From: Terriglobia bacterium
GTDB lineage: Bacteria; Acidobacteriota; Terriglobia; Bryobacterales; Bryobacteraceae
NCBI GenBank assembly: GCA_021325235.1
Contig: JAJPHN010000029.1
Coordinates: 248,001-312,000 of the forward strand
DNA length: 64,000 bases
Direction: 5' to 3'
Below, piece after piece: positions 1-64,000 of this stretch. Below the pieces are notes generated by a model. It did no database searches, was not told the DNA's origin, and saw only the letters and a program-made list of their open reading frames with translations. Position 1 is the stretch's first letter. Each line of letters starts with the position of its first letter. The position numbers and the translations under genes are program-made.

Positions 1-2111
1 ATCTCGTACGCTTCACCGGCTCGAACCTGCGAATTGCTCCCATCCTGTGCGTTGCGGGTGTCGAGAATCACTTCCCAGCGGCAGGCCGTGCTACAGGGCG
101 GCAGGAAGAAGCGGATCGATTCATGATGCGGATTGAGACAGAATAGAAACGATTCGTCCTGTATCGGTTCGCCATTACGATCCACATCGTCGAGCGTTCT
201 CCCGCTGAGCCGCATACCGAGGCAGCGGACCCACCCCGCTTTCCACTCGTCTTCCGTCATCTCCTGACCGTCGGGCCGGTACCAGCAGATGTCGCGCTCC
301 TCCAGACCGTCGATGTGGCGCTTGCCCGCTTCGGCAGGGCTGATCTTGCGATCCTGAAAAAATTTGCGCCGGCGCAGATTCGGATGCTTCTTTCGCAATT
401 CGATCAGCCGCGCCGTGAAGAGATACAGCGCGCGTTCGCGCTCGGTAAGGTTCCAGTCCGTCCAGCTGATTTCGTTGTCCTGGCAGTAGGCGTTGTTGTT
501 TCCTTGCTGCGTGCGCCCGATCTCGTCGCCGCCACAGATCATCGGTACACCCTGCGAAAGCAGGAGCGTCATCAGGAAATTGCGCTTCTCACGCTCGCGC
601 AGCTCGACAATTTTTTCATCGTCAGTCGGGCCCTCGACGCCATGGTTCCAGGAATGGTTATCGTTAGCCCCGTCCTTGTTGTCTTCCCCGTTTGCCTCGT
701 TGTGTTTGTGGTCGTAGCTGACCAGATCTTCGAGCGTGAAGCCGTCGTGTGCGACCACGAAGTTGATGCTGGCCGAGGGGCGCCGTCCATCGCGCTGATA
801 CAGATCGCTGCTGCCGGTAAGCCGGTATCCAAGCTCTGCCAGTTGCCCGTCGTCGCCTTTCCAGTAGCGCCGGACAACATCGCGATACTTGCCGTTCCAC
901 TCCGCCCATAACGCGGGAAACCGGCCGACCTGATAGCCGCCTTCACCCACATCCCAGGGCTCGGCGATGAGCTTCACCTGCGAAAGCACCGGATCCTGGT
1001 TGATCACATCGAAGAAGGCCGAGAGCCGGTCGACATCGTGCAGTTCTCGCGCCAGCGCCGAAGCCAGATCAAAGCGGAAGCCGTCAACATGCATCTCCTG
1101 CACCCAGTAGCGCAAGCTATCCATGACCAGCTTGATGACCTGCGGCTGGCGCATGTTGAGCGTGTTGCCGGTACCCGTGTAGTCCATGTAGTAACGGGGA
1201 TTGTCTTGCGTCAGGCGGTAGTAAGTAGGATTGTCGATGCCGCGGAAACTGAGCGTCGGCCCCATCTGGTTTCCCTCGGCGGTGTGGTTGTAGACGACGT
1301 CGAGGATCACCTCGATCCCGGCGCGGTGCAATTCGCGCACCATGGTCTTGAATTCGCCGATCTGCTGCCCGCGATCGCCGCTGCTCGAGTAGCGCGCCGA
1401 GGGGGCGAAGTAGTTGATCGTGTTATAGCCCCAGTAATTGTGCAGCCCCTTGTCGAGCAGATGCTTGTCATCAAGAAATTCGTGGACCGGCATGAGCTCG
1501 AGCGCCGTGATGCCGAGCTTTTTGAAGTAATCGAGCATGGGCGCGCTGGAAAGCCCCAGATACGTTCCGCGCAAATTCTCGGCCACATCGGGGTGGCGAA
1601 TGGTTGTCCCTTTTACATGCGCTTCGTAGATCACCGATTCGTGCATCGGAATGCCAGGCAAGCGGTCGCTCTGCCAGTCGAAGTGCGACGCAGTTACGAT
1701 TCCCTTGGGCACTCCGGGCGCATCGTCGTTGGGATCGCAGCTCAGGTCCTGCGCCGGATCTTCCAGCCGGTAAGCAAAAACCGAATAGTCCCAGTCGACG
1801 CGGCCGCTTAGCGCCTTGGCGTAGGGATCGATCACCAGTTTCGCCGGATTGAAACGGAGCCCTTTCTCCGGTTCGTACGGGCCGTGAACCCGATAACCGT
1901 AACGCTGGCCGATACTCAGGTTCGGGATATAGCCGTGCCAGACGAATCCGGCGCACTCCGGCAGGTCGACCGACTCCTGCTCATCGGAGTCGTCGAATAG
2001 GCACAACTCCACCCTGGTAGCGTTTTCAGAATAAAGGGCGAAATTTACGCCTGTTCCGTCCCAGGTGGCGCCCTGCGGGTAGGGCGATCCGGGCAGTATT
2101 TTTCGGGCCAT
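1..2111 (-). CDS. glgX: Glycogen debranching enzyme GlgX (3' end outside window)
   Basis: GH13 isoamylase-type enzyme that cleaves the alpha-1,6 branches left on phosphorylase-trimmed glycogen in the cytoplasm. The frame is open for about 703 codons from ATG at 2111 to the window edge, near the usual family length, so little is missing. A CBM48-like N-terminal domain (about residues 8-110) is followed by the catalytic barrel: DVVYNHT (~270), DGFRFDLAS with the nucleophile Asp (~345), EPWDVG with the acid/base Glu (~382) and [11 protein letters not shown] (~455). An AGGA ribosome site lies about 6 bp before the ATG. It is divergent from the next gene and no other glycogen gene is visible in the window. 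Confidence 0.95.
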
Positions 2112-2372
2112 GACAGATCCTGGTTACGAGAAGTCGCACCCCTCCGCGGAAATCGGTAAAGGTACAAACCGGAGATGTAAATTCCATCCTGTTGGTTACT
2201 TACGGCTTCTGCGGGCGGGGGAGATGGGAGGCGGAGGCGCTGATGGCGAATTTTCCTAGGTGACGAATTGCCAATTCTGCTTTATTGTGGATTAGTCGGC
2301 TGAATTAATTCTTTTAAATCTGAGCTGACACGATTTTCGAGCAGGCGAGTCTAACACCAGGAACCGAACCCT
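2112..2372. other. Divergent intergenic region with a small palindrome
   Basis: 261 bp between glgX (minus) and the STAS-like gene (plus). It contains a perfect 6-1-6 palindrome at 2265-2277 (GAATTG, C, CAATTC) in an AT-richer stretch, a possible operator. No convincing promoter hexamers, RNA gene or small ORF could be assigned. Confidence 0.4.
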
Positions 2373-2762
2373 GTGGCCAAACTTCATGTAACGGACGAAG
2401 CGAACCTGTTTCGAGCTGAAATCGAAGGCAGGTTCTCGGGCGAGATCGTGGAACGCGTGCGCGGCTACTGGCAAAGCGTGATGGCCGAGGGCTGCGTGCG
2501 GCGGTTCACGGTGGACATTTCGCAACTCACCGGCTACGACGCCGCGGGACGCCGGCTGCTACGCGACATGTACAAGCACGGCGTGTACCTTTCTGCGCGC
2601 ACTCCCCGTTCGCTTGTATTTTTGGATGAGATCGCCGAACCGGCAATCGCCGGTCCGACGCTGGTCTACAAAGCCCCGGAGCCCGAGCCGGAAACTGCTC
2701 CTGCGCCTAAGCCCGCAGCGACCGTTGCGCCCCTGACTCGGGCCGCCGTTGCCGGGAAATAG
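2373..2762 (+). CDS. STAS-like domain protein (anti-sigma antagonist fold)
   Basis: 129 aa, cytoplasmic, with a GTG start (the nearby ATG at 2386 is out of frame). Residues 1-95 resemble small STAS-like proteins: alternating strand/helix pattern with VDISQLTGYDAAGRRLLRDM at about 48-67, the region that in STAS proteins holds the strand, phosphorylatable loop and helix. No Ser/Thr sits clearly at the usual phosphorylation site, so partner switching is uncertain. The last ~30 residues are a Pro/Ala/Glu-rich tail that looks disordered. It is a single gene, convergent with the hypothetical gene ending at 2768. Function is inferred only from the fold-like pattern. Confidence 0.7.
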   Translation: MAKLHVTDEANLFRAEIEGRFSGEIVERVRGYWQSVMAEGCVRRFTVDISQLTGYDAAGRRLLRDMYKHGVYLSARTPRSLVFLDEIAEPAIAGPTLVYKAPEPEPETAPAPKPAATVAPLTRAAVAGK

Positions 2763-2767
2763 GGGCT

Positions 2768-3271
2768 TTAATTCCGCGAGCCTACGTTTTCTGTTCGTCC
2801 CGCAAGCGGTTTCACAATCGGGCCGCCGCACACGCCCACTCCGGTGTTGAGCAGCGCATTCAGCAGATTGAAAAAAACGGCGTAGACGACCTGTTCAGTG
2901 ACGAGTTGCCGTCCCGGCATGCGGAAGCTGCCCGGCAGTTCCTTGGCGATCTGCACCCGGACGGCGTGGGGCGAGGTTCGGCCGCTCTTGTCCTTACGAT
3001 TGGCCAGAGAGAGCGGCGTCTGCAGCACCGCGCCAGAAGTGCCATCGACATAAAACTGGCAGCGCGAAAACCAGCCGAGGTTACCCGGATCGGCGGCATC
3101 GAAAAGCAGTAGCGGCGCTTTGCGATCGACAGCCGAGAGATCGAGGGCCATGGCGCGCGGGCCATCGTCGATTTTGTAATTGAATCCGGCCTGCTTGGCG
3201 ATGTTGCCTACGAACTCGGGGTCGAGCTCGAGCAGCAGATACTTGTTTTCTCCGGCTTCGAGAACCTGCAT
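2768..3271 (-). CDS. Hypothetical protein, third gene of a permease/amidohydrolase set
   Basis: 167 aa, no signal peptide and no family recognised. The N-terminal 140 residues are rich in charged and aliphatic residues and look like a small soluble domain; the stretch VVYAVFFNLLNALLNTGVG near 128-146 is hydrophobic and could be one membrane or buried helix. It starts 7 bp after the amidohydrolase stop, so it is probably co-transcribed with that gene and the upstream permease. It may be an accessory protein of that set, but no function can be assigned. Confidence 0.65.
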   Translation of the reverse strand: MQVLEAGENKYLLLELDPEFVGNIAKQAGFNYKIDDGPRAMALDLSAVDRKAPLLLFDAADPGNLGWFSRCQFYVDGTSGAVLQTPLSLANRKDKSGRTSPHAVRVQIAKELPGSFRMPGRQLVTEQVVYAVFFNLLNALLNTGVGVCGGPIVKPLAGRTENVGSRN

Positions 3272-3278
3272 GGAACTT

Positions 3279-4610
3279 TTATTGTAGGGTCACGCGGCGG
3301 CCGTTGTGGAACACCATCGCGATGCGGCGCGTGTTGGTGATGTCGCTCGATGGATCGGCGTCCAGCACGAGCAAATCGGCGCGCTTGCCGGATTCGACGG
3401 TTCCCGTTTCCGAGTCGATGCCGAGCATCTTGGCGTTCACCTGGGTGGCGCTGTGCAGGGCAGCGAGCGGCGGCATACCCGCTTCGACCATCAACTCGAG
3501 CTCCCGGTGTTCAGCAAAGCCCTGGATGCGGTATGGATTGGCGCCCGAATCCGTGCCGAAAGCTATCAGCGCATTGGCGTCATAGAGGTGCTTCAGATTG
3601 GTCATCGCAATCCGAAGCGCCTGACGATGTACGAGGGTGGCCGGATCGCGTTCAATCTTGTCGCGATAGGAGGCGGATGCGAGCTGTTTTTCAAGTTCCG
3701 GCCCGGCGGCCGAGTGGAAGAAGCGCGTCTTCATCCAGGCAGGCTGTCCGGCGTAGATGAAGAAGGCCTCTTCGAGCTGCAGGGTCGGAATGTAATAGAC
3801 GGCGCGGCTCTTGATGCTGTCGACAGTTTCGGGCTCGATTTCGCTGTCTCGAATGCTGTGGGCGAGAATATCGACTCCTCCCGCGAGAAGCCGTTTGGCG
3901 TCTTCCTGGTAGTAAAGATGGGCTGCCGCGCGAAGATGCTGCTTATGCGCTTCGTCGATCGCCGCATCGTAGACGTCCGGTGTCTGCTTGGGCAGCTTGC
4001 CGAGGTTGTCATCGACCCAGATTTTGATCAGGTTTGCGTGCCGGCTCGCCATTTCGTCGACGGCCTTACGCGCCGCATCTGGCGTGCCGACGCGATACAG
4101 CTGATCCCCACCGACATTGACCGGCGGCATGCCGCCCGGCGAGCCCAGACCGCGGTCGGCAGTCAGAATGGTCGCTCCGCCCAGTTCTCCCTTCTGCTGT
4201 GCCGCGCGCAACTCGTATAGCAGGTCTTTATTCATTCCGAGCGAAACAGTGGTAGTGATTCCGTATCGCTCGTATTGCTTCAGCTGCCGTTCGACGTTTG
4301 CGCGCGTATAGTTCTCCGGCTTCACAGTGAGCCCTTCCACCAGCCCGAGATGTCCATGGCCATTGATCAGTCCGGGCATAACAGTCTTGCCGGCGAGACT
4401 GAGAACATGCGCATTTTCGGGAAGCGCGATGCGCAGCAACGAGGAACGCACCGTGACAATGCGGCCATCGGCAATTACGATCTGCATGTGATCGCGAGCG
4501 GGCGCGCCGGTGCCGTCGATCAGGCGCACGTCTTGTAGCACCAGAGGTGCTTCTGTGGTTTGAGCAGACACAATGAGACAAACCGCGGCGAGCAGTCCAA
4601 AATACTTCAA
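3279..4610 (-). CDS. Secreted amidohydrolase (imidazolonepropionase-like)
   Basis: 443 aa metal-dependent amidohydrolase with an N-terminal signal peptide (KYFGLLAAVCLIVSA), so it acts outside the cytoplasm. Family marks: GHGHLG (metal-binding HxH, ~85), LIKIWVDD (~195) where a carboxylated Lys may sit, AAHLYYQ (~230), LAHSIRD (~250) and AFGTDSGANP with the catalytic Asp (~350). Related enzymes hydrolyse cyclic amides, dipeptides or N-acyl amino acids; the substrate here is unknown. TTG start with AAGGA 8 bp upstream. It lies 21 bp downstream of an amino acid permease, so uptake of the released amino acid is a reasonable guess. Confidence 0.85.
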   Translation of the reverse strand: MKYFGLLAAVCLIVSAQTTEAPLVLQDVRLIDGTGAPARDHMQIVIADGRIVTVRSSLLRIALPENAHVLSLAGKTVMPGLINGHGHLGLVEGLTVKPENYTRANVERQLKQYERYGITTTVSLGMNKDLLYELRAAQQKGELGGATILTADRGLGSPGGMPPVNVGGDQLYRVGTPDAARKAVDEMASRHANLIKIWVDDNLGKLPKQTPDVYDAAIDEAHKQHLRAAAHLYYQEDAKRLLAGGVDILAHSIRDSEIEPETVDSIKSRAVYYIPTLQLEEAFFIYAGQPAWMKTRFFHSAAGPELEKQLASASYRDKIERDPATLVHRQALRIAMTNLKHLYDANALIAFGTDSGANPYRIQGFAEHRELELMVEAGMPPLAALHSATQVNAKMLGIDSETGTVESGKRADLLVLDADPSSDITNTRRIAMVFHNGRRVTLQ

Positions 4611-4631
4611 GCGATTTTTCCTTTCACCCGC

Positions 4632-6125
4632 TCAGGCTACGGGTGCGGTATCCGTCGCGCGAACGGCCTGCGGCGGCTGATTCAACAAACTATGTTTGCG
4701 GCTGTAGAGGAAATAAATGAACAGGCCGATAATCATCCAGCTCAGCGCGGCGAGTTGGGTGCGGTGATCGAGTGAGATGATCATCCCGCCGCAGATGATG
4801 ACGGCGAGAATGGGCACAACCGGAACCAGCGGTGTGCGGAACGGACGGTGCACGTGCGGTTCGCGGTGGCGCATGATCCAAACGCCGATCGAGACCAGCA
4901 TGAAGGCGAAGAGCGTACCGATGGAGGTCAGGTCGCCGGCAACCGATTCGGGTAAAAATGCGCCGAATGCGCCGACAAAGAAGAAGAGCAGGACGTTGGA
5001 TTTGTAAGGAGTGCGGAAGCGCGGATGTACATCGGAGAATAGCCTGGGCAGCAGACCGTCTTTCGACATCGAATAGAAGACCCGGCTTTGGCCGAGCAGC
5101 ATCACCAGCATCACCGACGAGAAGCCCGCGAGAATGGCAATGGTGATCGTGAGGGCAAGCCATTCGAATCCGGGCATGTGGTGCTGCACCGCATAGGCGA
5201 CCGAAGCTTCTTTACCAGCCACGGCGAATTCACGCCAGTTCGCCACGCCTGTGATCACGTAGCCGAACGTTATATAGAGGAGAGTACAAATGGCGAGCGA
5301 GCCCATGATGCCGATCGGCATGTCGCGCGCGGGATTCTTCGCTTCCTGCGCTGCTGTGGAAACCGCATCGAAGCCGATAAACGCGAAGAAAACGATACCG
5401 GCACCGCCCACCACGCCGCCCCAGCCGTGCTTGAAAAAGCCCTCGTGACCGGGGGTATTGGCCGGAATCGTGAATGGGATGTGGTTCGCTGGATTGATGA
5501 AGTGCCAGCCGACCGCGACGAATGCGATCACGATGGACACTTTCACCGCGACAATAATCGCGTTTAAGGTGGCCGATTCCTGCGTGCCTTTAATCAGCAC
5601 CAGGCTCAGCAGCAGAAGAATAATGACGGCCGGGATGTTGATGATGCCGTGCAGGCCCGGCGTCGTCATCGATGTTTCCATCGGCGAATGGCACCACTGG
5701 TAGGGAATGCTCATGCCAAACCAGTTCAGCAACTTATTGAGATATTCGGCCCAGGATATGGATAGAGTTGCCGCGCCGAGCGCATATTCGAGCACCAGCG
5801 CCCAGCCGATGATCCAGGCGACGAACTCGCCCATCGTCGTGTACGCGTAGGTGTAGGCGCTACCCGCGATCGGGATCATGGCTGCGAACTCGGCGTAACA
5901 CAAACCGGCGAACGCGCAGCCCAGTGCCGCGATGATGAAAGAGACCGTTACGGCCGGACCGGCCGCCTCCGTTGCGGCTGCAGCGGTCCGGACGAAAATG
6001 CCTGCGCCGATCACCGCGCCTATGCCGAGCGCCACCAGACTGGTCGCAGTCAGAGTGCGTTTCAAATCGCTGTGGCTTGCCTGGTCGAGCAGCACGGCGA
6101 GCGGTTTACGGCGTGTCAGGGTCAT
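4632..6125 (-). CDS. APC-superfamily amino acid permease (CAT/YfnA type)
   Basis: 497 aa inner membrane protein with about 12 or more hydrophobic segments. The N-terminal region LGIGAVIGAGIFVRT (~33-47) is the substrate-binding GxGxG-like loop of the amino acid-polyamine-organocation superfamily, and IGFDAVSTAAQEAKNPARDM (~255-274) is a strong signature of the cationic amino acid transporter branch. It probably imports amino acids with H+ or Na+. It is first in a set with the secreted amidohydrolase and a hypothetical protein, and divergent from the M28 peptidase gene, so this locus looks devoted to extracellular breakdown of amides or peptides and uptake of the products. Confidence 0.93.
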   Translation of the reverse strand: MTLTRRKPLAVLLDQASHSDLKRTLTATSLVALGIGAVIGAGIFVRTAAAATEAAGPAVTVSFIIAALGCAFAGLCYAEFAAMIPIAGSAYTYAYTTMGEFVAWIIGWALVLEYALGAATLSISWAEYLNKLLNWFGMSIPYQWCHSPMETSMTTPGLHGIINIPAVIILLLLSLVLIKGTQESATLNAIIVAVKVSIVIAFVAVGWHFINPANHIPFTIPANTPGHEGFFKHGWGGVVGGAGIVFFAFIGFDAVSTAAQEAKNPARDMPIGIMGSLAICTLLYITFGYVITGVANWREFAVAGKEASVAYAVQHHMPGFEWLALTITIAILAGFSSVMLVMLLGQSRVFYSMSKDGLLPRLFSDVHPRFRTPYKSNVLLFFFVGAFGAFLPESVAGDLTSIGTLFAFMLVSIGVWIMRHREPHVHRPFRTPLVPVVPILAVIICGGMIISLDHRTQLAALSWMIIGLFIYFLYSRKHSLLNQPPQAVRATDTAPVA

Positions 6126-6180
6126 GAATCTTAGCGTTAGCCTAGCATAAACATTGACGTTTCTGAGTCTTACGGGTTGC

Positions 6181-6186
6181 TATAAT
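6181..6186 (+). promoter_or_regulatory. Candidate -10 (TATAAT) immediately before the M28 start
   Basis: Perfect TATAAT ending 5 bp before the TTG start at 6192, so transcription would begin at or next to the start codon (leaderless). TTGACG at 6154-6159 is the only -35-like hexamer nearby, but the spacer would be 21 bp, so the -35 is uncertain. Confidence 0.4.
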
Positions 6187-6191
6187 CCGGC

Positions 6192-7730
6192 TTGAAATTC
6201 CAGTTCGTTCTCTCGATTCCTTTCACCGCAGTTGTGCTGCTCGCGCAGCCGGCTCTGCAGAAGACTGCGCGTCCAGGGCTTTCGCCAACCACGCGCGCGT
6301 TGCTCAACCGGATCACGCCGCAGGATCTGGAAGGCGATCTTTCGTTTCTCGCCTCTGATGCGCTCGCGGGACGTTTCACACCATCGCCCGGCCTGGATGC
6401 TGCGGCTGAATTCATCGCTTCTCGCTTTCGAGCTGCCGGCCTCGAACCTGCCGGCGACGACGCCTACTTCCAGACAGCGCACATGGTGGATCGGCGGCTG
6501 CCCAAACTTGCAAGCGATCTCAAGTTGCAACTCGGAATGCAGCCTATCGATATCCCTGCATCCGAAGTGCAGGTCTATGCCAGCACAGAAGCGCAGAATT
6601 TTGATCGCCTGCAAGCCATCGTCTTTCACGCGCCGGATACCGAGGCGCTGAAGGGAATGGACGTGGCAGGCAAAGCGGTTCTATGCGAACAGGCGGATTT
6701 CATGAAGCTGCCGCAGGATCAGATGCGGGCGGAATATCACAAGCTGGTCGCCTTTGGGCATGCCGTTCGTAGTGCCGGGGCGGTGCTGGAGTTGATAGCG
6801 ACACCAAGCTCACTGCCCGCGCCTCACAGCCGGCTGCTCTCGGCGGATCAAGCCGCCAAACACGACACACCGATTCTGATCGTCAGCAACGCCACCCTGT
6901 TGCAAGCTGTGAAAACAGCCACCGCTGCCGAGGTTACGGTTGATATACCCGCGCCTGAAGATAAGCAAGTGGTGGGCCGCAACGTCGTCGCCGTGCTGCG
7001 CGGTTCTGATCCGAAATTGAAAGACACCTATGTTCTGATCACCGCCCACTACGACCACATCGGTACGGTGGAAACCGCGGCCGGCATGACGATGCCGGTC
7101 AAAAACCCCGGTCCGGACAAGATCTACAACGGCGCCAACGACGACGGCAGCGGTACCGTATCCGTGTTAGAAATCGCGCGCGCGTTTGCGAAACTCACGC
7201 CGCATCCCAAACGCTCGATCGCGTTCATGACCTTTTTCGGCGAGGAGCGCGGCGAAATCGGCTCCGAATATTTTGCCGATCATCCGATCTGGCCCGTGAA
7301 CAAGATTGTTGCGGATCTCAATTTAGAGCAGGTCGGCCGCACCGATGCGACCGATGGCAAGCAGGTCAATACCGCCAGCCTCACCGGCTACGATTACTCG
7401 GACATCACGCATTTCGTGGAAAAAGCCGGCGCGTTGACCGGGATCAAGGTCTACAAGAATGCGCAGGCGAGCGACCCCTATTTCACGCAAAGCGACAACG
7501 CACCGCTCGCGGAAAAGGGCATCCCGGCCGAGACGCTATGCGTAGCTTTCGATTATCCGGACTACCACGGTCTCGGCGACGAGTGGCAAAAGATCGACTA
7601 TCAGAACATGGCCCGCGTCGATCGAATGGTCGCGCTCGCGCTGCTGAACATGGCGAACGATCCGCAGCCGCCCGCCTGGAACGCGCAGAATCCAAAGACA
7701 GCGCCCTTCCGAGAGGCGCAGAAGCACTGA
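6192..7730 (+). CDS. Secreted M28 family metallopeptidase with PA domain
   Basis: 512 aa exported zinc aminopeptidase. Signal peptide at residues 1-20 from a TTG start, with no Shine-Dalgarno. A PA-type insert occupies about residues 120-250, and the M28 catalytic core follows: ITAHYDHIG (metal His, ~285), NGANDDGSGTVS (bridging Asp, ~315), FFGEERGEIGSEYF (catalytic and ligand Glu, ~350), LNLEQVGRTDATDG (~375) and YPDYHGLGDEW (last His, ~465). The five-ligand dizinc site looks complete. It likely trims N-terminal residues from peptides outside the cytoplasmic membrane, which fits the divergent amino acid permease. Next to a candidate leaderless promoter. Confidence 0.93.
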   Translation: MKFQFVLSIPFTAVVLLAQPALQKTARPGLSPTTRALLNRITPQDLEGDLSFLASDALAGRFTPSPGLDAAAEFIASRFRAAGLEPAGDDAYFQTAHMVDRRLPKLASDLKLQLGMQPIDIPASEVQVYASTEAQNFDRLQAIVFHAPDTEALKGMDVAGKAVLCEQADFMKLPQDQMRAEYHKLVAFGHAVRSAGAVLELIATPSSLPAPHSRLLSADQAAKHDTPILIVSNATLLQAVKTATAAEVTVDIPAPEDKQVVGRNVVAVLRGSDPKLKDTYVLITAHYDHIGTVETAAGMTMPVKNPGPDKIYNGANDDGSGTVSVLEIARAFAKLTPHPKRSIAFMTFFGEERGEIGSEYFADHPIWPVNKIVADLNLEQVGRTDATDGKQVNTASLTGYDYSDITHFVEKAGALTGIKVYKNAQASDPYFTQSDNAPLAEKGIPAETLCVAFDYPDYHGLGDEWQKIDYQNMARVDRMVALALLNMANDPQPPAWNAQNPKTAPFREAQKH

Positions 7731-8113
7731 GAGAGCAGCGAACAAACTCGCGCGCTTTCGCGAACTCCTGAACAGAGCCGCTGCGTCTTCGTGCTGTGGT
7801 GCCTGTTGTTCGTCTTTTCCTGGCCGCTAATAAATCCGAAATGTTAGGTAGTCCAGCCGCCTCCGACAGAAGCGCAATACGCACGTCCCAGCCACTGTTG
7901 GACACTTAGCCAGCGCTTTCTCAGACTCGCAAAAAACTGCCACCAGCTATGCCTGGCAGAGAAGTTGCGATGAGGAGCCGGATACGGCACATCCGGCAAT
8001 GCGTAGCGCAGCGCGCCGCTTCCGGTTGTTATCGCCAGGAAATTGCGCTCACCCAGGCCACCTGCGCAAACCGGGAACGCGTCTTCGCCCGCGCAGCGAG
8101 CATCCGCACGATC
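7731..8113. other. 383-bp gap without a recognised gene
   Basis: Between two convergent genes. Apart from a candidate minus-strand terminator at 7931-7959, no gene, repeat or RNA could be supported. Short open frames here overlap each other in several phases and have no ribosome site or family similarity. Confidence 0.5.
7931..7959 (-). terminator. Candidate intrinsic terminator for the 8114-8854 gene
   Basis: Read on the minus strand: 6-bp stem CTGCCA / TGGCAG with an 11-nt loop followed directly by six T residues. It lies about 155 bp beyond the stop of the minus-strand gene. The short stem makes this moderate. Confidence 0.45.
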
Positions 8114-8854
8114 TTACTTCGCCGGGATTTCCAGCTTCACTTTTTCGCCGTTGCCAAGGTACTCGAGCTCATACATGCCGTTCGATCTCTTCTTGAGCAG
8201 CGAGGAAGGGAAGTACAAGTAGCCGGCTACTGCCCGATCGAAGTGTCCGTCCGGCAGCATCTTGTCCCAAAGCTGATTTTCAAGCAGTTCACGATCCTGC
8301 GGATAGCCGCCGGGCGATGGCATGCGCGGCGGTCCCGGATCTCCGCCTACACCCACGCCGACACCCGTCGATGTATACGTCCCGTGCACGCGCTGCCCGG
8401 TGTACGGATCGCGACCCGATTCATAACCCACTTCAGTTCCCGCTACGACCGTCGGGCTGGATTCGGATCCGCGCTTCGGCAGGTTCTTCTGCTGAATGGC
8501 GGATGCTACCGTGGTTGGATCTGACGGCCGCACCGGTTCGCCACTCTTGGCGGGGCGCAGCAGAAAATCATCAGCCGTGATCTCGGCGTTGCTGCCCGAA
8601 GCCGGATACGCTGCCACCTCGAAAACTACATAGTCCTTGCTGATGTCGAAAGCAAAGAGCTTCTTCACCTGCGCGCTCGGTAGCAACGCGGCAGCATAGG
8701 TTACTCCGCTCGTCGAGCCCTGCGCGGCATAATCCTGTGCTGCCGGGCGCGGCGCAATCCCACGGTTTGCCTGCTGAGCAAGCAGCAGAGCCGGAAATAT
8801 GAACAATCCTGTTACAGCCCGGTTTCGCAGCATGCGCGACGGCCTCTCTTTCAA
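8114..8854 (-). CDS. Hypothetical exported protein
   Basis: 246 aa, family not recognised. N-terminal Arg-rich region plus hydrophobic stretch (AVTGLFIFPALLLAQQ) is a signal peptide, with cleavage likely around residue 27. The mature protein has a Gly-rich middle (GVGVGVGGDPGPPRMPSPGG, ~165-184) and a Lys-rich C-terminus ending in KLEIPAK. There are no Cys residues in the mature part and no transmembrane segment. It is divergent from the efflux operon starting at 8924, and the 69-bp shared upstream region holds a perfect 12-bp dyad, so the two may be co-regulated. No function proposed. Confidence 0.75.
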   Translation of the reverse strand: MKERPSRMLRNRAVTGLFIFPALLLAQQANRGIAPRPAAQDYAAQGSTSGVTYAAALLPSAQVKKLFAFDISKDYVVFEVAAYPASGSNAEITADDFLLRPAKSGEPVRPSDPTTVASAIQQKNLPKRGSESSPTVVAGTEVGYESGRDPYTGQRVHGTYTSTGVGVGVGGDPGPPRMPSPGGYPQDRELLENQLWDKMLPDGHFDRAVAGYLYFPSSLLKKRSNGMYELEYLGNGEKVKLEIPAK

Positions 8855-8875
8855 AAGACTATCAACTTTTTCAGT

Positions 8876-8909
8876 AGACGAAGCAACGCGTGGCCAGGTT
8901 GCTTCGTCT
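8876..8909. promoter_or_regulatory. Perfect 12-bp inverted repeat between divergent promoters
   Basis: AGACGAAGCAAC at 8876-8887 and its exact reverse complement at 8898-8909, separated by 10 nt. The right arm abuts a TACAAT box at 8910-8915. The dyad therefore covers the -35 region of the efflux operon and the upstream region of the divergent gene, the position expected for an operator. It lies outside the likely transcripts, so an RNA terminator is less likely. Confidence 0.55.
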
Positions 8910-8915
8910 TACAAT
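8910..8915 (+). promoter_or_regulatory. Candidate -10 (TACAAT) of the efflux operon
   Basis: TACAAT ends 8 bp before the GTG start at 8924, so the transcript would start within about 2 nt of the start codon. No Shine-Dalgarno precedes the GTG. No good -35 at 17 bp; that position falls inside the 12-bp dyad, consistent with activator-dependent or repressed initiation (inference). Confidence 0.4.
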
Positions 8916-8923
8916 GACAAATC

Positions 8924-9907
8924 GTGCCCTGTGGCCGTCCGTCTCGAATCCGTCTCGTTTTGCCGTTGATTCTTTGTTGCGTTGTCTCTGCGGCAGCCGA
9001 TCAAAATAAGCGCATCGTCCGCGTCAGCGGGACGGTGGAAGCCGTCCGCTCGGTCACAGTGCAGGTGCCCTTTATCCAGGGCCAGGGCGGCAACGTGACG
9101 CTCGCCAAACTCGTCCAGAACGGCGTTACTGTCAAGCCGGGTGACCTCCTGGCCGAGTTCGACCGCACCGATCAGCTGAAACTTGCCCGCGAAGCAGAAG
9201 CCAAATACGGCGACCTTTCGCATCAGGTCGAGCAGAAGATCGCCGAGCAGGCCAGCAATCGTGAAAAGCGCGCTGCCGATCTCGAACAGGCAAAGGCCGA
9301 TCTGAATAAGGCGGAGATCGAGTTACGCAAAGGACCCGTTCTCAGCGATATCGACCAGCAGAAGAACCAGATCAAGCTCGAAGACGCACGCCGCCATGTC
9401 GCCAGCCTGGAGCGCTCGAATCGTCTCCACGATCAGGCCGAAGCGGCCGAACTGCGCATACTCGAGTTGCAGCGGGATCGTCAGAAATATGCCGTGGAGC
9501 GCCTCGAAAACAATGCCAGCCGCCTTTCTGTGCGCGCTCCCATCGGCGGTATGGTGGCGCTCCAGAATGTCTGGCGCAACAATTCGATGGGACATGCGCA
9601 GGAAGGCGATCAGCTGTGGCCCGGCAGTCCGCTGCTTCGTCTTTTCGATCCGGCTGCCATGCAACTCGATGTCGCCATTGATGAACCGGATGGTGCGGCT
9701 CTCGTGCCCGGCACAACGGCCACCGTTCACCTCGATGCCTATCCGAATCTGACCTTCAAAGCACGTTTTGATTCGGCCAGTCCGGTCGCTTCGAGTTCCC
9801 TCGGCAGCCCTGTGAAGACGTTCGCCGCACGCTTTTTGCTCGAGGGCAGCGACCCGCGTCTGCTGCCTGATCTTACGGCTGCTGTGGACATCGAGCTGCC
9901 AAAATGA
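8924..9907 (+). CDS. HlyD-type periplasmic adaptor (first of three)
   Basis: 327 aa membrane-fusion protein. Signal peptide or anchor at residues 8-25, half-lipoyl motif (VQNGVTVKPGDLLAEFD, ~62-78), a long alpha-helical hairpin (~80-200, rich in Ala, Glu, Gln), second half-lipoyl (LSVRAPIGGMVAL, ~203-215) and a beta-barrel domain. Adaptors of this type join an inner membrane transporter to a TolC channel. GTG start; its stop overlaps the ATG of the next adaptor by 4 bp (ATGA), so translation is probably coupled. First gene of the operon 8924-15569. Confidence 0.88.
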   Translation: MPCGRPSRIRLVLPLILCCVVSAAADQNKRIVRVSGTVEAVRSVTVQVPFIQGQGGNVTLAKLVQNGVTVKPGDLLAEFDRTDQLKLAREAEAKYGDLSHQVEQKIAEQASNREKRAADLEQAKADLNKAEIELRKGPVLSDIDQQKNQIKLEDARRHVASLERSNRLHDQAEAAELRILELQRDRQKYAVERLENNASRLSVRAPIGGMVALQNVWRNNSMGHAQEGDQLWPGSPLLRLFDPAAMQLDVAIDEPDGAALVPGTTATVHLDAYPNLTFKARFDSASPVASSSLGSPVKTFAARFLLEGSDPRLLPDLTAAVDIELPK

Positions 9908-11148
9908 AAATCCGCCGCGGCCTGAAACTCGCAACTCGTGTGCTGGTGGCGCTCCTTGTGATCGCCGGTTCCGTCTGGGCCGTCCGCCGCTGGCGTCAGT
10001 CCTCGAATCCGGTTGATGCCCCCACAGCTGCCGCCCGCCAGGGCGATTTCCTCGTTACGGTCCGCTGCCGGGGCGCTCTGGCCGCTCGCCGCTCCGTGCA
10101 GATGACCGCTCCGCTCGATGTTCCCGATCTGCAGATCGTATGGCTCGCACCGCCGGGCTCACGCGTCAAGCCGGGACAGGTCGTCATTCGCTTCGATCCC
10201 AGTAAATCGCAGCAGGATCTGAAGGAGAAACAAAGCGCACTCGATCAGGCGCAGGCTACGCTCGATCAGGCCGTCGCGCAAGCCCGCATTACCGCTGATC
10301 AGGACAAACTCGACCTTTCAACCGCCGTTTACAACAAGCAGAAGGCCGAGCTCGAAGCCTCCAAGCAGGCCATTGTCAGCGCCATGCAGGGGCAGGAAAG
10401 CGCCATTGATCTGAAGATCGCCGAAGAAAAGGTCAAGGTTCAGCAGGCCACCAACGAGCTGCACCGTAAGTCGGACGAGGCAAAAATCGCCTCCGCTCGC
10501 CGCCTGCGCGATGCCGCTAAAGCCGAGGTCGACCTGATCAAGTATCGCCTCACTGTCATGGATCTGAAGAGTCCGCTCGATGGCGTGATCAACTACGAAT
10601 CGAATCGTTCCCAGGGCTGGATGAACGCTCAGCCGTTCAAAGTCGGCGATCACACCGTCGGCGGCACCGTAATCGCAGAAATTCCCGATCTCTCCACGCT
10701 CGAGATGGAAAGCAAAGTCGAGGAGATCGATCGCAGTCGCATCCAGATCGGTGACGATGTGCTGGTCCGTGTCGATTCGTTTCCGGAGAAGGTTGTTCAC
10801 GCCAGGCTCAGCCGCATTTCGCCGTTGACCGAGCAGAGCTTCGACGAGTGGCCAGTCGACCGCACGTTCCGGGCTTACGCTCTGCTTCAGAACCCTGATC
10901 CGAACATGCGCCCCGGCATGAACGCGGGTGCCGACATCGTTCAGAGCAGGATCGCGAGTGTCGTCAGCATTCCGGCAAAAGCACTTTTTACTCGCAACGG
11001 CAAACCCGCCGTCTACGTAAAAGAGAAGGAGCAGTTCAATCCACGCCAGGTCACCGTGATCGCTCGGAATCCGGACGAAGTTGCTGTGTCAGGTATTGGC
11101 GCCGGCACGCTCGTCTCGCTCACCGATCTAGCGGAGCGCAAACCATGA
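9904..11148 (+). CDS. HlyD-type periplasmic adaptor (second of three)
   Basis: 414 aa. One N-terminal membrane anchor (VLVALLVIAGSVWAV, ~13-27), half-lipoyl segment APPGSRVKPGQVVIRFD (~81-97), a coiled-coil hairpin (~100-205) and LKSPLDGVINYES (~220-232), then beta-barrel and membrane-proximal domains (~235-410). The barrel region SKVEEIDRSRIQIGDDVLV is typical of MacA-like adaptors. It probably bridges the permease at 12599 and the outer membrane channel. It ends in AERKP, and this coding end is the apparent source of the 41-bp tandem repeat that follows. Confidence 0.9.
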   Translation: MKIRRGLKLATRVLVALLVIAGSVWAVRRWRQSSNPVDAPTAAARQGDFLVTVRCRGALAARRSVQMTAPLDVPDLQIVWLAPPGSRVKPGQVVIRFDPSKSQQDLKEKQSALDQAQATLDQAVAQARITADQDKLDLSTAVYNKQKAELEASKQAIVSAMQGQESAIDLKIAEEKVKVQQATNELHRKSDEAKIASARRLRDAAKAEVDLIKYRLTVMDLKSPLDGVINYESNRSQGWMNAQPFKVGDHTVGGTVIAEIPDLSTLEMESKVEEIDRSRIQIGDDVLVRVDSFPEKVVHARLSRISPLTEQSFDEWPVDRTFRAYALLQNPDPNMRPGMNAGADIVQSRIASVVSIPAKALFTRNGKPAVYVKEKEQFNPRQVTVIARNPDEVAVSGIGAGTLVSLTDLAERKP

Positions 11149-11189
11149 GCCACGTGACTGGCTCTCAACCGGAGGCCCGGAAACCATGA
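11145..11189 (+). CDS. Mini-ORF 1, possible translational relay peptide
   Basis: 14 codons, MSHVTGSQPEARKP. Its ATG overlaps the TGA of the second adaptor and its own TGA overlaps the ATG of mini-ORF 2. A GGAG lies 9 bp upstream. It may be translated only to carry ribosomes through the junction; a functional peptide is not implied. Confidence 0.35.
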   Translation: MSHVTGSQPEARKP

Positions 11190-11230
11190 GACGCGCCAGC
11201 GGCTCTCAACCGGAAGCACGGAAACCATGA
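11186..11230 (+). CDS. Mini-ORF 2, possible translational relay peptide
   Basis: 14 codons, MRRASGSQPEARKP, sharing its last nine residues with mini-ORF 1. Its TGA overlaps the ATG (11227) of the third adaptor. GGAG sits 11 bp upstream. Both frame and stop/start overlaps are preserved despite substitutions between the copies, which hints at selection or at a recent duplication. Confidence 0.35.
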   Translation: MRRASGSQPEARKP

Positions 11231-12591
11231 GCCAGCTCATCACGCCTGTGCCTGCTCAGCCCTCCGAACCGCGGCCGCCACTGAACAATCACCGTGTACG
11301 CCGCGTCTGGCGCAAACGTCTGTTCGCGCTTGTTTCGATCTGCGCCATAGTGGCGGCAGTGCTCTTCATTGGTATTCGCGTTTACCGCACCATTCAGCCC
11401 GGTGCCGAGAATGCCGTTCCCACCGCCAAAGTACAACGCGGCGACGTGAATCTGACCATCACCGCCAACGGCGAACTACGTGGACAGAATCCGCAGATCC
11501 TCGCGGCGCCTATGACAGGCGGCGCCGAACTGCACATCACCACCCTGCTGAAAGCCGGTACGCCCGTCAAAGAAGGCCAGGTCGTGGTGGCCTTCGACAC
11601 TTCCGAGCAGGAATACAAACTCAAGGAGGCGGAGGCCGATCTCGCCGAAGCCGACCAGCATATCCTGCAGGCCAGGGCGCAGCAGGAGGCGCAGGAAGAA
11701 GAGGATCGTTACGCACTCGAAAAAGCTCAGACGGATGTAAAGCTTGCCGAGCTCGATATGCGCAAGAATCCGCTCCTGCCGCAAATCAGCGCGCGTCAGA
11801 ACGAGCTGGCGCTCGCGGCCGCACGCGATCACCTTGCACAACTGCAACAGAACCTCAAAAATCGCGCTGCGACCGGCACCGCGGGAGTTGCCATCCAGCA
11901 GGCCGGTAAGGCCAAAGCCGAAGCACAGGCGCTCACCGCGCGCCAGAACATCGAGGCCATGACGCTGAAAGCCAACCGTGATGGCTACGTCTCCATCGAT
12001 CAGAACCAGGGCGAAGGCATTGTCTTTTGGGGCATGTCGCTTCCTCCGTATCAGGTGGGCGATTCCGTCCGCCCCGGAATGGCGGTTGCCGAAATTCCCG
12101 ATCTCAAGTACTGGGAAATCGAAGCCAATATCGGCGAGCTCGATCGCGGTCATATTGCGATTGGCGACGTGGTCGACGTGCTGATCATCGCTGTTCCTGA
12201 CCAGAAATTCACGGGCCATGTCAAAGACGTCGGCGGCACCACCGGCCCTCCCTGGAATCGGCGCTTCGTCTGCAAACTGGGGCTCGATCGTACTTCACCC
12301 GAACTGCGGCCCGGCATGACCGCTCGCCTCACGATCACCACCGACCGTCTGCAGAACGTCCTCTGGATTCCGTCGCAAGCGCTGTTTGAAACCGGCGGCC
12401 GCAGCTTCGTCTACATCAAATCCGGCAAGAGCTTTAGTCCGAAGGACGTCAAATTGGTACGCCGCAACGAGGCTCGCGTCGTCGTCACAGGTCTGCATGA
12501 AGGCGATATCGTTGCGCTTGCCAACCCCGCCGACGTGGTCAAAAAGGCAAGCCGGCGGCAGACAAGCGCCATCCAGAACCTTCCCAGATAA
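11227..12591 (+). CDS. HlyD-type periplasmic adaptor (third of three)
   Basis: 454 aa. Cytoplasmic N-terminus with basic stretch, membrane anchor (LFALVSICAIVAAVLFIGI, ~37-55), half-lipoyl (LLKAGTPVKEGQVVVAFD, ~108-125), long coiled coil (~130-240, repeated Ala/Glu/Gln), TLKANRDGYVSID (~246-258), then beta-barrel (NIGELDRGHIAIGDVVDV) and a C-terminal domain. The same overall design as the second adaptor, so the two may be old paralogs, but the sequences differ widely. Stop is 7 bp before the permease ATG. Three adaptors for one permease is unusual: they may form a mixed hexamer or serve different partners. Confidence 0.9.
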   Translation: MSQLITPVPAQPSEPRPPLNNHRVRRVWRKRLFALVSICAIVAAVLFIGIRVYRTIQPGAENAVPTAKVQRGDVNLTITANGELRGQNPQILAAPMTGGAELHITTLLKAGTPVKEGQVVVAFDTSEQEYKLKEAEADLAEADQHILQARAQQEAQEEEDRYALEKAQTDVKLAELDMRKNPLLPQISARQNELALAAARDHLAQLQQNLKNRAATGTAGVAIQQAGKAKAEAQALTARQNIEAMTLKANRDGYVSIDQNQGEGIVFWGMSLPPYQVGDSVRPGMAVAEIPDLKYWEIEANIGELDRGHIAIGDVVDVLIIAVPDQKFTGHVKDVGGTTGPPWNRRFVCKLGLDRTSPELRPGMTARLTITTDRLQNVLWIPSQALFETGGRSFVYIKSGKSFSPKDVKLVRRNEARVVVTGLHEGDIVALANPADVVKKASRRQTSAIQNLPR

Positions 12592-12598
12592 TCCGCAC

Positions 12599-13843
12599 AT
12601 GAACCTGGCCCGTTACCTCTCCGACCTCGTTCTGGCGGCCCAAAATCTATGGAGCCAGAAGACACGGACAATCCTCACCGCGCTCGGCATCATCTTCGGC
12701 GTCGGAGCGGTCATCGGCATGCTCGCTATCGGCGCCGGCGCGCGGGAAGAGTCGATGCGCTTCATTGAGCAGCTGGGCGTGCGCAATCTTCTGGTGGAAT
12801 CGCATCCCGCCGCCAGCGAGCAGGAGCTACAGCAGCGCCGACGTTCGTCGCCGGGCCTCACCGAACGCGATGTTCGCATCCTCCAATCGAATGTGGATGA
12901 GATCGAGTTGATCTCCGCTCGGCGCAGCCTGCATCCGATTCGCGTTTTTCCCAAGCCGCCTGATAACATGCCGGAGCTCTACGGCGTTCGGCCCTCTTAC
13001 GCCGCCATTCACAATTGGAAGCTCGCCGAAGGGCGCGCGTTCACCGAACAGGAAGATCGCGCCAGCGCAGCCGTTGCCGTCCTGGGCGAGGGAGCCAAGA
13101 TCGCGGTCTTCGGCTACGGTCCGGCGCTCGGGAAATTCGTGAAAGTGAACGACAGCTGGCTGAAGGTGATCGGCGTTCTCGCGCAGCAGGTCGCGTCTTC
13201 CTCCGGCGCCCAGACGCAGGATGCGAATCAGGTGATCTACATCCCGCTGAACACCTTCCAGTACCGCTTCTTCGATGCCGGGTACGCCTTCAAAGATGAC
13301 CTGGACGGCGTCGACATTCGCCTCAAGCCAGCCGCCGATAGCACAGTGGCGGCCCGCGTCGTCGGTGCCGTGCTGAATTCCACGCATCATAACGTCAACG
13401 ACTTCAGCATCACCATTCCCGCCGAACTGCTTGCGGAGCAGCGCCGCTCGCAGGCCATCTTCACCTACGTGATGGTCGCCATTGCGGCTATTTCGCTGTT
13501 GGTCGGTGGAATCGGCATCATGAACATCGTGCTCGCCACCGTGCTGGAGCGCACGCGCGAAATCGGTATACGGCGCGCGGCCGGCGCACGCCGCTCCGAT
13601 ATCGTTCGCCAGTTCCTAATTGAGTCCGTTCTCATCTCCATGGGCGGGGGATTGGTCGGTATCGTCTTCGGCTACTTCCTTGCCTGGCTGATTGCCGCCA
13701 CGGCTGAATGGAAAACCATTGTCTCGCCCGCTTCGCTGCTGATCGCGTTTGGGGTCTCCGTCACTGTTGGTATCGCTTTCGGCATCTACCCGGCGCGCAA
13801 AGCTTCGCGCGTCGATCCCATTGAGGCCCTCCGCTATGAATAG
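12599..13843 (+). CDS. MacB-type ABC transporter permease without an ATPase domain
   Basis: 414 aa. ATG at 12599 chosen because it follows the adaptor stop by 7 bp and gives the family N-terminus (RYLSDLVLAAQNLWSQKTRT). TM1 at about 24-45, a large periplasmic MacB core domain (~50-270), then FtsX-type TM2-TM4 (~290-405) with the signature GGIGIMNIVLATVLERTREI. It ends in the typical PARKASRVDPIEALRYE motif. Full MacB proteins carry an N-terminal ATPase of about 230 residues; that part is absent and no ATPase gene occurs in this operon. It presumably pairs with a LolD/MacB-like ATPase encoded elsewhere. Confidence 0.9.
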   Translation: MNLARYLSDLVLAAQNLWSQKTRTILTALGIIFGVGAVIGMLAIGAGAREESMRFIEQLGVRNLLVESHPAASEQELQQRRRSSPGLTERDVRILQSNVDEIELISARRSLHPIRVFPKPPDNMPELYGVRPSYAAIHNWKLAEGRAFTEQEDRASAAVAVLGEGAKIAVFGYGPALGKFVKVNDSWLKVIGVLAQQVASSSGAQTQDANQVIYIPLNTFQYRFFDAGYAFKDDLDGVDIRLKPAADSTVAARVVGAVLNSTHHNVNDFSITIPAELLAEQRRSQAIFTYVMVAIAAISLLVGGIGIMNIVLATVLERTREIGIRRAAGARRSDIVRQFLIESVLISMGGGLVGIVFGYFLAWLIAATAEWKTIVSPASLLIAFGVSVTVGIAFGIYPARKASRVDPIEALRYE

Positions 13844-15569
13844 CCCGCTGCGCCGCATCGCCGGCGTAATTCTGCTCTTTTCCACATCTCTTTTCGCCGC
13901 CAATCCGCTCACCGATTACGTCGATTGGCGCTATCATCCGCCCCACATGCAGGTCCGCGAAATCCAGGGCCTGCAGGAACGCATCCGGGACGGCAAACTG
14001 CATCTTCATCTGCATGACTTTCTCGAGCTCGTGCTCAAAAACTCAACCGGCATCCAGATCTCTCGTCTCGATGTCTACACCGCCGCCAACAGCATCATCA
14101 GCAATAAAGCGCCCTACGACCCGTTGCTCCAGGCCGGCTTCAGTGCGCAGCGCAGCGTCTCGCCTGTTTCCTTTTTTGGTTTTGGAACTTCGGGAACGAG
14201 TACCGGCTCCACTTCTGCCACCGGAACTAGTTCGAACGCGCAGCCTGGGCAAGCGAGTGGTATCGGGACCAGCCTGACCGGACAGATCATTCTGCCCCAG
14301 ACGATCAGCAGCCTTTCTCAAAACACATACATCAATTATTCTCAGCTCTTGCCCAGCGGGCAGACCATCACCGGCAATTTCACCGTCTATCGCAGCTCGG
14401 GCGACGAATATCCATACCCGGCACTTTTCGGCTCCTTGAGTATTGGCGTTACGCAGCATCTTTTACAGGGCCGCACCAACATTCAGGCTCGCTACCCGTT
14501 GCTTGTAGCACGTTCCCAGTTGCTCATCACCTCCGAGCAGACTGCTGCCTCGGTTGCCGACATCGTGACTCAAGCCGCGCGGCAGTACTGGAATGCAGTC
14601 GAGTTGCGCGACAACATCCGAGTCCAGGAGCAGAACGTCAATCTCGCTCGTAAGTCCTACGACCGCGACAAGCAGGCCCTGGACCTCGGTGCGCTCGCTC
14701 GTCTGGACATCTTTCAATCCGAAACACAGGTCGCCGAGCGCAATCGCGATCTCATCGCCGCGCGCTATCAATACAAAATCGCGCTCGACGCTATGCGCCA
14801 ATTGATCGGCGCAGACCTCACGCCAGCCCTGCGCGAGACGGAGATCGTGCTCGAAGACGATCCCGCCGAGCTTCCTCCGCGCGAGTCCATTCTGCCCTTC
14901 GAGCAGGCTCTGAAAAAGGCCATGAATGTGCGTCCGGAACTCCTGGCAACTCAGCAATCCATCGCGAACGACAACCTGAACGCCCGAATTGCCCGCGACC
15001 AGCTCAATCCGCAGCTCGATCTTACCCTGCAGGGCGGCGCTACCGGTCCCGCCTATCCCGCACTCACCGCGAGCGGCACGCCGGTTTCGGGCGGTTTACC
15101 CGGCATTGGCCCGACACTCGACCAGGTGCTCGCCTTCAAATACCCGAGCTACGGCTTCACGCTTGCGCTCAATTTCCCACTGCGCAACAGCACCGCTAAA
15201 GCTGGGCTCTCCAACGCTCTTGTCAGCCGCGTTAAAGACGAATACACGCGCCGTCAGACGCAGCAGACAATCATCAATGACGTTCGCCAGGCCATCAACA
15301 ACATCGAGCTCGCCGATGCGTCCATTGAAGCCGCTGTCCGGGCCCGAGATCTCGCGCGCAAAAATGTCGCCGCCGAGCAGCAGAAATACGAACTCGGCAC
15401 GATCACCGCCTTCGAAGTGCTCGACTCGCAAACGCGCCTGGCCAGTTCGGAAAGCGCTCTGCTCGCGGCCTATGTGACCTATCAGCAGGCCTACATCGAT
15501 TATCAGCGCGCCACCTGGTCTCTTCTCGACGGCTTCGGTATCGTCGTCGAGACACCTGTCGTGCGTTAA
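13836..15569 (+). CDS. TolC-family outer membrane efflux protein
   Basis: 577 aa. ATG at 13836 overlaps the permease stop by 8 bp and gives a clean signal peptide (LRRIAGVILLFSTSLFAA). Two OEP-type repeats with long alpha-helices (about 210-370 and 395-560); AAEQQKYELGTITAFEVLDS near 515-534 is the TolC helix hallmark. A Ser/Thr/Gly-rich insert around residues 118-150 lies in the N-terminal third. It forms the outer membrane exit duct for the adaptor/permease system. Last gene of the operon; its TAA overlaps the stop of the convergent CNB-DUF1003 gene by 4 bp. Confidence 0.92.
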   Translation: MNSPLRRIAGVILLFSTSLFAANPLTDYVDWRYHPPHMQVREIQGLQERIRDGKLHLHLHDFLELVLKNSTGIQISRLDVYTAANSIISNKAPYDPLLQAGFSAQRSVSPVSFFGFGTSGTSTGSTSATGTSSNAQPGQASGIGTSLTGQIILPQTISSLSQNTYINYSQLLPSGQTITGNFTVYRSSGDEYPYPALFGSLSIGVTQHLLQGRTNIQARYPLLVARSQLLITSEQTAASVADIVTQAARQYWNAVELRDNIRVQEQNVNLARKSYDRDKQALDLGALARLDIFQSETQVAERNRDLIAARYQYKIALDAMRQLIGADLTPALRETEIVLEDDPAELPPRESILPFEQALKKAMNVRPELLATQQSIANDNLNARIARDQLNPQLDLTLQGGATGPAYPALTASGTPVSGGLPGIGPTLDQVLAFKYPSYGFTLALNFPLRNSTAKAGLSNALVSRVKDEYTRRQTQQTIINDVRQAINNIELADASIEAAVRARDLARKNVAAEQQKYELGTITAFEVLDSQTRLASSESALLAAYVTYQQAYIDYQRATWSLLDGFGIVVETPVVR

Positions 15570-16414
15570 GCCGCGTCCTTTTTCGCCAGAGCCGTCCTCA
15601 CCAGATCTTCCACATCGCCCATTTTGTCGCCCAGCAGATTCAGCTTCTGCGCCAGCCCCTGAATCTCCGCCTCCGCGCGCCGGTTCACTTCATAATCCAG
15701 CTCGCCGCGCAGCCTGTCCTTCTTGTCCTGCCGGTTCTGGCTCATCATAATGACCGGCGCCTGCACCGCGGCCAGCATCGACAGAAACAGATTCAGCAGA
15801 ATGAACGGATATGGGTCCCACGCCTGTTTGCCGAGTATCACGTTGACCGACGCGTATATCACCAGCACAACACAGAACGTGATGATGAAGGCCCACGAGC
15901 CCCCGAACTGCGCGACCACATCGGCGATGTGCTCACCCATCGTGACCTTCTCTTCGATCACTTCATTCGGATTCCGCATCGCCCGAATGCGCACCAGCTG
16001 CTGCGCCGCGTGAAACTGCCGCCCGAGCACGGCCAGCATGTCCATCCCGGCATGCGGCTTCTGTTTCAGGAGAACAGCGATATCGTTGCGGTCGACCTCG
16101 ATGCAGACCGTCTCCTCCGTCGCGATTGCGCTCGTCTGATGCGCGGTCTGATCGAGCATCGAGGCAAAGCCGAAGAATTCGCCCGCCAGCGGCTCGTCCA
16201 CCAGCACCTCCTGATGATCTTCGTCCACCGTGGTCACCCGTACGTGCCCCGAAACCAGCACGTACGCGCGCCCGCCCGCGTCTCCCATCTTGTAAATCCG
16301 CTGTCGCGGCGCGAACGTCTTCAGTTCGACCTGGCTCGCCAGCAGCGCCGTTTCTTCGTCATCCAGCAACGCAAATAGGGGTACGTTTCTTAAGGCTTCC
16401 GGGGTGCACGCCAT
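15566..16414 (-). CDS. Cyclic nucleotide-binding domain / DUF1003 membrane protein
   Basis: 282 aa. Residues 10-125 form a cNMP-binding beta-roll (LVSGHVRVTT, GEFFGFASML, AIATEETVCIEVDR), though the canonical phosphate-binding RxA arginine is not evident (SMLDQTAHQTSAIA), so ligand binding is uncertain. Residues 165-225 contain two transmembrane helices of the DUF1003 family (WAFIITFCVVLVIYASVNVI, then PFILLNLFLSMLAAVQAPVI), followed by QNRQDKKDR and a C-terminal amphipathic region. Function of DUF1003 is unknown. ATG start; a single gene facing the efflux operon. Confidence 0.85.
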   Translation of the reverse strand: MACTPEALRNVPLFALLDDEETALLASQVELKTFAPRQRIYKMGDAGGRAYVLVSGHVRVTTVDEDHQEVLVDEPLAGEFFGFASMLDQTAHQTSAIATEETVCIEVDRNDIAVLLKQKPHAGMDMLAVLGRQFHAAQQLVRIRAMRNPNEVIEEKVTMGEHIADVVAQFGGSWAFIITFCVVLVIYASVNVILGKQAWDPYPFILLNLFLSMLAAVQAPVIMMSQNRQDKKDRLRGELDYEVNRRAEAEIQGLAQKLNLLGDKMGDVEDLVRTALAKKDAA

Positions 16415-16527
16415 ACACTCTGTCTTCCAGCCGTTAGGATTCCATAGCGACCCGTGCTCTCACAAGGTGGCATGGCGTAATTTTTGAAAACGTGCGACCC
16501 TCATGAAGTTATCCTCGGAGAACCCAC

Positions 16528-16884
16528 TTGATCATCAAACGCGTCGCCCCGCTCTCGGCTGCCAAGATTGCCGGCACCCTCTACCTGATCCTCGGCTTCA
16601 TTATTGGCGCCTTCGTGTCTCTGTTCGCGCTCATTGGCGCTGCTTTCAGCAGTTCGATCGAGCCGCATAATCCCACCGCCTTCGCCGGCAGCGCACAAAT
16701 CGGCGTCGGCTCGATCGTGATCTTTCCGATTCTTTACGGCGCAATCGGCTTCATCGGCTCGCTCATCGCGGCCGCTCTTTACAACGTGCTCGCGCGCGCC
16801 GTGGGCGGCATCCGCATCGAAGTCGAAAGCGAGCCTTCGCCGATTTTGGCCGGACCTGTGCAGAGCGGTGAGCGTGCAGTTTAA
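16528..16884 (+). CDS. Small two-helix membrane protein
   Basis: 118 aa with TTG start and a CGGAG ribosome site upstream. Two hydrophobic segments (about 15-42 and 60-92) linked by a polar loop, short cytoplasmic tails. The N-terminal IIKRVAPLSAAKIAGTLYLI resembles a widespread family of about 100-residue proteins of unknown function, and the general pattern also recalls DUF3566. It overlaps the convergent MscS gene end by 4 bp. No function assigned. Confidence 0.75.
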   Translation: MIIKRVAPLSAAKIAGTLYLILGFIIGAFVSLFALIGAAFSSSIEPHNPTAFAGSAQIGVGSIVIFPILYGAIGFIGSLIAAALYNVLARAVGGIRIEVESEPSPILAGPVQSGERAV

Positions 16885-17714
16885 GGGCGATTCTCCTGCT
16901 CGGGAGGAATCAAGGTGGCGGCGCTGGTTTCGAGAAAGGCCGCATTTGCCACGCTCACCTCGCGGTCGCCCGATTGCAGAATCGCATGGGTCGCGTTGAT
17001 TGCCTTGAGCACGCCCTCCCTTCCGGAGATTTCGAGCCGCTCGCCGATGCGCAGAAATCGCCGCGTATAGAATCCGGCGCTGATGTTGCGAATGACATCG
17101 CGCGTGCCGAGGCCGAAAGCCAGTCCGAAGCCAAGGGCCGCGCCGCCCAGCACGAAACTGGTGACTATGCGGACGATCGCCGTGTCGATTTTGAGCTGGC
17201 TGATCGCCATCATGGCCGCTACAAACACAATCAAGCCCGAGACGGCCTTGCCCAGCGACGGCGCGAAGTCGATACCGGAACTGCGCGCCGACTCGGTGAC
17301 AAGCTCGCCGGCGAACTGGCCAAGCGAGCCTCCGAGAATGACCAGTAGCATCGCTGCAACCAGATTCGGGAGGTAGTCGAAAAACGCTCCGATCGCGCTG
17401 GAGATGGCCACCAGCCCGAGCGCATCGGCGGCAGTTTTTGCCAGCAATAGCAGAACCAGGAAATAGACCAGGCGTGGGATAAAAACATTGAGCTGCTGGC
17501 GCAGTCCAATCCGCTGGAGCGCACGGTCGATACCAGCCTTCTCCATCATGCGATCGAAGCGGACGCGGGTAAGCACAAAACGCAGGACGACTTCGATCAG
17601 CTTAGCCAGGATCAATCCGCCAATCAGGAGCAGCAACCCGACGGCGATCTTTGGCGCCCCGCCAATCACGGAATCGAGCAGATGCCCGAAGGCTGCACGT
17701 AATTTTGCCTCCAC
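16881..17714 (-). CDS. MscS-family mechanosensitive channel-like protein
   Basis: 277 aa inner membrane protein with about five hydrophobic segments. Residues 18-45 and 58-140 are N-terminal helices; the segment FVLGGAALGFGLAFGLGTRD (~194-213) is the Gly/Ala-rich pore helix typical of MscS relatives, followed by a small beta domain (LRIGERLEISGREGVLKAIN). The C-terminal cage is shorter than in E. coli MscS. It probably releases solutes under hypo-osmotic stress, although some relatives are not gated channels. It follows an ECF sigma factor and an 81-aa gene in the same direction (2-bp gap), suggesting it is part of that regulon. Confidence 0.85.
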   Translation of the reverse strand: MEAKLRAAFGHLLDSVIGGAPKIAVGLLLLIGGLILAKLIEVVLRFVLTRVRFDRMMEKAGIDRALQRIGLRQQLNVFIPRLVYFLVLLLLAKTAADALGLVAISSAIGAFFDYLPNLVAAMLLVILGGSLGQFAGELVTESARSSGIDFAPSLGKAVSGLIVFVAAMMAISQLKIDTAIVRIVTSFVLGGAALGFGLAFGLGTRDVIRNISAGFYTRRFLRIGERLEISGREGVLKAINATHAILQSGDREVSVANAAFLETSAATLIPPEQENRP

Positions 17715-17716
17715 GT

Positions 17717-17962
17717 TTATCCTCCGTTGCGTTTGCCGAGTGTGGTTAGAATTTGTTTCATCAGCTTCAACATTTCAATGCCGATCACCGGGGGAGTCTC
17801 GAAGGCGAAGGCCACCAAGTAGGAGCCCGAGGTACGGCGATGCACCTTTTTGCGAACGCCGAGAAGAAAGGAACCGGGTGTCTCCTGCGCGAGCTCTCTC
17901 AGCTCGTGAATCGGCTCCCCGAGGTCCCGATCCTCATCGTCGAGATGCTGTTCCCCATTCAT
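17717..17962 (-). CDS. Small protein encoded downstream of an ECF sigma factor
   Basis: 81 aa, acidic N-terminus then a basic segment (LLGVRKKVHRRTSGSYLVAF, ~33-52) and a hydrophobic C-terminus. ATG overlaps the sigma factor stop by 4 bp (ATGA), so the two are translationally coupled. Position suggests a sigma regulator or partner. I recall similar short proteins with an R-x-I-x-R-R-like centre behind ECF factors of acidobacteria, but no function is established. No zinc-binding anti-sigma motif is present. Confidence 0.7.
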   Translation of the reverse strand: MNGEQHLDDEDRDLGEPIHELRELAQETPGSFLLGVRKKVHRRTSGSYLVAFAFETPPVIGIEMLKLMKQILTTLGKRNGG

Positions 17963-18570
17963 CTGCTGCCTGCCAGGACGCTTGCGCCTGACCTGCGAAC
18001 GGCTGCGGTATAACGCCTGCGAAATTCTTCGCGTGCACGCTTGATGCGCATCTTCACCGCGGAGAGTCCAAGTCCCAGTTCTTCGGCGATCTGCTCATAG
18101 GAAAGCTCATCCATATCGCGCATGATCAAGGGCAAACGCAGCGAGGAGGGCAGCCCTTCGAGCGTGCGCGCAATCCGCTCGCGATCGCTTTCCGCTTCAT
18201 ACTGCTCATCGGCCGCCTGTTCATCGGAGACGACTTCCTCTTCGAGCGGCACCCGCGCGGTGGCTTCCTGTTTTTTCAAAAAGTTCAAGCAATGATGCAC
18301 CTTGATGCGCTGTAGCCAGTGGCGAAACGAGGAGCGTCCTTCGAATCCGCGCAGGCCGAAATACGCCTTCACAAAAACCTCCTGAGCGAGATCTTCGGCG
18401 CTCGCCGGGTCGCGCGTCATGAACCGGCAATCGGCCAAAATGCGCCGCTGATGGCGTCCGACGAGAGCTTCAAAGGCGCGCAAATCGCCCTCGCCAGCAG
18501 CCTGCGCGGACTCTAAAAGATCCTCGTCACTGGCTTCGCTGTCTGCCGGTATCGGCTCCGATTTAGACAC
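17959..18570 (-). CDS. ECF-family RNA polymerase sigma factor
   Basis: 203 aa sigma-70 family protein. Region 2 at about 33-100 (DPASAEDLAQEVFVKAYFGL; FRHWLQRIKVHHCLNFLKK) and region 4 at about 135-185 (LPSSLRLPLIMRDMDELSYE, then the helix-turn-helix IAEELGLGLSAVKMRIKRAR). Directs RNA polymerase to a specific promoter set. GTG start with a close GGAGG. It heads an apparent operon with the 81-aa protein and an MscS-like channel and is divergent from a DUF481 outer membrane protein, which points to an envelope or osmotic stress response (inference). Confidence 0.93.
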   Translation of the reverse strand: MSKSEPIPADSEASDEDLLESAQAAGEGDLRAFEALVGRHQRRILADCRFMTRDPASAEDLAQEVFVKAYFGLRGFEGRSSFRHWLQRIKVHHCLNFLKKQEATARVPLEEEVVSDEQAADEQYEAESDRERIARTLEGLPSSLRLPLIMRDMDELSYEQIAEELGLGLSAVKMRIKRAREEFRRRYTAAVRRSGASVLAGSR

Positions 18571-18674
18571 TCCTCCATACCATAGCTGACAACCTCCGGC
18601 GGCTAATAGTCACAAGAGTTTTCTGCAAAGTTATGTGACTTTGGCCGGTACGCACCTGTCTGCTTGAACGTGAG

Positions 18675-18740
18675 GCAGTTCCAGCATCGTTGGCTGCGCT
18701 GGGCGGAGGCAGCAAGCCGGCCAACGCGCCCTGGAACTGC
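18675..18740 (+). repeat. 10-bp inverted repeat in the leader of the DUF481 gene
   Basis: GCAGTTCCAG at 18675-18684 and its exact complement CTGGAACTGC at 18731-18740, 46-nt loop, ending 18 bp before the ATG. Could fold in the mRNA or be a protein site. A second perfect 7-bp repeat, AGTCACA (18608-18614) and TGTGACT (18634-18640), lies further upstream between the divergent genes. Confidence 0.4.
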
Positions 18741-18758
18741 TCTCCATCGAGAACAAAC

Positions 18759-19877
18759 ATGCAAACAAAACCTGTAACTTCCTTGCTCTGTTTAGCCATC
18801 GCAGCCGCCTGCCAGCTTCTGGGGCAGGCAGCCGCTAAACCCGGAACCGACGTCCTCGTCCTCGCCAACGGCGAAAAGCTGATCGGGCATCTCGAACGCG
18901 CCACGGACACCTCGGTTGTCTTTAAGAGCGATACTGCCGGTGAAGTCACCGTGAAATGGAGTGCGGTCGCTGAGCTTCACTCATCTGACAAATTCGCCGC
19001 CATCCCCAAAGGCGTGAAGCTGCGCCATAAAGAGGACACGGCTGCGATTCCGCAAGGTCCGGTATCGGCAACCGCGGAGAATCTCGAAATCCAGACACCG
19101 CCGCAACCCAAGACCACACCGACCACGGATATCGGCAACGTAGTCGACGAAGCCTCCTTTGAACATGCCTTCGAGCACGTCAGCCTATGGCAGGGCTGGA
19201 AAGGCGGCGCCACGGCCGGAATTGCGCTGACCGAGGCCACGCAGAAGAGCCGCAATATCACCGCCGGAATCAATCTGGTGCGCTCAGTGCCGGACGCAAC
19301 CTGGCTCGATACACGCAGCCGCACCATTTTCGGTTTCAACGAAGCGTACGGCAAAGTCTCGCAACCGGGCTATGCCGATGTGAAGACATCTCTGTACCAT
19401 CTCGGACTCGAACAGGACTGGTTTCTTAACCCCAGGCTGTACGGCTTTGTCCATGCCGGCCTCGACCACAATTTTTCCCAGGGACTCCGGTTGCAGCAAG
19501 TCTACGGCGGCGGTCTTGGCTTCGTTGTTTTCAAGAAGACCAGCCAGGAGCTGGACTTCAAGGCCAGCCTCGACTACATCAACCAGCGCTTCTACGCGCC
19601 CGGCTCAACCAATTCGCTCATTGGCTCGGTATTCAGCGAGAGCTATACGCGTACCTTTGCACACGGCATTCTGTTCAACGAGGCGGCGGGGCTGACGCAG
19701 CCCTGGAATGTGACCAGCGCATACTCCGCCTTCGCCAGCGCAGCGCTTACGTTTCCGGTCTATCATCGCCTCGGCCTGACGCTGGGGGCGCTGGATAACT
19801 TCCTCAACAATCCGCCTCCGGGGTTCCGGAAGAATTCTTTTCAGTTCACGGCCGGCGCGACCTATTCGTTCCAGTAA
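18759..19877 (+). CDS. DUF481 outer membrane protein (YdiY-like)
   Basis: 372 aa from ATG 18759, chosen because it gives a proper signal peptide (VTSLLCLAIAAACQLLGQAAA). Residues 28-90 form a small exported domain (LANGEKLIGHLERATDTSVV) common in front of DUF481. Residues 145-372 are the DUF481 barrel with alternating strands and aromatic residues, ending in TAGATYSFQ, the usual outer membrane end pattern. Family members such as E. coli YdiY are called salt-induced outer membrane proteins. Divergent from the ECF sigma operon with a 188-bp shared control region. Confidence 0.85.
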   Translation: MQTKPVTSLLCLAIAAACQLLGQAAAKPGTDVLVLANGEKLIGHLERATDTSVVFKSDTAGEVTVKWSAVAELHSSDKFAAIPKGVKLRHKEDTAAIPQGPVSATAENLEIQTPPQPKTTPTTDIGNVVDEASFEHAFEHVSLWQGWKGGATAGIALTEATQKSRNITAGINLVRSVPDATWLDTRSRTIFGFNEAYGKVSQPGYADVKTSLYHLGLEQDWFLNPRLYGFVHAGLDHNFSQGLRLQQVYGGGLGFVVFKKTSQELDFKASLDYINQRFYAPGSTNSLIGSVFSESYTRTFAHGILFNEAAGLTQPWNVTSAYSAFASAALTFPVYHRLGLTLGALDNFLNNPPPGFRKNSFQFTAGATYSFQ

Positions 19878-19909
19878 CTCACATTTCTCTAGTTCAGAAA
19901 AGGATAACC

Positions 19910-20320
19910 ATGAAAGGATTCAAACAATTTCTCTTACGCGGTAATGTGCTCGATCTGGCGGTGGCGGTGGTGATGGGGGCGGCTTTTGGAGCGGTGGTCA
20001 CGGCGCTCGTAAAGGATCTGCTTACGCCCATCATCGCGGCAACTGTCGGGAAGCCGGATTTCTCCAACATCGCCTTCGAGGTCAACAGCAGTAAATTCCT
20101 GATCGGCGATTTCATCAATGCCCTGATCTCATTTGTGCTCATCGGGGCGGCGGTTTATTTCTTCGTGGTGCTTCCTTTTAACGCACTGCTGGCGCGCATG
20201 AAGAGAGGTGAAGCTCCGCCCGACCCGACGACGAAGAAATGCCCAGAGTGTCTGAGCGACGTGAATATCGCTGCCCGTCGGTGCGCCTTCTGCACCTCGG
20301 ACTTGCGCGCGATTCGATAG
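19910..20320 (+). CDS. mscL: Large-conductance mechanosensitive channel MscL with C-terminal zinc ribbon
   Basis: 136 aa. Residues 1-100 match MscL: MKGFKQFLLRGNVLDLAVAV (~1-20), TM1 through GAAFGAVVTALVKDLLTPII and TM2 LISFVLIGAAVYFFVVLPFN (~75-94). It opens under membrane tension and lets solutes escape. The last ~35 residues replace the usual cytoplasmic helix bundle with a CPEC-x12-CAFC zinc-ribbon-like motif. AAAAGGA ribosome site 7 bp before ATG. It lies downstream of the DUF481 gene in the same direction and near an MscS-like gene. Confidence 0.95.
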   Translation: MKGFKQFLLRGNVLDLAVAVVMGAAFGAVVTALVKDLLTPIIAATVGKPDFSNIAFEVNSSKFLIGDFINALISFVLIGAAVYFFVVLPFNALLARMKRGEAPPDPTTKKCPECLSDVNIAARRCAFCTSDLRAIR

Positions 20321-20331
20321 CGCCGATTGCG

Positions 20332-20931
20332 TCAGGCCCGCGCGCCGGCACGAACCACCGGCGCGCGCCGGAACAATTTCCGCATCGAGCGTACAATCCA
20401 ATGCAGTAACAAAATCGAAGCCACTACCGCAACGATTACGATCGCGATAAGAACCGCCGGATGCATCGCCATCAGTAGAGATCCGCCCACGGTAAGCGCA
20501 TCGCCCGCCAGGCTCAGCGCAATATTGGAAAAGGGCTCAGGTGACGTATTTGCAGCCAGCCGCGTGGCCGTTTTGGTGCTGTGCGAACTGAGTGCGATTC
20601 CGCCCCCCACGAGGAAGGCAATCACCCGCACCGCCGGGTCCAAATGCGCAAATGCCGTCGCCGCCAGCACCGCCCCGGCTGGCACGCGGATAAAGGTGTG
20701 GACCACATCCCACACCGAATCCACCGCCGGAATCTTGTCCGCTACGAACTGGACCAGGTAGAGCGCGCCGGCCGTAACCAGCACCCAGGTGTGGCTCAAA
20801 TACCCTAAGTCGCCGGGCAAATGGGCGAGCCCAAAGCGCTGGAGTAAGCCGAGCGTCAATACCGTCACGTACAGGTTGATGCCCGACAGCCAAGCCGACC
20901 CCATCGCGAACCCTAAGGTGCCGAGATCCAT
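20332..20931 (-). CDS. DUF4126 family membrane protein
   Basis: 199 aa integral membrane protein with about four to five hydrophobic segments. The pattern GSAWLSGINLYVTVLTLGLL (~11-30), FVADKIPAVDSVWDVVHTFI (~62-81) and GGGIALSSHSTKTATRLAAN (~109-128) is the DUF4126 signature. The C-terminus is basic (RKLFRRAPVVRAGARA). Its biochemical role is unknown. A strong AGGAGG ribosome site precedes the ATG. Convergent with mscL, 11 bp between stops. Confidence 0.85.
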   Translation of the reverse strand: MDLGTLGFAMGSAWLSGINLYVTVLTLGLLQRFGLAHLPGDLGYLSHTWVLVTAGALYLVQFVADKIPAVDSVWDVVHTFIRVPAGAVLAATAFAHLDPAVRVIAFLVGGGIALSSHSTKTATRLAANTSPEPFSNIALSLAGDALTVGGSLLMAMHPAVLIAIVIVAVVASILLLHWIVRSMRKLFRRAPVVRAGARA

Positions 20932-20978
20932 TGTTCCGCCTCCTCCTAAGTACCACAGATTTCACGAAACGTTAATAA

Positions 20979-21040
20979 AGAATCCTAATCATTAAATGAA
21001 AAAGAATTAGACAAATAAATGCAATCAATGTTAGGATTCT
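20979..21040. repeat. AT-rich segment with inverted repeat upstream of the lectin gene
   Basis: AGAATCCTAA at 20979-20988 and TTAGGATTCT at 21031-21040 are exact complements; one bulged base allows four more pairs (CATT/AATG). The 42 bp between them are strongly AT-rich in an otherwise GC-rich window. Lies in the 179-bp gap between DUF4126 and the ricin-lectin gene. Possible operator or transfer scar. Confidence 0.5.
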
Positions 21041-21110
21041 CTGAGTACCCCAGTAAGAACTACCAGGCGGCACGCGCGCCGCTCGAATCTTTACAACTAA
21101 TTACGGGTAC

Positions 21111-22490
21111 TTGGAGCCAACCATTCGACGCACAACAATATTTGCAACGCTTATGCTCGGCACCGCTGTTGCTGCCTGCCCCCAGTCGCCCACGGTCGGC
21201 GGCTGCTCCGTATTTCCAGCCGATAACGTCTGGAATACGCCGATCGATAAGCTGCCCGTAGACAAGAATTCAGCTACTTACGTGAATAACATCGGCGCCG
21301 GGACTCCGCTGCACCCGGACTTTGGCGCGATTTACGGGACGCACCTGACCTACGTCAGCGGCAGTCAGCCGAAGGTGCCCGTCACCTTCGCCTACGCCGG
21401 TGAAAGCGATCCGGGTCCCTACCCGATTCCGGCCAATGTGATCATTGAGACCGGCTCCGATCACCATGCCTTCGTGATCGATACGACCAACTGCATCGAT
21501 TATGAGCTGTTCGGCCTCGTCAAGCAGAGCGACGGCAGCTGGCACGCCGGTTCGGGTGCTATCTTCCCGCTTGATTCCAATCAGCTACGGCCCACCGGCT
21601 GGACCTCGGCCGACGCAGCCGGCCTTCCCATGGTGCCCGGCTTCGTCCGTTACGACGAAATTCTCTCCGGCCACATCGATCACGCCCTCCGCTTCACTGC
21701 GCTCCATACACGCTGGAACGCTTACATCTGGCCTGCGCGCCATTGGGCCTCGCAGATGAGGGGCGCACAATACCCCGTATTCGGCCAGCGCTTTCGGCTA
21801 AAAGCGAATTACGATATCAGCTCTTTCCCGCCTCATGTCCAGGTCATTCTGCAGGCGCTGAAGACCTACGGCATGATCCTCGCCGACAACGGCGGACCCT
21901 GGTATGTCAGCGGCCTTCAGGATGCCCGCTTCAACGACACGGAGCTGAATGCCATGAAACGCGTCATCGGCTCGGATTTCGAAGCCGTCGACGAATCCAG
22001 TCTCATCGAGAACACAAACTCCGCCCAGGTCAAAGGCGCAACTGTACCGAGCAATGTTCCGAGCGGCTGGGTTAGCGTCGTCTCGAAAAACAGCGGCCTT
22101 TGCCTCAGCGTGATCGGCGGTGACTCGGCAAAGAGCGCTGGCGTGGCGCTGGAGCAGGCGACCTGTGTCAACGGCACCCACCAGGAATTCCGATTCATTA
22201 AGGTGAGCGGCGGCTACGAGATCCAGGTGCGCAGCAGCTCTCTGGCACTCGACGTCCGCGGCAAATCTACAGCCAACGGCGCGCTCATCCAGCAATACAC
22301 CTATTACGGAACTTCCAATCAGGTCTGGAATCTGACCAAGACCTCCGATGGCTATTTCGAAATCGTTGCCAATAACAGCGGTAAGTGCGTCGATGTGAAC
22401 GGCATTTCAAAGGCCGATCACGCCGCCATCCATCAATGGACCTGGTGGAACGGCGACAACCAGAAATGGAGTTTCGTACCCGCCGATTGA
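21111..22490 (+). CDS. Secreted protein with C-terminal ricin-type beta-trefoil lectin domain
   Basis: 459 aa. TTG start and signal peptide (TTIFATLMLGTAVAACPQS). Residues 32-310 are an extracellular domain I cannot place; it begins CSVFPADNVWNTPIDKLPVD and includes HALRFTALHTRWNAYIWPAR and GPWYVSGLQDARFND, rich in Trp, His and Asp, suggestive of a hydrolase-like fold. Residues 325-459 form a ricin B lectin: three repeats ending in QxW-type elements (QEFRFI, NQVWNL, NQKWSF), which bind sugars. Probably acts on or binds extracellular polysaccharide. Followed by a strong hairpin terminator. Confidence 0.82.
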   Translation: MEPTIRRTTIFATLMLGTAVAACPQSPTVGGCSVFPADNVWNTPIDKLPVDKNSATYVNNIGAGTPLHPDFGAIYGTHLTYVSGSQPKVPVTFAYAGESDPGPYPIPANVIIETGSDHHAFVIDTTNCIDYELFGLVKQSDGSWHAGSGAIFPLDSNQLRPTGWTSADAAGLPMVPGFVRYDEILSGHIDHALRFTALHTRWNAYIWPARHWASQMRGAQYPVFGQRFRLKANYDISSFPPHVQVILQALKTYGMILADNGGPWYVSGLQDARFNDTELNAMKRVIGSDFEAVDESSLIENTNSAQVKGATVPSNVPSGWVSVVSKNSGLCLSVIGGDSAKSAGVALEQATCVNGTHQEFRFIKVSGGYEIQVRSSSLALDVRGKSTANGALIQQYTYYGTSNQVWNLTKTSDGYFEIVANNSGKCVDVNGISKADHAAIHQWTWWNGDNQKWSFVPAD

Positions 22491-22497
22491 TTTGGCC

Positions 22498-22545
22498 CAG
22501 CGGAGGACAGGCTATCTGCGACCTGTCCTCCGCTGAAGTTTTATC
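22498..22545 (+). terminator. Strong hairpin terminator after the lectin gene
   Basis: Perfect 14-bp stem, CAGCGGAGGACAGG (22498-22511) with CCTGTCCTCCGCTG (22522-22535), 10-nt loop, followed by AAGTTTTA. It begins 8 bp after the TGA. The T run is short but the stem is very stable. Confidence 0.75.
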
Positions 22546-22691
22546 CATTGAAAGGACGTCAGCCGGATCGCGTGCTGGATCCGTTCGGCTGTCGTTTCCA
22601 CACGCAGCGCGTGCATCATTCCAAATCATTGGTAGTTCAAATTGACGAGCTCCGTCCAGAATCACTAAAGTGTTGATGGAGCGTTGTACGG

Positions 22692-23215
22692 ATGAAGCTG
22701 GCCAGGCTTGCAAGAGTCGCATTGCTGTCCATCAGCTGCTGCGCTCTTGCACAAACCCACTCGTCCCAGCAGGCGGCGGCATCTCCTGGATACACAATCT
22801 CCGTTGGTGGCCCGGATACACCCATCAAGCTTGGAACTCGAGCCATAGTAATGGTGACCGTTCAGAACATAAGCCACCAACCTGTCTACTGGAATTCAGA
22901 ACTTGGAACGGACTCCGCGTATCATAATTTTGAATTCCTCTTGACCAGGAACAGCCACGAAGTGAAATCGACATACTTTCACAGAAGAATATCTGGAAAG
23001 CAACGCGAGAGTGATCCAGTCGAAGCTCCGGGTAGCGGTAGTTCTCTCTCTTACTTGCTCATCCGCCGGGTAAAATGTTCGAGGTCCCTATCGATATAAC
23101 CCGCCTCTATAGTATGTCCGAACCGGGCACCTATACGCTGCGCGTATGCCGAAAAGATCCAGTCAGCGCGTCATTAGTATGCTCGAACAATTTGCGATTG
23201 CAATTCGAACAATGA
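22692..23215 (+). pseudogene. Exported hypothetical protein interrupted by a frameshift
   Basis: From ATG 22692 a 135-codon frame encodes a signal peptide (LARVALLSISCCALAQ) and an Ig-like beta-rich domain (AIVMVTVQNISHQPVYWNS), then stops at 23099. The same domain continues in another frame from about 23063: PPGKMFEVPIDITRLYSMSE, PGTYTLRVCRKDP, ending LRLQFEQ at 23215. The two parts together make a plausible ~174-aa protein. A net loss of 2 nt or gain of 1 nt near 23041-23062 would join them; a TC/CT dinucleotide tract lies at 23042-23051. Either a real lesion, a phase-variable tract or a sequencing error. Confidence 0.65.
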
Positions 23216-23252
23216 GGCTAGAGCGGTGAGGACCTGACCCGAGAACACGCTC

Positions 23253-23993
23253 TCAGCCGTTTGTTCCGCCATCGATGGTCAGATTGGCTCCCGTGATGTA
23301 GGCTGCGGCCGGGCTTGCCACGAACGCGACCAGGTCAGCGACTTCATCCACCTTCCCATAGCGCTTCAGTGCGGTGTTCACAACTTGCGACGGCGCCCAG
23401 TCGCCGGATGCGGGATTCAGATCGGTGTCGATCGGGCCCGGTTGAATATTGTTCACCGTAATGTCGCGACTGCCGACTTCGCGCGCAAGGCTTTGCGTGA
23501 ACATCTTCACCGCGCCCTTCGTCGCTGCGTAAGCGGTAAGGCCCGGCGTCAGGTTGCGCTCACCCACGCACGAGCCAATCGAGATGATGCGTCCGCCATC
23601 GGGCATGTGCTTCAGAGCCGCTTGCGTGGCGACCAGCACGCCGCGCACGTTTATGTCGATCATGCGATCGATCTCGTTGAGCGTGGCATTCTCAAATGAA
23701 TTCGGAACCGCGGTGCCGGCATTATTCACCAGCACGTCAATTCTGCCTAACGCTTTCGCCGTCTGCTCAACCGCTGATCGCACCGCCTCCGGATTCGCGG
23801 CATCGGCCTGAACAGCGAGAGCCTTGCGTCCGGTCTTTTCGATCTCTTTGGTCACCTTTGCCGCGGCCTCGGCATCTTTCACATACGTGATGGCGACGTC
23901 GGCGCCCTCGCTCGCCAATCGCTTGGCAATGGCCGCACCGATTCCGCGCGAGCCGCCTGTGACCAGAACGACTTTATCTTTGAGTACTGACAT
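23253..23993 (-). CDS. SDR-family NAD(P)-dependent oxidoreductase
   Basis: 246 aa from ATG 23993, which has GGAGAAGG upstream and gives the usual start VLKDKVVLVTGGSRGIGAAI. Classical short-chain dehydrogenase: TGGSRGIG cofactor loop (~12-19), NNAG (~89-92), catalytic Ser in SIGSCVGE and YAATK (Tyr/Lys pair, ~155-159), C-terminal ITGANLTIDGGTNG. The loop after the second strand (TYVKDAE) lacks an acidic end, favouring NADPH. The branch resembles 3-oxoacyl-ACP reductase-like enzymes of unknown substrate. A 12-bp palindrome lies 30 bp upstream of the start. Confidence 0.92.
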   Translation of the reverse strand: MSVLKDKVVLVTGGSRGIGAAIAKRLASEGADVAITYVKDAEAAAKVTKEIEKTGRKALAVQADAANPEAVRSAVEQTAKALGRIDVLVNNAGTAVPNSFENATLNEIDRMIDINVRGVLVATQAALKHMPDGGRIISIGSCVGERNLTPGLTAYAATKGAVKMFTQSLAREVGSRDITVNNIQPGPIDTDLNPASGDWAPSQVVNTALKRYGKVDEVADLVAFVASPAAAYITGANLTIDGGTNG

Positions 23994-24022
23994 GTTTGCC
24001 CTTCTCCGTCTGATTCGCTGTA

Positions 24023-24034
24023 TGAGTGCACTCA
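24023..24034. promoter_or_regulatory. 12-bp palindrome with a repeated half-site upstream of the SDR gene
   Basis: TGAGTGCACTCA is a perfect palindrome at 24023-24034; the nine bases GTGCACTCA occur again in the same direction at 24055-24063, 29 bp on. Position 30-70 bp upstream of the SDR start fits an operator. No regulator gene is adjacent. Confidence 0.4.
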
Positions 24035-24280
24035 CAGCTCGCGTCTCCGATCGCGTGCACTCAGAGACAGCGAGCGCAGCGGCCGGAGCTGACGATATGA
24101 GCGGAACAGCTTTCTGTTCTCTGATGCAGAGTTGAAGCTCTTCGATGCGCGATTCGCTTTTCGAAGCGGCATCCAGAGATTGCGATCGAGTGTCACGACC
24201 GCAGCGTGGGGCCTCGAACGAGATCCGTTGATTGTATGCTGCTAAACAGTCGACAGTAAAGTAAGAGAAGGAGTTCCCGG

Positions 24281-26515
24281 ATGACGCAAAGCGAGGTCGA
24301 AGGCATTCAGCTGCTTGTAAGCGGCACCGGTGACGGTCATCAATACACGCGAACCATACTCGACGCACTGCCGGTGGCTGTTTACACGACCGACGCGCAG
24401 GGACGGCTTACTTATTTCAACCCGGCCGCGGTTACTCTTTCGGGTCGTGTGCCGCAGCTCGGCTCCGATCAGTGGTGCGTGACCTGGCGCATTTATGACG
24501 AAAACGGCACCTTGGTCCCTCACGATCGCTGCCCCATGGCGATGCTGCTGCAGAACATCGCCGTCGAGCCAGGGGGCGAATATCAGGCCGAGCGTCCCGA
24601 CGGCACTCGCTTCTGGTTTATGCCCTACCCCGCGCTGCTGCGGGATGCCGACGGTAAGGTCACGGGCGGGATCAATGTCCTGGTCGATACAACCGAGCGT
24701 CGCAATCGCGAACTCCGAGCCCACGAGCAGTTTCGGGCCATCATCGAGACCACGCCGGAATGCGTGAAGATTGTAGCCCCCAATGGAGATCTGCTATTCA
24801 TGAATCCTTCGGGGCTCGAGATGATCGGAGCCACCAGACCGGACGACGTCACCGGACGATCTGTCTACGACTTGATTATGCCGGAGCATCGCGAGTTCTA
24901 TCGCGAATTCAACGAGCGAATCTGCCGGGGCGAAAAGGGCACACTCGAGTTCGACATTGTCGGATTCGCTGGTGAGCGGCGCAACATGGAAACGCATGCT
25001 GCGCCTCTGCGTTACTTCGACGGGAACACGGTCCAGCTCGCCGTAACGCGTGACGTCACCGAGCGTAAGCGCCAGGACCGCGCCGCGCTCTTGCTGAGTG
25101 CGATTGTCGATTCCTCCGACGATGCCATTGTCAGCAAAGATCTGAATGGCGTCATCACCAGCTGGAACAAGGCCGCCGAGCGTCTTTTCGGCTACACTGC
25201 GGCGGAGGCCGTTGGACGGCCCGTCGCGGAGCTCATCATCCCAGCCGATCGCCAGGAAGAGGAACCGCAAATACTGAGCCGCCTCCGGCGCGGCGAACGC
25301 GTGGATCATTTCGAGACCAAGCGGCAGTGCAAAGACGGCACCCTGCTCGATATCTCGCTCACCATTTCGCCAGTCAAGGATGCGAAGGGCACGATCATCG
25401 GAGCGTCCAAGATCGCCCGCAACATCACCGAGAGCAAGAGGATTCAGGCGGCGCTGGCTGCCAGTGAGTCGCAGTTCCGCCAACTCGCCGATGCCATGCC
25501 GCAGATTGTGTGGACGGCCGGACCAGATGGTCGTGTCGATTACTACAACGAGCGCTGGTACGAGTTTACCGGCTTCGACCGCAACACGTTCGGCGATATC
25601 AGCTGGGAGGGCATTCTTCACCCAGGCGACCTGCAGCGCTGCCGGGCGACCTGGTACGAGGCAGTGAAGTCCGGCGAGCCGTACAACATCGAGTACCGGT
25701 TCTTCGATCGTGCCAATCAACAATGGCGCTGGTTCGTTGGACGTGCTCTTCCCGTGCGCGATGAAAGCGGCACGATTGTCAAGTGGTTCGGATCCTGCAC
25801 CGACATCGACCAACAAAAGCGCGTACAGGAAGACCTGCGCCGCGCCAATCAGGATCTGGAGCAGTTTGCCTTTTCCGCCAGCCACGATCTGCAGGAGCCT
25901 CTGCGCACGGTAAAGATCTACAGCGAGCTCCTGTTGAAACGGCACGCGGACGCCCTGAGCGGGGAAGCACACAAATTCTTGGGTTTTGTCCACGGCGCCG
26001 CAACCCGGATGGAGTTGCTCATACGCGACCTGCTTGCGTACACCCATGCAGCCAAAATCGAGGCGGCCAGCGAAGCGATCGATTCGAACGAAGCTTTCCA
26101 TTCGGCGCTGGCGGACCTGGCGGGCCTGATTTCCGAGACCGGCGCGCAAATCACCGCCGATCATCTGCCGAGCGTGCGGGTTCACAGCACCCATCTTCAG
26201 CAGTTGTTTCAGAACCTGATCGGCAACGCGATTAAGTATCGCAGCCGCGAGAGAACACCCGAAGTACACGTAGCGGCCGAGCGGCAGCAGGACGAGTGGA
26301 TTTTTTCCGTTCGCGACAACGGAATTGGGATCGATCCGGAGTATAAAGAGAACATTTTTGGGCTCTTTCGGCGTCTGCACAGTAGTGATGAGTACTCAGG
26401 GACTGGGATCGGACTTGCCATTTGCCGGCGGATTATGGATCGGTACCATGGGCGAATCTGGGTCGAATCCGAACCGGGCCGCGGATCCGTTTTTCGGTTC
26501 AGTTTCCCAGCCTGA
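24281..26515 (+). CDS. Multi-PAS sensor histidine kinase
   Basis: 744 aa, no transmembrane segment, so probably a cytoplasmic sensor. Four PAS domains in a row: about 20-140, 150-265, 272-395 and 400-525, each ending in a DxTxxK/R-type PAC linker. The HisKA domain has the phosphoacceptor His535 in FSASHDLQEPLRTV, followed by HATPase boxes NLIGNAIKY (N), DNGIGID (G1) and GTGIGLAI (G2). This DLQEPLR type is found in phytochrome-like and PAS kinases that pair with Rcp1-like regulators, and such a regulator follows. AGAGAAGGAG ribosome site before ATG. The signal is unknown. Confidence 0.94.
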   Translation: MTQSEVEGIQLLVSGTGDGHQYTRTILDALPVAVYTTDAQGRLTYFNPAAVTLSGRVPQLGSDQWCVTWRIYDENGTLVPHDRCPMAMLLQNIAVEPGGEYQAERPDGTRFWFMPYPALLRDADGKVTGGINVLVDTTERRNRELRAHEQFRAIIETTPECVKIVAPNGDLLFMNPSGLEMIGATRPDDVTGRSVYDLIMPEHREFYREFNERICRGEKGTLEFDIVGFAGERRNMETHAAPLRYFDGNTVQLAVTRDVTERKRQDRAALLLSAIVDSSDDAIVSKDLNGVITSWNKAAERLFGYTAAEAVGRPVAELIIPADRQEEEPQILSRLRRGERVDHFETKRQCKDGTLLDISLTISPVKDAKGTIIGASKIARNITESKRIQAALAASESQFRQLADAMPQIVWTAGPDGRVDYYNERWYEFTGFDRNTFGDISWEGILHPGDLQRCRATWYEAVKSGEPYNIEYRFFDRANQQWRWFVGRALPVRDESGTIVKWFGSCTDIDQQKRVQEDLRRANQDLEQFAFSASHDLQEPLRTVKIYSELLLKRHADALSGEAHKFLGFVHGAATRMELLIRDLLAYTHAAKIEAASEAIDSNEAFHSALADLAGLISETGAQITADHLPSVRVHSTHLQQLFQNLIGNAIKYRSRERTPEVHVAAERQQDEWIFSVRDNGIGIDPEYKENIFGLFRRLHSSDEYSGTGIGLAICRRIMDRYHGRIWVESEPGRGSVFRFSFPA

Positions 26516-26945
26516 ACCAGCTTCCGCGGATGCGACTCCTCGCGTCGTGATTGTGGAAGACAATGATGCCGACGTGTTTCTGATCCAGGAAGCTCTCGCG
26601 GGAACCGGGCTTCGCATTGAGCTTGAAATCCTGCTGGACGGTGAACAGGCGATCGACTTCTTCGAGCGGGTCGAGCACGATCCGGATCTGTCGTGCCCAA
26701 CGCTGATAATTCTCGACATAAATCTGCCGAAGAAACAAGGCGGTGAAGTTCTGAAGCAGATACGGCGCGGTCCGAAGTGCAGCGCGGCGCCCGTACTGGT
26801 GGTGTCTACCTCGGATTCACAGCCGGATCGCGAACGAATGGCCAGTCTCGGTGCCGATGGCTATTTCCGAAAGCCGTCTGAGTACGAGGAGTTTATGAAA
26901 CTCGGCGCGATCGCGAAAAAATGGCTCGGTCCTCAGTCCTCCTGA
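26448..26945 (+). CDS. Rcp1-like response regulator
   Basis: 165 aa from ATG 26448 (overlapping the kinase gene by 68 bp); a later start is possible since the receiver domain begins near residue 28. Single receiver domain: acidic pair in VIVEDNDADVFLIQEAL, phosphoacceptor Asp in LIILDINLPKKQGGEVL, Thr/Ser in VVSTSDSQPDRERM and Lys in YFRKPSEYEEF. There is no output domain, as in Rcp1-type regulators that work by protein contacts. It is probably phosphorylated by the upstream kinase. Confidence 0.9.
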   Translation: MGESGSNPNRAADPFFGSVSQPEPASADATPRVVIVEDNDADVFLIQEALAGTGLRIELEILLDGEQAIDFFERVEHDPDLSCPTLIILDINLPKKQGGEVLKQIRRGPKCSAAPVLVVSTSDSQPDRERMASLGADGYFRKPSEYEEFMKLGAIAKKWLGPQSS

Positions 26946-26969
26946 GGTGAGCGTCATCTCAAAGGCTCG

Positions 26970-27617
26970 CTACTCTTCTGCAGCCGCGCGCGTGGCAAAC
27001 GGATTGAAATTCGTTCTGTAGTCGAAGGTATCCACTCCTTCGGCCCGTTTCAGAAAATTGACGACTGCGTAGGTTGCAGGAGTCATCAGCGTTTCATAAA
27101 TTACTTTGATGAGGTAGCCCGAGACGATCAGGTTGAAAATAACGCCGAACGACTCCCGGCCGTAAAAAACGAACAGCATCACGATGGTCGTATCGACGGC
27201 CTGGCCGACCACGGTCGAGCCGATCGTGCGAGTCCAGAGATAACGGCCTCGCGTAACCAGTTTTAGCTTCGCGAGCGTGAATGAGTTGGCGAACTCGCCG
27301 CACCAGTAAGCCAGAAGACTGCCGAGCACAATCCGGCCCACCGGCCGAAACACTGTGTCGAACGCCTGCTGGTCTTTGAATTCGGGTGCCGGCGGCACAA
27401 TGACCGCCAGGTAACTGAGGCCAACCAGGATGAAAGAAGCGAAAAAGCCGTACCAGATCGCGCGCCGCGAAGCGCTGTAGCCGTAGACCTCCGTAAACAC
27501 ATCGCCGAAGATGTAGGTGATCGGGAACAACATCTGCGCCGCGCTCACCCGCAGCCGGCCAATGGCAAAAAACTTGGGAGCGATGATGTTCGAAACCAGA
27601 AGCACCGTTACAAACAA
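26970..27617 (-). CDS. Queuosine precursor transporter (YhhQ/VUT family)
   Basis: 215 aa from TTG 27617, with about six membrane helices. FPITYIFGDVFTEVYGYSAS (~31-50) is the family signature; AYWCGEFANSFTLAKLKL and RTIGSTVVGQAVDTTIVML follow. Members import 7-deazaguanine precursors for queuosine. The family N-terminus is usually longer: in the same frame, 34 more codons run up to CTG at 27719, preceded by GAGAGGA, and contain YKYLDALITLFVTVLLVSN, which resembles the first helix of relatives. The true start is therefore probably upstream and may be a CTG. The gene stands alone. Confidence 0.88.
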   Translation of the reverse strand: MFVTVLLVSNIIAPKFFAIGRLRVSAAQMLFPITYIFGDVFTEVYGYSASRRAIWYGFFASFILVGLSYLAVIVPPAPEFKDQQAFDTVFRPVGRIVLGSLLAYWCGEFANSFTLAKLKLVTRGRYLWTRTIGSTVVGQAVDTTIVMLFVFYGRESFGVIFNLIVSGYLIKVIYETLMTPATYAVVNFLKRAEGVDTFDYRTNFNPFATRAAAEE

Positions 27618-27762
27618 GGTAATCAGTGCGTCAAGGTATTTGTACTCGCGTCCGCTTTCAAACAGTGCGACGAAGCGCGCCGGGCGAGTTGAAGTCTGCA
27701 GCTGGTCCTGGGTCTTCAGCGAATCCTCTCAGTGTGCCGGAAGCCATTGAGTAGCCTCAAGT

Positions 27763-27768
27763 TATAAT
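27763..27768 (+). promoter_or_regulatory. Candidate -10 (TATAAT) just before the lipoprotein gene
   Basis: Perfect TATAAT ending 3 bp before the GTG at 27772, which points to a leaderless transcript or to the second GTG at 27775. No -35 at normal spacing is obvious (TTGAGT at 27747 is only 10 bp away). Confidence 0.4.
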
Positions 27769-27771
27769 CGA

Positions 27772-28173
27772 GTGGTGTTTCGACTCGCGGCAGCTTCCTT
27801 ACTTGCCATCTTAGTACTGGCGGCCTGCGGCGACCGGCTGAATTCGCGCGAAAAAGTGCAGGAAGCCATCATGCAACGGCTCGAGCAAAGCTCCGGTCTC
27901 AATCTCAAGAGCCTGGACGTGACGACGACGTCGGTAACGTTCGATAAGAATCTCGCCTACGCCACCGTCGCGTTTCATCCAAAAAATGACCCTTCTGTCA
28001 ACAGCGGTATGAGCATGAAATATACGCTCGAGAAGCGGAATGGTAAGTGGGTGGTGGTCGGTGTTGCCGATTCCCAGGGACACGGATTGGCGGGACGCCC
28101 GCCTGCTGGAGCGGAAGATCTTCCGCCCGGTCATCCGCCCGTTGATCGGACCGCTGCCGGACAGACGAAATGA
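27772..28173 (+). CDS. Hypothetical lipoprotein
   Basis: 133 aa, GTG start (a second GTG follows directly). Signal peptide with lipobox LVLAAC (Cys near residue 19), so it should be a lipid-anchored envelope protein. The mature part (RLNSREKVQEAIMQRLEQSS, then VTTTSVTFDKNLAYATVAF and LEKRNGKWVVVG) resembles small alpha+beta domains of the NTF2 or DUF4878 kind. The C-terminus is Pro/Gly-rich. Its TGA overlaps the ATG of the reductase gene (ATGA), so it is the first gene of a four-gene chain. Function unknown. Confidence 0.8.
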   Translation: MVFRLAAASLLAILVLAACGDRLNSREKVQEAIMQRLEQSSGLNLKSLDVTTTSVTFDKNLAYATVAFHPKNDPSVNSGMSMKYTLEKRNGKWVVVGVADSQGHGLAGRPPAGAEDLPPGHPPVDRTAAGQTK

Positions 28174-29351
28174 AGTCGGTTGCAATCCTGGGCGGCGGTC
28201 CAGCCGGCGCGACCGCGGCTGAAAGACTGGCGCGCTCCGGTCTGAAGACATACATCATCGACGAGAAGCTTGCCTGGGAGAAGCCCTGCGGCGGCGGCAT
28301 CACCTACAAGGCGTATTCGCAGTATCCATATCTGATTGAGAACGACGCGCCTAAGCGGTATGTGATCGATACATACATTGCCGCGCCAAAGTGCGGCTCC
28401 TTCAAAATGTCGCTTACTCGTCCGCTGCTGATCTATTCGCGAATGGATCTGAATGGCATGCTGCTCGGGCGAGCGGAACGCGCCGGGGCCGAGATTGTCC
28501 ACGATCGCGTTCTGGCGCTCGATCGCACGCACTCCAATAACTGGCGCATCCGCACGCGCAAATCGAATCTGGAAGCTGATTACTGCGTAATCGCGACCGG
28601 CGCGCGCAATCCGCTACGCGAAGTGGGGACTCAGTACACGGCCCAGGACACCATGTATGCGCTCGGCTACTGGGTACCCAGCCATCAGGAACATATCGAT
28701 ATTCAATTTCTGCCGAAGCTCGAAGGCTACATCTGGGTTTTCCCTCGCAATGGTCATCTTTCGGTGGGCATCTGCGGCAAAGGTGAATCAGCGCAATGTC
28801 TGCGCGCGCGCCTCGAGCGCTATATGGAAGAGAAGGGTATCGCGCGCAAAGATGCGACCTTCTATGGCCACATGCTTCCGGCGCTTGAAAGCCGCGGCTG
28901 GCGCAACAATCGCCTGGCGGGGAACGGCTGGCTGGCCGTGGGCGATGCTGGCGGATTGGTTGATCCCATCACCGGCGAAGGTCTCTACTACGCCGTTCGT
29001 TCGGGCGATCTCGCGAGCCAGATGGTTCTGGCCGATGAGGAACCCGAGAAAACGGCCGAAGCCTACCGGCACGCCATTACGCGCGACTTCGGACTCGATC
29101 TGACGTACGGAGCCGGATTGGCGAAGCGGCTTTTCTGCGGCGCGATTTTCTTCGGGGCAGTACCAACTCGCATGATCGAGTTCATGAAGCGCAGCCCCAA
29201 ATTTTGCGAGATCATGCAGGACCTGTTTGCGGGAACGCAGCCGTACCTCGAATTGAAAACGCGTCTGCTGCGCAATGTGAATACGACCCTGCATGAGATT
29301 CTGATGAGCTTTCTGTTTCGCAAGCTGATACTCGGCGAAACCAGAGTATGA
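28170..29351 (+). CDS. Geranylgeranyl reductase family FAD-dependent oxidoreductase
   Basis: 393 aa. Dinucleotide-binding motif [20 protein letters not shown] (~4-23), PCGGGI (~39-44), which is the family's substrate-side motif, VIATGARNP (~140-148), and the second FAD motif [20 protein letters not shown] (~252-271). Family enzymes reduce isoprenoid double bonds (archaeal lipids, chlorophyll phytyl, menaquinone side chains) or hydroxylate. The substrate cannot be read from sequence. ATGA overlaps at both ends tie it to the lipoprotein gene and to hemL, which is an unusual neighbour. Confidence 0.9.
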
Positions 29352-30646
29352 AGAGTGAGCCCGCAATCATCGGCGAGGCGAAGACGACAAAAACTGCCGG
29401 CTCGGAAGCGCTGTTTCGCCGTGCCAAGGAAGTGATTCCGGGCGGAGTGAATTCTCCGGTGCGTGCCTTCCGTGGTGTGGGAGGCAACCCGCTCTTTATT
29501 CAACGCGGCGACGGCGCTCATATTTACGATGTCGACGGCAACGCGTATCTCGACTATGTCGGATCGTGGGGTCCGCATCTGCTCGGGCATCGTCCGCCCG
29601 AGGTGATCCAGGCATTGAGCGCCGCGCTCGAGCTCGGCACCAGTTTCGGCGCGCCCACGGGCAGGGAAGTGGAACTGGCCGAACTGATCATCGACGCCGT
29701 GCCTTCGGTCGAAATGGTGCGGCTGGTCAATTCCGGTACCGAAGCCTGCATGAGCGCCATCCGGCTCGCCCGCGGATTCACCGGGCGCGAACTCACCGTT
29801 AAATTCGAAGGCTGTTACCACGGGCACGTCGATTCGCTCTTGGTGAAAGCCGGTTCCGGCGTTGCAACGTTGAGCCTGCCCGATACGGCCGGTGTTCCGC
29901 GCGCGTTCTCCGATACAACGATTGCATTGCCCTTCAACGATCTCGAGCGCGTAGAAGATGCCTTCCGAGCACGCGGCGACGAGATTGCGAGCGTGATTGT
30001 TGAGCCGGTGGCCGGCAACATGGGATGCGTGCCGCCCGCGCCCGGTTTTCTTCAGGGCCTGCGGCAACTCACCGAGAAGTACGGCGCGCTGTTGATTTTC
30101 GATGAAGTGATGACCGGCTTCCGGCTAAGCCGCGGAGGCGCCCAGCAGCTTTTCGGCATCACGCCCGACCTCACGACCATGGGCAAGATCATCGGCGGCG
30201 GGCTTCCGCTCGCCGCGTACGGCGGCCGCAAAGACATCATGAGCAAAGTGGCTCCGGTCGGGCCGATCTACCAGGCCGGAACGCTTTCCGGCAATCCGCT
30301 TGCCGTGACCGCCGGCATTGCCATGCTGCGCGCGATCGAAAAGCGTCCCGAGCTGTACGACGAACTGGAGCAGGCAAGCAATGAGCTTGCAGCGGCCGCC
30401 CCGGCGGGAGTGGTTGTGAATCGGGTCGGATCGATGATCACCTTCTTCTTCCAGCCGGGCCCGGTACGCAACTACGAAGACGCGAAGTGTTCCGACACCG
30501 CCGCCTTCGCACGTTTTTTCCACCATCTGCTCGGCCGCGGCATTTACTTTCCGCCGTCGCAATTCGAAGCGGCATTCCTGTCGACAGCTCTCTCGCCAGC
30601 CCATCTGAACGCGACCGCGCAGGCTATTCGTGAGTTCCCGGCCTAA
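29348..30646 (+). CDS. hemL: Glutamate-1-semialdehyde 2,1-aminomutase
   Basis: 432 aa PLP enzyme that converts glutamate-1-semialdehyde to 5-aminolevulinate in the C5 route to tetrapyrroles. Signatures: [11 protein letters not shown] near residue 35, NSGTEA (~125), FEGCYHGH (~150), [10 protein letters not shown] (~250) and the PLP-binding lysine Lys280 in [10 protein letters not shown]. Length matches the family. Its ATG overlaps the reductase stop by 4 bp and its end overlaps the SDR start by 17 bp. No other heme gene is in the window. Confidence 0.97.
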
Positions 30647-31346
30647 ACGAGTTCTCGTCACGGGCGCGGCCAAACGGATTGGACGCGCAATCGCCATCGA
30701 CCTCGCCCACCATGGCTTCGAAGTAGCGATTCACTATGGAAATTCGCGCGCAGAGGCGGAAGAAACTGCTCGCGAGTGCGGCGGCGCGCTCGTCTTTCAG
30801 GCCGATCTTGCTTCGGTTCCCGAAATTCGAAGACTGTTTGCGGACGTCCGCACGCGTTTCGGGCCGCTCGACTGCCTGGTAAACAACGCCGCACGCTTCA
30901 CCCGCTTCGACCCGCTCGAGATCACTGAACAGGACTGGGACTTCATTCACGATGTGAATCTGAAAGGCACGTTCTTCTGCTGCCAGGAAGCCGCGCGCCA
31001 GATGCGCCAGCTCGGCGCGGGACGCATTGTGAACATCAGCTCGCTCGGCGGCATCCGGCCCTGGGCCGATCATGCGCACTACTGCGCTTCGAAAGCTGGC
31101 TTGATCATGCTCACGCGCGCGCTGGCCAAGGCGTGGGCACCCGAGATCGCGGTTAATTCCGTCGCGCCCGGCGTGATTGCATTCGGCGACACGGACGCCG
31201 AGGCGCAAAGCATGATTCGGGCCACGCCCATGCAAAAGGCCGGAACCGGAGCCGACATAGCCGAGGCCGTCCGTTTCTTTCTGAGTGCTCCGGAATTCAT
31301 CACCGGCCAGATCCTCGCGGTCGACGGTGGTTTGAGCCAGCGTTAA
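30630..31346 (+). CDS. SDR-family oxidoreductase (pteridine/3-oxoacyl reductase-like)
   Basis: 238 aa, GTG start inside the 3' end of hemL. Short-chain dehydrogenase motifs: [16 protein letters not shown] (~9-24; the AKRIG form is seen in pteridine reductases and FabG relatives), NNAARF (~87-92), ISSLGG with catalytic Ser, YCASK (Tyr/Lys) and [16 protein letters not shown] use is likely ([10 protein letters not shown] after the second strand). A dihydropteridine-type reductase could be meant, but this rests on loose similarity. Last gene of the lipoprotein-reductase-hemL chain; stop overlaps the convergent methyltransferase. Confidence 0.9.
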
Positions 31347-32425
31347 GCTTTCGCGATCACCAGAGTTTGCACGTAGCTGCGGAGCGGCGAAGGGTCTGAA
31401 GCGAAGCGCAGTGCGAGCCGGTCTGTAAAAGCAGCCGCGAAACAGGCGCAGTCGGCCGCGGTTCGGTCGGGCGATGCTGCCGCCAGCAGAGTCGGCAGAA
31501 ATGTCGCACGAAACAGCAGCGCGCGTTTCAATCCCAGAGCCTGTGCATCTCCGTCCTGCTGATATTGAAGCCAGGCGGGATCGTCGAAAGCTGACATTTC
31601 GTAATGTTCGAGAGACAAGCCGGAGAGGCTCGCGCTACCGAAGGGCGCTTCGAGCTCGGCCCGTCTCCGAGGGTAAGCGGCCAGCACCATGCGCGCTCGC
31701 TCTTCCCGCCGCAGAATCCCATCCTCCTCGAGTGAAACAAGAACGGCGTTGCCATTGTCGAAGAGCGCTTCGTAGCCGGTCTGGCCATCCTCATCAATGC
31801 CCGGCAGAACGACAACGAGCCGGGCGCCCGGCCGTAACTCCGCTGCACGGCGTTCGAGGAATTGCTGCCAGTCAGCCCCCGCCTGAAGTGCGAACGCGAA
31901 GCGAACCCCGTTGTCACTTCGGATAGCAACGATGTGGCCCGGTATCCGTGCCGGAGCCCGGCTCAGCCAGATCGCTGCATAGGAGCACCAGCCGAGGTCG
32001 ACCGATTCGGGCGGAAGCACCGCGTCATAGAACGACCTGCCGATGGCGGCCGGAAACACATGCGGATCCGATGCCGTGTAACGATGCTCGTCACGTTGCA
32101 GTACATCAAAGAGGCTGTTGAAGTCGTTTTCGCTGCGGTCGATGTGAAAAACCATGATCGGCCGCGTTGGTCCGAAGCGCTTGCGAAACGCACTGACCGC
32201 GATCTCGACGGGTACCAGCGAGTTCTTCCCCTGCGACGAGCCATAATCGGCAATCACCAGCGGACGCTCCTCCGGCCCAGTCGAAACCTTGTCCAGCGCT
32301 TCGACGAGGAGCGGAAATGCCAGTGCGGCGCCCGATGCCTGTAGACGGGCGTGAGCGTTGTAAGCGCCCCCGCCCTCCATGGCACCAGCACCAACGGTCA
32401 GGTGGTCTGTGGGCATGGTGCTCAT
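31343..32425 (-). CDS. SABATH-like SAM-dependent carboxyl methyltransferase
   Basis: 360 aa, resembling the plant SABATH family that methylates carboxyl groups of small acids. Seen in order: MEGGGAYNAHARLQASGA (~16-33, cf. the plant start with GG and YxxNSxxQ), LVIADYGSSQGKNSLVPVEI (~56-75; cf. D-GCSSGPNT SAM loop), HIDRSENDFNSLFDVL (~95-110; cf. NDLPGNDFN), GRSFYDAVLPPESVDLGWCS (~129-148; cf. GSFYxRLFP-HSSYSLHWL) and RPGARLVVVLPG. Such enzymes are well known in plants and occur sporadically in bacteria. The gene starts 10 bp after a secreted protein gene and is probably co-transcribed with it. Substrate unknown. Confidence 0.85.
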   Translation of the reverse strand: MSTMPTDHLTVGAGAMEGGGAYNAHARLQASGAALAFPLLVEALDKVSTGPEERPLVIADYGSSQGKNSLVPVEIAVSAFRKRFGPTRPIMVFHIDRSENDFNSLFDVLQRDEHRYTASDPHVFPAAIGRSFYDAVLPPESVDLGWCSYAAIWLSRAPARIPGHIVAIRSDNGVRFAFALQAGADWQQFLERRAAELRPGARLVVVLPGIDEDGQTGYEALFDNGNAVLVSLEEDGILRREERARMVLAAYPRRRAELEAPFGSASLSGLSLEHYEMSAFDDPAWLQYQQDGDAQALGLKRALLFRATFLPTLLAAASPDRTAADCACFAAAFTDRLALRFASDPSPLRSYVQTLVIAKA

Positions 32426-32435
32426 CCCCGCGTCC

Positions 32436-33059
32436 TTATTCCGAGCACACGAAACTCGAGCCCTGCTTGCGCGGACCAGTGCACAAGGGGCCCAGGTTTG
32501 TTGTCGGGTTGGGGACCGAGATCATGGCGTTCGGCCCGGCATCCTGTTCACCATTGAACGGTGTGGGCTTGGTGATGTCGAACCCGCAGGCCGCGGCATC
32601 CTGCGGCTTGTTGAACCAGAAGCCAACGTGAAACGTGTGAGTTGGCGCGAGCGAAGCCGCCGGATCGAAGCCAAAGATCTGATCGAGCAGAATGGTCTTG
32701 ATCGCGACCTCCGCGTCGCCGTGGCTATCGGCCTGCACATCTGTCTGATACCAGGCCAGACCGAAGTTTTTGAAATTCGGGTTCACCTGACCATCCGGCA
32801 ACAGGTTGGTGTTCTGAATGGTGAATAAGTCGAACCCGAGATTCGGCCTGAGATGATGCGCCTCCAGTATCAGCACGTCGCTCAACTCGCCCCGCTGGAC
32901 TACGACCGTTGCTTGTGGCGTCGGACCGTACGGCACGCCCAGGCAGTTGACGAATTTCGGTTGCGGGACCAGGTTGAATGTGATCTCGGGTACTTGCGCT
33001 TTGATCGGTATGGCCGCTAGTCCAACAGTTAGGGCGGCGGCTGCCATTAGTTTCTTCAT
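32436..33059 (-). CDS. Secreted hypothetical protein
   Basis: 207 aa from ATG 33059 with an AAAGGAG ribosome site 9 bp upstream. Signal peptide KKLMAAAALTVGLAAIPIKA. The mature part holds four Cys (FVNCLGVPYG, AAACGFDI, GPLCTGPR, SSFVCSE), which may form two disulfides, and a beta-rich pattern (ATVVVQRGELSDVLILEAHH). No family recognised. It is directly upstream of the SABATH-like methyltransferase. Confidence 0.75.
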   Translation of the reverse strand: MKKLMAAAALTVGLAAIPIKAQVPEITFNLVPQPKFVNCLGVPYGPTPQATVVVQRGELSDVLILEAHHLRPNLGFDLFTIQNTNLLPDGQVNPNFKNFGLAWYQTDVQADSHGDAEVAIKTILLDQIFGFDPAASLAPTHTFHVGFWFNKPQDAAACGFDITKPTPFNGEQDAGPNAMISVPNPTTNLGPLCTGPRKQGSSFVCSE

Positions 33060-33238
33060 AGTGGTGTTCTCCTTTTTCCGATCCGAGCGCGAATCTCTGG
33101 AAGGCCTCCGATATTGGCTCTCTGTCGAGCCCGGACTGAAGCGATAATGGAGCAATCCCGGGGATTCCGTCCTAAAATCAGCATTAAGAATTTCCAAATA
33201 ATTTCGAAGAGCGCGCGCTCGAAGCGAGTGAAGTCCGT

Positions 33239-35116
33239 ATGGTGTTGAAAACGCCGGACGCTTATCGATTTGGCCCCTTCCGGCTGGAACCGGGCGAGCA
33301 CCGGCTCACGCTTGGCGAGGAGACACTTCCGCTCGCACCCAAGAGCTTCGAATTGCTCGTTTACTTCGTCGAGAACAGCGGCCGCCTGCTGCTCAAAGAC
33401 GAAATCATGCAGGCGATCTGGCCAAACAGCTTCGTCGAAGAAGCAAATCTTACGGTGGCGATCTCCGGATTGCGTAAGCTGCTTGGCAAATCCGAGGACG
33501 GCGGGCAGTACATCGAAACCGTTCCCAAGAAAGGTTACCGGTTTACCGCACCCGTTCAGCCTCTGTCGTCAGCCGGATCGCCCGCCCATCCAGTCCTCCC
33601 CGTCCGGCAGAGCAATCAGCCGCATGGTCAGCGTCTTCGCTACCTGCTGGTGCTCCTCGTAGGGCTGGTACTTGCCGCAGCTCTTTTGATCGTGCGCACC
33701 AGGAGGCCAGGCGCAACGCCAGCAGCGCCCGCGCCGCACACCCTCGCCGTTTTGCCGCTCAAAAACGTGAAGAACGATGCGGACAGCGATTTCCTCGGCT
33801 TTTCGCTGGCCGACGCAGTTATCACGAAGCTCGGCTCGCTGCATTCGCTGGCCGTCCGGCCTTCTTCGGCTGTCGAGAAGTATCGGGGCCGGCTGCTAAA
33901 CATTCCGGCTGTGGCATCGGACCTACAGGTGGACACGCTCCTCACCGGCAACTTCATCCGCGATCACGACACGCTGCGCATCACCTACCAGCTGATTGAT
34001 GCCGCGAGCCAAAAAATTCTCGACAACGATACGCTCGACTTGAAGTACGACAGGCTCTTCACTGTCCAGGATGAAGTGGCGCAATGGATCGTAAAGGGAT
34101 TACAGTTGCATCTGTCTCCGGGCGAAGCGGCGCTGATGCGTTCTGCCGAGCCGGTTGTGCCGCTCGCCTACGAATACTATTTGCGCGGTATCGACCTCGT
34201 TTCGCGCCATCAGTTTCCGCTCGCCATCGGAATGCTCGAGCGTTCGGCCGCGATTGATCCGAACCATGCGCTCACCTGGGCTTATCTCGGCTACTGCTAC
34301 ACCTCCGACGCCGCATTTGAACTGGGCGGGCGTGAACAGTACAGCAAAGCGCGCGATGCTGAGCAGCACGCTCTCGCTCTCGATCCGAATCAGCTGGAAG
34401 CGACTATGTTCCTTGCCAATCTGCTGATCGATACCGGCCAGGTGGAGCAAGCCGTGCCGCTTCTGCGCAAAGCGCTGCAAAATAATCCTGAGCACGCGGG
34501 CCTGCGCTGGGAACTGGGTTATGCGTACCGCTTTGGCGGCATGCTCCAAGAATCAGCTGCTGAGTGCGAGCGCGCGCGGCGAATCGATCCGTCGGTGCGC
34601 GGCAACGGTGCCGTACTCAACGCCTACTTATATCTGGGCGAGTACGAGAAATTTCTGCAGAGCCTCCCGGATATAAACGATTCGGGTTTCTTTCTCTTTT
34701 ATCGCGGGTTCGGCAAGTATCACAAACAAGAGTTCGACAGCGCGGCAGAAGACTTCGAGCGAGCTTATCAACTTCACTCTTCTCTCTACACCCAGGTCGG
34801 ACTGGCGCTGGCGGACGGAATCCGCAACAAACGCCGCGAAGGTTTGCAAGTTCTTCACGAGCTCGAAGAGAAAATGCAGCAGCGACGCGTGGGCGATGGC
34901 GAGGGCACCTACAAGATTGCTCAAGCCTACGCGGTTCTGGGCGATGTACCATCCGGCTTACGAGCCTTGCGCGACAGCATCCAGGCCGGTTTCTTCTCGT
35001 ATCCATATATGATTCGCGACCCGCTCCTGGCCAATCTGCGCCGCGATCCGCGTCTGCCGAGATTGCTCAAGCTGGCCGAGGCGCGCCATCAGGAATTCCG
35101 GCGGCGTTTCTTCTGA
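33239..35116 (+). CDS. CadC-like winged-helix regulator with TPR domain
   Basis: 625 aa membrane-bound one-component regulator. Residues 8-105: OmpR/PhoB-type winged helix (FGPFRLEPGEHRLTLGEE; YFVENSGRLLLKDEIMQAIW; IETVPKKGYRFTAPV). One membrane helix at ~131-150. Residues 165-290: TolB/FlgO-like exported domain beginning LAVLPLKN. Residues 300-620: tetratricopeptide repeats (for example ALTWAYLGYCYTSDAAF and HAGLRWELGYAYRFGG). This layout is abundant in acidobacteria; the DNA targets and signal are unknown. It may control its neighbours, including the phenylalanine hydroxylase 78 bp downstream. Confidence 0.88.
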   Translation: MVLKTPDAYRFGPFRLEPGEHRLTLGEETLPLAPKSFELLVYFVENSGRLLLKDEIMQAIWPNSFVEEANLTVAISGLRKLLGKSEDGGQYIETVPKKGYRFTAPVQPLSSAGSPAHPVLPVRQSNQPHGQRLRYLLVLLVGLVLAAALLIVRTRRPGATPAAPAPHTLAVLPLKNVKNDADSDFLGFSLADAVITKLGSLHSLAVRPSSAVEKYRGRLLNIPAVASDLQVDTLLTGNFIRDHDTLRITYQLIDAASQKILDNDTLDLKYDRLFTVQDEVAQWIVKGLQLHLSPGEAALMRSAEPVVPLAYEYYLRGIDLVSRHQFPLAIGMLERSAAIDPNHALTWAYLGYCYTSDAAFELGGREQYSKARDAEQHALALDPNQLEATMFLANLLIDTGQVEQAVPLLRKALQNNPEHAGLRWELGYAYRFGGMLQESAAECERARRIDPSVRGNGAVLNAYLYLGEYEKFLQSLPDINDSGFFLFYRGFGKYHKQEFDSAAEDFERAYQLHSSLYTQVGLALADGIRNKRREGLQVLHELEEKMQQRRVGDGEGTYKIAQAYAVLGDVPSGLRALRDSIQAGFFSYPYMIRDPLLANLRRDPRLPRLLKLAEARHQEFRRRFF

Positions 35117-35193
35117 GCCCGAACTCGCGACGAAGCCCTCATAAGCACCACCGCAAAGTGGTGTCATAATGAAAGAAGAAGGCACGGGCATCT

Positions 35194-36117
35194 ATGGCCA
35201 CTGTTCTCGCAACCGGACTCACCACGTCCGAGGCGCCTTTCATCGAAGAGGCACGCGCTCATCATCAGCTCTACATCCACCAGCCCTATGAGCTTTATTC
35301 GGAAGAGAACCACGCCGCCTGGCGAAGCTTGTTCTCGCGCATGCAGGAGCGCTGGCAGCGATACGGCAACAAGCATTTCCTGCGCGGCATCTCGGCGCTC
35401 TGCCTCGATCCGCAACGTGTGCCGCGGCTGGAAGACGTCAATCGCTTTCTCAATCCCTTGACCGGCTTTCGCGCAAAACCCGTCAGCGGCTATGTGCCAA
35501 GCTTCGTGTTCTTCGATTGCCTGCGCAACCGCGAGTTTCCCACCACCATTACTATTCGCCGCAGCGACCGGCTCGACTATCTGCCCGAGCCCGATATCTT
35601 CCACGACATCGCCGGGCACGTCCCCATGCATACGGACCGCATGTTTGCCGACACGCTGGTTCGTTTCGGCGAATGCGCGCACACGGCCGCTGAAATCGTG
35701 AATGGCATTCGCGACGAATCCCTCCGCTTGCGGCGACTCGAGAGCATCATTCGCGCCATGGCCCGTTTCTTCTGGTTCACCATCGAATTCGGGCTTATGC
35801 GCGAAGGCAGCGCGTCGAAAGCGTACGGCAGCGGGCTGCTCAGTTCCTACGGCGAGCTGGAGCATGCCATCGAAGCGAGCGAGGTGCAGCGCTATCCGAT
35901 CCAGATCGAATGGGTCATCAATCAGGGCTTCGAGATCGATCACTTTCAGCCGCTGCTGTTTGTTGTCGATTCATTCGATCACCTGTTCGGACTGGTTGGC
36001 GAGCTGGAAAAATGGATGCGCGCCGGCAAACTGGATAATGTCGCCCCCGGCGAACCGGAAGTGAACGAGCAGGATCTCAAGAGCTTTCTGAAAGCGTCGG
36101 CGCACCCTTTACACTAG
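35194..36117 (+). CDS. phhA: Phenylalanine 4-monooxygenase
   Basis: 307 aa, pterin-dependent, non-heme iron enzyme that hydroxylates phenylalanine to tyrosine. The iron site is complete: His137 and His142 in IFHDIAGHVPMH and Glu198 in FFWFTIEFGL. There is no N-terminal ACT domain, as in bacterial forms. GAAGAAGG ribosome site before ATG 35194; a CATAAT box lies at 35165-35170. The 4a-carbinolamine dehydratase that recycles the pterin is not seen nearby; the SDR at 30630 could be a pterin reductase (speculative). prfB follows after 6 bp. Confidence 0.94.
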   Translation: MATVLATGLTTSEAPFIEEARAHHQLYIHQPYELYSEENHAAWRSLFSRMQERWQRYGNKHFLRGISALCLDPQRVPRLEDVNRFLNPLTGFRAKPVSGYVPSFVFFDCLRNREFPTTITIRRSDRLDYLPEPDIFHDIAGHVPMHTDRMFADTLVRFGECAHTAAEIVNGIRDESLRLRRLESIIRAMARFFWFTIEFGLMREGSASKAYGSGLLSSYGELEHAIEASEVQRYPIQIEWVINQGFEIDHFQPLLFVVDSFDHLFGLVGELEKWMRAGKLDNVAPGEPEVNEQDLKSFLKASAHPLH

Positions 36118-36123
36118 AGTCGA

Positions 36124-37261
36124 ATGACTCTGGAAGAGCTAGAAAGAGAGTACGTTGCGCTCCGGCAGCAAGGTGAAGCTGTCAGGAGCTATCTTTGACG
36201 CGCCTGCCAAGCAGAAAGAATTAAGCAAACTCGAGGCTGAAATCAACCATCCGGATTTCTGGAACAGTCCGGAAAAGAGCCAGCGCGTGATGCAGCAGCG
36301 CAAACGGCTCACCGAAGCGATCGACCATTCTGCTGCCGTCGCGACCGCCGCATCCGATATCGAGACGCTCTTTGAGCTCGCGCGAGAAGGCGAAAGCGTC
36401 GACGGCGATCTGGAACGCGAAATTCGCGCCTTCGAGCAGAAGCTCGAGCAGCTCGAAACCAGCATGCTGCTATCGGGCGAGAACGATGCCCGCGATGCCA
36501 TCGTCACGATCCACCCCGGCGCGGGTGGTACGGAATCGCAGGACTGGGCCGAGATGCTGCTGCGCATGTACCTGCGCTGGGCCGAGCGCCACGGCTTTCA
36601 ATCGACGATCACCGACCGGCTCGAGGGCGAGGGCGCCGGTATCAAGTCCGCCACCGTCGAAATCAATGGCGAAAACGTCTACGGCCAATTGCAATCGGAA
36701 GTGGGGGTCCACCGGCTGGTGCGCATTTCGCCATTTGATGCCAACGCGCGCCGGCACACCTCATTTGCCTCAGTATTCGTTTACCCGCAGATCGAAGACG
36801 ACATCAATATCGAGATCAAACCGGAAGATCTGAAAGTCGACGTGTTTCGCGCCAGCGGCGCCGGCGGCCAACATGTGAACCGGACCGAATCGGCCGTGCG
36901 CTTCACTCATTTGCCGACCGGAATCGTCGTGCAATGCCAGAACGAGCGCTCGCAGCACAAGAACCGTGCCAGTGCGATGAAACAGCTGCGTGCCAAGCTA
37001 TACGAATACGAGCTCGAAAAGAAGCGGGCGGCTGACCAGAAGCTGGAGGACACCAAGCTCGGCATCAATTTCGGCAGCCAGATTCGCAGTTACGTGCTCG
37101 CGCCCTATCGGTTGATCAAAGATCACCGGACGAAGCTCGCGGTGGGCGACGTCGATCGCGCGCTCGATGGCGATATCGATGAGTTCATCCACGCTTATCT
37201 GGTCTGGCAAAAAACCGGTCAGACGGCGGGCGGCGATGGCAAGGACGAGCTGCCCGAATAG
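36124..37261 (+). CDS. prfB: Peptide chain release factor 2, expressed by programmed +1 frameshift
   Basis: Reads 36124-36195, shifts +1, then 36197-37261: 378 aa. The first 24 codons start MTLEELEREYVALRQQ and end in SYL followed by an in-frame UGA (36196-36198). The site TATCTTTGAC with an AGGAG Shine-Dalgarno-like element at 36184-36188 is the classic RF2 autoregulatory frameshift: when RF2 is scarce, ribosomes slip from CTT and read GAC. Later motifs: RISPFDANARRHTSF containing SPF (UGA recognition) and GAGGQHVNRTESA containing GGQ (peptide release). It abuts the Sua5 gene without a gap. Confidence 0.97.
36184..36199 (+). promoter_or_regulatory. prfB programmed +1 frameshift signal
   Basis: AGGAG (36184-36188), then C TAT CTT TGA C. 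The in-frame stop is UGA, the codon read by RF2 itself, followed by C (weak termination context). Frame before and after the shift both encode RF2, which confirms the site. Confidence 0.95.
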
Positions 37262-38179
37262 ATGATCGTTTCGGCGACGCCCGCCAACATCGCAGAAGCG
37301 GCCGAAATCATCCGGCGCGGAGGGCTGGTCGCGTTTCCCACGGAAACGGTTTACGGGCTCGGCGCAAACGCGCTGGATGCTGACGCTGTTTCGCGCATCT
37401 TCAAGGCTAAGGAGCGTCCCTTCGCGAATCCGCTGATCGTGCATGTTGCCGATGAGGCGATGGCGCGTTCCCTCGTTCTGGAATGGCCAGCGCTTGCCGA
37501 GACGCTCGCGAGCTGTTTCTGGCCCGGGCCGCTGACGATCGTGCTGCGCAAGGCGGAGAATGTTCCGGATCTCGTAACGGCCGGGCTCGATTCGGTCGGT
37601 ATTCGTATACCCGCTCATCCGGTCGCGCTGGCGCTGATTCGTGCGGCGGGCGTCCCTGTGGCCGCACCGAGCGCCAATCGCTTCACCCAGCTTTCACCCA
37701 CGGCAGCCCAGCATGTGCTTGATGGAATGGGCGAGCGCGTGAAACTGATCCTCGATGGCGGACCCACCGACGTCGGCATCGAATCGACCGTTGTTTCCTT
37801 GCGCCGCACGCCTCCCGCGATTCTGCGGCCCGGCATGATTTCGCAGCGTGACCTGGAAAGCGCAACGGGCCTGACCTGGCAATGCGAAATTGAGCAGCCC
37901 CGAATCGCCGATGCCCCGGCTGAATCCCCCGGCCAGCATCCAAAACACTACGCACCGCGTACGCCCTTTCATGTTCTCGATGCGAATGCCCCGCTCCCAC
38001 AGGGCCCCGGTAAGCTCTTGGAAATGCCCAGTGATCCCGATGCGTATGCCAGCTGTCTTTACGCGGCTTTGCATGCTGCCGACCGCGAAGGGTGGGACTG
38101 GATTGCGGTTCGAAAACCGCCCGAAACTGCCGAATGGGCTGGTATTATCGATCGCCTGAAACGCGCTAGCGCGACGTAG
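37262..38179 (+). CDS. L-threonylcarbamoyladenylate synthase (Sua5/TsaC family)
   Basis: 305 aa. Makes the threonylcarbamoyl-AMP used for t6A at position 37 of ANN-decoding tRNAs. YrdC domain at ~1-200: GLVAFPTETVYGLGANA (~21-37), KAKERPFANPLIVHV (~50-64), PGPLTIVL (~85-92), APSANRFTQLSPT (~136-148) and ESTVV (~173-177). A C-terminal Sua5 domain (~215-305), shorter than usual, follows HPKHYAPRTPF. ATG directly follows the prfB TAA, so co-expression of two translation genes is likely. Confidence 0.95.
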   Translation: MIVSATPANIAEAAEIIRRGGLVAFPTETVYGLGANALDADAVSRIFKAKERPFANPLIVHVADEAMARSLVLEWPALAETLASCFWPGPLTIVLRKAENVPDLVTAGLDSVGIRIPAHPVALALIRAAGVPVAAPSANRFTQLSPTAAQHVLDGMGERVKLILDGGPTDVGIESTVVSLRRTPPAILRPGMISQRDLESATGLTWQCEIEQPRIADAPAESPGQHPKHYAPRTPFHVLDANAPLPQGPGKLLEMPSDPDAYASCLYAALHAADREGWDWIAVRKPPETAEWAGIIDRLKRASAT

Positions 38180-38223
38180 CGTGGGTTCGTAGTAAGATCC
38201 TCACGAGCAAACTACCTAGCGCA

Positions 38224-40341
38224 ATGAGACGATCGGCCGATCCGCCCACCATTCTTCCGATACTGCTGATCGTCACCCTCCTTGCGGGCCCACAAACAAT
38301 TGCCGCCCAGGATGCCAGCACCCTAAAAGCCACCGCTCAGGAAGTTCTGCTCGATTTCGTGGCCCGCGACAAACACGACAAAGCCGTTACTGACCTCAGT
38401 GCAGCCGAAATCGAAGTCTATGAGGACGGCGTTCGGCAACACCTCAACAGCTTCCGATATCGGTCGGGAGAACCCGAGATGGCGAGTTCGGGTCAGCTAG
38501 CTCAATTCGACCCCTTGCGCGAACTAAACCTGGTCTCGATCGTATTCGAAGGCATGAGCGCGGAATCGCGGCGCCGGGCCACCGAGTATGCCCTCGACTT
38601 CCTGCAGACCGGCGCGGGGCCAAACACCTGGATGGGTGTTTTCACGCTCAATCACCGCCTCAGCGTGATTCAGCCGTATACCAATGATCTGAATCTACTG
38701 CGGGCAGCAGTGCGTCGCGCCGGATCCGGAGAGTACCAGAGCTTCGCACGCGAAAGCGAGCAGCGTTTGAACCGCATGAATAGTCTGCAAGCCGGGTCGG
38801 ATCCTCTCTTGGCTGCTCGGTACCGTCCGCTCGTACCGGGCTCGGCCGAGGATGGAGGGCCGGCAACCGGGCTGACCAAAGCTGAAGCCGGCGTCCTCCT
38901 TGCCATCGAGAAGGCCATGCTGAAAGCCGCGTATCAACAGTCGGGCAGCCGCACGATCGATGCCCTGAGCGATCTCGTTCGTGCACAGGCCATGCTCCCC
39001 GGCCGCAAGACCATCCTCTACTCCTGCGAAGGTCTCGTGGTTCCGCCCGAACAGCCCGAGTTGCTGCGTTCCATCATCAGCCAGGCGAACCGCGCTAACG
39101 TCAGTTTCTACACTCTCGACGCTCGCGGGCTTCAGCTGAGGGACAGCAATGCTTCCGCGCAGCTTGCCACCTCCGCCATGACTGACGAGCCGTTTTCTGG
39201 CGGCAGCACGATGCCTGTTTCTCTGCAGACCGACGTGCAGGCAAATGCCCGCGAGTTGGCGAAAGGAACCGGCGGCTTCGCCATGGATAACAGCAACGAC
39301 CTGCGCGGTCCGCTGCATCGCGTCATGGACGACGTCCGCGCCCATTACGAAGTGACCTATACGCCACCGGCGCGAGCCCTCGATGGCCGCTTCCGAACCA
39401 TAGAAGTGAAGATACTGCGCCCCGGCGTAAAAGTTCAAAGCCGGAAGGGTTACTTCGCGGTTCCGCTGCTCAATGGCGAGCCTCTGCAGCTGTATGAGGT
39501 AGCAGCCTTGCGTGCTTTGAACATGCGGCCGCCTCCGCGTGCCGTTGATTTCGCCTTTTCGGCCCTCGATCTTGGACGCACGCCCGCCGGCGCCCAATAT
39601 GTGCTCACGTTTTCCGTTCCTTCTCAAAATGTTCATCTCGAGACGGATAGTTCTGCTTCGCGGCTCGTCATGCACGTGACCTGCTTCGCTCTTCTGAAAC
39701 AAATCGGGGTCCCTCTGGGGGGTGATCCTGCTTCTGAAACCGTCGTCTCGAAAGTCTCCCGAGATCTTCCCTACAGCTTTCCGCTCGATCGTCGCCGCGA
39801 GGTAGAGGCCGGTACCGTTACCGCAACTCTTCCCCTACTGGTCGCTCCCGGCCGATATCACGTCGAGGCAGTCCTGACCGATATCGGATCTGGCGCGGCG
39901 GGTGTGCGGCGAATTCCGCTTATGGTGGAACAACAGGCTTCTGCTACCGTCCAGATGAGCGATTTGGTGTGGGTGCGGTCCGTTCGCCCTCACGTCTCAA
40001 GAGATCAGCCCGATCCGCTGGATCCTCTTGACACCCCATACGGCCGGATCACGCCCGAGATCACCGGCACGTTTTCAGCCGGAAGCAAACCGGCGTTCTT
40101 TTTCCGCTTGTTTCGAATCTCCGCGGCGGCAACTGCGCGGCTTACGCTTTCGAAAAACGGCGCTCCGGTGCAGTCGATCGATCTGCGGCTTGCTTCGCCG
40201 GATTCCGAGGGCACAGTCGCTTTCCTCGGACAGCTGCCTGCCGCCGGATTGGCGCCAGGTCAATACGACGTTGGGCTTGCGGTCAACGCCGGCGCGGCGC
40301 ACCTGTCTCGCTTGACGTCGCTCACCCTAGCTGCGCAGTGA
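38224..40341 (+). CDS. VWFA-related acidobacterial domain protein
   Basis: 705 aa exported protein with a signal peptide (ILPILLIVTLLAGPQTIAAQ). Residues ~35-90 match the start of the acidobacterial VWFA-related family (VLLDFVARDKHDKAVTDLSA, then EIEVYEDGVRQHLNSFR). The von Willebrand-like domain spans ~100-400 (LNLVSIVFEGMSAESRRRAT; TWMGVFTLNHRLSVIQPYTN; KTILYSCEGL; FYTLDARGL). No clear DxSxS metal site is present. The C-terminal ~270 residues are beta-rich. Function is unknown; the family is strongly enriched in Acidobacteriota, which supports the assignment of the host. Confidence 0.92.
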   Translation: MRRSADPPTILPILLIVTLLAGPQTIAAQDASTLKATAQEVLLDFVARDKHDKAVTDLSAAEIEVYEDGVRQHLNSFRYRSGEPEMASSGQLAQFDPLRELNLVSIVFEGMSAESRRRATEYALDFLQTGAGPNTWMGVFTLNHRLSVIQPYTNDLNLLRAAVRRAGSGEYQSFARESEQRLNRMNSLQAGSDPLLAARYRPLVPGSAEDGGPATGLTKAEAGVLLAIEKAMLKAAYQQSGSRTIDALSDLVRAQAMLPGRKTILYSCEGLVVPPEQPELLRSIISQANRANVSFYTLDARGLQLRDSNASAQLATSAMTDEPFSGGSTMPVSLQTDVQANARELAKGTGGFAMDNSNDLRGPLHRVMDDVRAHYEVTYTPPARALDGRFRTIEVKILRPGVKVQSRKGYFAVPLLNGEPLQLYEVAALRALNMRPPPRAVDFAFSALDLGRTPAGAQYVLTFSVPSQNVHLETDSSASRLVMHVTCFALLKQIGVPLGGDPASETVVSKVSRDLPYSFPLDRRREVEAGTVTATLPLLVAPGRYHVEAVLTDIGSGAAGVRRIPLMVEQQASATVQMSDLVWVRSVRPHVSRDQPDPLDPLDTPYGRITPEITGTFSAGSKPAFFFRLFRISAAATARLTLSKNGAPVQSIDLRLASPDSEGTVAFLGQLPAAGLAPGQYDVGLAVNAGAAHLSRLTSLTLAAQ

Positions 40342-40348
40342 CCGAGCG

Positions 40349-41005
40349 CTAGGCCGAAACCAGATCGAATGCTTTCTTGTGATCGCTTAAGAATTGCTCG
40401 AGTCCGCTCTGCGTCAGCGGATGCTGAAACATCTGTTCGAGCACTTTATACGTCAGTGTGCAGATGTGCACCCCGGCTTTAGCGGCTTCGATCACCTGCC
40501 GCGGGCCTCGGATCGACGCAGCCAGCACCTGCGTCTTGTATCCGTAATTGCCATAGATCTGAACGATGTCGCGAATCAGATCCATACCCGGCCAGCCAAT
40601 ATCGTCGATGCGGCCCACAAACGGACTCACAATATAGGCGCCCGTCTTGGCAGCCAGCAGTGCCTGAGCCGCGCTGAAGCAAAGCGTGATGTTCACCCGC
40701 ACGCCTTCTTTGTGCAGCACCGAAGCGGCCTTGATGCCTTCTTCAATCAGCGGAATCTTCACCACGATATTCGAATGCAGTTTCGAGAGCTTCAATCCCT
40801 CTTCGATCATCTCTTTGGCGGACGTCGAAACGACCTCGGCGCTGATGTCGCCCTGAATCAGATCGCAGATTTTCAGCACATGCTCTTCGAGCGGAACGCC
40901 TTCTTTTGCGATCAGACTGGGATTCGTCGTGACGCCATCGATAATGCCCCAGGAGCACGCTCTTTTGAGCTCTTCCAAATTCGCCGAATCGAGATAAAAC
41001 TTCAT
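40349..41005 (-). CDS. Transaldolase / fructose-6-phosphate aldolase-like protein (TalC type)
   Basis: 218 aa class I aldolase of the short transaldolase branch. [14 protein letters not shown] and [14 protein letters not shown] at the N-terminus, Schiff-base Lys83 in [12 protein letters not shown], and [18 protein letters not shown] (~160-177). These proteins transfer dihydroxyacetone units between sugar phosphates in the pentose phosphate route (transaldolase) or cleave fructose-6-phosphate; sequence alone does not separate the two. Cytoplasmic, single gene, convergent with the VWFA gene. Confidence 0.93.
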
Positions 41006-41069
41006 TCAGATCGTTGTATGCCGAGGACTAACCTTCTCCCGATGGTATCACCGGGTAAGATCATTTCGC

Positions 41070-41561
41070 ATGTCCAAAGCCCCGCAAAACCTCGCAATCG
41101 AACCCGCGCGGCCCGAGCAGGTGCCGCTCGTCGTCAGCTTCATTCGCAAGCTCGCCGAGTACGAAAAGCTCGCGCATGAAGTTGTTGCCGATGAGGCTCT
41201 TATGCATGAAGCGCTCTTCGGATCCAGGCCGGCTGCCGAGGTTGTGCTCGCCTGGCTCGACGGCAATCCCGTCGGATTTGCCGTTTTCTTCACAAATTTC
41301 TCGACGTTTGCCGGCCGTCCCGGTATCTATCTGGAAGACCTTTTCGTCGAACCGCAAGCGCGCGGGCAGGGAATCGGCAGGGCACTGTTGAGACACCTCG
41401 CGAAGCTCGCGCTGAGTCGCGGCTGCGCCCGTTTCGAATGGGCTGTCCTCGACTGGAACACGCCCTCTATCGCCTTTTACGAAAGCCTGGGCGCGCGCCC
41501 AATGGATGACTGGACCGTCTACCGCCTCTCCGGACCCGCGCTCGAGGATTTGGCAAAGTAG
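41070..41561 (+). CDS. GNAT N-acetyltransferase (diamine acetyltransferase-like)
   Basis: 163 aa. GNAT fold: acetyl-CoA loop in the region LEDLFVEPQARGQGIGRALL (~89-108; Q-x-x-G-x-G/A), WAVLDWNTPSIAFYESLGAR (~124-143) with the catalytic-type Tyr. The N-terminal EPARPEQVPLVVSFIRKLAE and the LEDLFV element match spermidine/spermine N1-acetyltransferase-like proteins (SAT family), so a polyamine or amino acid substrate is likely but not proven. Lies directly upstream of murB in the same direction, with a -10-like box between. Confidence 0.9.
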   Translation: MSKAPQNLAIEPARPEQVPLVVSFIRKLAEYEKLAHEVVADEALMHEALFGSRPAAEVVLAWLDGNPVGFAVFFTNFSTFAGRPGIYLEDLFVEPQARGQGIGRALLRHLAKLALSRGCARFEWAVLDWNTPSIAFYESLGARPMDDWTVYRLSGPALEDLAK

Positions 41562-41566
41562 ATCCC

Positions 41567-41572
41567 TATAAT
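41567..41572 (+). promoter_or_regulatory. Candidate -10 (TATAAT) before murB
   Basis: Perfect TATAAT ending 7 bp before the murB ATG (41580), so the transcript would begin at the ATG. The only -35-like element, TTGGCA at 41550-41555, is 11 bp away, too close for sigma-70. Confidence 0.4.
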
Positions 41573-41579
41573 CAGGACA

Positions 41580-42551
41580 ATGTGTTCGCTTGCGGCGGCG
41601 TACGAGCGCCTGGCTGCCATTCCAAATTCCGAAACTTTCGAAGATGCCCCACTGGCGCGTTACACCCGATTTGGCATCGGCGGCCCAGCATCGATCTTTT
41701 TCGACGCGCAGGAGGAATGCGCCCTCATCGATGCGCTTCGCATAGCGGGAGAACTCGCCGTCCCCACCGTGCTGATCGGCGGCGGAACGAATCTGATTGT
41801 TTCCGATTGCGGCTTTCGAGGCGTCGTGCTGCGCTACACCGGATCGCAGATTAAAGTCCGCGATGAAGTGCTGCGTGCAGGTGCGGGCGCTGTCTTGCAG
41901 GATGTTGTCGATCGCAGCATCGCGCATGGCCTCAAAGGCCTTGAGACCATGACGGGAATCCCCGGGTATCTGGGTGGTGCGGTCTACGGAAACGCCGGTG
42001 CCTACGGACATTCGCTGCAGGAAATTGTTCAGAGCATCCGCTTTTTCGACGGTGAGCAGGTGCGCGATTTCTCAAACAGCGAATGCGAGTTTCGTTATCG
42101 CTCGAGCATTTTCAAGAACCATAAGAACTGGATCGTGTTGGCCGCTGAGCTGAAATTTTCCTTCCATGACTCGGCCGCGCTGCGCAAGACGGCGCATGAA
42201 ATTCGCACGATTCGCGACGCCAAGTATCCGCCCTCGATGAAATGTGCGGGCAGCATCTTCAAGAATCTGCTCGTCTCGGAATTGCCGGTGCATGTCGTCG
42301 AGCAGATTCCGGAAAAGGTGATCCGCGAGGGCAAAGTGCCATCGGCCTGGTTTCTGGAGCAAACCGATGTGAAGGGTCTCCGGCGCGGCGATATCCAGGT
42401 TGCGGCGTACCATGCCAATCTGATCTACAACGACGGCCAGGGCACGGCGGCCGATCTCGTCGCAGTCATAAGCGAGCTGAAGCGCCGCGTGCGCGAGCGA
42501 TTCGGCCTTGAACTCGAAGAGGAGGTGCAATATGTCGGCTTCGATTCGTAG
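41580..42551 (+). CDS. murB: UDP-N-acetylmuramate dehydrogenase (MurB)
   Basis: 323 aa FAD enzyme that reduces UDP-GlcNAc-enolpyruvate to UDP-MurNAc in peptidoglycan synthesis (cytoplasm). FAD-binding region: [16 protein letters not shown] (~27-42), [15 protein letters not shown] (~64-78), [18 protein letters not shown] (~124-141), then YRSSIFKN (~172-179) and the catalytic Ser region KCAGSIFKN (~220-228). The 3' end overlaps the downstream amidohydrolase by 20 bp. No other mur or fts genes are near, so murB is separated from the usual dcw cluster. Confidence 0.95.
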
Positions 42552-44223
42552 CGCTCTGATCGCGCTTTGTGCCGGAGCGTTGTTGATGGCACAACCAAGG
42601 ATCACGCTGCTGCTCTATAACGGCAAAATCTGGACCGGAAATCCGAGTGCGAAAGAAGCACAGGCCGTCGCCATCGGTGGGGATCGCATCGTTGCAGTGG
42701 GAACAAACGAAGAGATTCGCCGGCTCGGACAAGCTGAAACCCACAAGATCGATCTCGCCGGAAAACGTGTCCTGCCTGGTTTTAACGATGCGCATGTGCA
42801 CTTCTTTTCAGGCGGGGCAGCACTGAGCGGTCCCCAGCTCCGTTATGCGAAGTCGCAGGCCGAGTTCCGCGATATCCTTGGCTCCTTCTCGGCTCACAGG
42901 CCGGCCGGCGAATGGATCACCGGCGGCGATTGGGACCACGAACGCTGGAGCCCGGCTGTACTGCCGACCCATCAGCTCATCGATCCGGTGACTCCCAACA
43001 ACCCGGTCTTCGTCAACCGGCTCGACGGCCACATGTCGCTCGCCAATGCGGTCGCTCTGAAGCTGGCGCACATCGATAAGAGCACAGCAGACGTTCCCGG
43101 CGGCGTCATCGTGCGCAATGCGAACGGCGAGCCCACCGGCATTCTAAAAGATGCTGCGCAGGATCTGGTCTACCGCGTGATGCCCGATCCTACGCCTGAG
43201 CAGATTCGTACCGCAATTCGCGCCGCTCAGGATTACGCCAATGCCAACGGCGTAACCAGCGTCCAGGATATGTCGGCATCTCCCGATGTCTTTCGTGTCT
43301 ACCAGCAGATGCTGCACGCGGGCGAATTGCACGTTCGGATCTCGGGGCATCAGCCGCTGCCCGAGTGGAAACGGCTCGCGGACGTCGGGATTCTCGCCGA
43401 CTTCGGAGGACCGCAGTTGCACATCGGCGGCCTCAAAGGCTTCGCCGACGGCTCGCTCGGCTCAACCACTGCACTCTTCTTCCAGCCCTATCTCGACGCG
43501 CCCAACACGGCCGGAATACCGAGCGCCGAGCTGGTCCATCCCGAGCAGATGTTTCACAACATCGAGCAGGCCGATGCGGCCGGCCTGCAGGTTGCGATTC
43601 ACGCCATCGGCGATAAGGCGAACAATACAATTCTGAACTTCTATGAGCGAGTGGAAAACGAGCACGGCTCGCGCGATCGCCGTTTTCGTATCGAGCACGC
43701 GCAGCATCTGCTCGCCAGCGATATTCCGCGTTTCGCCAAGCTGCACGTGATTGCGTCCGTGCAGCCGTACCATGCCATCGATGATGGCCGGTGGGCCGAA
43801 AAGCGAATCGGTCCCGAACGAGCTAAGACGACGTATGCTTTTCGCTCGCTGCTCGATTCCGGCGCGATTCTCGCCTTCGGTTCCGATTGGGACGTCGCTC
43901 CCATGAGCCCGCTGATGGGCATCTATGCCGCCGCGACCCGGCGCACCCTAGACGGTAAGCATCCCGATGGCTGGATCCCCGAGCAAAAGATCACCGTGCC
44001 CGAAGCGATTCGCGCCTACACGATGGGTTCGGCCTACGCGAGCTTTGAAGAAAAGATCAAAGGCTCCATCGAACCCGGCAAGCTGGCCGATTTAGTCGTC
44101 GTTTCTGACGACATTCTCAATATCGATGCAGCCAACATCGAGCACGTGAAAGTAGAAGCGACCATTATGAATGGCCAGATTGTGTTTCAAAACCAGTCAG
44201 CTCAATCTGCCGCGCAGCAATAA
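42532..44223 (+). CDS. Secreted YtcJ-like amidohydrolase
   Basis: 563 aa from ATG 42532, chosen for its GGAGG site and signal peptide ([14 protein letters not shown]). Metal-dependent hydrolase of the amidohydrolase 3 group: [13 protein letters not shown] (HxH, ~85), a possible carboxylated Lys or Glu in the barrel middle, [12 protein letters not shown] (~350), RIEHAQHL (~385) and [13 protein letters not shown] (catalytic Asp, ~450). The substrate is unknown; relatives act on formamides, imides or cyclic amides. Overlaps murB by 20 bp and the convergent deacetylase by 59 bp. Confidence 0.92.
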
Positions 44224-44941
44224 GCTCGCGGATTCGAGGCGATGTCAGCGCTTCGAGCTCGCGAACACGTGACTCTTTGAGGCGTGTCTCGGCCCGTTCG
44301 AGCTCAGGCCCAAGCTTGCCGGGATGACACATAAACTCGGTTGTTCCCTCGGGCAGACCTTCGATAGCCGCGCGGAAACTCTCTTCGCGAAACGTTCCCG
44401 TAAGCCGGAAACCAAGAAAGTGATCGGTCAGATGCACGCCTTCTCGTTCGGCCATGCGCCGGTAAAAGCGCTCGATCGGCGCCGGGATGCCTAACGTGCG
44501 ATCGAGCGGCAGACGCACATAGGGAATCGCAAACTCGCGCGCCAGTCGAACCACAATCCGAAAGACATGCGGCACAAGGTGCGTGTGTTTGTGCGTATCG
44601 AGATGTGTCGGCAGGATGCCCGCCGCGCGGAGCTTCTCAATCTGCAGCCGCAGCTCGGAATAAACATCGATCCCACGCTGCGCCAGCTTCCACAGAAGCT
44701 GCCGTGGCCCGCGCGGCAGCAGAACACCCGTTGCCAGCGAGCGGCCCTGCACTAGTACCAGATGGCAGCCGACATCAAGTGTGGGCGTTTCGCGCGCCAG
44801 CTGTACGGCATCCTCGAAAGCAGCGCCGTTTGCCATTAGGGTCGTGGAGGTCAGAACACCGCTTCTGTGCGCCTCCACAATGCCTGCATTCACATCGCGC
44901 GTGAACCCGAAGTCGTCGGCGTTGATGATTAAACGCCGCAA
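44165..44941 (-). CDS. ChbG/HpnK (YdjC) family carbohydrate deacetylase
   Basis: 258 aa. Family marks: [20 protein letters not shown] with the metal-binding Asp pair (~4-23), [14 protein letters not shown] (~54-67, metal His) and [15 protein letters not shown] (~113-127). YdjC-like proteins remove acetyl groups from N-acetyl sugars; the [18 protein letters not shown] and [11 protein letters not shown] pattern is closest to HpnK proteins linked to hopanoids. The ATG is one base after the mlaD stop, so it is probably the last gene of the mla operon. It overlaps the convergent amidohydrolase by 59 bp. Confidence 0.88.
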
Positions 44942-44942
44942 C

Positions 44943-46019
44943 TCAAAAGATGTGGAGCTTGATGCTCAGAAACTTCTTCGGATTCGCACGAAAATCGTGC
45001 AACGTATCGTGCAGCTCCCGCATCGTTCCGGTTGTCTCTTCATACAACGCCGGATTCACCATCAGCTGTCCGATCGTTCCCTGGCCGGAATTCACCTTGT
45101 CGAGCGTCAGGTTGATTTTGTCGAGCGTAGTCGAAAGCTGTTTGGCCAGCTTATCGCTCTTCAGAATCTGCCCCGCCGTGCCTTTCCCCGCGTTGAGATC
45201 GCTCGTGATCTGACTGAGTTCGGTAAGAGTCTTGTCCAGATCGTTATACACCTTGGGATCCTTCAGAAACATACCAGCCGATCCCTGCCCCTGCTGCAGT
45301 CCCGATGTAATCTGGTCGATCTTGTTCACCACACCTTGAATTTGATCGTAAAGGGCGTTGTCGTTGATCAGATGTCCCACTGTCCCCGTCTTCGAATTCA
45401 GCGTGCTGACCAGTAACTGCACCTGGTTCACGGTCGATTGCAGACTGTTGTATAGTGTCGGGTCAACCAGTAGCTTGCCAATGGTTCCATTCCCGCTCTG
45501 GATATTGTTCACAATGTCCTGAATCTTCTGTACCGTTGCCTGCAGCGAATCGAGTATGCCAAATCCCTGTGCAACCAACTGGTCGAACTGTTTTGTATCC
45601 GCCGCTTTCAAAGTTGCGTTCGGCTGAATCGTCGTCTGGCTCGTCCCCTTGTTGATCTGAAGAAATTTGGTGCTCCCAAGCAGATTGTCCGACGAGATCG
45701 TACCGATCGAATCGGAGGGAATCTGTTTCAGCATGTCCTGATCTACATGGAAATCCACTTTGATCACACGCGCCGGGTCCGTTTGGCCGGAAAGATCCAC
45801 CGCGTCTACTTTGCCCGCCTGAATGCCGTTAATACGCACGGGGGCGCCCTTCGTCAAGCCGGCTGCATCGGAGGTGAACATGTGCAACCCAACTTCTTTC
45901 TGAAACCAGCGCATGTTCCCGGTCAACAGAAAGATGATGAGCGTAATACAACTCAACGCCACAATCCCGAGGATTCCGACTTTCAGTTGCGCGAAGCTGA
46001 TTTTCTCTCTGCTAGGCAT
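44943..46019 (-). CDS. mlaD: MlaD/MCE-type lipid transport protein with five 34-residue repeats
   Basis: 358 aa. One N-terminal membrane anchor (~15-33), then a single MCE domain (~43-125; LHMFTSDAAGLTKGAPVRIN and GKVDAVDL). Residues 178-347 are five tandem repeats of exactly 34 residues, each starting G-T/S-x-G with a following D/N-x-x-(L/V)-Y, predicted helical; they may form a tunnel or needle reaching the outer membrane. The C-terminus is KKFLSIKLHIF. Carries phospholipids across the periplasm with MlaE/MlaF. Third gene after mlaE and mlaF (3-bp gap). Confidence 0.93.
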   Translation of the reverse strand: MPSREKISFAQLKVGILGIVALSCITLIIFLLTGNMRWFQKEVGLHMFTSDAAGLTKGAPVRINGIQAGKVDAVDLSGQTDPARVIKVDFHVDQDMLKQIPSDSIGTISSDNLLGSTKFLQINKGTSQTTIQPNATLKAADTKQFDQLVAQGFGILDSLQATVQKIQDIVNNIQSGNGTIGKLLVDPTLYNSLQSTVNQVQLLVSTLNSKTGTVGHLINDNALYDQIQGVVNKIDQITSGLQQGQGSAGMFLKDPKVYNDLDKTLTELSQITSDLNAGKGTAGQILKSDKLAKQLSTTLDKINLTLDKVNSGQGTIGQLMVNPALYEETTGTMRELHDTLHDFRANPKKFLSIKLHIF

Positions 46020-46022
46020 TCT

Positions 46023-46853
46023 CTACTCCTCGTGCCGGATAAAATTCCTCACGTAATCGTCCTTCGAATCGTTCATCTGATGACGAGTCCCCTCGAAGAC
46101 AATCTTCCCATCCTTCATCACGATGAATTTCGTCCGGTTTCGCTTGGGGGACTGTTCGCCGATCAAAGGAACGAGTAACTCCTGCTCCGGGTCATAGCGG
46201 AAATCATCCATTATTTCCCCGTCCTGATATCGATAGGTCACAATCAGCGAGGTACTGTTGCGAACGTCCCGTTCCTTAGCGACCAGCGCCATGATTGTAT
46301 TAGCCGTAATCGGATCGAGTCCCGCCGTGGGCGAATCGTAGAGCAGCAGCGGCGGTTCGGTTACAATCGCGCGCGCAATACCGACTCGGCGCCGCATTCC
46401 TCCCGATAACGCGCTTGGAGGCTGATTGTAAGTCTGCTCGAGTTCAACAAATCGAAGTGTCTCCCGTACTTTGGCTTCGATTTGCTCGCCATTGGTCTGC
46501 TTATGACCATCCGGCGCCTGACTGTTCAGAATCGGGTACTCCACGTTCTCGCCGACCGTCAACGAATCGAAAAGCCCGCCTTCCTGAAACAGAAACCCCG
46601 TGCGCCCGCGCAGCGGAAACAGATCGCTCTCCTTCCGCGCGGTAATGTCTTCGCCGAACAACGAAATCGTTCCCCCATCGAGGTGCACGAGTCCGACAGC
46701 CGCTTTGAGCAGTGTTGTCTTGCCACTGCCGGCTTCGCCAAAAATCACTCGTGTTTCGCCTTGCCGGATTGAGAACGATACGTCGCGAAGCGCCCAGGTC
46801 TGGTCGTACCGGAGGCTGGCGTTCTTGAATTCGAGAATCGGCTGGCCATCCAT
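46023..46853 (-). CDS. mlaF: MlaF-type ABC transporter ATPase
   Basis: 276 aa. Walker A GEAGSGKTTLLKAAV (~39-53), Q-loop in FLFQEGGLFDSLTVGENVEY, the signature ALSGGMRRRVGIARAI (~143-158) and Walker B PLLLYDSPTAGLDPITANTI (~163-182). In the Walker A loop the usual P/N position is occupied by Glu-Ala, still compatible. It energises retrograde or anterograde phospholipid transport with MlaE and MlaD. An insert around 195-235 (YRYQDGEIMDDFRYDPEQEL) precedes the C-terminus. Same operon as MlaE (4-bp gap). Confidence 0.95.
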   Translation of the reverse strand: MDGQPILEFKNASLRYDQTWALRDVSFSIRQGETRVIFGEAGSGKTTLLKAAVGLVHLDGGTISLFGEDITARKESDLFPLRGRTGFLFQEGGLFDSLTVGENVEYPILNSQAPDGHKQTNGEQIEAKVRETLRFVELEQTYNQPPSALSGGMRRRVGIARAIVTEPPLLLYDSPTAGLDPITANTIMALVAKERDVRNSTSLIVTYRYQDGEIMDDFRYDPEQELLVPLIGEQSPKRNRTKFIVMKDGKIVFEGTRHQMNDSKDDYVRNFIRHEE

Positions 46854-46857
46854 CGTT

Positions 46858-47625
46858 TCAGTACGAATACATTGCGACGAATATCTTGTCGATCACAAAG
46901 GTGACAGCGATGATCCAGATCGAAGCGGAAACGACCGCGGATGTGGTCGCGCGGCCCACTCCCTGCGTTCCGCCGCTCGTCTGTATGCCGTAGAAGCAGC
47001 CGATCAGCGCGATGATGATTCCAAAAACGAAGGGCTTGATGAGCCCCTGCGCCACGTCGTTCAATTGCAGCGCCTGCCAGGATGTAGACCAATATTGGCT
47101 GCTGCTGATGATGTGTAACAACGGCGTCGAGACTAGATACGCGCCAAACAGTCCAATCGTGTCGGATATCGCAGTCAATAGCGGAAGCATCACGGCCGTG
47201 GCGATCAGCCGCGGTGTCACGAGTTTCTGCACCGGATCCGTCGCTAGCGCTCGCATGGCGTCGATCTGCTCGGTGACTTTCATCGAGCCGAGCTCGCTCG
47301 CCATGCCGGACGCGTTCCGGCCCGCCACAAGAATGGCCGTCAGCACCGGGCCCAGTTCGCGAACAAGCGTAATCGCGACGATTGCTCCTACCTGGCTGCT
47401 CGCGCCATACGTGTTGAGCGCGCGCGCCATCTGCAGAGCCAGAATGCCGCCAGTGAAAAATCCAGTCAGAAGCACCACCGGCACACTACCCACGCCGATG
47501 ATGTCCATCTGCAGGTAGATGTCGTCTTTATAGTGCGGACTGCGTACGAGATTGGTGAACGCGCGTCCCGAAAGCAGCAAAAATTCCTGGAACGACCCAA
47601 TCCAGGTCTTCAGGAAGCTGACCAA
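46858..47625 (-). CDS. mlaE: MlaE-type permease
   Basis: 255 aa. About five to six membrane helices with the family signature LVRELGPVLTAILVAGRNAS (~87-106) and ASELGSMKVTEQIDAMRAL (~109-127). It moves lipids between the inner membrane and the MlaD channel. TTG start with GGGGAG 7 bp upstream. First gene of mlaE-mlaF-mlaD-deacetylase. Other Mla parts (mlaA, mlaB, mlaC) are not in this window. Confidence 0.95.
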   Translation of the reverse strand: MVSFLKTWIGSFQEFLLLSGRAFTNLVRSPHYKDDIYLQMDIIGVGSVPVVLLTGFFTGGILALQMARALNTYGASSQVGAIVAITLVRELGPVLTAILVAGRNASGMASELGSMKVTEQIDAMRALATDPVQKLVTPRLIATAVMLPLLTAISDTIGLFGAYLVSTPLLHIISSSQYWSTSWQALQLNDVAQGLIKPFVFGIIIALIGCFYGIQTSGGTQGVGRATTSAVVSASIWIIAVTFVIDKIFVAMYSY

Positions 47626-47680
47626 TCAAAGACTCCCCGGCGAGCCTGCGCGCTCATGGACCGAGGTTAACATAGCGATC

Positions 47681-49174
47681 ATGTCTGCCCAATCGACACC
47701 TGTGAGCAGCGCCGCCGGACTCAAACGCGGACTCGGGCTCTTCGACTCCACCATGATCGTGGCCGGATCCATGATCGGCTCCGGCATCTTCATCGTTGCT
47801 GCCGAAATGTCTCGCCAGCTCGGCAGTACCGGTTGGCTGCTGGCAAGCTGGGTCATCACCGGTGTTCTAACCATCGCAGCCGCGCTCTCCTACGGGGAAC
47901 TGGCCTCCATGATGCCCCGCGCCGGAGGGCAGTATGTTTATCTGCGCGAGGCGTTCTCGCCGCTCTGGGGCTTCCTCTACGGCTGGACTCTGTTTCTCGT
48001 CATTCAAACCGGGACCATCGCTGCGGTTGCCATCGGGTTTGCGCGCTATCTGGGTACTCTCGAGCCCGCTATCTCCGAAAGCAGTTACATTGTTCCGCCT
48101 ATCCATCTGGGTTCGAGCTATGCCGTTTCGCTTTCAACCGCGCAGCTGATCGCTGTTCTGTTGATTCTTCTTCTTACCTGGACCAATACGCGTGGCCTCG
48201 ACTACGGCAAGATTGTTCAGAACGTTTTCACCACTGCCAAGATAGGTTCACTCGCAGCATTGATCCTGGTCGGATTGATTCTCGGCTGGAACGCCCACGC
48301 GATCTCCGCAAATTTCAGCTCGCTCTGGAGCCGCGCCGCCGCTCAGCCGATTGTGCCGGGATTGAATCCCGCGACGGCCCTGGGTCTGCTTGTCGCCATG
48401 TGCGTCGCACAGGTCGGCTCCCTCTTCTCCTCCGACGCCTGGAATAACATCACCTTTACCGCCGGAGAAGTTCGCAACCCGAATCGCAACGTGCCGCTCT
48501 CGCTTGCCTTTGGCACAATCCTGGTAACTTCTCTCTACTTACTAGCCAACCTGGCGTACTTCATCACGCTGCCGCTCTCCGACATACAGCACGCGCCTTC
48601 CGATCGCGTGGCGAGTACCATGCTAGCCGCCATTTTCCCGCGCATCGGCGGACCGCTGATCGCCGTAGCGATCATGATTTCGACCTTCGGCTGTATCAAT
48701 GGCATGATTCTGTCGGGTGCGCGCGCTTACTTCGCCATGGCCCGCGATGGCCTGTTCCTGCCCAAAGCAGCCACCCTGAATAAGGCGAGCGTTCCGGGCG
48801 CCGCTCTCGCCATGCAGGGCGTTTGGGGAGCCCTGCTCATTCTGATGCGAACCTATGATTCCCGAACCGGCACTTACGGCAACTTATACAGCAACTTACT
48901 CGATTACGTGATCTCCGCAGCCCTGATGTTTTACATCCTCACCATCGCCGGTATCTTTCGCCTGCGCCGCTTGCGTCCTGAAGCTGAGCGGCCCTATAAA
49001 GCGTTTGGATACCCGATTGTGCCCGTCTTCTATATGCTGGGAGCCGCAGTTATCCTGATCGTTCTCCTGATTTATCGGCCCGCCACCACCTGGCCCGGGT
49101 TCCTGATCGTGTTCCTGGGCGTACCGGTCTACTTGCTATTCCGCCGCTCGCGAGTAAGCTCTAATTCAAAATGA
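47681..49174 (+). CDS. APC-superfamily amino acid permease (LAT-like)
   Basis: 497 aa from ATG 47681. About 12 membrane helices; VAGSMIGSGIFIVAAEMSRQ (~27-46) is the substrate loop of the superfamily, followed by PRAGGQYVYLREAFSPLWGF (~81-100) and FTAGEVRNPNRNVPLSLAFG (~261-280), both typical of the L-type/eukaryotic LAT branch. Likely an amino acid exchanger or importer. A different subfamily from the permease at 4632-6125. Divergent from the mla operon and overlapping the convergent PQQ dehydrogenase end by 14 bp. Confidence 0.93.
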   Translation: MSAQSTPVSSAAGLKRGLGLFDSTMIVAGSMIGSGIFIVAAEMSRQLGSTGWLLASWVITGVLTIAAALSYGELASMMPRAGGQYVYLREAFSPLWGFLYGWTLFLVIQTGTIAAVAIGFARYLGTLEPAISESSYIVPPIHLGSSYAVSLSTAQLIAVLLILLLTWTNTRGLDYGKIVQNVFTTAKIGSLAALILVGLILGWNAHAISANFSSLWSRAAAQPIVPGLNPATALGLLVAMCVAQVGSLFSSDAWNNITFTAGEVRNPNRNVPLSLAFGTILVTSLYLLANLAYFITLPLSDIQHAPSDRVASTMLAAIFPRIGGPLIAVAIMISTFGCINGMILSGARAYFAMARDGLFLPKAATLNKASVPGAALAMQGVWGALLILMRTYDSRTGTYGNLYSNLLDYVISAALMFYILTIAGIFRLRRLRPEAERPYKAFGYPIVPVFYMLGAAVILIVLLIYRPATTWPGFLIVFLGVPVYLLFRRSRVSSNSK

Positions 49175-50834
49175 ATGCCCAGAGCATATCGCCTGTCGCC
49201 GCAATGACGTATTGATGGCCATCCAGCTCGAAGGTCTGCGGCGGATTCGTCACACGCCCGATCCGGCTGTGCCACAGCGGCTCCCCGTTGCGAGAGTCGT
49301 GCGCCACCAGGTTGCCCGAACCATCGCCGGCAAATAACAGACCACCGGCAGTGGTGAGCAATCCGCCGCCCCCGCCGCCATCGCTGTAATACGGACGCCG
49401 CCACACCACTTTGCCGGTCTTGTAATCGATCGCCGTAAGATACGTTCCCGCATCGCCTACTTCCGATTCTTCTTTGCCGCCCAGGCCCATCGATCCGCGC
49501 GGATCCAGATCCGTCAAATAAAAAATCGAGAAGTTATTGTGCTCTGCAACGTAGAAGAGTTGCGTATCGGGCGAATACGCCGGTGGTTCCCAGTTGATCG
49601 TTCCATCCGAGGTCGGTGAAACCAGCGAGCCGCCAACCGTCGCGTTTTTCTCCGGATCGAGCTTCGGCCCTCCGAATTGATTCAGTCCGTTAGCCCAGTT
49701 TGTTAACTTCCCGTACTTACTTGTGACTAAATGCTCGCCGGTAACACGATCGACGGTGAAGTAGTAGCCGTTGCGCGTAGCCGTAAGCGCAAGTTTCCGC
49801 ATTTTCCCGTTGAACATCGCATCAACTAACACGGGCGTCTGCGCAGAATCGTAGTCGTGCATATCGTGCGGAGACGTTTGAAAATACCAGGCCATCTTAC
49901 CGGTATCTACATTCACCGCAATCAGCGAACAGGTGAATAAATTGATACCTTCGCCGCGCGTGCCGTTGGTAAATGCCGGGGTCGGATTGCCCGTACCAAA
50001 GATATACAGATGCGTTTCCGGATCGTACGCACCCGGGATCCACGTTTGCGCACCCCCGTGGCGCGCCGCATCGAGACTCTTCCACGTGTCCAGTCCGGGA
50101 TCGCCCTTTTCCATGGGAACCGTATAGTGTTTCCACTGCAGGTCGCCGGTTTCCGGATCGAAGGACTGCAAAAAGCCAGGCGAGTCGATATCGTTGCCCG
50201 TCCCCACCAGCACGTGATTTCCGATCACGACCGGCGCAGGTGTCGAGAAATAGCCCTCGTTCACGTCGGCAATCTGTTTATGCCAGCGCTCTTTACCCGT
50301 CTTGGCGTCGAGCGAGACCAGATAGTCGTCCGGCGTCTCCATGAACAGGTAGCTGTTCCACATACCCAGCCCGCGATTGCCGATGTGGGTCCCGCCCTTC
50401 GTTTTCCAGAAATAATGCCAGAGTTCGCGGCCATCGCGCGCGTCAACCGCCCACGCATTATCGGGCATAGTGAAATACAGCGTGCCGTCCACAGCCAGTA
50501 CCGAAGCCTTGATAGATCCGCCGTGAATCTCGATATCGCCCGGTCCTTCTCCGCCGACGATCAGATTTTCCGGTGCTCGGCGCCGCCGGCCCTGTGTGTT
50601 GCTGCCTGTACCGGGTGTAACTTGCGTCATCCAGGCCAGGCTCAGATGCTTCACCGTCTCCCGGTTCACCTGATTCAACGCGCTGTATCGTTTGCCCGAG
50701 TAATCGCCGTTGTAAGTAGGCCACGAATCCTTGAGCGGCTTCAATAACTCATCTGGAGTAACTCCGTTGCCTTGCGCCCATAGCGCAACCGGAAGGCAGA
50801 GAGCGGTCAATAACAGCAGTTTCGTCATTTTCAT
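49161..50834 (-). CDS. PQQ-dependent alcohol dehydrogenase-like quinoprotein
   Basis: 557 aa with signal peptide (KLLLLTALCLPVALWAQ), so periplasmic. Eight-bladed beta-propeller with repeated tryptophan-docking motifs such as AVDARDGRELWHYFW, SLDAKTGKERWHKQI, AIDYKTGKVVWRRPY and AHDSRNGEPLWHSRI. SPHDMHDYDSAQTPVLVDA (~295-315) is where the catalytic Asp is expected. A short GGGGGGLL run (~490) is near the last blade. It oxidises an alcohol or sugar and passes electrons to the cytochrome c encoded just upstream (ATGA overlap). Substrate unknown. Confidence 0.92.
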   Translation of the reverse strand: MKMTKLLLLTALCLPVALWAQGNGVTPDELLKPLKDSWPTYNGDYSGKRYSALNQVNRETVKHLSLAWMTQVTPGTGSNTQGRRRRAPENLIVGGEGPGDIEIHGGSIKASVLAVDGTLYFTMPDNAWAVDARDGRELWHYFWKTKGGTHIGNRGLGMWNSYLFMETPDDYLVSLDAKTGKERWHKQIADVNEGYFSTPAPVVIGNHVLVGTGNDIDSPGFLQSFDPETGDLQWKHYTVPMEKGDPGLDTWKSLDAARHGGAQTWIPGAYDPETHLYIFGTGNPTPAFTNGTRGEGINLFTCSLIAVNVDTGKMAWYFQTSPHDMHDYDSAQTPVLVDAMFNGKMRKLALTATRNGYYFTVDRVTGEHLVTSKYGKLTNWANGLNQFGGPKLDPEKNATVGGSLVSPTSDGTINWEPPAYSPDTQLFYVAEHNNFSIFYLTDLDPRGSMGLGGKEESEVGDAGTYLTAIDYKTGKVVWRRPYYSDGGGGGGLLTTAGGLLFAGDGSGNLVAHDSRNGEPLWHSRIGRVTNPPQTFELDGHQYVIAATGDMLWAFILN

Positions 50835-51736
50835 TTGAGCGTGGCCAGATACGCCGTTACATCGTGCATGTCTTTGTCATTCAGCTGCGAAAGTAACTCG
50901 CGATGTTGCTGCATCGGATCGTGCAGAGTAACTTGCGGATGCGTGTCGGTGCGCGAAATAGTGCGCTGCGTCCCGTCCGCCAGTTGAACCGTGACAAGGA
51001 AGTCGTCGATTCGCACCAGCGTTCCGTCGAGCTTTTCACCAGAAGGAAGACTTATCGATACTTTTACCGCGCGCGGGTCGTTCTCGCCCGGCTTGGTGTC
51101 GCGCCACGGATCGCCGCCCGCTACCCAGGTGTCCTGCAGCTTCTTCGGATCAGAGAAACGGTTTGCAATACCCTGCAGATCGCCGTTTGCCGAGTGGCAG
51201 CTCGCGCAATGAACCGCGAAATAGGCCTTGCCCTCGGCGGCATTCCCGACCAGCGGATTCGGTGCCGGTCTGCCTTCGTCAGGCGGCTTGCCTTGCACAC
51301 CGATCGTGGCCAGAACACTGTGGATATAGGCCACCACTGCATGCGCATCCTCGTCGTTCAGTCCAATCGCAGGCATACCCATCTTTTCACGGCTGCCATG
51401 AATGATCGGGATGATCTGTTCGCCATTCTGATCGCTCAACGCAACCTGCGAGCGCAGTAGATTCGGACCGCCCAGATCACCGCCGCGCAGGTCCGCCCCG
51501 TGGCAGCCCCGGCAATTGATCTCAAACAGCGTCTTACCGCGCGCTACCTTGGCAGGGTCCTCCGGCGGGCGCTTCTGGCCCGGCACAAAACCGCCGTTCC
51601 GCGGACGAACGGGTTGAGCACCGGGTTGCACCGGCGGGTTCGGCGCTTGCGCCGCAACATACCAGCATGGAACCAGTAAAAGTGTTGCCAGCGATGCGGC
51701 GCGCCCTATCTGCGTAATCGACAAAGCATCTCCCAA
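50831..51736 (-). CDS. Diheme cytochrome c, partner of the PQQ dehydrogenase
   Basis: 301 aa from TTG 51736; a TTG at 51724 preceded by GGGAG gives a cleaner signal peptide and may be the real start. Two heme c sites: CRGCH (~75) and CASCH (~180), with likely Met ligands in GSREKMGMPAIG (first domain). The C-terminal ~100 residues (VKVSISLPSGEKLDGTLVRI, DDFLVTVQLADGTQRTISRT) form a beta domain found in alcohol-dehydrogenase-type cytochromes. Receives electrons in the periplasm. Its TGA overlaps the ATG of the PQQ gene. Confidence 0.92.
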   Translation of the reverse strand: MGDALSITQIGRAASLATLLLVPCWYVAAQAPNPPVQPGAQPVRPRNGGFVPGQKRPPEDPAKVARGKTLFEINCRGCHGADLRGGDLGGPNLLRSQVALSDQNGEQIIPIIHGSREKMGMPAIGLNDEDAHAVVAYIHSVLATIGVQGKPPDEGRPAPNPLVGNAAEGKAYFAVHCASCHSANGDLQGIANRFSDPKKLQDTWVAGGDPWRDTKPGENDPRAVKVSISLPSGEKLDGTLVRIDDFLVTVQLADGTQRTISRTDTHPQVTLHDPMQQHRELLSQLNDKDMHDVTAYLATLK

Positions 51737-51808
51737 AATAAGTTTTTCAGCTCAATTACGCATTGTAGAGCCAGCGCCACAGGCGGCTTTAGAACAGCTG
51801 CACTTCCG

Positions 51809-52726
51809 TCACTTGTAACAGAAAATATTCCGCGCAGCCAGGCTTTCGGCGGCATCGAGTACATCCCGCGCACGCAGAACAACCACGTCGAGCGTCCCCG
51901 TTCGCGCGGCCTTCCACTTTCCGCCACGCTGCAGCTCCATAAACAGTGGCGTCAAGGTGCGCCGGCGGGATACTTCGGGATCGTACAGGCGCATCGGCGG
52001 GCTCTGTGCGACAACTCCGCCGGATCGGTACGCTAGCGAAAAGCGCTCTTGAGTAAACGGACTGAACGGCATGCGCGGCTCGAGCAGCTCTTCAATGAAA
52101 TGGAAGTAACTGAGAGTGGCCGGGCTCGCCCCGGCAAAAACGATCTTCACCTTCCGCTCGGCAAATTGCTCGAATGGCGAGCGCTTCCCGCACGGCGTAT
52201 CTGCTTCCAGATGCGTACCGATCCAGCTCCGGGCATCAGCACTCTTCACAGCCAGAGAATGCGTCGGGTGGATACTCCGCTCCACCTGCGGAAAGCGGCG
52301 GAACACTTCGCTGATTAATCCCGTGCGAGAAGGCGTTCGCTTCGGGTCGAATACAGCGCCGCTCCGGGCGTACTCAACCGCGCTGCCCTCGAACGAAAAC
52401 GTGGGCATGAGAATCGCCCCGTCGCCACCGGCAGCCTCCAAAAAGCTTCGGACGATCTCCGCCACACTGCCTCGAAAGCCCGCAAAGCCGGTCATTCCGC
52501 TGTGTACGCAAATTGCGTCGCCCGGCTCGATTCCGCAGTCGCGCAGCACATCCACCAACTGCGTCGCCCCGAAGCCGCGAAAGCGCCGCAGGAATTTCGT
52601 TCGAAATTCTCGATAGGGTTTTCGAAGCTGTTGTTTGGCCGGCGCGATCAGGTTAGTAAACAAAAAAGATCCGCGGCGTTCGGCTCCCGCAGTAAAAGCG
52701 CGTCCACCAAAAACTTCGTCGCCCAA
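51809..52726 (-). CDS. AAC(3)-family (YokD/FrbF-like) N-acyltransferase
   Basis: 305 aa. Family marks: GDAICVHSGMTGFAGFRGSV (~69-88), LMPTFSFEGSAVEYARSG (~106-123), RSIHPTHSLAVKSADARSW (~150-168) containing the catalytic His, and DTPCGKRSPFEQFAERKVKI (~176-195). This family includes aminoglycoside 3-N-acetyltransferases but also acyltransferases for antibiotics, sugars and surface glycans. The start is uncertain: ATG-like start at 52726 gives a 79-bp overlap with the upstream gene, while TTG at 52663 would cut it to 16 bp. A resistance role is not supported by context. Confidence 0.88.
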   Translation of the reverse strand: MGDEVFGGRAFTAGAERRGSFLFTNLIAPAKQQLRKPYREFRTKFLRRFRGFGATQLVDVLRDCGIEPGDAICVHSGMTGFAGFRGSVAEIVRSFLEAAGGDGAILMPTFSFEGSAVEYARSGAVFDPKRTPSRTGLISEVFRRFPQVERSIHPTHSLAVKSADARSWIGTHLEADTPCGKRSPFEQFAERKVKIVFAGASPATLSYFHFIEELLEPRMPFSPFTQERFSLAYRSGGVVAQSPPMRLYDPEVSRRRTLTPLFMELQRGGKWKAARTGTLDVVVLRARDVLDAAESLAARNIFCYK

Positions 52727-53847
52727 TTCAACACTTTATAGCGTCCGTATTCAGCCGAAACCGGCCACGATCCGGCAACTCCACCCCGTAGCGCCGGATC
52801 CGCGTTTGCAATGTCGTGCCGCGCCATCAGATACCGATTGGCACGCTCCGCCGCTTGGCCGAAAGCCGCGTCTCCGGTCAGTTTTTCGAGAGCCGACCAG
52901 ACAATCGAAGTTTGCGCCGTCCCGGTCAGGCACGCCCAGTTCACCGTCCCTCGAAAATTGCTCTCAATCGCGCCCGGAATAAATCCGTCCGGATGCATGA
53001 CGCCCGCCAGCGATCGCGCCGTTTTCTCCGCTGCGTCGATAAACTCACGACGCTTACTGAGCGTACCGATCCCGATCAATCCCTGCATCGTGTACGCGAT
53101 CGTATGCAGCAGAGGACGGTGCGGATTTGTGAGGCAGCAATCGGGAAACCAGCCATTCGGATGCTGCTGCGAAACCGTAAACTCTGCGTTCCGAACAGCT
53201 GCCTGTAGATACTCGCACTGCCCCAGGCTTCTGCCCATGCGCGCCAGTCCCCACGCGGCTTTCACGTTGTAGAGCGTGCTCTCGGCTCGCGCGAATTGCG
53301 AATTGCCCCGGCGCCACGTGCCGTCCTCATCCTGCATCTCCATCAGCCATCGCGCCGCACGTGCGCCCGAGCAGCGAAATAGTTCACAACCAGTCTCGTC
53401 ATAGAGCGCCGACCAGCCAAGCAGCACCATTCCAGTGTTGAAAATAGCCGGCGTGGGCTGGCGATTGTACATTCCACCCATCACGGCTCCCGATTCGAGT
53501 TGCACCGCCGATTCCCACTCGCCCATCTCGACCGCCCGTGAGCGAAATTCGTCCCTCTTCAAATAGCGGCACAGCGCCAGGAAGGTTGGAATGATATATC
53601 CCGTCGTTTCCGGATAACTCGGCAAGAATCCATTTCCGAAATCCGCTCCGTATGAGACGCCCCGGTCTGCCCCGGCATCCTGCGCCCGCACGAGCCATTC
53701 GGCTGCTTCTCGAATGTGCGTCTGAGGCTCAAAATTGTTGTGTCTCGGCTGGTATAGCGCGCCTTTGCGTATTCGTTCTTGTGTTTCTTCTAACGGTGCA
53801 CGAAGAAGCCGCACCAGTGTTTTCGTTTTGTGAGTGAGATCCAGCAT
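52648..53847 (-). CDS. Alpha/alpha-toroid (terpene cyclase/prenyltransferase-like) protein
   Basis: 399 aa, no signal peptide. Repeated helical units with QDEDGTW (~170), the QW-like pattern seen in terpene cyclases, QQHPNGWFPDCC (~227) and HPDGFIPGAIE (~283), plus many aromatic residues; overall this resembles an (alpha/alpha)6 barrel of the cyclase or glycosidase type. The DxDD or DxxTE cyclase acid motifs are absent, so cyclase activity is unlikely; a glycan-active barrel is possible. It is followed by the AAC(3)-like gene (overlapping), and the pair may modify a polysaccharide. Confidence 0.8.
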   Translation of the reverse strand: MLDLTHKTKTLVRLLRAPLEETQERIRKGALYQPRHNNFEPQTHIREAAEWLVRAQDAGADRGVSYGADFGNGFLPSYPETTGYIIPTFLALCRYLKRDEFRSRAVEMGEWESAVQLESGAVMGGMYNRQPTPAIFNTGMVLLGWSALYDETGCELFRCSGARAARWLMEMQDEDGTWRRGNSQFARAESTLYNVKAAWGLARMGRSLGQCEYLQAAVRNAEFTVSQQHPNGWFPDCCLTNPHRPLLHTIAYTMQGLIGIGTLSKRREFIDAAEKTARSLAGVMHPDGFIPGAIESNFRGTVNWACLTGTAQTSIVWSALEKLTGDAAFGQAAERANRYLMARHDIANADPALRGGVAGSWPVSAEYGRYKVLNWATKFLVDALLLREPNAADLFCLLT

Positions 53848-53960
53848 CGCCCAGCCGCTTCCGGCGAAACAGCTCTATAAGCAAGCTATTCGGGGAAAGC
53901 GGCCGGGCGAAACTCGCGAAATACCGCGCGTACTTCTAAGCGTGTAAAACTATGTGCGAA

Positions 53961-54902
53961 CTATTTCTGGCTATTCGGAGCGGTTCGAAACACGAAATTT
54001 GTTTTGCCTTCCTTCACTGTGTAGTCGGCAGGTACTTCGAACAGGCTGGGCGACGGCTCTGCTCGCGCAAGACCGGTCAGCTGATACGTCGTCTCGCCCA
54101 TCCGCGGATCGTTCACCTTGCTCATGAGCAGCACCTTCAGCTCGGGCGAGTACCAGGTCTCGCTGGTGATGACAATCGGCTGAACATTGCCGATTTTTCC
54201 CGCGGGTATGGTCCGCGTCACGCGCGTTCCTTGCGCCTTCACACCTTCGATCGTCTGCACCCCCAGATCGGTCTTGCTCACCTGCGAGTTGCTGTCCGCG
54301 TCAAGCTTCACCACCGGCCCATCCGCTTTCGCCGGAACAGTCGAGGAGTAAAAGAACACTTTCTGGTTGCCCGAGGGTGGAGGCAGCGGAGGCAAACCGG
54401 GAGCCGCCATGGCCACCGCTCCTGACTCGGCTCCGCGCTTGGCGGCCTTGACGGCATCGTCCGGCGTCTTCACCGGCCCGAACGGCATCTTCATGGCGGT
54501 CTTTGTCCGCGGATCAAGCGTCCAGTGCACTCCTGCCACCGGATCCTCGATAAAGGTCAGGTGCGGCGTCTCACCCTGGCTTCCTTCGAGGGCCGGCAGC
54601 GCCTCATCGCGGCGAACGCGTCCCTGGCTATCCCGAGCGACCGTTCCGGTCGTAGTCTGTTCGATCCGATTACCATCCGCCAGGATCTGCACACGCTGCG
54701 TTTCAACCGTGGCCGAGTACGGCGCGCCCGCGATATTCGTGGTCGGGCCGGCAAGCGCGGCAGTAATGCCGATCGGCCCGAACTCGGCATAGTTTAAGGT
54801 TTGAATCAGTACCGGCGCTTTCCCGTCGGGTGCCGGTGCAGTGGTAGTCTGAGCCGCCAGAACGCCGGCGCACCCCGCGAATGTCAAAACGAGTTTATAC
54901 AT
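53961..54902 (-). CDS. Secreted protein of the sigma module family (copy 1)
   Basis: 313 aa from ATG 54902, giving signal peptide YKLVLTFAGCAGVLAAQ. No known domain, but it is clearly related to the protein at 61760-62524: AGAPYSATVET (cf. AGEPYSANITT), FIEDPVAGVHW (cf. FLTDPVAGYSY), RTIPAGKIGNVQPIVITSE (cf. HTLPAGTIGNAQPIVDKSE), KVNDPRMGETTYQLTGLARA and PSPSLFEVPADYTV. Copy 1 carries an extra Ala/Pro-rich insert (~165-200). It follows its own anti-sigma and ECF sigma genes (44-bp gap), so it is probably their main product or target. Function unknown. Confidence 0.82.
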   Translation of the reverse strand: MYKLVLTFAGCAGVLAAQTTTAPAPDGKAPVLIQTLNYAEFGPIGITAALAGPTTNIAGAPYSATVETQRVQILADGNRIEQTTTGTVARDSQGRVRRDEALPALEGSQGETPHLTFIEDPVAGVHWTLDPRTKTAMKMPFGPVKTPDDAVKAAKRGAESGAVAMAAPGLPPLPPPSGNQKVFFYSSTVPAKADGPVVKLDADSNSQVSKTDLGVQTIEGVKAQGTRVTRTIPAGKIGNVQPIVITSETWYSPELKVLLMSKVNDPRMGETTYQLTGLARAEPSPSLFEVPADYTVKEGKTNFVFRTAPNSQK

Positions 54903-54946
54903 CTGTCCCTCCTTCAGCACACACTTGAAAAAACCGCGATTGAGTC

Positions 54947-55333
54947 TTACTGATCGAAGCGAACGGCCCGCGCCATCCCGTCCTGTCCGACCAGCAAATC
55001 GGCGTCGACCGGACCGGCGTCGGATTGCAAACGTACCCGTACGATCACGCCGCTTTCGAGCGGAACGTCGCTCTGTCCATATGGAAGCGGCACGAACGGA
55101 TTCGAATGGGCGATGGGCGCGCGCCGGACCTCTCGTGAGCCATGCGACACGACCGCCCCCGCGGCCAGGATCAGGCAAGCCGCTGCCGCAGCCAGCAACC
55201 ATTTCATCCTCCGTGCCCGCCTGTGCGCTCGAAATCCTCGCCGCAATTTTTCTTCAACCGCCGGCGGCGCTTCCGCTGGCGATCCCTCTGCCAGATCCTT
55301 CAGTGCTCGCCTTAACTCAATCTCGTTACTCAT
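54947..55333 (-). CDS. Membrane anti-sigma-like protein (copy 1)
   Basis: 128 aa. A cytoplasmic N-terminus (IELRRALKDLAEGSPAEAPP), a basic stretch RAHRRARR, one membrane helix (WLLAAAAACLILAAGAVV, ~45-62) and a periplasmic C-terminal domain. There is no H-x3-C-x2-C zinc motif, unlike copy 2. The C-terminal domain FVPLPYGQSDVPLESGVIVR ... ADLLVGQDGMARAVRF resembles the C-terminal part of the anti-sigma at 61105 (FIALPYSDPALPLNASRIVE ... ANVLLGIDGQPLGIDV). Starts 9 bp after the sigma stop. Likely holds the sigma factor at the membrane. Confidence 0.8.
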   Translation of the reverse strand: MSNEIELRRALKDLAEGSPAEAPPAVEEKLRRGFRAHRRARRMKWLLAAAAACLILAAGAVVSHGSREVRRAPIAHSNPFVPLPYGQSDVPLESGVIVRVRLQSDAGPVDADLLVGQDGMARAVRFDQ

Positions 55334-55342
55334 ACAAAATCG

Positions 55343-55897
55343 TCACTTCCGGCATACTTCTACCGGGCTCCGGCGCACCTTCGCAAGCAGCAGCGCCCGC
55401 GCTCGATGCAGCCGCGAGCGCACCGTCCCCACAGGACATCGCAACCGCTCGGCTGCCGCTTCATAACTCATCTCTTCCATGTCGCACAGCACCAGCACTT
55501 CCCGATAGTTGGGCGGCAACGACAGAATCGCCTCCCGCAGCTTCGCCAAATCCTGCTCACGCTCGAGATCCGGCCCAGGCACATCTAACGGAATCGCAAT
55601 CTGCAGCGCTGCCGCTTGTCTCAACCTTCCGCGCACCTGATTGCGCGCGCTGCCGATCAGATACGCTTCGAGCGAGCCGCGCGCCGCATCATACTGCGAT
55701 GACCTTCCCAGCAGTCCGAGAAAAACCTCCTGTACCACTTCTTCCGCCGTCTCGCGGCTGCCGGACATATGCAGGGCAAAACGATAGACTGCTCCCTGAT
55801 GCCGCCGGTACAGCATCACGAATGCCTCCTCGCTGCCTCGCGAAACGGCGTGGAGCAGTTCCTGATCGCTCGCTTCTCTATCGCTATCGTTTTTCAC
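55343..55897 (-). CDS. ECF-family sigma factor (module copy 1)
   Basis: 184 aa, GTG start. Region 2: EEAFVMLYRRHQGAVYRFAL, GSRETAEEVVQEVFLGLLGR and YLIGSARNQVRGRL (~20-95); region 4: LPPNYREVLVLCDMEEMSYE followed by AAERLRCPVGTVRSRLHRAR (~127-166). Heads the operon sigma / anti-sigma / secreted protein. Upstream at 55940-55917 (minus strand) lies GGAAC-N15-CGTTA, which resembles ECF promoters and would give autoregulation. Divergent from the ADOP permease. Confidence 0.93.
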   Translation of the reverse strand: MKNDSDREASDQELLHAVSRGSEEAFVMLYRRHQGAVYRFALHMSGSRETAEEVVQEVFLGLLGRSSQYDAARGSLEAYLIGSARNQVRGRLRQAAALQIAIPLDVPGPDLEREQDLAKLREAILSLPPNYREVLVLCDMEEMSYEAAAERLRCPVGTVRSRLHRARALLLAKVRRSPVEVCRK

Positions 55898-55916
55898 GCC
55901 GCCTTCATCTCGTATT

Positions 55917-55940
55917 AACGCGCCGCACTCAAAAAGTTCC
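55917..55940 (-). promoter_or_regulatory. Candidate autoregulated ECF promoter of sigma module 1
   Basis: Minus strand GGAAC at 55940-55936, 15-bp spacer starting TTTTT, then CGTTA from 55920. This is the general form of ECF-dependent promoters (GGAAC / CGTT). The predicted start would be about 10-15 bp before the GTG. Inference from motif only. Confidence 0.45.
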
Positions 55941-55958
55941 GCAAGAAATGAACTTTTT
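55931..55958. repeat. Perfect 9-bp inverted repeat between sigma 1 and the ADOP permease
   Basis: AAAAAGTTC (55931-55939) and GAACTTTTT (55950-55958) with a 10-nt spacer. Each arm holds a GAAC-type -35 facing outward, so the dyad may be two back-to-back -35 elements or an operator for both genes. Confidence 0.55.
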
Positions 55959-55985
55959 CCATCGCACGCTTCGTAATCCCCTCAT

Positions 55986-58457
55986 ATGGGTTCTGTTGCT
56001 TCGCAGCTCCGGCAGGTCTTTCGGCGTCTCGGGCGCGCTCCGGTGTTCACGATTGTGGCCGTTATCACCCTCGCTCTCGGTATCGGCGCCAACGTCGCCA
56101 TCTTCAGCGTCCTCGATACCGTGCTGCTGAAGCCGCTGCCGTATCCTCAGCCCGACCGCCTGATCGGGCTCTGGGAACGTGCTCCCGGTATCGACCTGGG
56201 CGCCGGAGATATCAACATGTCTGCCTCGCTCTATTTCACCTACCGCGAGGAGAACCACACATTTCAGAACCTCGGCATCTACACCGGCAACAGCGTCAGC
56301 GTGACCGGCATGGGCGAGCCCGAGCAGGTACACTCCATGCTCGTCACCTGGGACGTTTTCCCCACGCTCGGCGTGCGCCCGTTTCTCGGCCGCGGCTTTA
56401 CCCAGAAAGACGATACACCCAAAAATCCCGAAACCGTGATCCTCAGCTACGGCTACTGGCAGCGCCGCTTCGCAGGCGACTCGGGCGTCATCGGCCGCCG
56501 TATTTTGATCGACGGCAAGGCCAAAGAGCTCATCGGCGTGTTGCCAAAAGATTTCCGCTTCCTCGATGGCGATTTCTCGCTCTTTGAGCCCTTCCAATTT
56601 GACCGCAGCAAAACCTATCTCGGCAATTTCAGCTACGACGGCGTCGCGCGTCTCAAACCGGGCGTAACTCCCGCCCAGGCGCATGCCGATGTGGCGCGCA
56701 TGATCCCGCTTTCCTTCCGCAAATTCCAGCCGCCTCCGGGCTTCGATGTCAAGCTTTTCGAAGACGCGCATTTTTCACCTGTCATAAAGCCGTTTAAGGA
56801 CACCCTGGTCGGCGATATCGGGACCGCACTGTGGGTCTTAATGGGCACCATCGGTATGGTGCTGCTGATCGCCTGTGCGAACGTGGCGAACCTGCTGCTG
56901 GTGCGAGTGGAAGCGCGTCATCGCGAGCTGCTGATTCGCGCTGCGCTCGGGGCGGGGAAGGCGCGTATCGCCGGTGAACTGCTGGTCGAGAGCATTACCC
57001 TCGCGATTCTGGGCGGTGTGGCCGGCATCGCACTCGCTTTCGGAGCACTGCGACTATTGGTCTGGCTGGCGCCTTCGGGCATTCCGCGTCTCGACCAGAT
57101 CGCCATCAACCTGCCTGTGCTCTTATTTGCTCTCGCCGTTTCGATTTTTACCGGACTGCTCTTCGGTTCCGTTCCGGTCTTCAAATACGCTGGGGTTCGC
57201 CCCGGCACCGGACTTCGCGAGGGTGGCCGCGGCGCCAGCCAGAGCCGCGAACGTCATCGCGCGCGCAATGTCCTCGTCGTGGTGCAGGTCGCCCTAGCGC
57301 TCGTCCTCCTGGTCAGCTCGGCGCTCATGATCCGCACCTTTCGCGCTCTCACCAATCTCAAGCTTGGCTTCGTTCCCCAAAATGTGCAGACCTTCGAAGT
57401 CTCTATTCCTGACGCGCAGGTTGCCAAGCCGGAACAGGTGCTGCGCATGGAAAACGACATACTGGACAGGCTGCGGCAGATCCCGGGCGTCCAATCCGCC
57501 GCGCTCACCACTTCGCTGCCCACCACCGATGCGGGCTCTCACGACGTGGCTTACGCGCGCGACCATACCTATCGACCCGGCCAGATTCCGCCGATTCGCC
57601 ACTACATCTTTGTTTCCCCCCGTCTCCAGGCTACGCTCGGAACACCTCTGGTCGCCGGACGCGATTTCACCTGGAACGAAATTTACCAGCGGGTTCCGGT
57701 TGCCATGATTTCGGAAAACTTTGCGCGCGAATACTGGGGTAAGCCTGCCAATGCTCTGCATAAACAAATACGCGAGGGAATGAACGACTCCTGGCGCGAG
57801 ATCGTCGGCGTCGTAGCCGATGCTCACGATCGCGACCTCACCAAACCGGCTGGAACCGTCCTGTACCTGCCGCCGCTGCTCGATAACTTCTGGGGCGATA
57901 AGGAATCCATTCGCCGCACGCTTACTTTCGTCGTCCGCACGCCCCGCGCCGGTTCCGAGTCTTTTCTCAAAGAAGTCCGCGCGGCGGTTTGGGCCATCAA
58001 TCCGAATCTCCCGCTCGCCGAAGTGCGAACGCTCGAAGAGATTTACCGCAAGTCGTTAGCGCGCACCTCCTTCACGCTTGTCATGCTCGGTATCGCCGCC
58101 GCCATGGCCTTGCTGCTCGGCATGGTCGGCATCTACGGCGTTATTGCCTACTCCGTTTCCGAGCGCCGCCGTGAGATCGGCATTCGCATGGCGCTCGGCG
58201 CACGCCGCGAGCAGCTCGCGGGCATGTTCATGCGGCATGCGCTCCTGCTAACCGGCACCGGTGCTCTGATCGGTGCTGCCGCGGCATTTGCTGGCATGCG
58301 CCTCATGTCATCTCTTCTCTTCGGTGTGAAAGCCAACGATCCGGCAACCTACGCGGCCGTTATCACCGGCCTGTTGCTCGTGGCAGCGCTGGCCAGCTAT
58401 CTTCCGTCGCGCCGCGCAGCAGCGGTCGACCCCGCCGAAGCCCTGCGCCTCGAATAA
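55986..58457 (+). CDS. ADOP-family ABC permease (acidobacterial duplicated orphan permease)
   Basis: 823 aa membrane protein with two MacB/FtsX-like halves. N-terminus LRQVFRRLGRAPVFTIVAVI and LALGIGANVAIFSVLDTVLL (~29-48), a MacB core domain (~55-260), three FtsX helices (~280-405), then a repeated core (~450-660) and a last block with MVGIYGVIAYSVSERRREIG and SRRAAAVDPAEALRLE at the end. ADOP proteins are numerous in acidobacteria and lack an adjacent ATPase, as here. Substrate unknown. Divergent from the sigma module and followed by a GH27 glycosidase. Confidence 0.93.
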   Translation: MGSVASQLRQVFRRLGRAPVFTIVAVITLALGIGANVAIFSVLDTVLLKPLPYPQPDRLIGLWERAPGIDLGAGDINMSASLYFTYREENHTFQNLGIYTGNSVSVTGMGEPEQVHSMLVTWDVFPTLGVRPFLGRGFTQKDDTPKNPETVILSYGYWQRRFAGDSGVIGRRILIDGKAKELIGVLPKDFRFLDGDFSLFEPFQFDRSKTYLGNFSYDGVARLKPGVTPAQAHADVARMIPLSFRKFQPPPGFDVKLFEDAHFSPVIKPFKDTLVGDIGTALWVLMGTIGMVLLIACANVANLLLVRVEARHRELLIRAALGAGKARIAGELLVESITLAILGGVAGIALAFGALRLLVWLAPSGIPRLDQIAINLPVLLFALAVSIFTGLLFGSVPVFKYAGVRPGTGLREGGRGASQSRERHRARNVLVVVQVALALVLLVSSALMIRTFRALTNLKLGFVPQNVQTFEVSIPDAQVAKPEQVLRMENDILDRLRQIPGVQSAALTTSLPTTDAGSHDVAYARDHTYRPGQIPPIRHYIFVSPRLQATLGTPLVAGRDFTWNEIYQRVPVAMISENFAREYWGKPANALHKQIREGMNDSWREIVGVVADAHDRDLTKPAGTVLYLPPLLDNFWGDKESIRRTLTFVVRTPRAGSESFLKEVRAAVWAINPNLPLAEVRTLEEIYRKSLARTSFTLVMLGIAAAMALLLGMVGIYGVIAYSVSERRREIGIRMALGARREQLAGMFMRHALLLTGTGALIGAAAAFAGMRLMSSLLFGVKANDPATYAAVITGLLLVAALASYLPSRRAAAVDPAEALRLE

Positions 58458-58488
58458 ACCCGCGGGCTGGTGCAGTATCTTGATTGAG

Positions 58489-59814
58489 ATGCTTCGCCGG
58501 CTCGCTGTATTCTCACTTCTGCTCACATCCCTGAGCGCTCAGCCCCCGCTCGCTCTTCATCCGCCCATGGGCTGGAACAGCTGGGACTCCTTCGGACTCA
58601 CTGTCACCGAGTCCGAATTCAAAGCCAACGCGCAATGGCTCGCCTCCAATCTCAAACAACACGGCTGGCAATACGTCGTCGTCGACGAAGGCTGGTATCT
58701 CAAGAATCCCGAAGCCAAGCCCGGTCAGTTCCAGTTCACGATGGGCCCGGATGGCCGCTATCTTCCCGCCGTGAATCGCTTCCCGTCTGCGGCCAGTGAC
58801 GCCGGTTTCAAACCGCTCGCCGATTACGTACATTCGCTCGGTCTCAAGTTCGGCATCCACATCATCCGAGGCATTCCGCGCGAGGCCGCCAAGCGCGACC
58901 TCCCCATCGCCGGTTCTCAATTCCGCGCTGCCGAGGCCGCGGACCAGTCCGATACCTGTTCCTGGAACGCCGATAACTACGGCGTGAAGTACACGCCCGC
59001 CGGGCAGGCTTACTACGATTCGCTCGCCAAGCTCTATGCAAGCTGGGGCCTCGACTTCATCAAGGTCGATTGCATCGCAGAGCCCTACAAAGGCGACGAA
59101 ATTCGCATGATCAGCGACGCGCTCCGCAAGAGCGGACGGCCCATCGTGCTCAGCCTCTCTCCCGGACCCGCGCCGCTCGACAAAGCTTCCGAGCTGCGCA
59201 CCGAGGCCAATCTGTGGCGCATCTCCGGCGACGTCTGGGATTCCTGGTCCCACGATCCAAAGATCGGATACGCACAGAGCCTCTCCGGTCAGTTTCCGGT
59301 AGCCGCCTCCTGGGCCCGTTACGTCGAACCCGACCACTGGCCCGATGCCGACATGCTGCCGATCGGTTATCTAGGACCGCGCCCTGGTGCCGGCGAGCCC
59401 CGCCAGACTCGCTTCACCCACGAAGAGCAGCGCACGCTGCTATCGCTTTGGTGCATCTTCCGCTCGCCGCTTTTCATGGGCGGCAATCTGACCAGAATGG
59501 ACGAGTGGACTCGCTCCGCGCTCACCAACGATGAACTGATAGCCGTCGATCAGCGCTCGAGCGGCGGCCATGAAATCACGCGCGACGCAAAGAAGGCGGT
59601 CTGGATCGCCAAAGACGTCAACGGCCGCGGCGCGTACGTGGCGCTTTTCAATCTCTCTGGATCACAGCAGACCCTCGAATATCCACTGCAGGCTCTCGGT
59701 GTCGGAACGTCAGTCCAGATCCGCGATGTCTGGGCAAAACGCGATCTCGGTCACGCCGACCAACTCAAAGCTTCGCTCGCGCCGCACGACGCCGCGCTGT
59801 TCCACATCTACTGA
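58489..59814 (+). CDS. Secreted GH27 alpha-galactosidase-like glycoside hydrolase
   Basis: 441 aa from ATG 58489 (a TTG at 58480 is also in frame). Signal peptide LRRLAVFSLLLTSLSA. The GH27 start PPMGWNSWDSFGL (~25-37), VVVDEGWYLKN (~66-76), DFIKVDCIAEPY with the nucleophile Asp (~190-201) and SGDVWDSW with the acid/base Asp (~245-252). The C-terminal ~80 residues are a beta-sandwich. It probably releases terminal alpha-galactose or a related sugar from plant or microbial polymers outside the cytoplasm. Same direction as the ADOP permease, 31 bp after it. Confidence 0.93.
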   Translation: MLRRLAVFSLLLTSLSAQPPLALHPPMGWNSWDSFGLTVTESEFKANAQWLASNLKQHGWQYVVVDEGWYLKNPEAKPGQFQFTMGPDGRYLPAVNRFPSAASDAGFKPLADYVHSLGLKFGIHIIRGIPREAAKRDLPIAGSQFRAAEAADQSDTCSWNADNYGVKYTPAGQAYYDSLAKLYASWGLDFIKVDCIAEPYKGDEIRMISDALRKSGRPIVLSLSPGPAPLDKASELRTEANLWRISGDVWDSWSHDPKIGYAQSLSGQFPVAASWARYVEPDHWPDADMLPIGYLGPRPGAGEPRQTRFTHEEQRTLLSLWCIFRSPLFMGGNLTRMDEWTRSALTNDELIAVDQRSSGGHEITRDAKKAVWIAKDVNGRGAYVALFNLSGSQQTLEYPLQALGVGTSVQIRDVWAKRDLGHADQLKASLAPHDAALFHIY

Positions 59815-59823
59815 GCTTGAGCC

Positions 59824-60354
59824 TCACCAGCCCTGCGCCACTCGCAAGCGCGTGATATGCGCCACATGATGCCGCCCATGCCATGCATACAGACCAAGGT
59901 TCCAGGCAAGCGTCAGCGTCCCCAGTTCCGGGTGCCGGAACGTGCGCTCAAACTGCTCTTCATCAAGCGAGCGCAGCAGCAGAACCCAGCGCCGGTGCAG
60001 GCAGTCGAGCAACGTCAACGACAGCTCGATCGGAGCCGATTTCGCATCTTCCAGCTCCGCCCAGGCCGCTTCCGCGTACGGCTTCACCACCGGATTGTCC
60101 TCTGTCAATGCAAGCCGAAAACGCGTATAGCTGTTTACATGACTATCGGGCAGATGATGCACGATCTGGCGGATGGTCCAGCCGCCCGGCCGGTAGCTCG
60201 TTGAAAGCTGCTCTTCATTTAGATCGGCCACCGCGCTGCGTAACTCCGCGGGCAGCCTCTCAATGTCTTCAATCCAGGCCAGGCGTTCGGCTTCTCCGAT
60301 TTTCGCCGGAGGACGATACCGCCCAATGGGATAACGGGAATCGGTTAGCGTCAT
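59824..60354 (-). CDS. DinB/YfiT-family putative metal-dependent hydrolase
   Basis: 176 aa four-helix bundle of the DinB superfamily, YfiT branch: RYPIGRYRPPAKI (~7-19), IRQIVHHLPDSHVNSYTRFR (~61-80) and YAWHGRHHVAHITRLR (~156-171) provide the metal-binding His set. Relatives include bacillithiol transferases; YfiT itself is annotated only as a metal-dependent hydrolase. Bacillithiol use is unproven here. Convergent with the GH27 gene and divergent from sigma module 2. Confidence 0.93.
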   Translation of the reverse strand: MTLTDSRYPIGRYRPPAKIGEAERLAWIEDIERLPAELRSAVADLNEEQLSTSYRPGGWTIRQIVHHLPDSHVNSYTRFRLALTEDNPVVKPYAEAAWAELEDAKSAPIELSLTLLDCLHRRWVLLLRSLDEEQFERTFRHPELGTLTLAWNLGLYAWHGRHHVAHITRLRVAQGW

Positions 60355-60460
60355 GAATATACAAGTCCTAAGGGCAAAAATCCGCGAAAATAAATACAGT
60401 GCGCCGCCGGAAAAAACCAGATGCCGCCTGTTCTTAATTCACATAGCATGCGAGACGGCA

Positions 60461-60523
60461 GGTCGCCAGCAAGCCTTCGTTCAACCCCTAGTGCAACTCC
60501 CCAACAGAAGCTTGCTGGCGGCC
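60461..60523 (+). repeat. 14-bp hairpin in the leader of sigma module 2
   Basis: GGTCGCCAGCAAGC at 60461-60474 pairs with GCTTGCTGGCGGCC at 60510-60523 (one G-T pair), with a 35-nt loop. It ends 27 bp before the sigma ATG at 60551. May be an RNA structure controlling translation, or a protein site. Confidence 0.5.
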
Positions 60524-60550
60524 CTCGCGTTCGGGCATGAGACAGAGCCA

Positions 60551-61108
60551 ATGGTACCGGTGCGGGCAGTTGAACTCAGCGCTGCGGAGTGGGATGAAAC
60601 TCAGCCGGTGGATGCTGCAAATCGCCTCGTCTTAGAGCTCTACGATCGCGAACACGTTTCGCTGAGAAGATATCTGTTATATCTCGGCGTCGATCCTGAG
60701 ACGGCCGCCGAGACTCTGCAGGAAACCTTCCTGCGCCTGCATAAGCATCTTCTCGGAGGCGGCAACCAGTCGAATCTGCGCGCCTGGCTTTATCGTGTCG
60801 CCCACAACCTGGCTCGCAACGCGCAAACCTCGTTCCGCGCCAGCCGCACCGGGGATCTCAGCGAAGCCAATGCGCGCCAGGAGATTGCCGATACCATCGC
60901 TACGCCCGAAGAGCGCTTCCTCGCCCGCGAAGAGGAGGTGCGCTTCGCCGAGGCGCTGGCCAAATTAAGCGCGGCCCAGAAGAGCTGTCTGCTGCTGCGC
61001 TCGCAGGGTCTGAAATATCGCGAGATCGCCGAGGCGCTGAACCTCTCGATCTCGACCGTTGGAGAAAACGTACAGCGCGGTCTCGAGAGATTAAAGGAAC
61101 TCTTATGA
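60551..61108 (+). CDS. ECF-family sigma factor (module copy 2)
   Basis: 185 aa from ATG 60551; the frame is open further upstream, but the 14-bp hairpin and lack of similarity argue for this start. Region 2: REHVSLRRYLLYLGVDPETA, ETLQETFLRLHKHL and LRAWLYRVAHNLARN (~30-85); region 4: LSAAQKSCLLLRSQGLKYRE followed by IAEALNLSISTVGENVQRGL (~140-178). It differs strongly from copy 1 (55343-55897), so the two are different ECF types driving related modules. Its TGA overlaps the anti-sigma ATG by 4 bp. Confidence 0.92.
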   Translation: MVPVRAVELSAAEWDETQPVDAANRLVLELYDREHVSLRRYLLYLGVDPETAAETLQETFLRLHKHLLGGGNQSNLRAWLYRVAHNLARNAQTSFRASRTGDLSEANARQEIADTIATPEERFLAREEEVRFAEALAKLSAAQKSCLLLRSQGLKYREIAEALNLSISTVGENVQRGLERLKELL

Positions 61109-61734
61109 ACAAGCCGATGCATCCGGATAATTCGGTGCTGATCCGGCACCTGGATGGCGAACTCGCCGGTGAGGAGTGGGTGCGTGTGGATACGCATCTG
61201 GCCTGCTGCCCGGAGTGCCGCGCTCGCCAGCTAGAGTTCCGTGATCTCTCGAGCGGCATTGAAGCGGCCTTGCGCGCAGTCCCCGCTCGCGCCTCCGCTG
61301 CCGAGCGTGTACAGCTTGGCGAAAAGCTCGCCGAGGCTCCGCGATCGGCTTCGAGTTCCGTCATTGTGCTGCGCCGCTTCGGCTGGGGCATGGCGCTCGC
61401 TGCCGGTCTCGCCCTGGCGGTTCTGCTCGCGCCCCTTACGAGCAAGGCGCCCCGCACGAAAACCGTCGCCGATACCCAGCGCGCACTCGCCGCCGTCTCT
61501 TCCGGTATCAATATCAACGGCGAAACCTTTATCGCCCTTCCGTACTCGGATCCCGCGCTGCCCCTGAACGCTTCGCGCATTGTCGAAATGCAGGTGCCGG
61601 TCTCGGCTCTGGCGGAGGCGGGTGTCGCCGTGCAGCCCTCCTGGAATGGAAACGGCGACGGCACGGTGGCGGCCAATGTGCTGCTCGGTATCGATGGCCA
61701 ACCCCTCGGCATCGACGTCCTCGGGGCGGATTAG
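61105..61734 (+). CDS. Zinc-finger anti-sigma factor (copy 2)
   Basis: 209 aa. Zinc-binding anti-sigma motif DTHLACCPECRA (H-x3-C-x2-C, ~31-42) for holding the sigma factor, one membrane helix (GMALAAGLALAVLLAPL, ~95-111) and a periplasmic domain with FIALPYSDPALPLNASRIVE (~143-162) and ANVLLGIDGQPLGIDV (~190-205) like the end of copy 1. Coupled to the sigma gene by ATGA. The signal should be sensed by the periplasmic domain; how the sigma is released is unknown. Confidence 0.92.
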   Translation: MNKPMHPDNSVLIRHLDGELAGEEWVRVDTHLACCPECRARQLEFRDLSSGIEAALRAVPARASAAERVQLGEKLAEAPRSASSSVIVLRRFGWGMALAAGLALAVLLAPLTSKAPRTKTVADTQRALAAVSSGININGETFIALPYSDPALPLNASRIVEMQVPVSALAEAGVAVQPSWNGNGDGTVAANVLLGIDGQPLGIDVLGAD

Positions 61735-61759
61735 AAGAGTTTTTTAGGAGAACATCCTC

Positions 61760-62524
61760 ATGCAACGCGTTTATCTGAAGCTCGCACTATTCCTCTGCGC
61801 TGCCGTGATTGTGGGAGCGCAGGAGCCGGCACCCCCTCCGCCCCCGCCCCACGCTTTTGGCGGTCCCGAAGCGTTCGGCCCGGGAATGCGCCACCCCAAG
61901 ACCATCGCCGGTGAGCCGTATTCGGCAAACATCACCACCACCATCGATCAGAGCCTGCCCGATGGAAACACCATTCATCGCGTTACCCAGGGCTTCGTTG
62001 CTCGCGATGGTCAGGGACGCGTCTATTCGCGCCAGACCTTCACCGGCGGTCCCTGGGCGCAGAACGGCTCCAGCGGGACCTCCACCGTCGTTTTTCTGAC
62101 CGACCCGGTCGCCGGCTATAGCTACGTGCTGAATCAGTCGACGAAAACGGCCATCCGCCGCCCGCTGCGCCAGCGCTCTTCCGACCGCGTTCCGCCCGAA
62201 GGCCGCGGTCCGCGCTTCGATTCGGCCAATCGCGTGGAAAAAGATCTGGGCACCCAGTCCATCAACGGCATTGAATGCACCGGCAAAAGCATCACCCACA
62301 CGCTTCCCGCTGGAACCATCGGCAATGCGCAGCCGATCGTCGACAAAAGCGAGATCTGGACTGCTTCCGACCTGCAGATCGTAGTTCTCTCGAAGCACAC
62401 CGACCCGCGTATGGGCACTTCCACCTACGCGCTCAGCAATGTCCAGCGCGCCGAGCCCGATCCCAGCCTGTTCCAGGTGCCCGCCGGCTACACCGTCGAG
62501 GATGCTCCGGCGCACAACCGATAA
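61760..62524 (+). CDS. Secreted protein of the sigma module family (copy 2)
   Basis: 254 aa with signal peptide (VYLKLALFLCAAVIVGAQE) and a Pro/Gly-rich start PAPPPPPPHAFGGPEAFGPG. Related to 53961-54902: AGEPYSANITT, VARDGQGRVYS (cf. VARDSQGRVRR), DPVAGYSYVL, LPAGTIGNAQPIVDKSEIW, KHTDPRMGTSTYALSNVQRA and PDPSLFQVPAGYTV. An RRPLRQRSSDRVPPEGRGP segment is unique to this copy. Only 25 bp after the anti-sigma gene, so co-transcribed. AGGAG ribosome site. Function unknown; perhaps the ligand or effector of the module. Confidence 0.83.
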   Translation: MQRVYLKLALFLCAAVIVGAQEPAPPPPPPHAFGGPEAFGPGMRHPKTIAGEPYSANITTTIDQSLPDGNTIHRVTQGFVARDGQGRVYSRQTFTGGPWAQNGSSGTSTVVFLTDPVAGYSYVLNQSTKTAIRRPLRQRSSDRVPPEGRGPRFDSANRVEKDLGTQSINGIECTGKSITHTLPAGTIGNAQPIVDKSEIWTASDLQIVVLSKHTDPRMGTSTYALSNVQRAEPDPSLFQVPAGYTVEDAPAHNR

Positions 62525-62538
62525 ACAGCAGTTCCAAA

Positions 62539-62570
62539 AAAATAGGGCAGCCTTTGCGCTGCCCTATTTT
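62539..62570. terminator. Bidirectional intrinsic terminator
   Basis: 13-bp perfect stem, AAAATAGGGCAGC (62539-62551) with GCTGCCCTATTTT (62558-62570), 6-nt loop. A-tract on the left and T-tract on the right allow it to serve sigma module 2 (plus) and the convergent receptor gene (minus). Confidence 0.9.
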
Positions 62571-62590
62571 CACTCCCACCTCCAACGTTG

Positions 62591-64000
62591 CTAGAACTGC
62601 AGCCTTCCCGTAACCACCAGCACGCGTCCGGAAACGGCCGATCCCTGGAAGGCTCCGTACGCCGAGGTGGGTGGAATCGCCGTGCCGTGGATCAGCCCGA
62701 ATCCCGAACTCGCCACATCTCCGTCCGGATTCCCGAAGTGTGGATGGTTCAGGCTGTTATACGCGCTGGCCCCGAAACGCAGCCGCAGCCGCTCGGTAAT
62801 GTTGAAGTTCTTGTAGAGCGATGCGTCCACGTCCACATATCCCGGCCCGTAGATCGAGTTCCGGCCCACGTTTCCGAAACCCGTCTCGGTAGTCGACGCA
62901 AGGAACGACGAGATCGAGTAGCAGGGAACGTTCACCGCGTTCGGGCTGCAGCTGGTCGGCAGGCGGTTGGCTGTGGTTGTCGCCAGTAGAGACGCATTGA
63001 TGTTCGGCGACAGGAAACCCGCCAGCGCGCTGTCAATCAGACTATAAGGCGTCCCGCTGCGCACGAAGAACTTGCCCGACACCGTCCAGTTACTCAGCAG
63101 ATTGCCAATCCACTTGTTTCCGAATTTCCAGGGCGTATCCCAGATAAAATCGGCCGTCATGTTGTGCCGAATGTCGTAATCGGCATTGCCATAGTTTGCC
63201 GCCACGTTTGGACTGGAGATGGTCGTCAGCGAGGAACCAGAAAATGGTAGCCCAGAACCGCCGTTCGAGAGATTGTCGAGCGCATGACTCCAGCTGTAAT
63301 TGATCTGCCCCTGGAACCCGTATGAGAAGCTCCGCCGGAACTGCACGTTCACCCCGTCGTAGTTGGAAAGACCGCTGTTACTGATCTCCGTCACCGAGCC
63401 GAATCGCGGATCGGGCGCCACCGACGGCAATCCCGCGAAACCCGTAGCAAACGCATTCGGGAACCCATTCTGGATCAGCAGATTGTATCCGTGATTGCCA
63501 CTGTAGTTGATCGCCAGCACGTTCTTGGTGCCGATCGGCTGCTGGATCTCGAAGCTCCATTCCACATAGTTCGGAGTCTTGAACTTCGACGGAATCGAGA
63601 AGTAGTTCGGCGGGCTGAATCCACCCGGAACCGAGTTATTCAGCTGATCGTAGGTTTGCCCAGCGAAAAAGCCGCTCTTGAATGCGTTGTACTGCGCCTG
63701 AGCGGCCGCCGCGGCACTGGCCGGATTCGACGCCAGGTCGACCAGTTGCCCCTGGTGAATCGTTGCCGAATAGGGGAACGGCGCGTTGTTGAACACGCTC
63801 GCCACCAGGAACGCCGGCGCCAGATCAGCAAATTCGCCCACGCCCGCGCGGATCACCGTACTGTTTGCGCCCCGCGGACTCCACACCACGCCCAGCCGTG
63901 GATTCGGCACAATCGTATCCGTGTCGTAGTACGCGTGCGAGAGTCCGCTCTCGATCGAAGCGTTATACGGGATGTTCAACCCCTTCTGAAATGTGCTGCT
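62591..64000 (-). CDS. Oar-like TonB-dependent outer membrane protein (5' end outside window)
   Basis: About 470 C-terminal residues of a large outer membrane protein; the frame is open to the right edge, so the start lies beyond the window. It reads as beta-barrel: alternating strands with repeated aromatic pairs, for example YVEWSFEIQQPIGTKNVLAI and GFQGQINYSWSHALDN, RHNMTADFIWDTPW and ERLRLRFGASAYNSLNH, and ends in VTGRLQF with the terminal Phe of outer membrane barrels. Oar/TonB-type receptors are very numerous in acidobacteria and may take up glycans or metals. Ends in the shared terminator. Confidence 0.88.
   Translation of the reverse strand, partial: SSTFQKGLNIPYNASIESGLSHAYYDTDTIVPNPRLGVVWSPRGANSTVIRAGVGEFADLAPAFLVASVFNNAPFPYSATIHQGQLVDLASNPASAAAAAQAQYNAFKSGFFAGQTYDQLNNSVPGGFSPPNYFSIPSKFKTPNYVEWSFEIQQPIGTKNVLAINYSGNHGYNLLIQNGFPNAFATGFAGLPSVAPDPRFGSVTEISNSGLSNYDGVNVQFRRSFSYGFQGQINYSWSHALDNLSNGGSGLPFSGSSLTTISSPNVAANYGNADYDIRHNMTADFIWDTPWKFGNKWIGNLLSNWTVSGKFFVRSGTPYSLIDSALAGFLSPNINASLLATTTANRLPTSCSPNAVNVPCYSISSFLASTTETGFGNVGRNSIYGPGYVDVDASLYKNFNITERLRLRFGASAYNSLNHPHFGNPDGDVASSGFGLIHGTAIPPTSAYGAFQGSAVSGRVLVVTGRLQF

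Follow-up and report, generated by a model that had tools for sequence, protein, structure and literature searches.

Two genes for HlyD-type membrane-fusion proteins, adaptor 2 and adaptor 3, are joined in the analysed window (a stretch of 64,000 nucleotides) by a short tandem repeat carrying chained mini-ORFs. What is this repeat, and how did it come to lie there?

A tandem repeat at the adaptor 2/adaptor 3 junction

The sequence AAACCATGAG was recovered at 11140, 11181 and 11222, with the exact 41 + 41 bp spacing reported in an earlier note on this DNA. ATGA overlaps lie at 11145-11148, 11186-11189 and 11227-11230, and all junction features are on the forward strand. Adaptor 2 (ORF 9904-11148; HlyD_D23/HlyD_3 by Pfam) ends with a TGA at 11146-11148, within the first ATGA. 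Mini-ORF 1 (unit W1, 11145-11189) reads MSHVTGSQPEARKP before its stop, with 41 bp to the next ATG, and mini-ORF 2 (unit W2, 11186-11230) reads MRRASGSQPEARKP before its stop, with 41 bp to the adaptor 3 ATG. Adaptor 3 (ORF 11227-12591; HlyD_D23, 30.7 bits at a Pfam cut-off of 30) starts within the last ATGA, and its MSQL start is common to loci L013 and L014. The ORFs and their coordinates agree with the earlier claim that each ATGA is both stop and start and that two 14-codon mini-ORFs are chained. The insert at the junction amounts to 82 bp, i.e. two tandem units.

Tandem Repeats Finder reported a period of 41 with 2.3 copies, 81% matches and a score of 134, while the other 17 rows for the 64-kb window scored at most 41. 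The repeat is beyond chance, because a 46-bp stretch with terminal ATGAGC has a second copy elsewhere in the genome (89% identity, E 2.6e-10). Two sequence models of the unit, R1 and R2, matched W1 at 11147-11189 (66.3 bits) and W2 at 11189-11230 (47.1 bits), respectively, both in-sample.

Comparison of the junction in relatives, as the earlier note had proposed, revealed a single plain 4-nt overlap in all 15 of the other genomes examined (ATGA in 11, GTGA in 4) and the unit in none; the unit is therefore not conserved at the adaptor junction, and the relatives have zero copies, not a variable number. The count leaves out 14 loci of lower identity (L028-L041) and the window's own locus (L012), and the junction of L019, at a contig edge, was read by eye. 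The chained mini-ORFs thus keep the -4 overlap of the relatives, and this part of the earlier interpretation stands; its other part, that the unit arose from the end of the adaptor 2 gene, does not, as detailed below.

The general layout of the unit is ATG, hairpin H1, 2-4 nt, AA, hairpin H2 and AAACC, usually adjoined by RTG. The H1 stem is variable in sequence and often 5-6 bp long; H2 is CCGG-loop-CCGG with an often SD-like loop. In W1, H1 (GAGCCA-CGTGAC-TGGCTC) occupies 11147-11164 and H2 (CCGG-AGGC-CCGG) occupies 11169-11180, with SD-like GGAGG inside H2 (11171-11175), 10 nt before the ATG at 11186. The H1 of W2 is imperfect, and its SD-like GGAAG (11212-11216) lies upstream of the adaptor 3 start. 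Perfect H1 stems of at least 5 bp, with nine different stem sequences, were found in 24 of 34 units (19 of 26 loci), compared to a mean of 1.0 and a maximum of 6 of 34 units in 1000 letter shuffles. At the six chained junctions described below such stems occur in only 2 of 7 units (W1 and the G477 unit). Folding of eight copies was only modestly better than that of dinucleotide shuffles (z from +0.5 to -3.2).

Copies in further genomes and phage contigs

The unit family was found in four genomes of one genus, which includes a Bryobacterales genome (Acidobacteriota), in one genome of another genus and in four IMG/VR contigs. Genome matches at E<=0.01 numbered 16 in G010, 3 in G000, 2 in G012 and 1 each in G007 and G477; the best E among 296 background genomes was 4.3e-4. 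Our own cut-off for members was E 1e-5. The set of 34 units includes weaker ones retained because of their genome or hairpin, namely one in G000 (C37:187441, R1 E 0.04) and three in G010 (C14, C213 and C253; R2 E 2.3e-5, 2.1e-4 and 2.1e-3). A second C177 unit at an assembly gap (R2 E 1.2e-4) was excluded, and R2 matches above 1e-5 in other genera (G638 and G640, for example) were not taken as members. Copies were observed in soil Acidobacteriota as well as in phage sequences.

An exact 20-mer of the unit was present in only one contig of a collection of 84,980 species, and this contig comes from the same genus. With up to two mismatches, a 19-mer matched G000 (4), G010 (2) and G005 (1) among 17 genomes of the genus, compared to 1 match for the control. 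With one mismatch, it matched G000 (2) and G231 among 396 genomes of the phylum; since the reversed control pattern gave 7 matches, the G231 match was ascribed to chance. GGCTCTNAACCGGAGGC occurs in 11 IMG/VR contigs (L070-L080) that lack the rest of the unit and was likewise taken as a chance match, as were L081 and L082. Four further sequences (L067, L068, L085 and L047) hold the core with 0 to 2 mismatches but lack H1 and, as judged by eye, a following start codon; they were left uncounted. Rfam searches with L001, L002 and L042 gave no match at E<=1.

These data bear on the proposed origin of the unit at its present site, i.e. local tandem duplication of the adaptor 2 3' end, with the other copies representing convergence on a good ribosome-binding site. 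Adaptor 2 does end in ERKP, and its final bases CGCAAACCATGAG agree with the unit end CGGAAACCATGAG at 12 of 13 positions. However, the two closest relatives have adaptor 2 proteins ending in EAPKR and EQVNR, and the core, often with hairpins, recurs at unrelated genes as well as in further genomes and phage contigs. Plain convergence was rejected because the rarity of the 20-mer means that it is not a common ribosome-binding site. Sequence comparison thus largely refutes local duplication, which we regard as very improbable.

Insertion sites and proposed translational coupling

Seven stop/start junctions with the unit were found, and at six of them it is separately chained. All 7 fully readable units at these six junctions are open and 38 or 41 bp long; thus, coupling is kept. 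The seventh junction, TAATG at C253, holds a weakly matching 39-bp unit (R2 E 2.1e-3) that forms an in-frame extension of the downstream gene with no separate mini-ORF. In a free-standing array elsewhere, two units, likewise spaced 38, have TAG in the corresponding frame. The right-side overlap is ATGA at C177, G477, L066 and L086 and GTGA at L069a; on its left side L086 has TGATG.

Filled and empty sites could be paired. At a GTGA overlap the IMG/VR contig L069 has precisely one 41-bp unit more than the IMG/VR contig L188, and 73 of 78 upstream bases are identical between them. The left overlap of this pair is ATGA and the right one GTGA, and any exact target duplication is therefore at most 3 nt. 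Similarly, L066 carries a unit where L130 and L132 have plain ATGA; L133 stops short of this junction. Among 23 further IMG/VR relatives of the gene at the L069 junction, none has the unit; a 4-nt overlap was scored for L188 and L191 only, the remainder having mostly a stop-start gap. A search with the L086 gene matched only itself. Such filled/empty pairs offer a direct way of testing whether coupling is unaffected by mini-ORFs placed in between.

Copies away from gene starts are intergenic (C23), within genes (pbpC and a transposase-like ORF) or in a MITE-like repeat. The pbpC and transposase-like copies are in frame, and C130 is read through in frame; the 39 bp in the G010 transposase-like ORF are absent from its G007 relative (55% identical). 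In G010, two pairs of copies are enclosed in a larger inverted repeat of 36 bp; no terminal inverted repeat was seen on a single unit.

At C177, G477, C253 and L066 the unit is flanked on both sides by genes of known families, and the functions at junctions with the unit are unrelated (SnoaL/NAD-binding, ParB/DUF488, phage neck/head); the L069 and L086 junction genes had no PHROG family match. This diversity, and the absence of the unit from all 15 relatives, argue against a dedicated regulator kept by selection, in which the number of mini-ORFs, or H2 over the SD, would set adaptor 3 relative to adaptor 2. An H2 containing the SD is indeed predicted in the RNA of W1 and weakened in W2, and an SD within the upstream ORF is described as common at overlapping gene pairs in passages of PMC6728339; still, we consider such a role improbable.

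Another possibility is that the mini-ORFs code for small peptides with a function of their own and a PEARKP end. Their C-termini are QPEARKP, KPEARKP or QPEGRKP at 5 of 6 chained loci, and the two W1/W2 differences inside H2 are synonymous. Yet the N-terminal half varies freely, the C177 mini-ORF ends in NRQERKP, and elsewhere the core DNA lies in genes that read it in different frames (as TPTGGPET and NRRTGN). Because the core is read in several frames, a conserved peptide was rejected; the likeness can come from the DNA core alone, and a peptide function is scarcely credible. The mini-ORF peptides would then be by-products, and 13-14 codon ORFs annotated at ATGA junctions may be copies of the element and not peptides.

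W1 and W2 are most probably two adjacent copies of an apparently mobile element of about 40 bp, dispersed and in part palindromic, similar to mycobacterial MIRUs, which would survive at coupled junctions because it spares the coupling. Its dispersal, insertion relative to empty sites, preserved overlaps and frames and hairpins in most copies are established at the level of the DNA. Against this reading count the copies away from gene starts, the C253 unit and the small number of perfect H1 stems at the chained junctions; nor does it account for the AAACC at the adaptor 2 end, left of W1, which was not seen at the five other chained loci. On insertion, the unit's own ATGA would end the upstream gene and at the same time open an ORF of 13-14 codons, which would supply an SD and terminate in the old ATGA or GTGA of the downstream gene. 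By termination-reinitiation at the chained ATGAs, ribosomes would pass from adaptor 2 to mini-ORF 1, mini-ORF 2 and adaptor 3. The likely role is neutral persistence through spared coupling, not dedicated regulation.

As to the route of spread, neither a transposase nor a transposition event was detected for the units; active transposition is presumed, and recombination or template switching could also have spread them. Spread by an IS200/IS605-like tyrosine transposase, either a RAYT or the TIR-flanked TIRYT of Acidobacteria, would be consistent with the hairpins, the lack of an obvious target duplication, the presence of PF01797 genes in 12 of the genus's 17 genomes and CCCGGAAACC repeats after one G010 Y1 gene. 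In addition, passages of PMC3733652 describe a TIRYT group in Acidobacteria and, for one Koribacter case, flanking TIRs that form a repeated family. In contrast, by eye none of the 34 units ends in a GTAG or CGTC tag, though some hold GGTAGACC inside H2. Within 1.5 kb of the five PF01797 genes found in G000 and G010 there is no unit; the closest is 1.55 kb off, past another ORF. The distances in these two genomes thus do not support RAYT linkage, and REP-like spread appears unlikely. On the complementary strand the unit reads CAY | GGTTT-hairpin-TTGGA-hairpin-CAT, a geometry like that of IS200/IS605 elements with a CAY target. Tentatively, the MIRU-like element may represent a mobile DNA class of its own, only about 40 bp long, which would enter as single-stranded hairpin DNA immediately 5' of RTG start codons, stay translationally silent in overlapping operons owing to its own start, SD and stop, and move between Acidobacteriota and their phages. 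The recurring hairpins provide a handle on the enzyme that moves the units.

Comparison with known systems

In the bicistronic design of synthetic biology, the first cistron contains the SD for the cistron after it and has a stop codon overlapping the start of that second cistron. The short leader cistron placed ahead of the target gene (PMC5995908) resembles a mini-ORF; the units, however, are natural, dispersed, chained twice at the adaptor junction and fed by the upstream gene, not by their own leader. Ordinary ATGA overlaps with termination-reinitiation share the 4-nt overlap and the SD in the upstream ORF (passages of PMC6728339), whereas the adaptor junction has two 41-bp ORF units set in between. 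Rickettsia palindromic elements, like the copies in pbpC and the transposase-like ORF, are palindromic repeats lying in frame in genes. They are about 150 bp long, compared to 38-41 bp at the chained junctions in Acidobacteriota, and the relevant passages of PMC10969869 give them no start/stop coupler role. REP sequences, as far as described in passages of PMC3733652, are also short, palindromic and dispersed, some in arrays and some intragenic; the units differ in lacking the GTAG/CGTC end tag, in lying beside none of the examined Y1 genes and in being placed, in several cases, exactly at start codons.

The closest known kind is the MIRU, likened here by description and not by sequence. According to passages of PMC12548453, MIRUs carry a -4 coupled ORF within a repeat inserted at start codons; here the chained overlaps are the ATGAs at 11145, 11186 and 11227, and insertion at start codons is matched by empty relatives (15 of 15 at the adaptor junction; L188, L130 and L132). 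Both are short, dispersed and apparently mobile, and both may place several units at one operon junction, as at senX3-regX3. In the parts of PMC4213456 consulted, however, MIRUs are confined to mycobacteria (M. leprae and the tuberculosis complex), with units of 77 or 53 bp at senX3-regX3, compared to 38-41 bp for the chained units. Since the present family occurs in an Acidobacteriota genus and in IMG/VR contigs, it was not classed as MIRU; its units, moreover, mostly have two hairpins and include in-frame copies within genes. This suggests that the MIRU strategy, a mobile repeat hidden in a stop/start overlap by means of a chained mini-ORF, also arose outside mycobacteria, in a shorter form that extends to phage contigs.

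The 41-bp unit and its copies

Three copies of AAACCATGAG start at positions 11140, 11181 and 11222 of the window, as the earlier note had claimed, and the two 14-codon ORFs between the adaptor genes (mini-ORF 1, 11145-11189; mini-ORF 2, 11186-11230) likewise read as stated. The array has the top tandem-repeat score of the 64-kb window (134 vs 41 for the next best). Both flanking genes, adaptor 2 (9904-11148) and adaptor 3 (11227-12591), code for HlyD-type membrane-fusion proteins according to Pfam, and a MacB/FtsX permease gene follows adaptor 3. In the region 8924-15569, three HlyD-type adaptors and this permease (Pfam) appear to form an operon, followed by a gene for what we take to be an outer-membrane-factor-like protein.

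The same note had suggested that the unit came from the end of adaptor 2. This origin was not borne out, as copies are present elsewhere in the host genome (G000), in G010, an acidobacterial species of the same genus, and in IMG/VR. The last bases of adaptor 2, CGCAAACC (11137-11144), are similar to the unit's own end, CGGAAACC. This unit-like end has no counterpart in the left flanks of the five other chained copies, and the adaptor 2 ends of the closest relatives are unlike it.

Besides window units W1 and W2, a search of the G000 genome revealed a 46-bp stretch with 89% identity to the junction at C23:29782-29827, upstream of an ORF unrelated to the adaptors. A degenerate 26-mer with up to three mismatches matched only these three copies in G000, where a control pattern had no matches. 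The G010 penicillin-binding protein gene pbpC contains the 19-bp core AACCGGAGGCCCGGAAACC two times, at a spacing of 39 bp. The 20-mer YAACCGGAGGCCCGGAAACC was found on one contig only in an 84,980-species collection, which may omit the window's own genome; this G010 contig matches PLRJ01000061 (Bryobacterales bacterium bog_377). More copies lie on IMG/VR contigs L065, L066, L069 (three copies) and L086; major head proteins are encoded on the first three, and two L086 proteins tested had no PHROG match.

Covariance model R1, built on four copies, gave matches at E<=1 in 17 genomes of the genus as follows: five in G000, 11 in G010 and one weak match in each of four others. Model R2 (14 copies) was run on 257 genomes of the order. 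Strong matches were obtained in G000 (3), G010 (16 at E<=0.01), G012 (2), G007 (1) and G477 (1), the last being of another genus in the family of G000. In total 29 genomes matched, the best E in the other 24 ranging from 1.6e-5 to 0.01. Because the best E outside G000 among 297 genomes of the phylum was 4.3e-4 (19 of 296 matching at E<=0.01), E<1e-5 was taken as a clean cut-off. Matches of copies used to build either model are in-sample; those of C5, C130, G012, G007, G477, L065 and L069c are out-of-sample for R2.

The unit reads ATG, hairpin H1, linker, AA, hairpin H2 (CCGG-loop-CCGG) and AAACC, the last often adjoining ATG or GTG. Of 34 units, 24 have a perfect H1 stem of at least 5 bp (19 of 26 loci; stems are common to tandem neighbours). 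When the letters of the H1 regions were shuffled 1000 times, such stems arose in a mean of 1.0 and a maximum of 6 of 34. Nine distinct stem sequences were seen, including GAGCCA/TGGCTC, AGCCGC/GCGGCT, GTTTGC/GCAAAC and ATTCGC/GCGAAT. RNA folding of eight copies placed H2 in every minimum-energy structure (shortened in W2) and H1 in six, with just a modest gain in folding energy over dinucleotide shuffles (z +0.5 to -3.2).

Stop/start junctions with and without the unit

At six chained loci the upstream stop overlaps the unit's left ATG (TGATG at L086, ATGA at the other five), and the downstream ORF begins at the right RTG (ATG or GTG). These are the window, G010:C177 (SnoaL to NAD-binding protein), G477:C265 (ParB-like to DUF488), L066 (neck to head protein), and L069 and L086, where neither gene has a PHROG match. 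All seven fully readable units there are 38 or 41 bp long and open, the second C177 unit being left out of this count because of an assembly gap. They encode MSHVTGSQPEARKP, MRRASGSQPEARKP, MKRSLFNRQERKP, MIRKANFQPEGRKP, MRRAAALKPEARKP, (M)MSAANLQPEARKP and MSAANHQPEGRKP. Away from such junctions, a period-38 array in G010 has TAG in frame in two units.

A seventh stop/start junction (TAATG) lies between MarR and isochorismatase genes at G010:C253, where the unit is a weak match. Its 39 bp are in frame with the downstream gene, giving the isochorismatase-domain protein a 13-residue N-terminal extension, MLAQQAPTGRHKT. At the likely pth start codon on G012 C77, a reverse-orientation unit contributes 39 bp in frame, with MVSPLPVGDCSAI before MPDEAL. 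Since CATG is palindromic, either orientation of the unit leaves an ATG.

Empty sites were found in relatives. In all 15 other genomes with a fetched adaptor 3 homologue (L013-L027) the adaptor 2 stop is overlapped by 4 nt by an in-frame start (ATGA in 11, GTGA in four), and none has a mini-ORF at this junction. L069 and L188 (IMG/VR) are identical at 73 of 78 aligned upstream bases; exactly 41 bp (ATGATGAGCG...AAACC) stand directly before GTGA in L069 and are absent from L188. Where L066 has a unit, L130 and L132 have a plain ATGA, and L131 has no overlap. A G010 DDE-transposase-like ORF (22.4 bits, slightly below the Pfam cut-off) contains 13 additional in-frame codons; these 39 bp are unit sequence read from the opposite strand and are missing from its G007 relative.

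Directly 5' of an RTGA overlap, a unit brings a stop-free ORF, an SD-like purine run and a further ATGA in which the upstream gene now stops, while the original start stays in place as the unit's own stop/start overlap. Such a run lies 10 nt before the next ATG (GGAGG in W1, GGAAG in W2). A ribosome finishing adaptor 2 could restart on mini-ORF 1, melt H2 and terminate, then restart on mini-ORF 2 and finally on adaptor 3. Termination-reinitiation at gene overlaps is established (PMC6728339), and from it the passage of ribosomes along the chain is inferred. In our view, the unit is retained because it leaves this coupling intact.

Candidate movers and carriers

The d(GCGAAGC) fragment is a very stable DNA mini-hairpin. 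Of the 24 perfect-stem units, 19 (e.g. L122, L121, L124 and L163) have a GC-closed H1 loop of GAA, GCA, GGA or GCCA, and the resemblance of these hairpins to this fragment hints at a single-stranded DNA stage of the unit. Five Y1-transposase genes were found in G000 and G010, none of them with a unit closer than 1.5 kb. Because an acidobacterial group of Y1 transposases flanked by inverted repeats, not REPs, is described in PMC3733652, a TIR-flanked enzyme of this type is a possible mover.

Three CCGGAAACC repeats (CCCGGAAACCCCCCGGAAACCCCCGGAAACCCC) come after a Y1-transposase-like gene in G010 (L115:2622-3401) and have 9-10 bp in common with the unit's end. Two unit pairs (period 40) lie inside a larger repeat, at L115:4918-5102 (C105) and L116:6045-6230 (C63). 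Its 36-bp inverted arms are 81-83% complementary and 113-114 nt apart, and between C105 and C63 identity reaches 97% along 215 bp. The larger repeat is a MITE-like carrier of units.

Comparison with MIRU

No title or abstract describing the unit was seen among the matches listed in open-access literature on Acidobacteria repeats, MIRU-like elements and a Bryobacter/Solibacter repeat family. The unit's junction behaviour, with a repeat at start codons whose ORF is coupled by a 4-nt overlap, is that published for the mycobacterial interspersed repetitive unit (MIRU; PMC12548453). We consider the MIRU-like reading probable; confidence in it is slightly tempered because a perfect H1 is present in only two of seven chained units and the C253 copy does not form a chain. 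According to PMC4213456, MIRU units measure 77 and 53 bp and are restricted to M. leprae and the tuberculosis complex. By analogy the unit appears to work like MIRU, a likeness of description rather than of aligned sequence, yet it is not classed as MIRU because its lineage, its size and, in most copies, its palindromic build differ.
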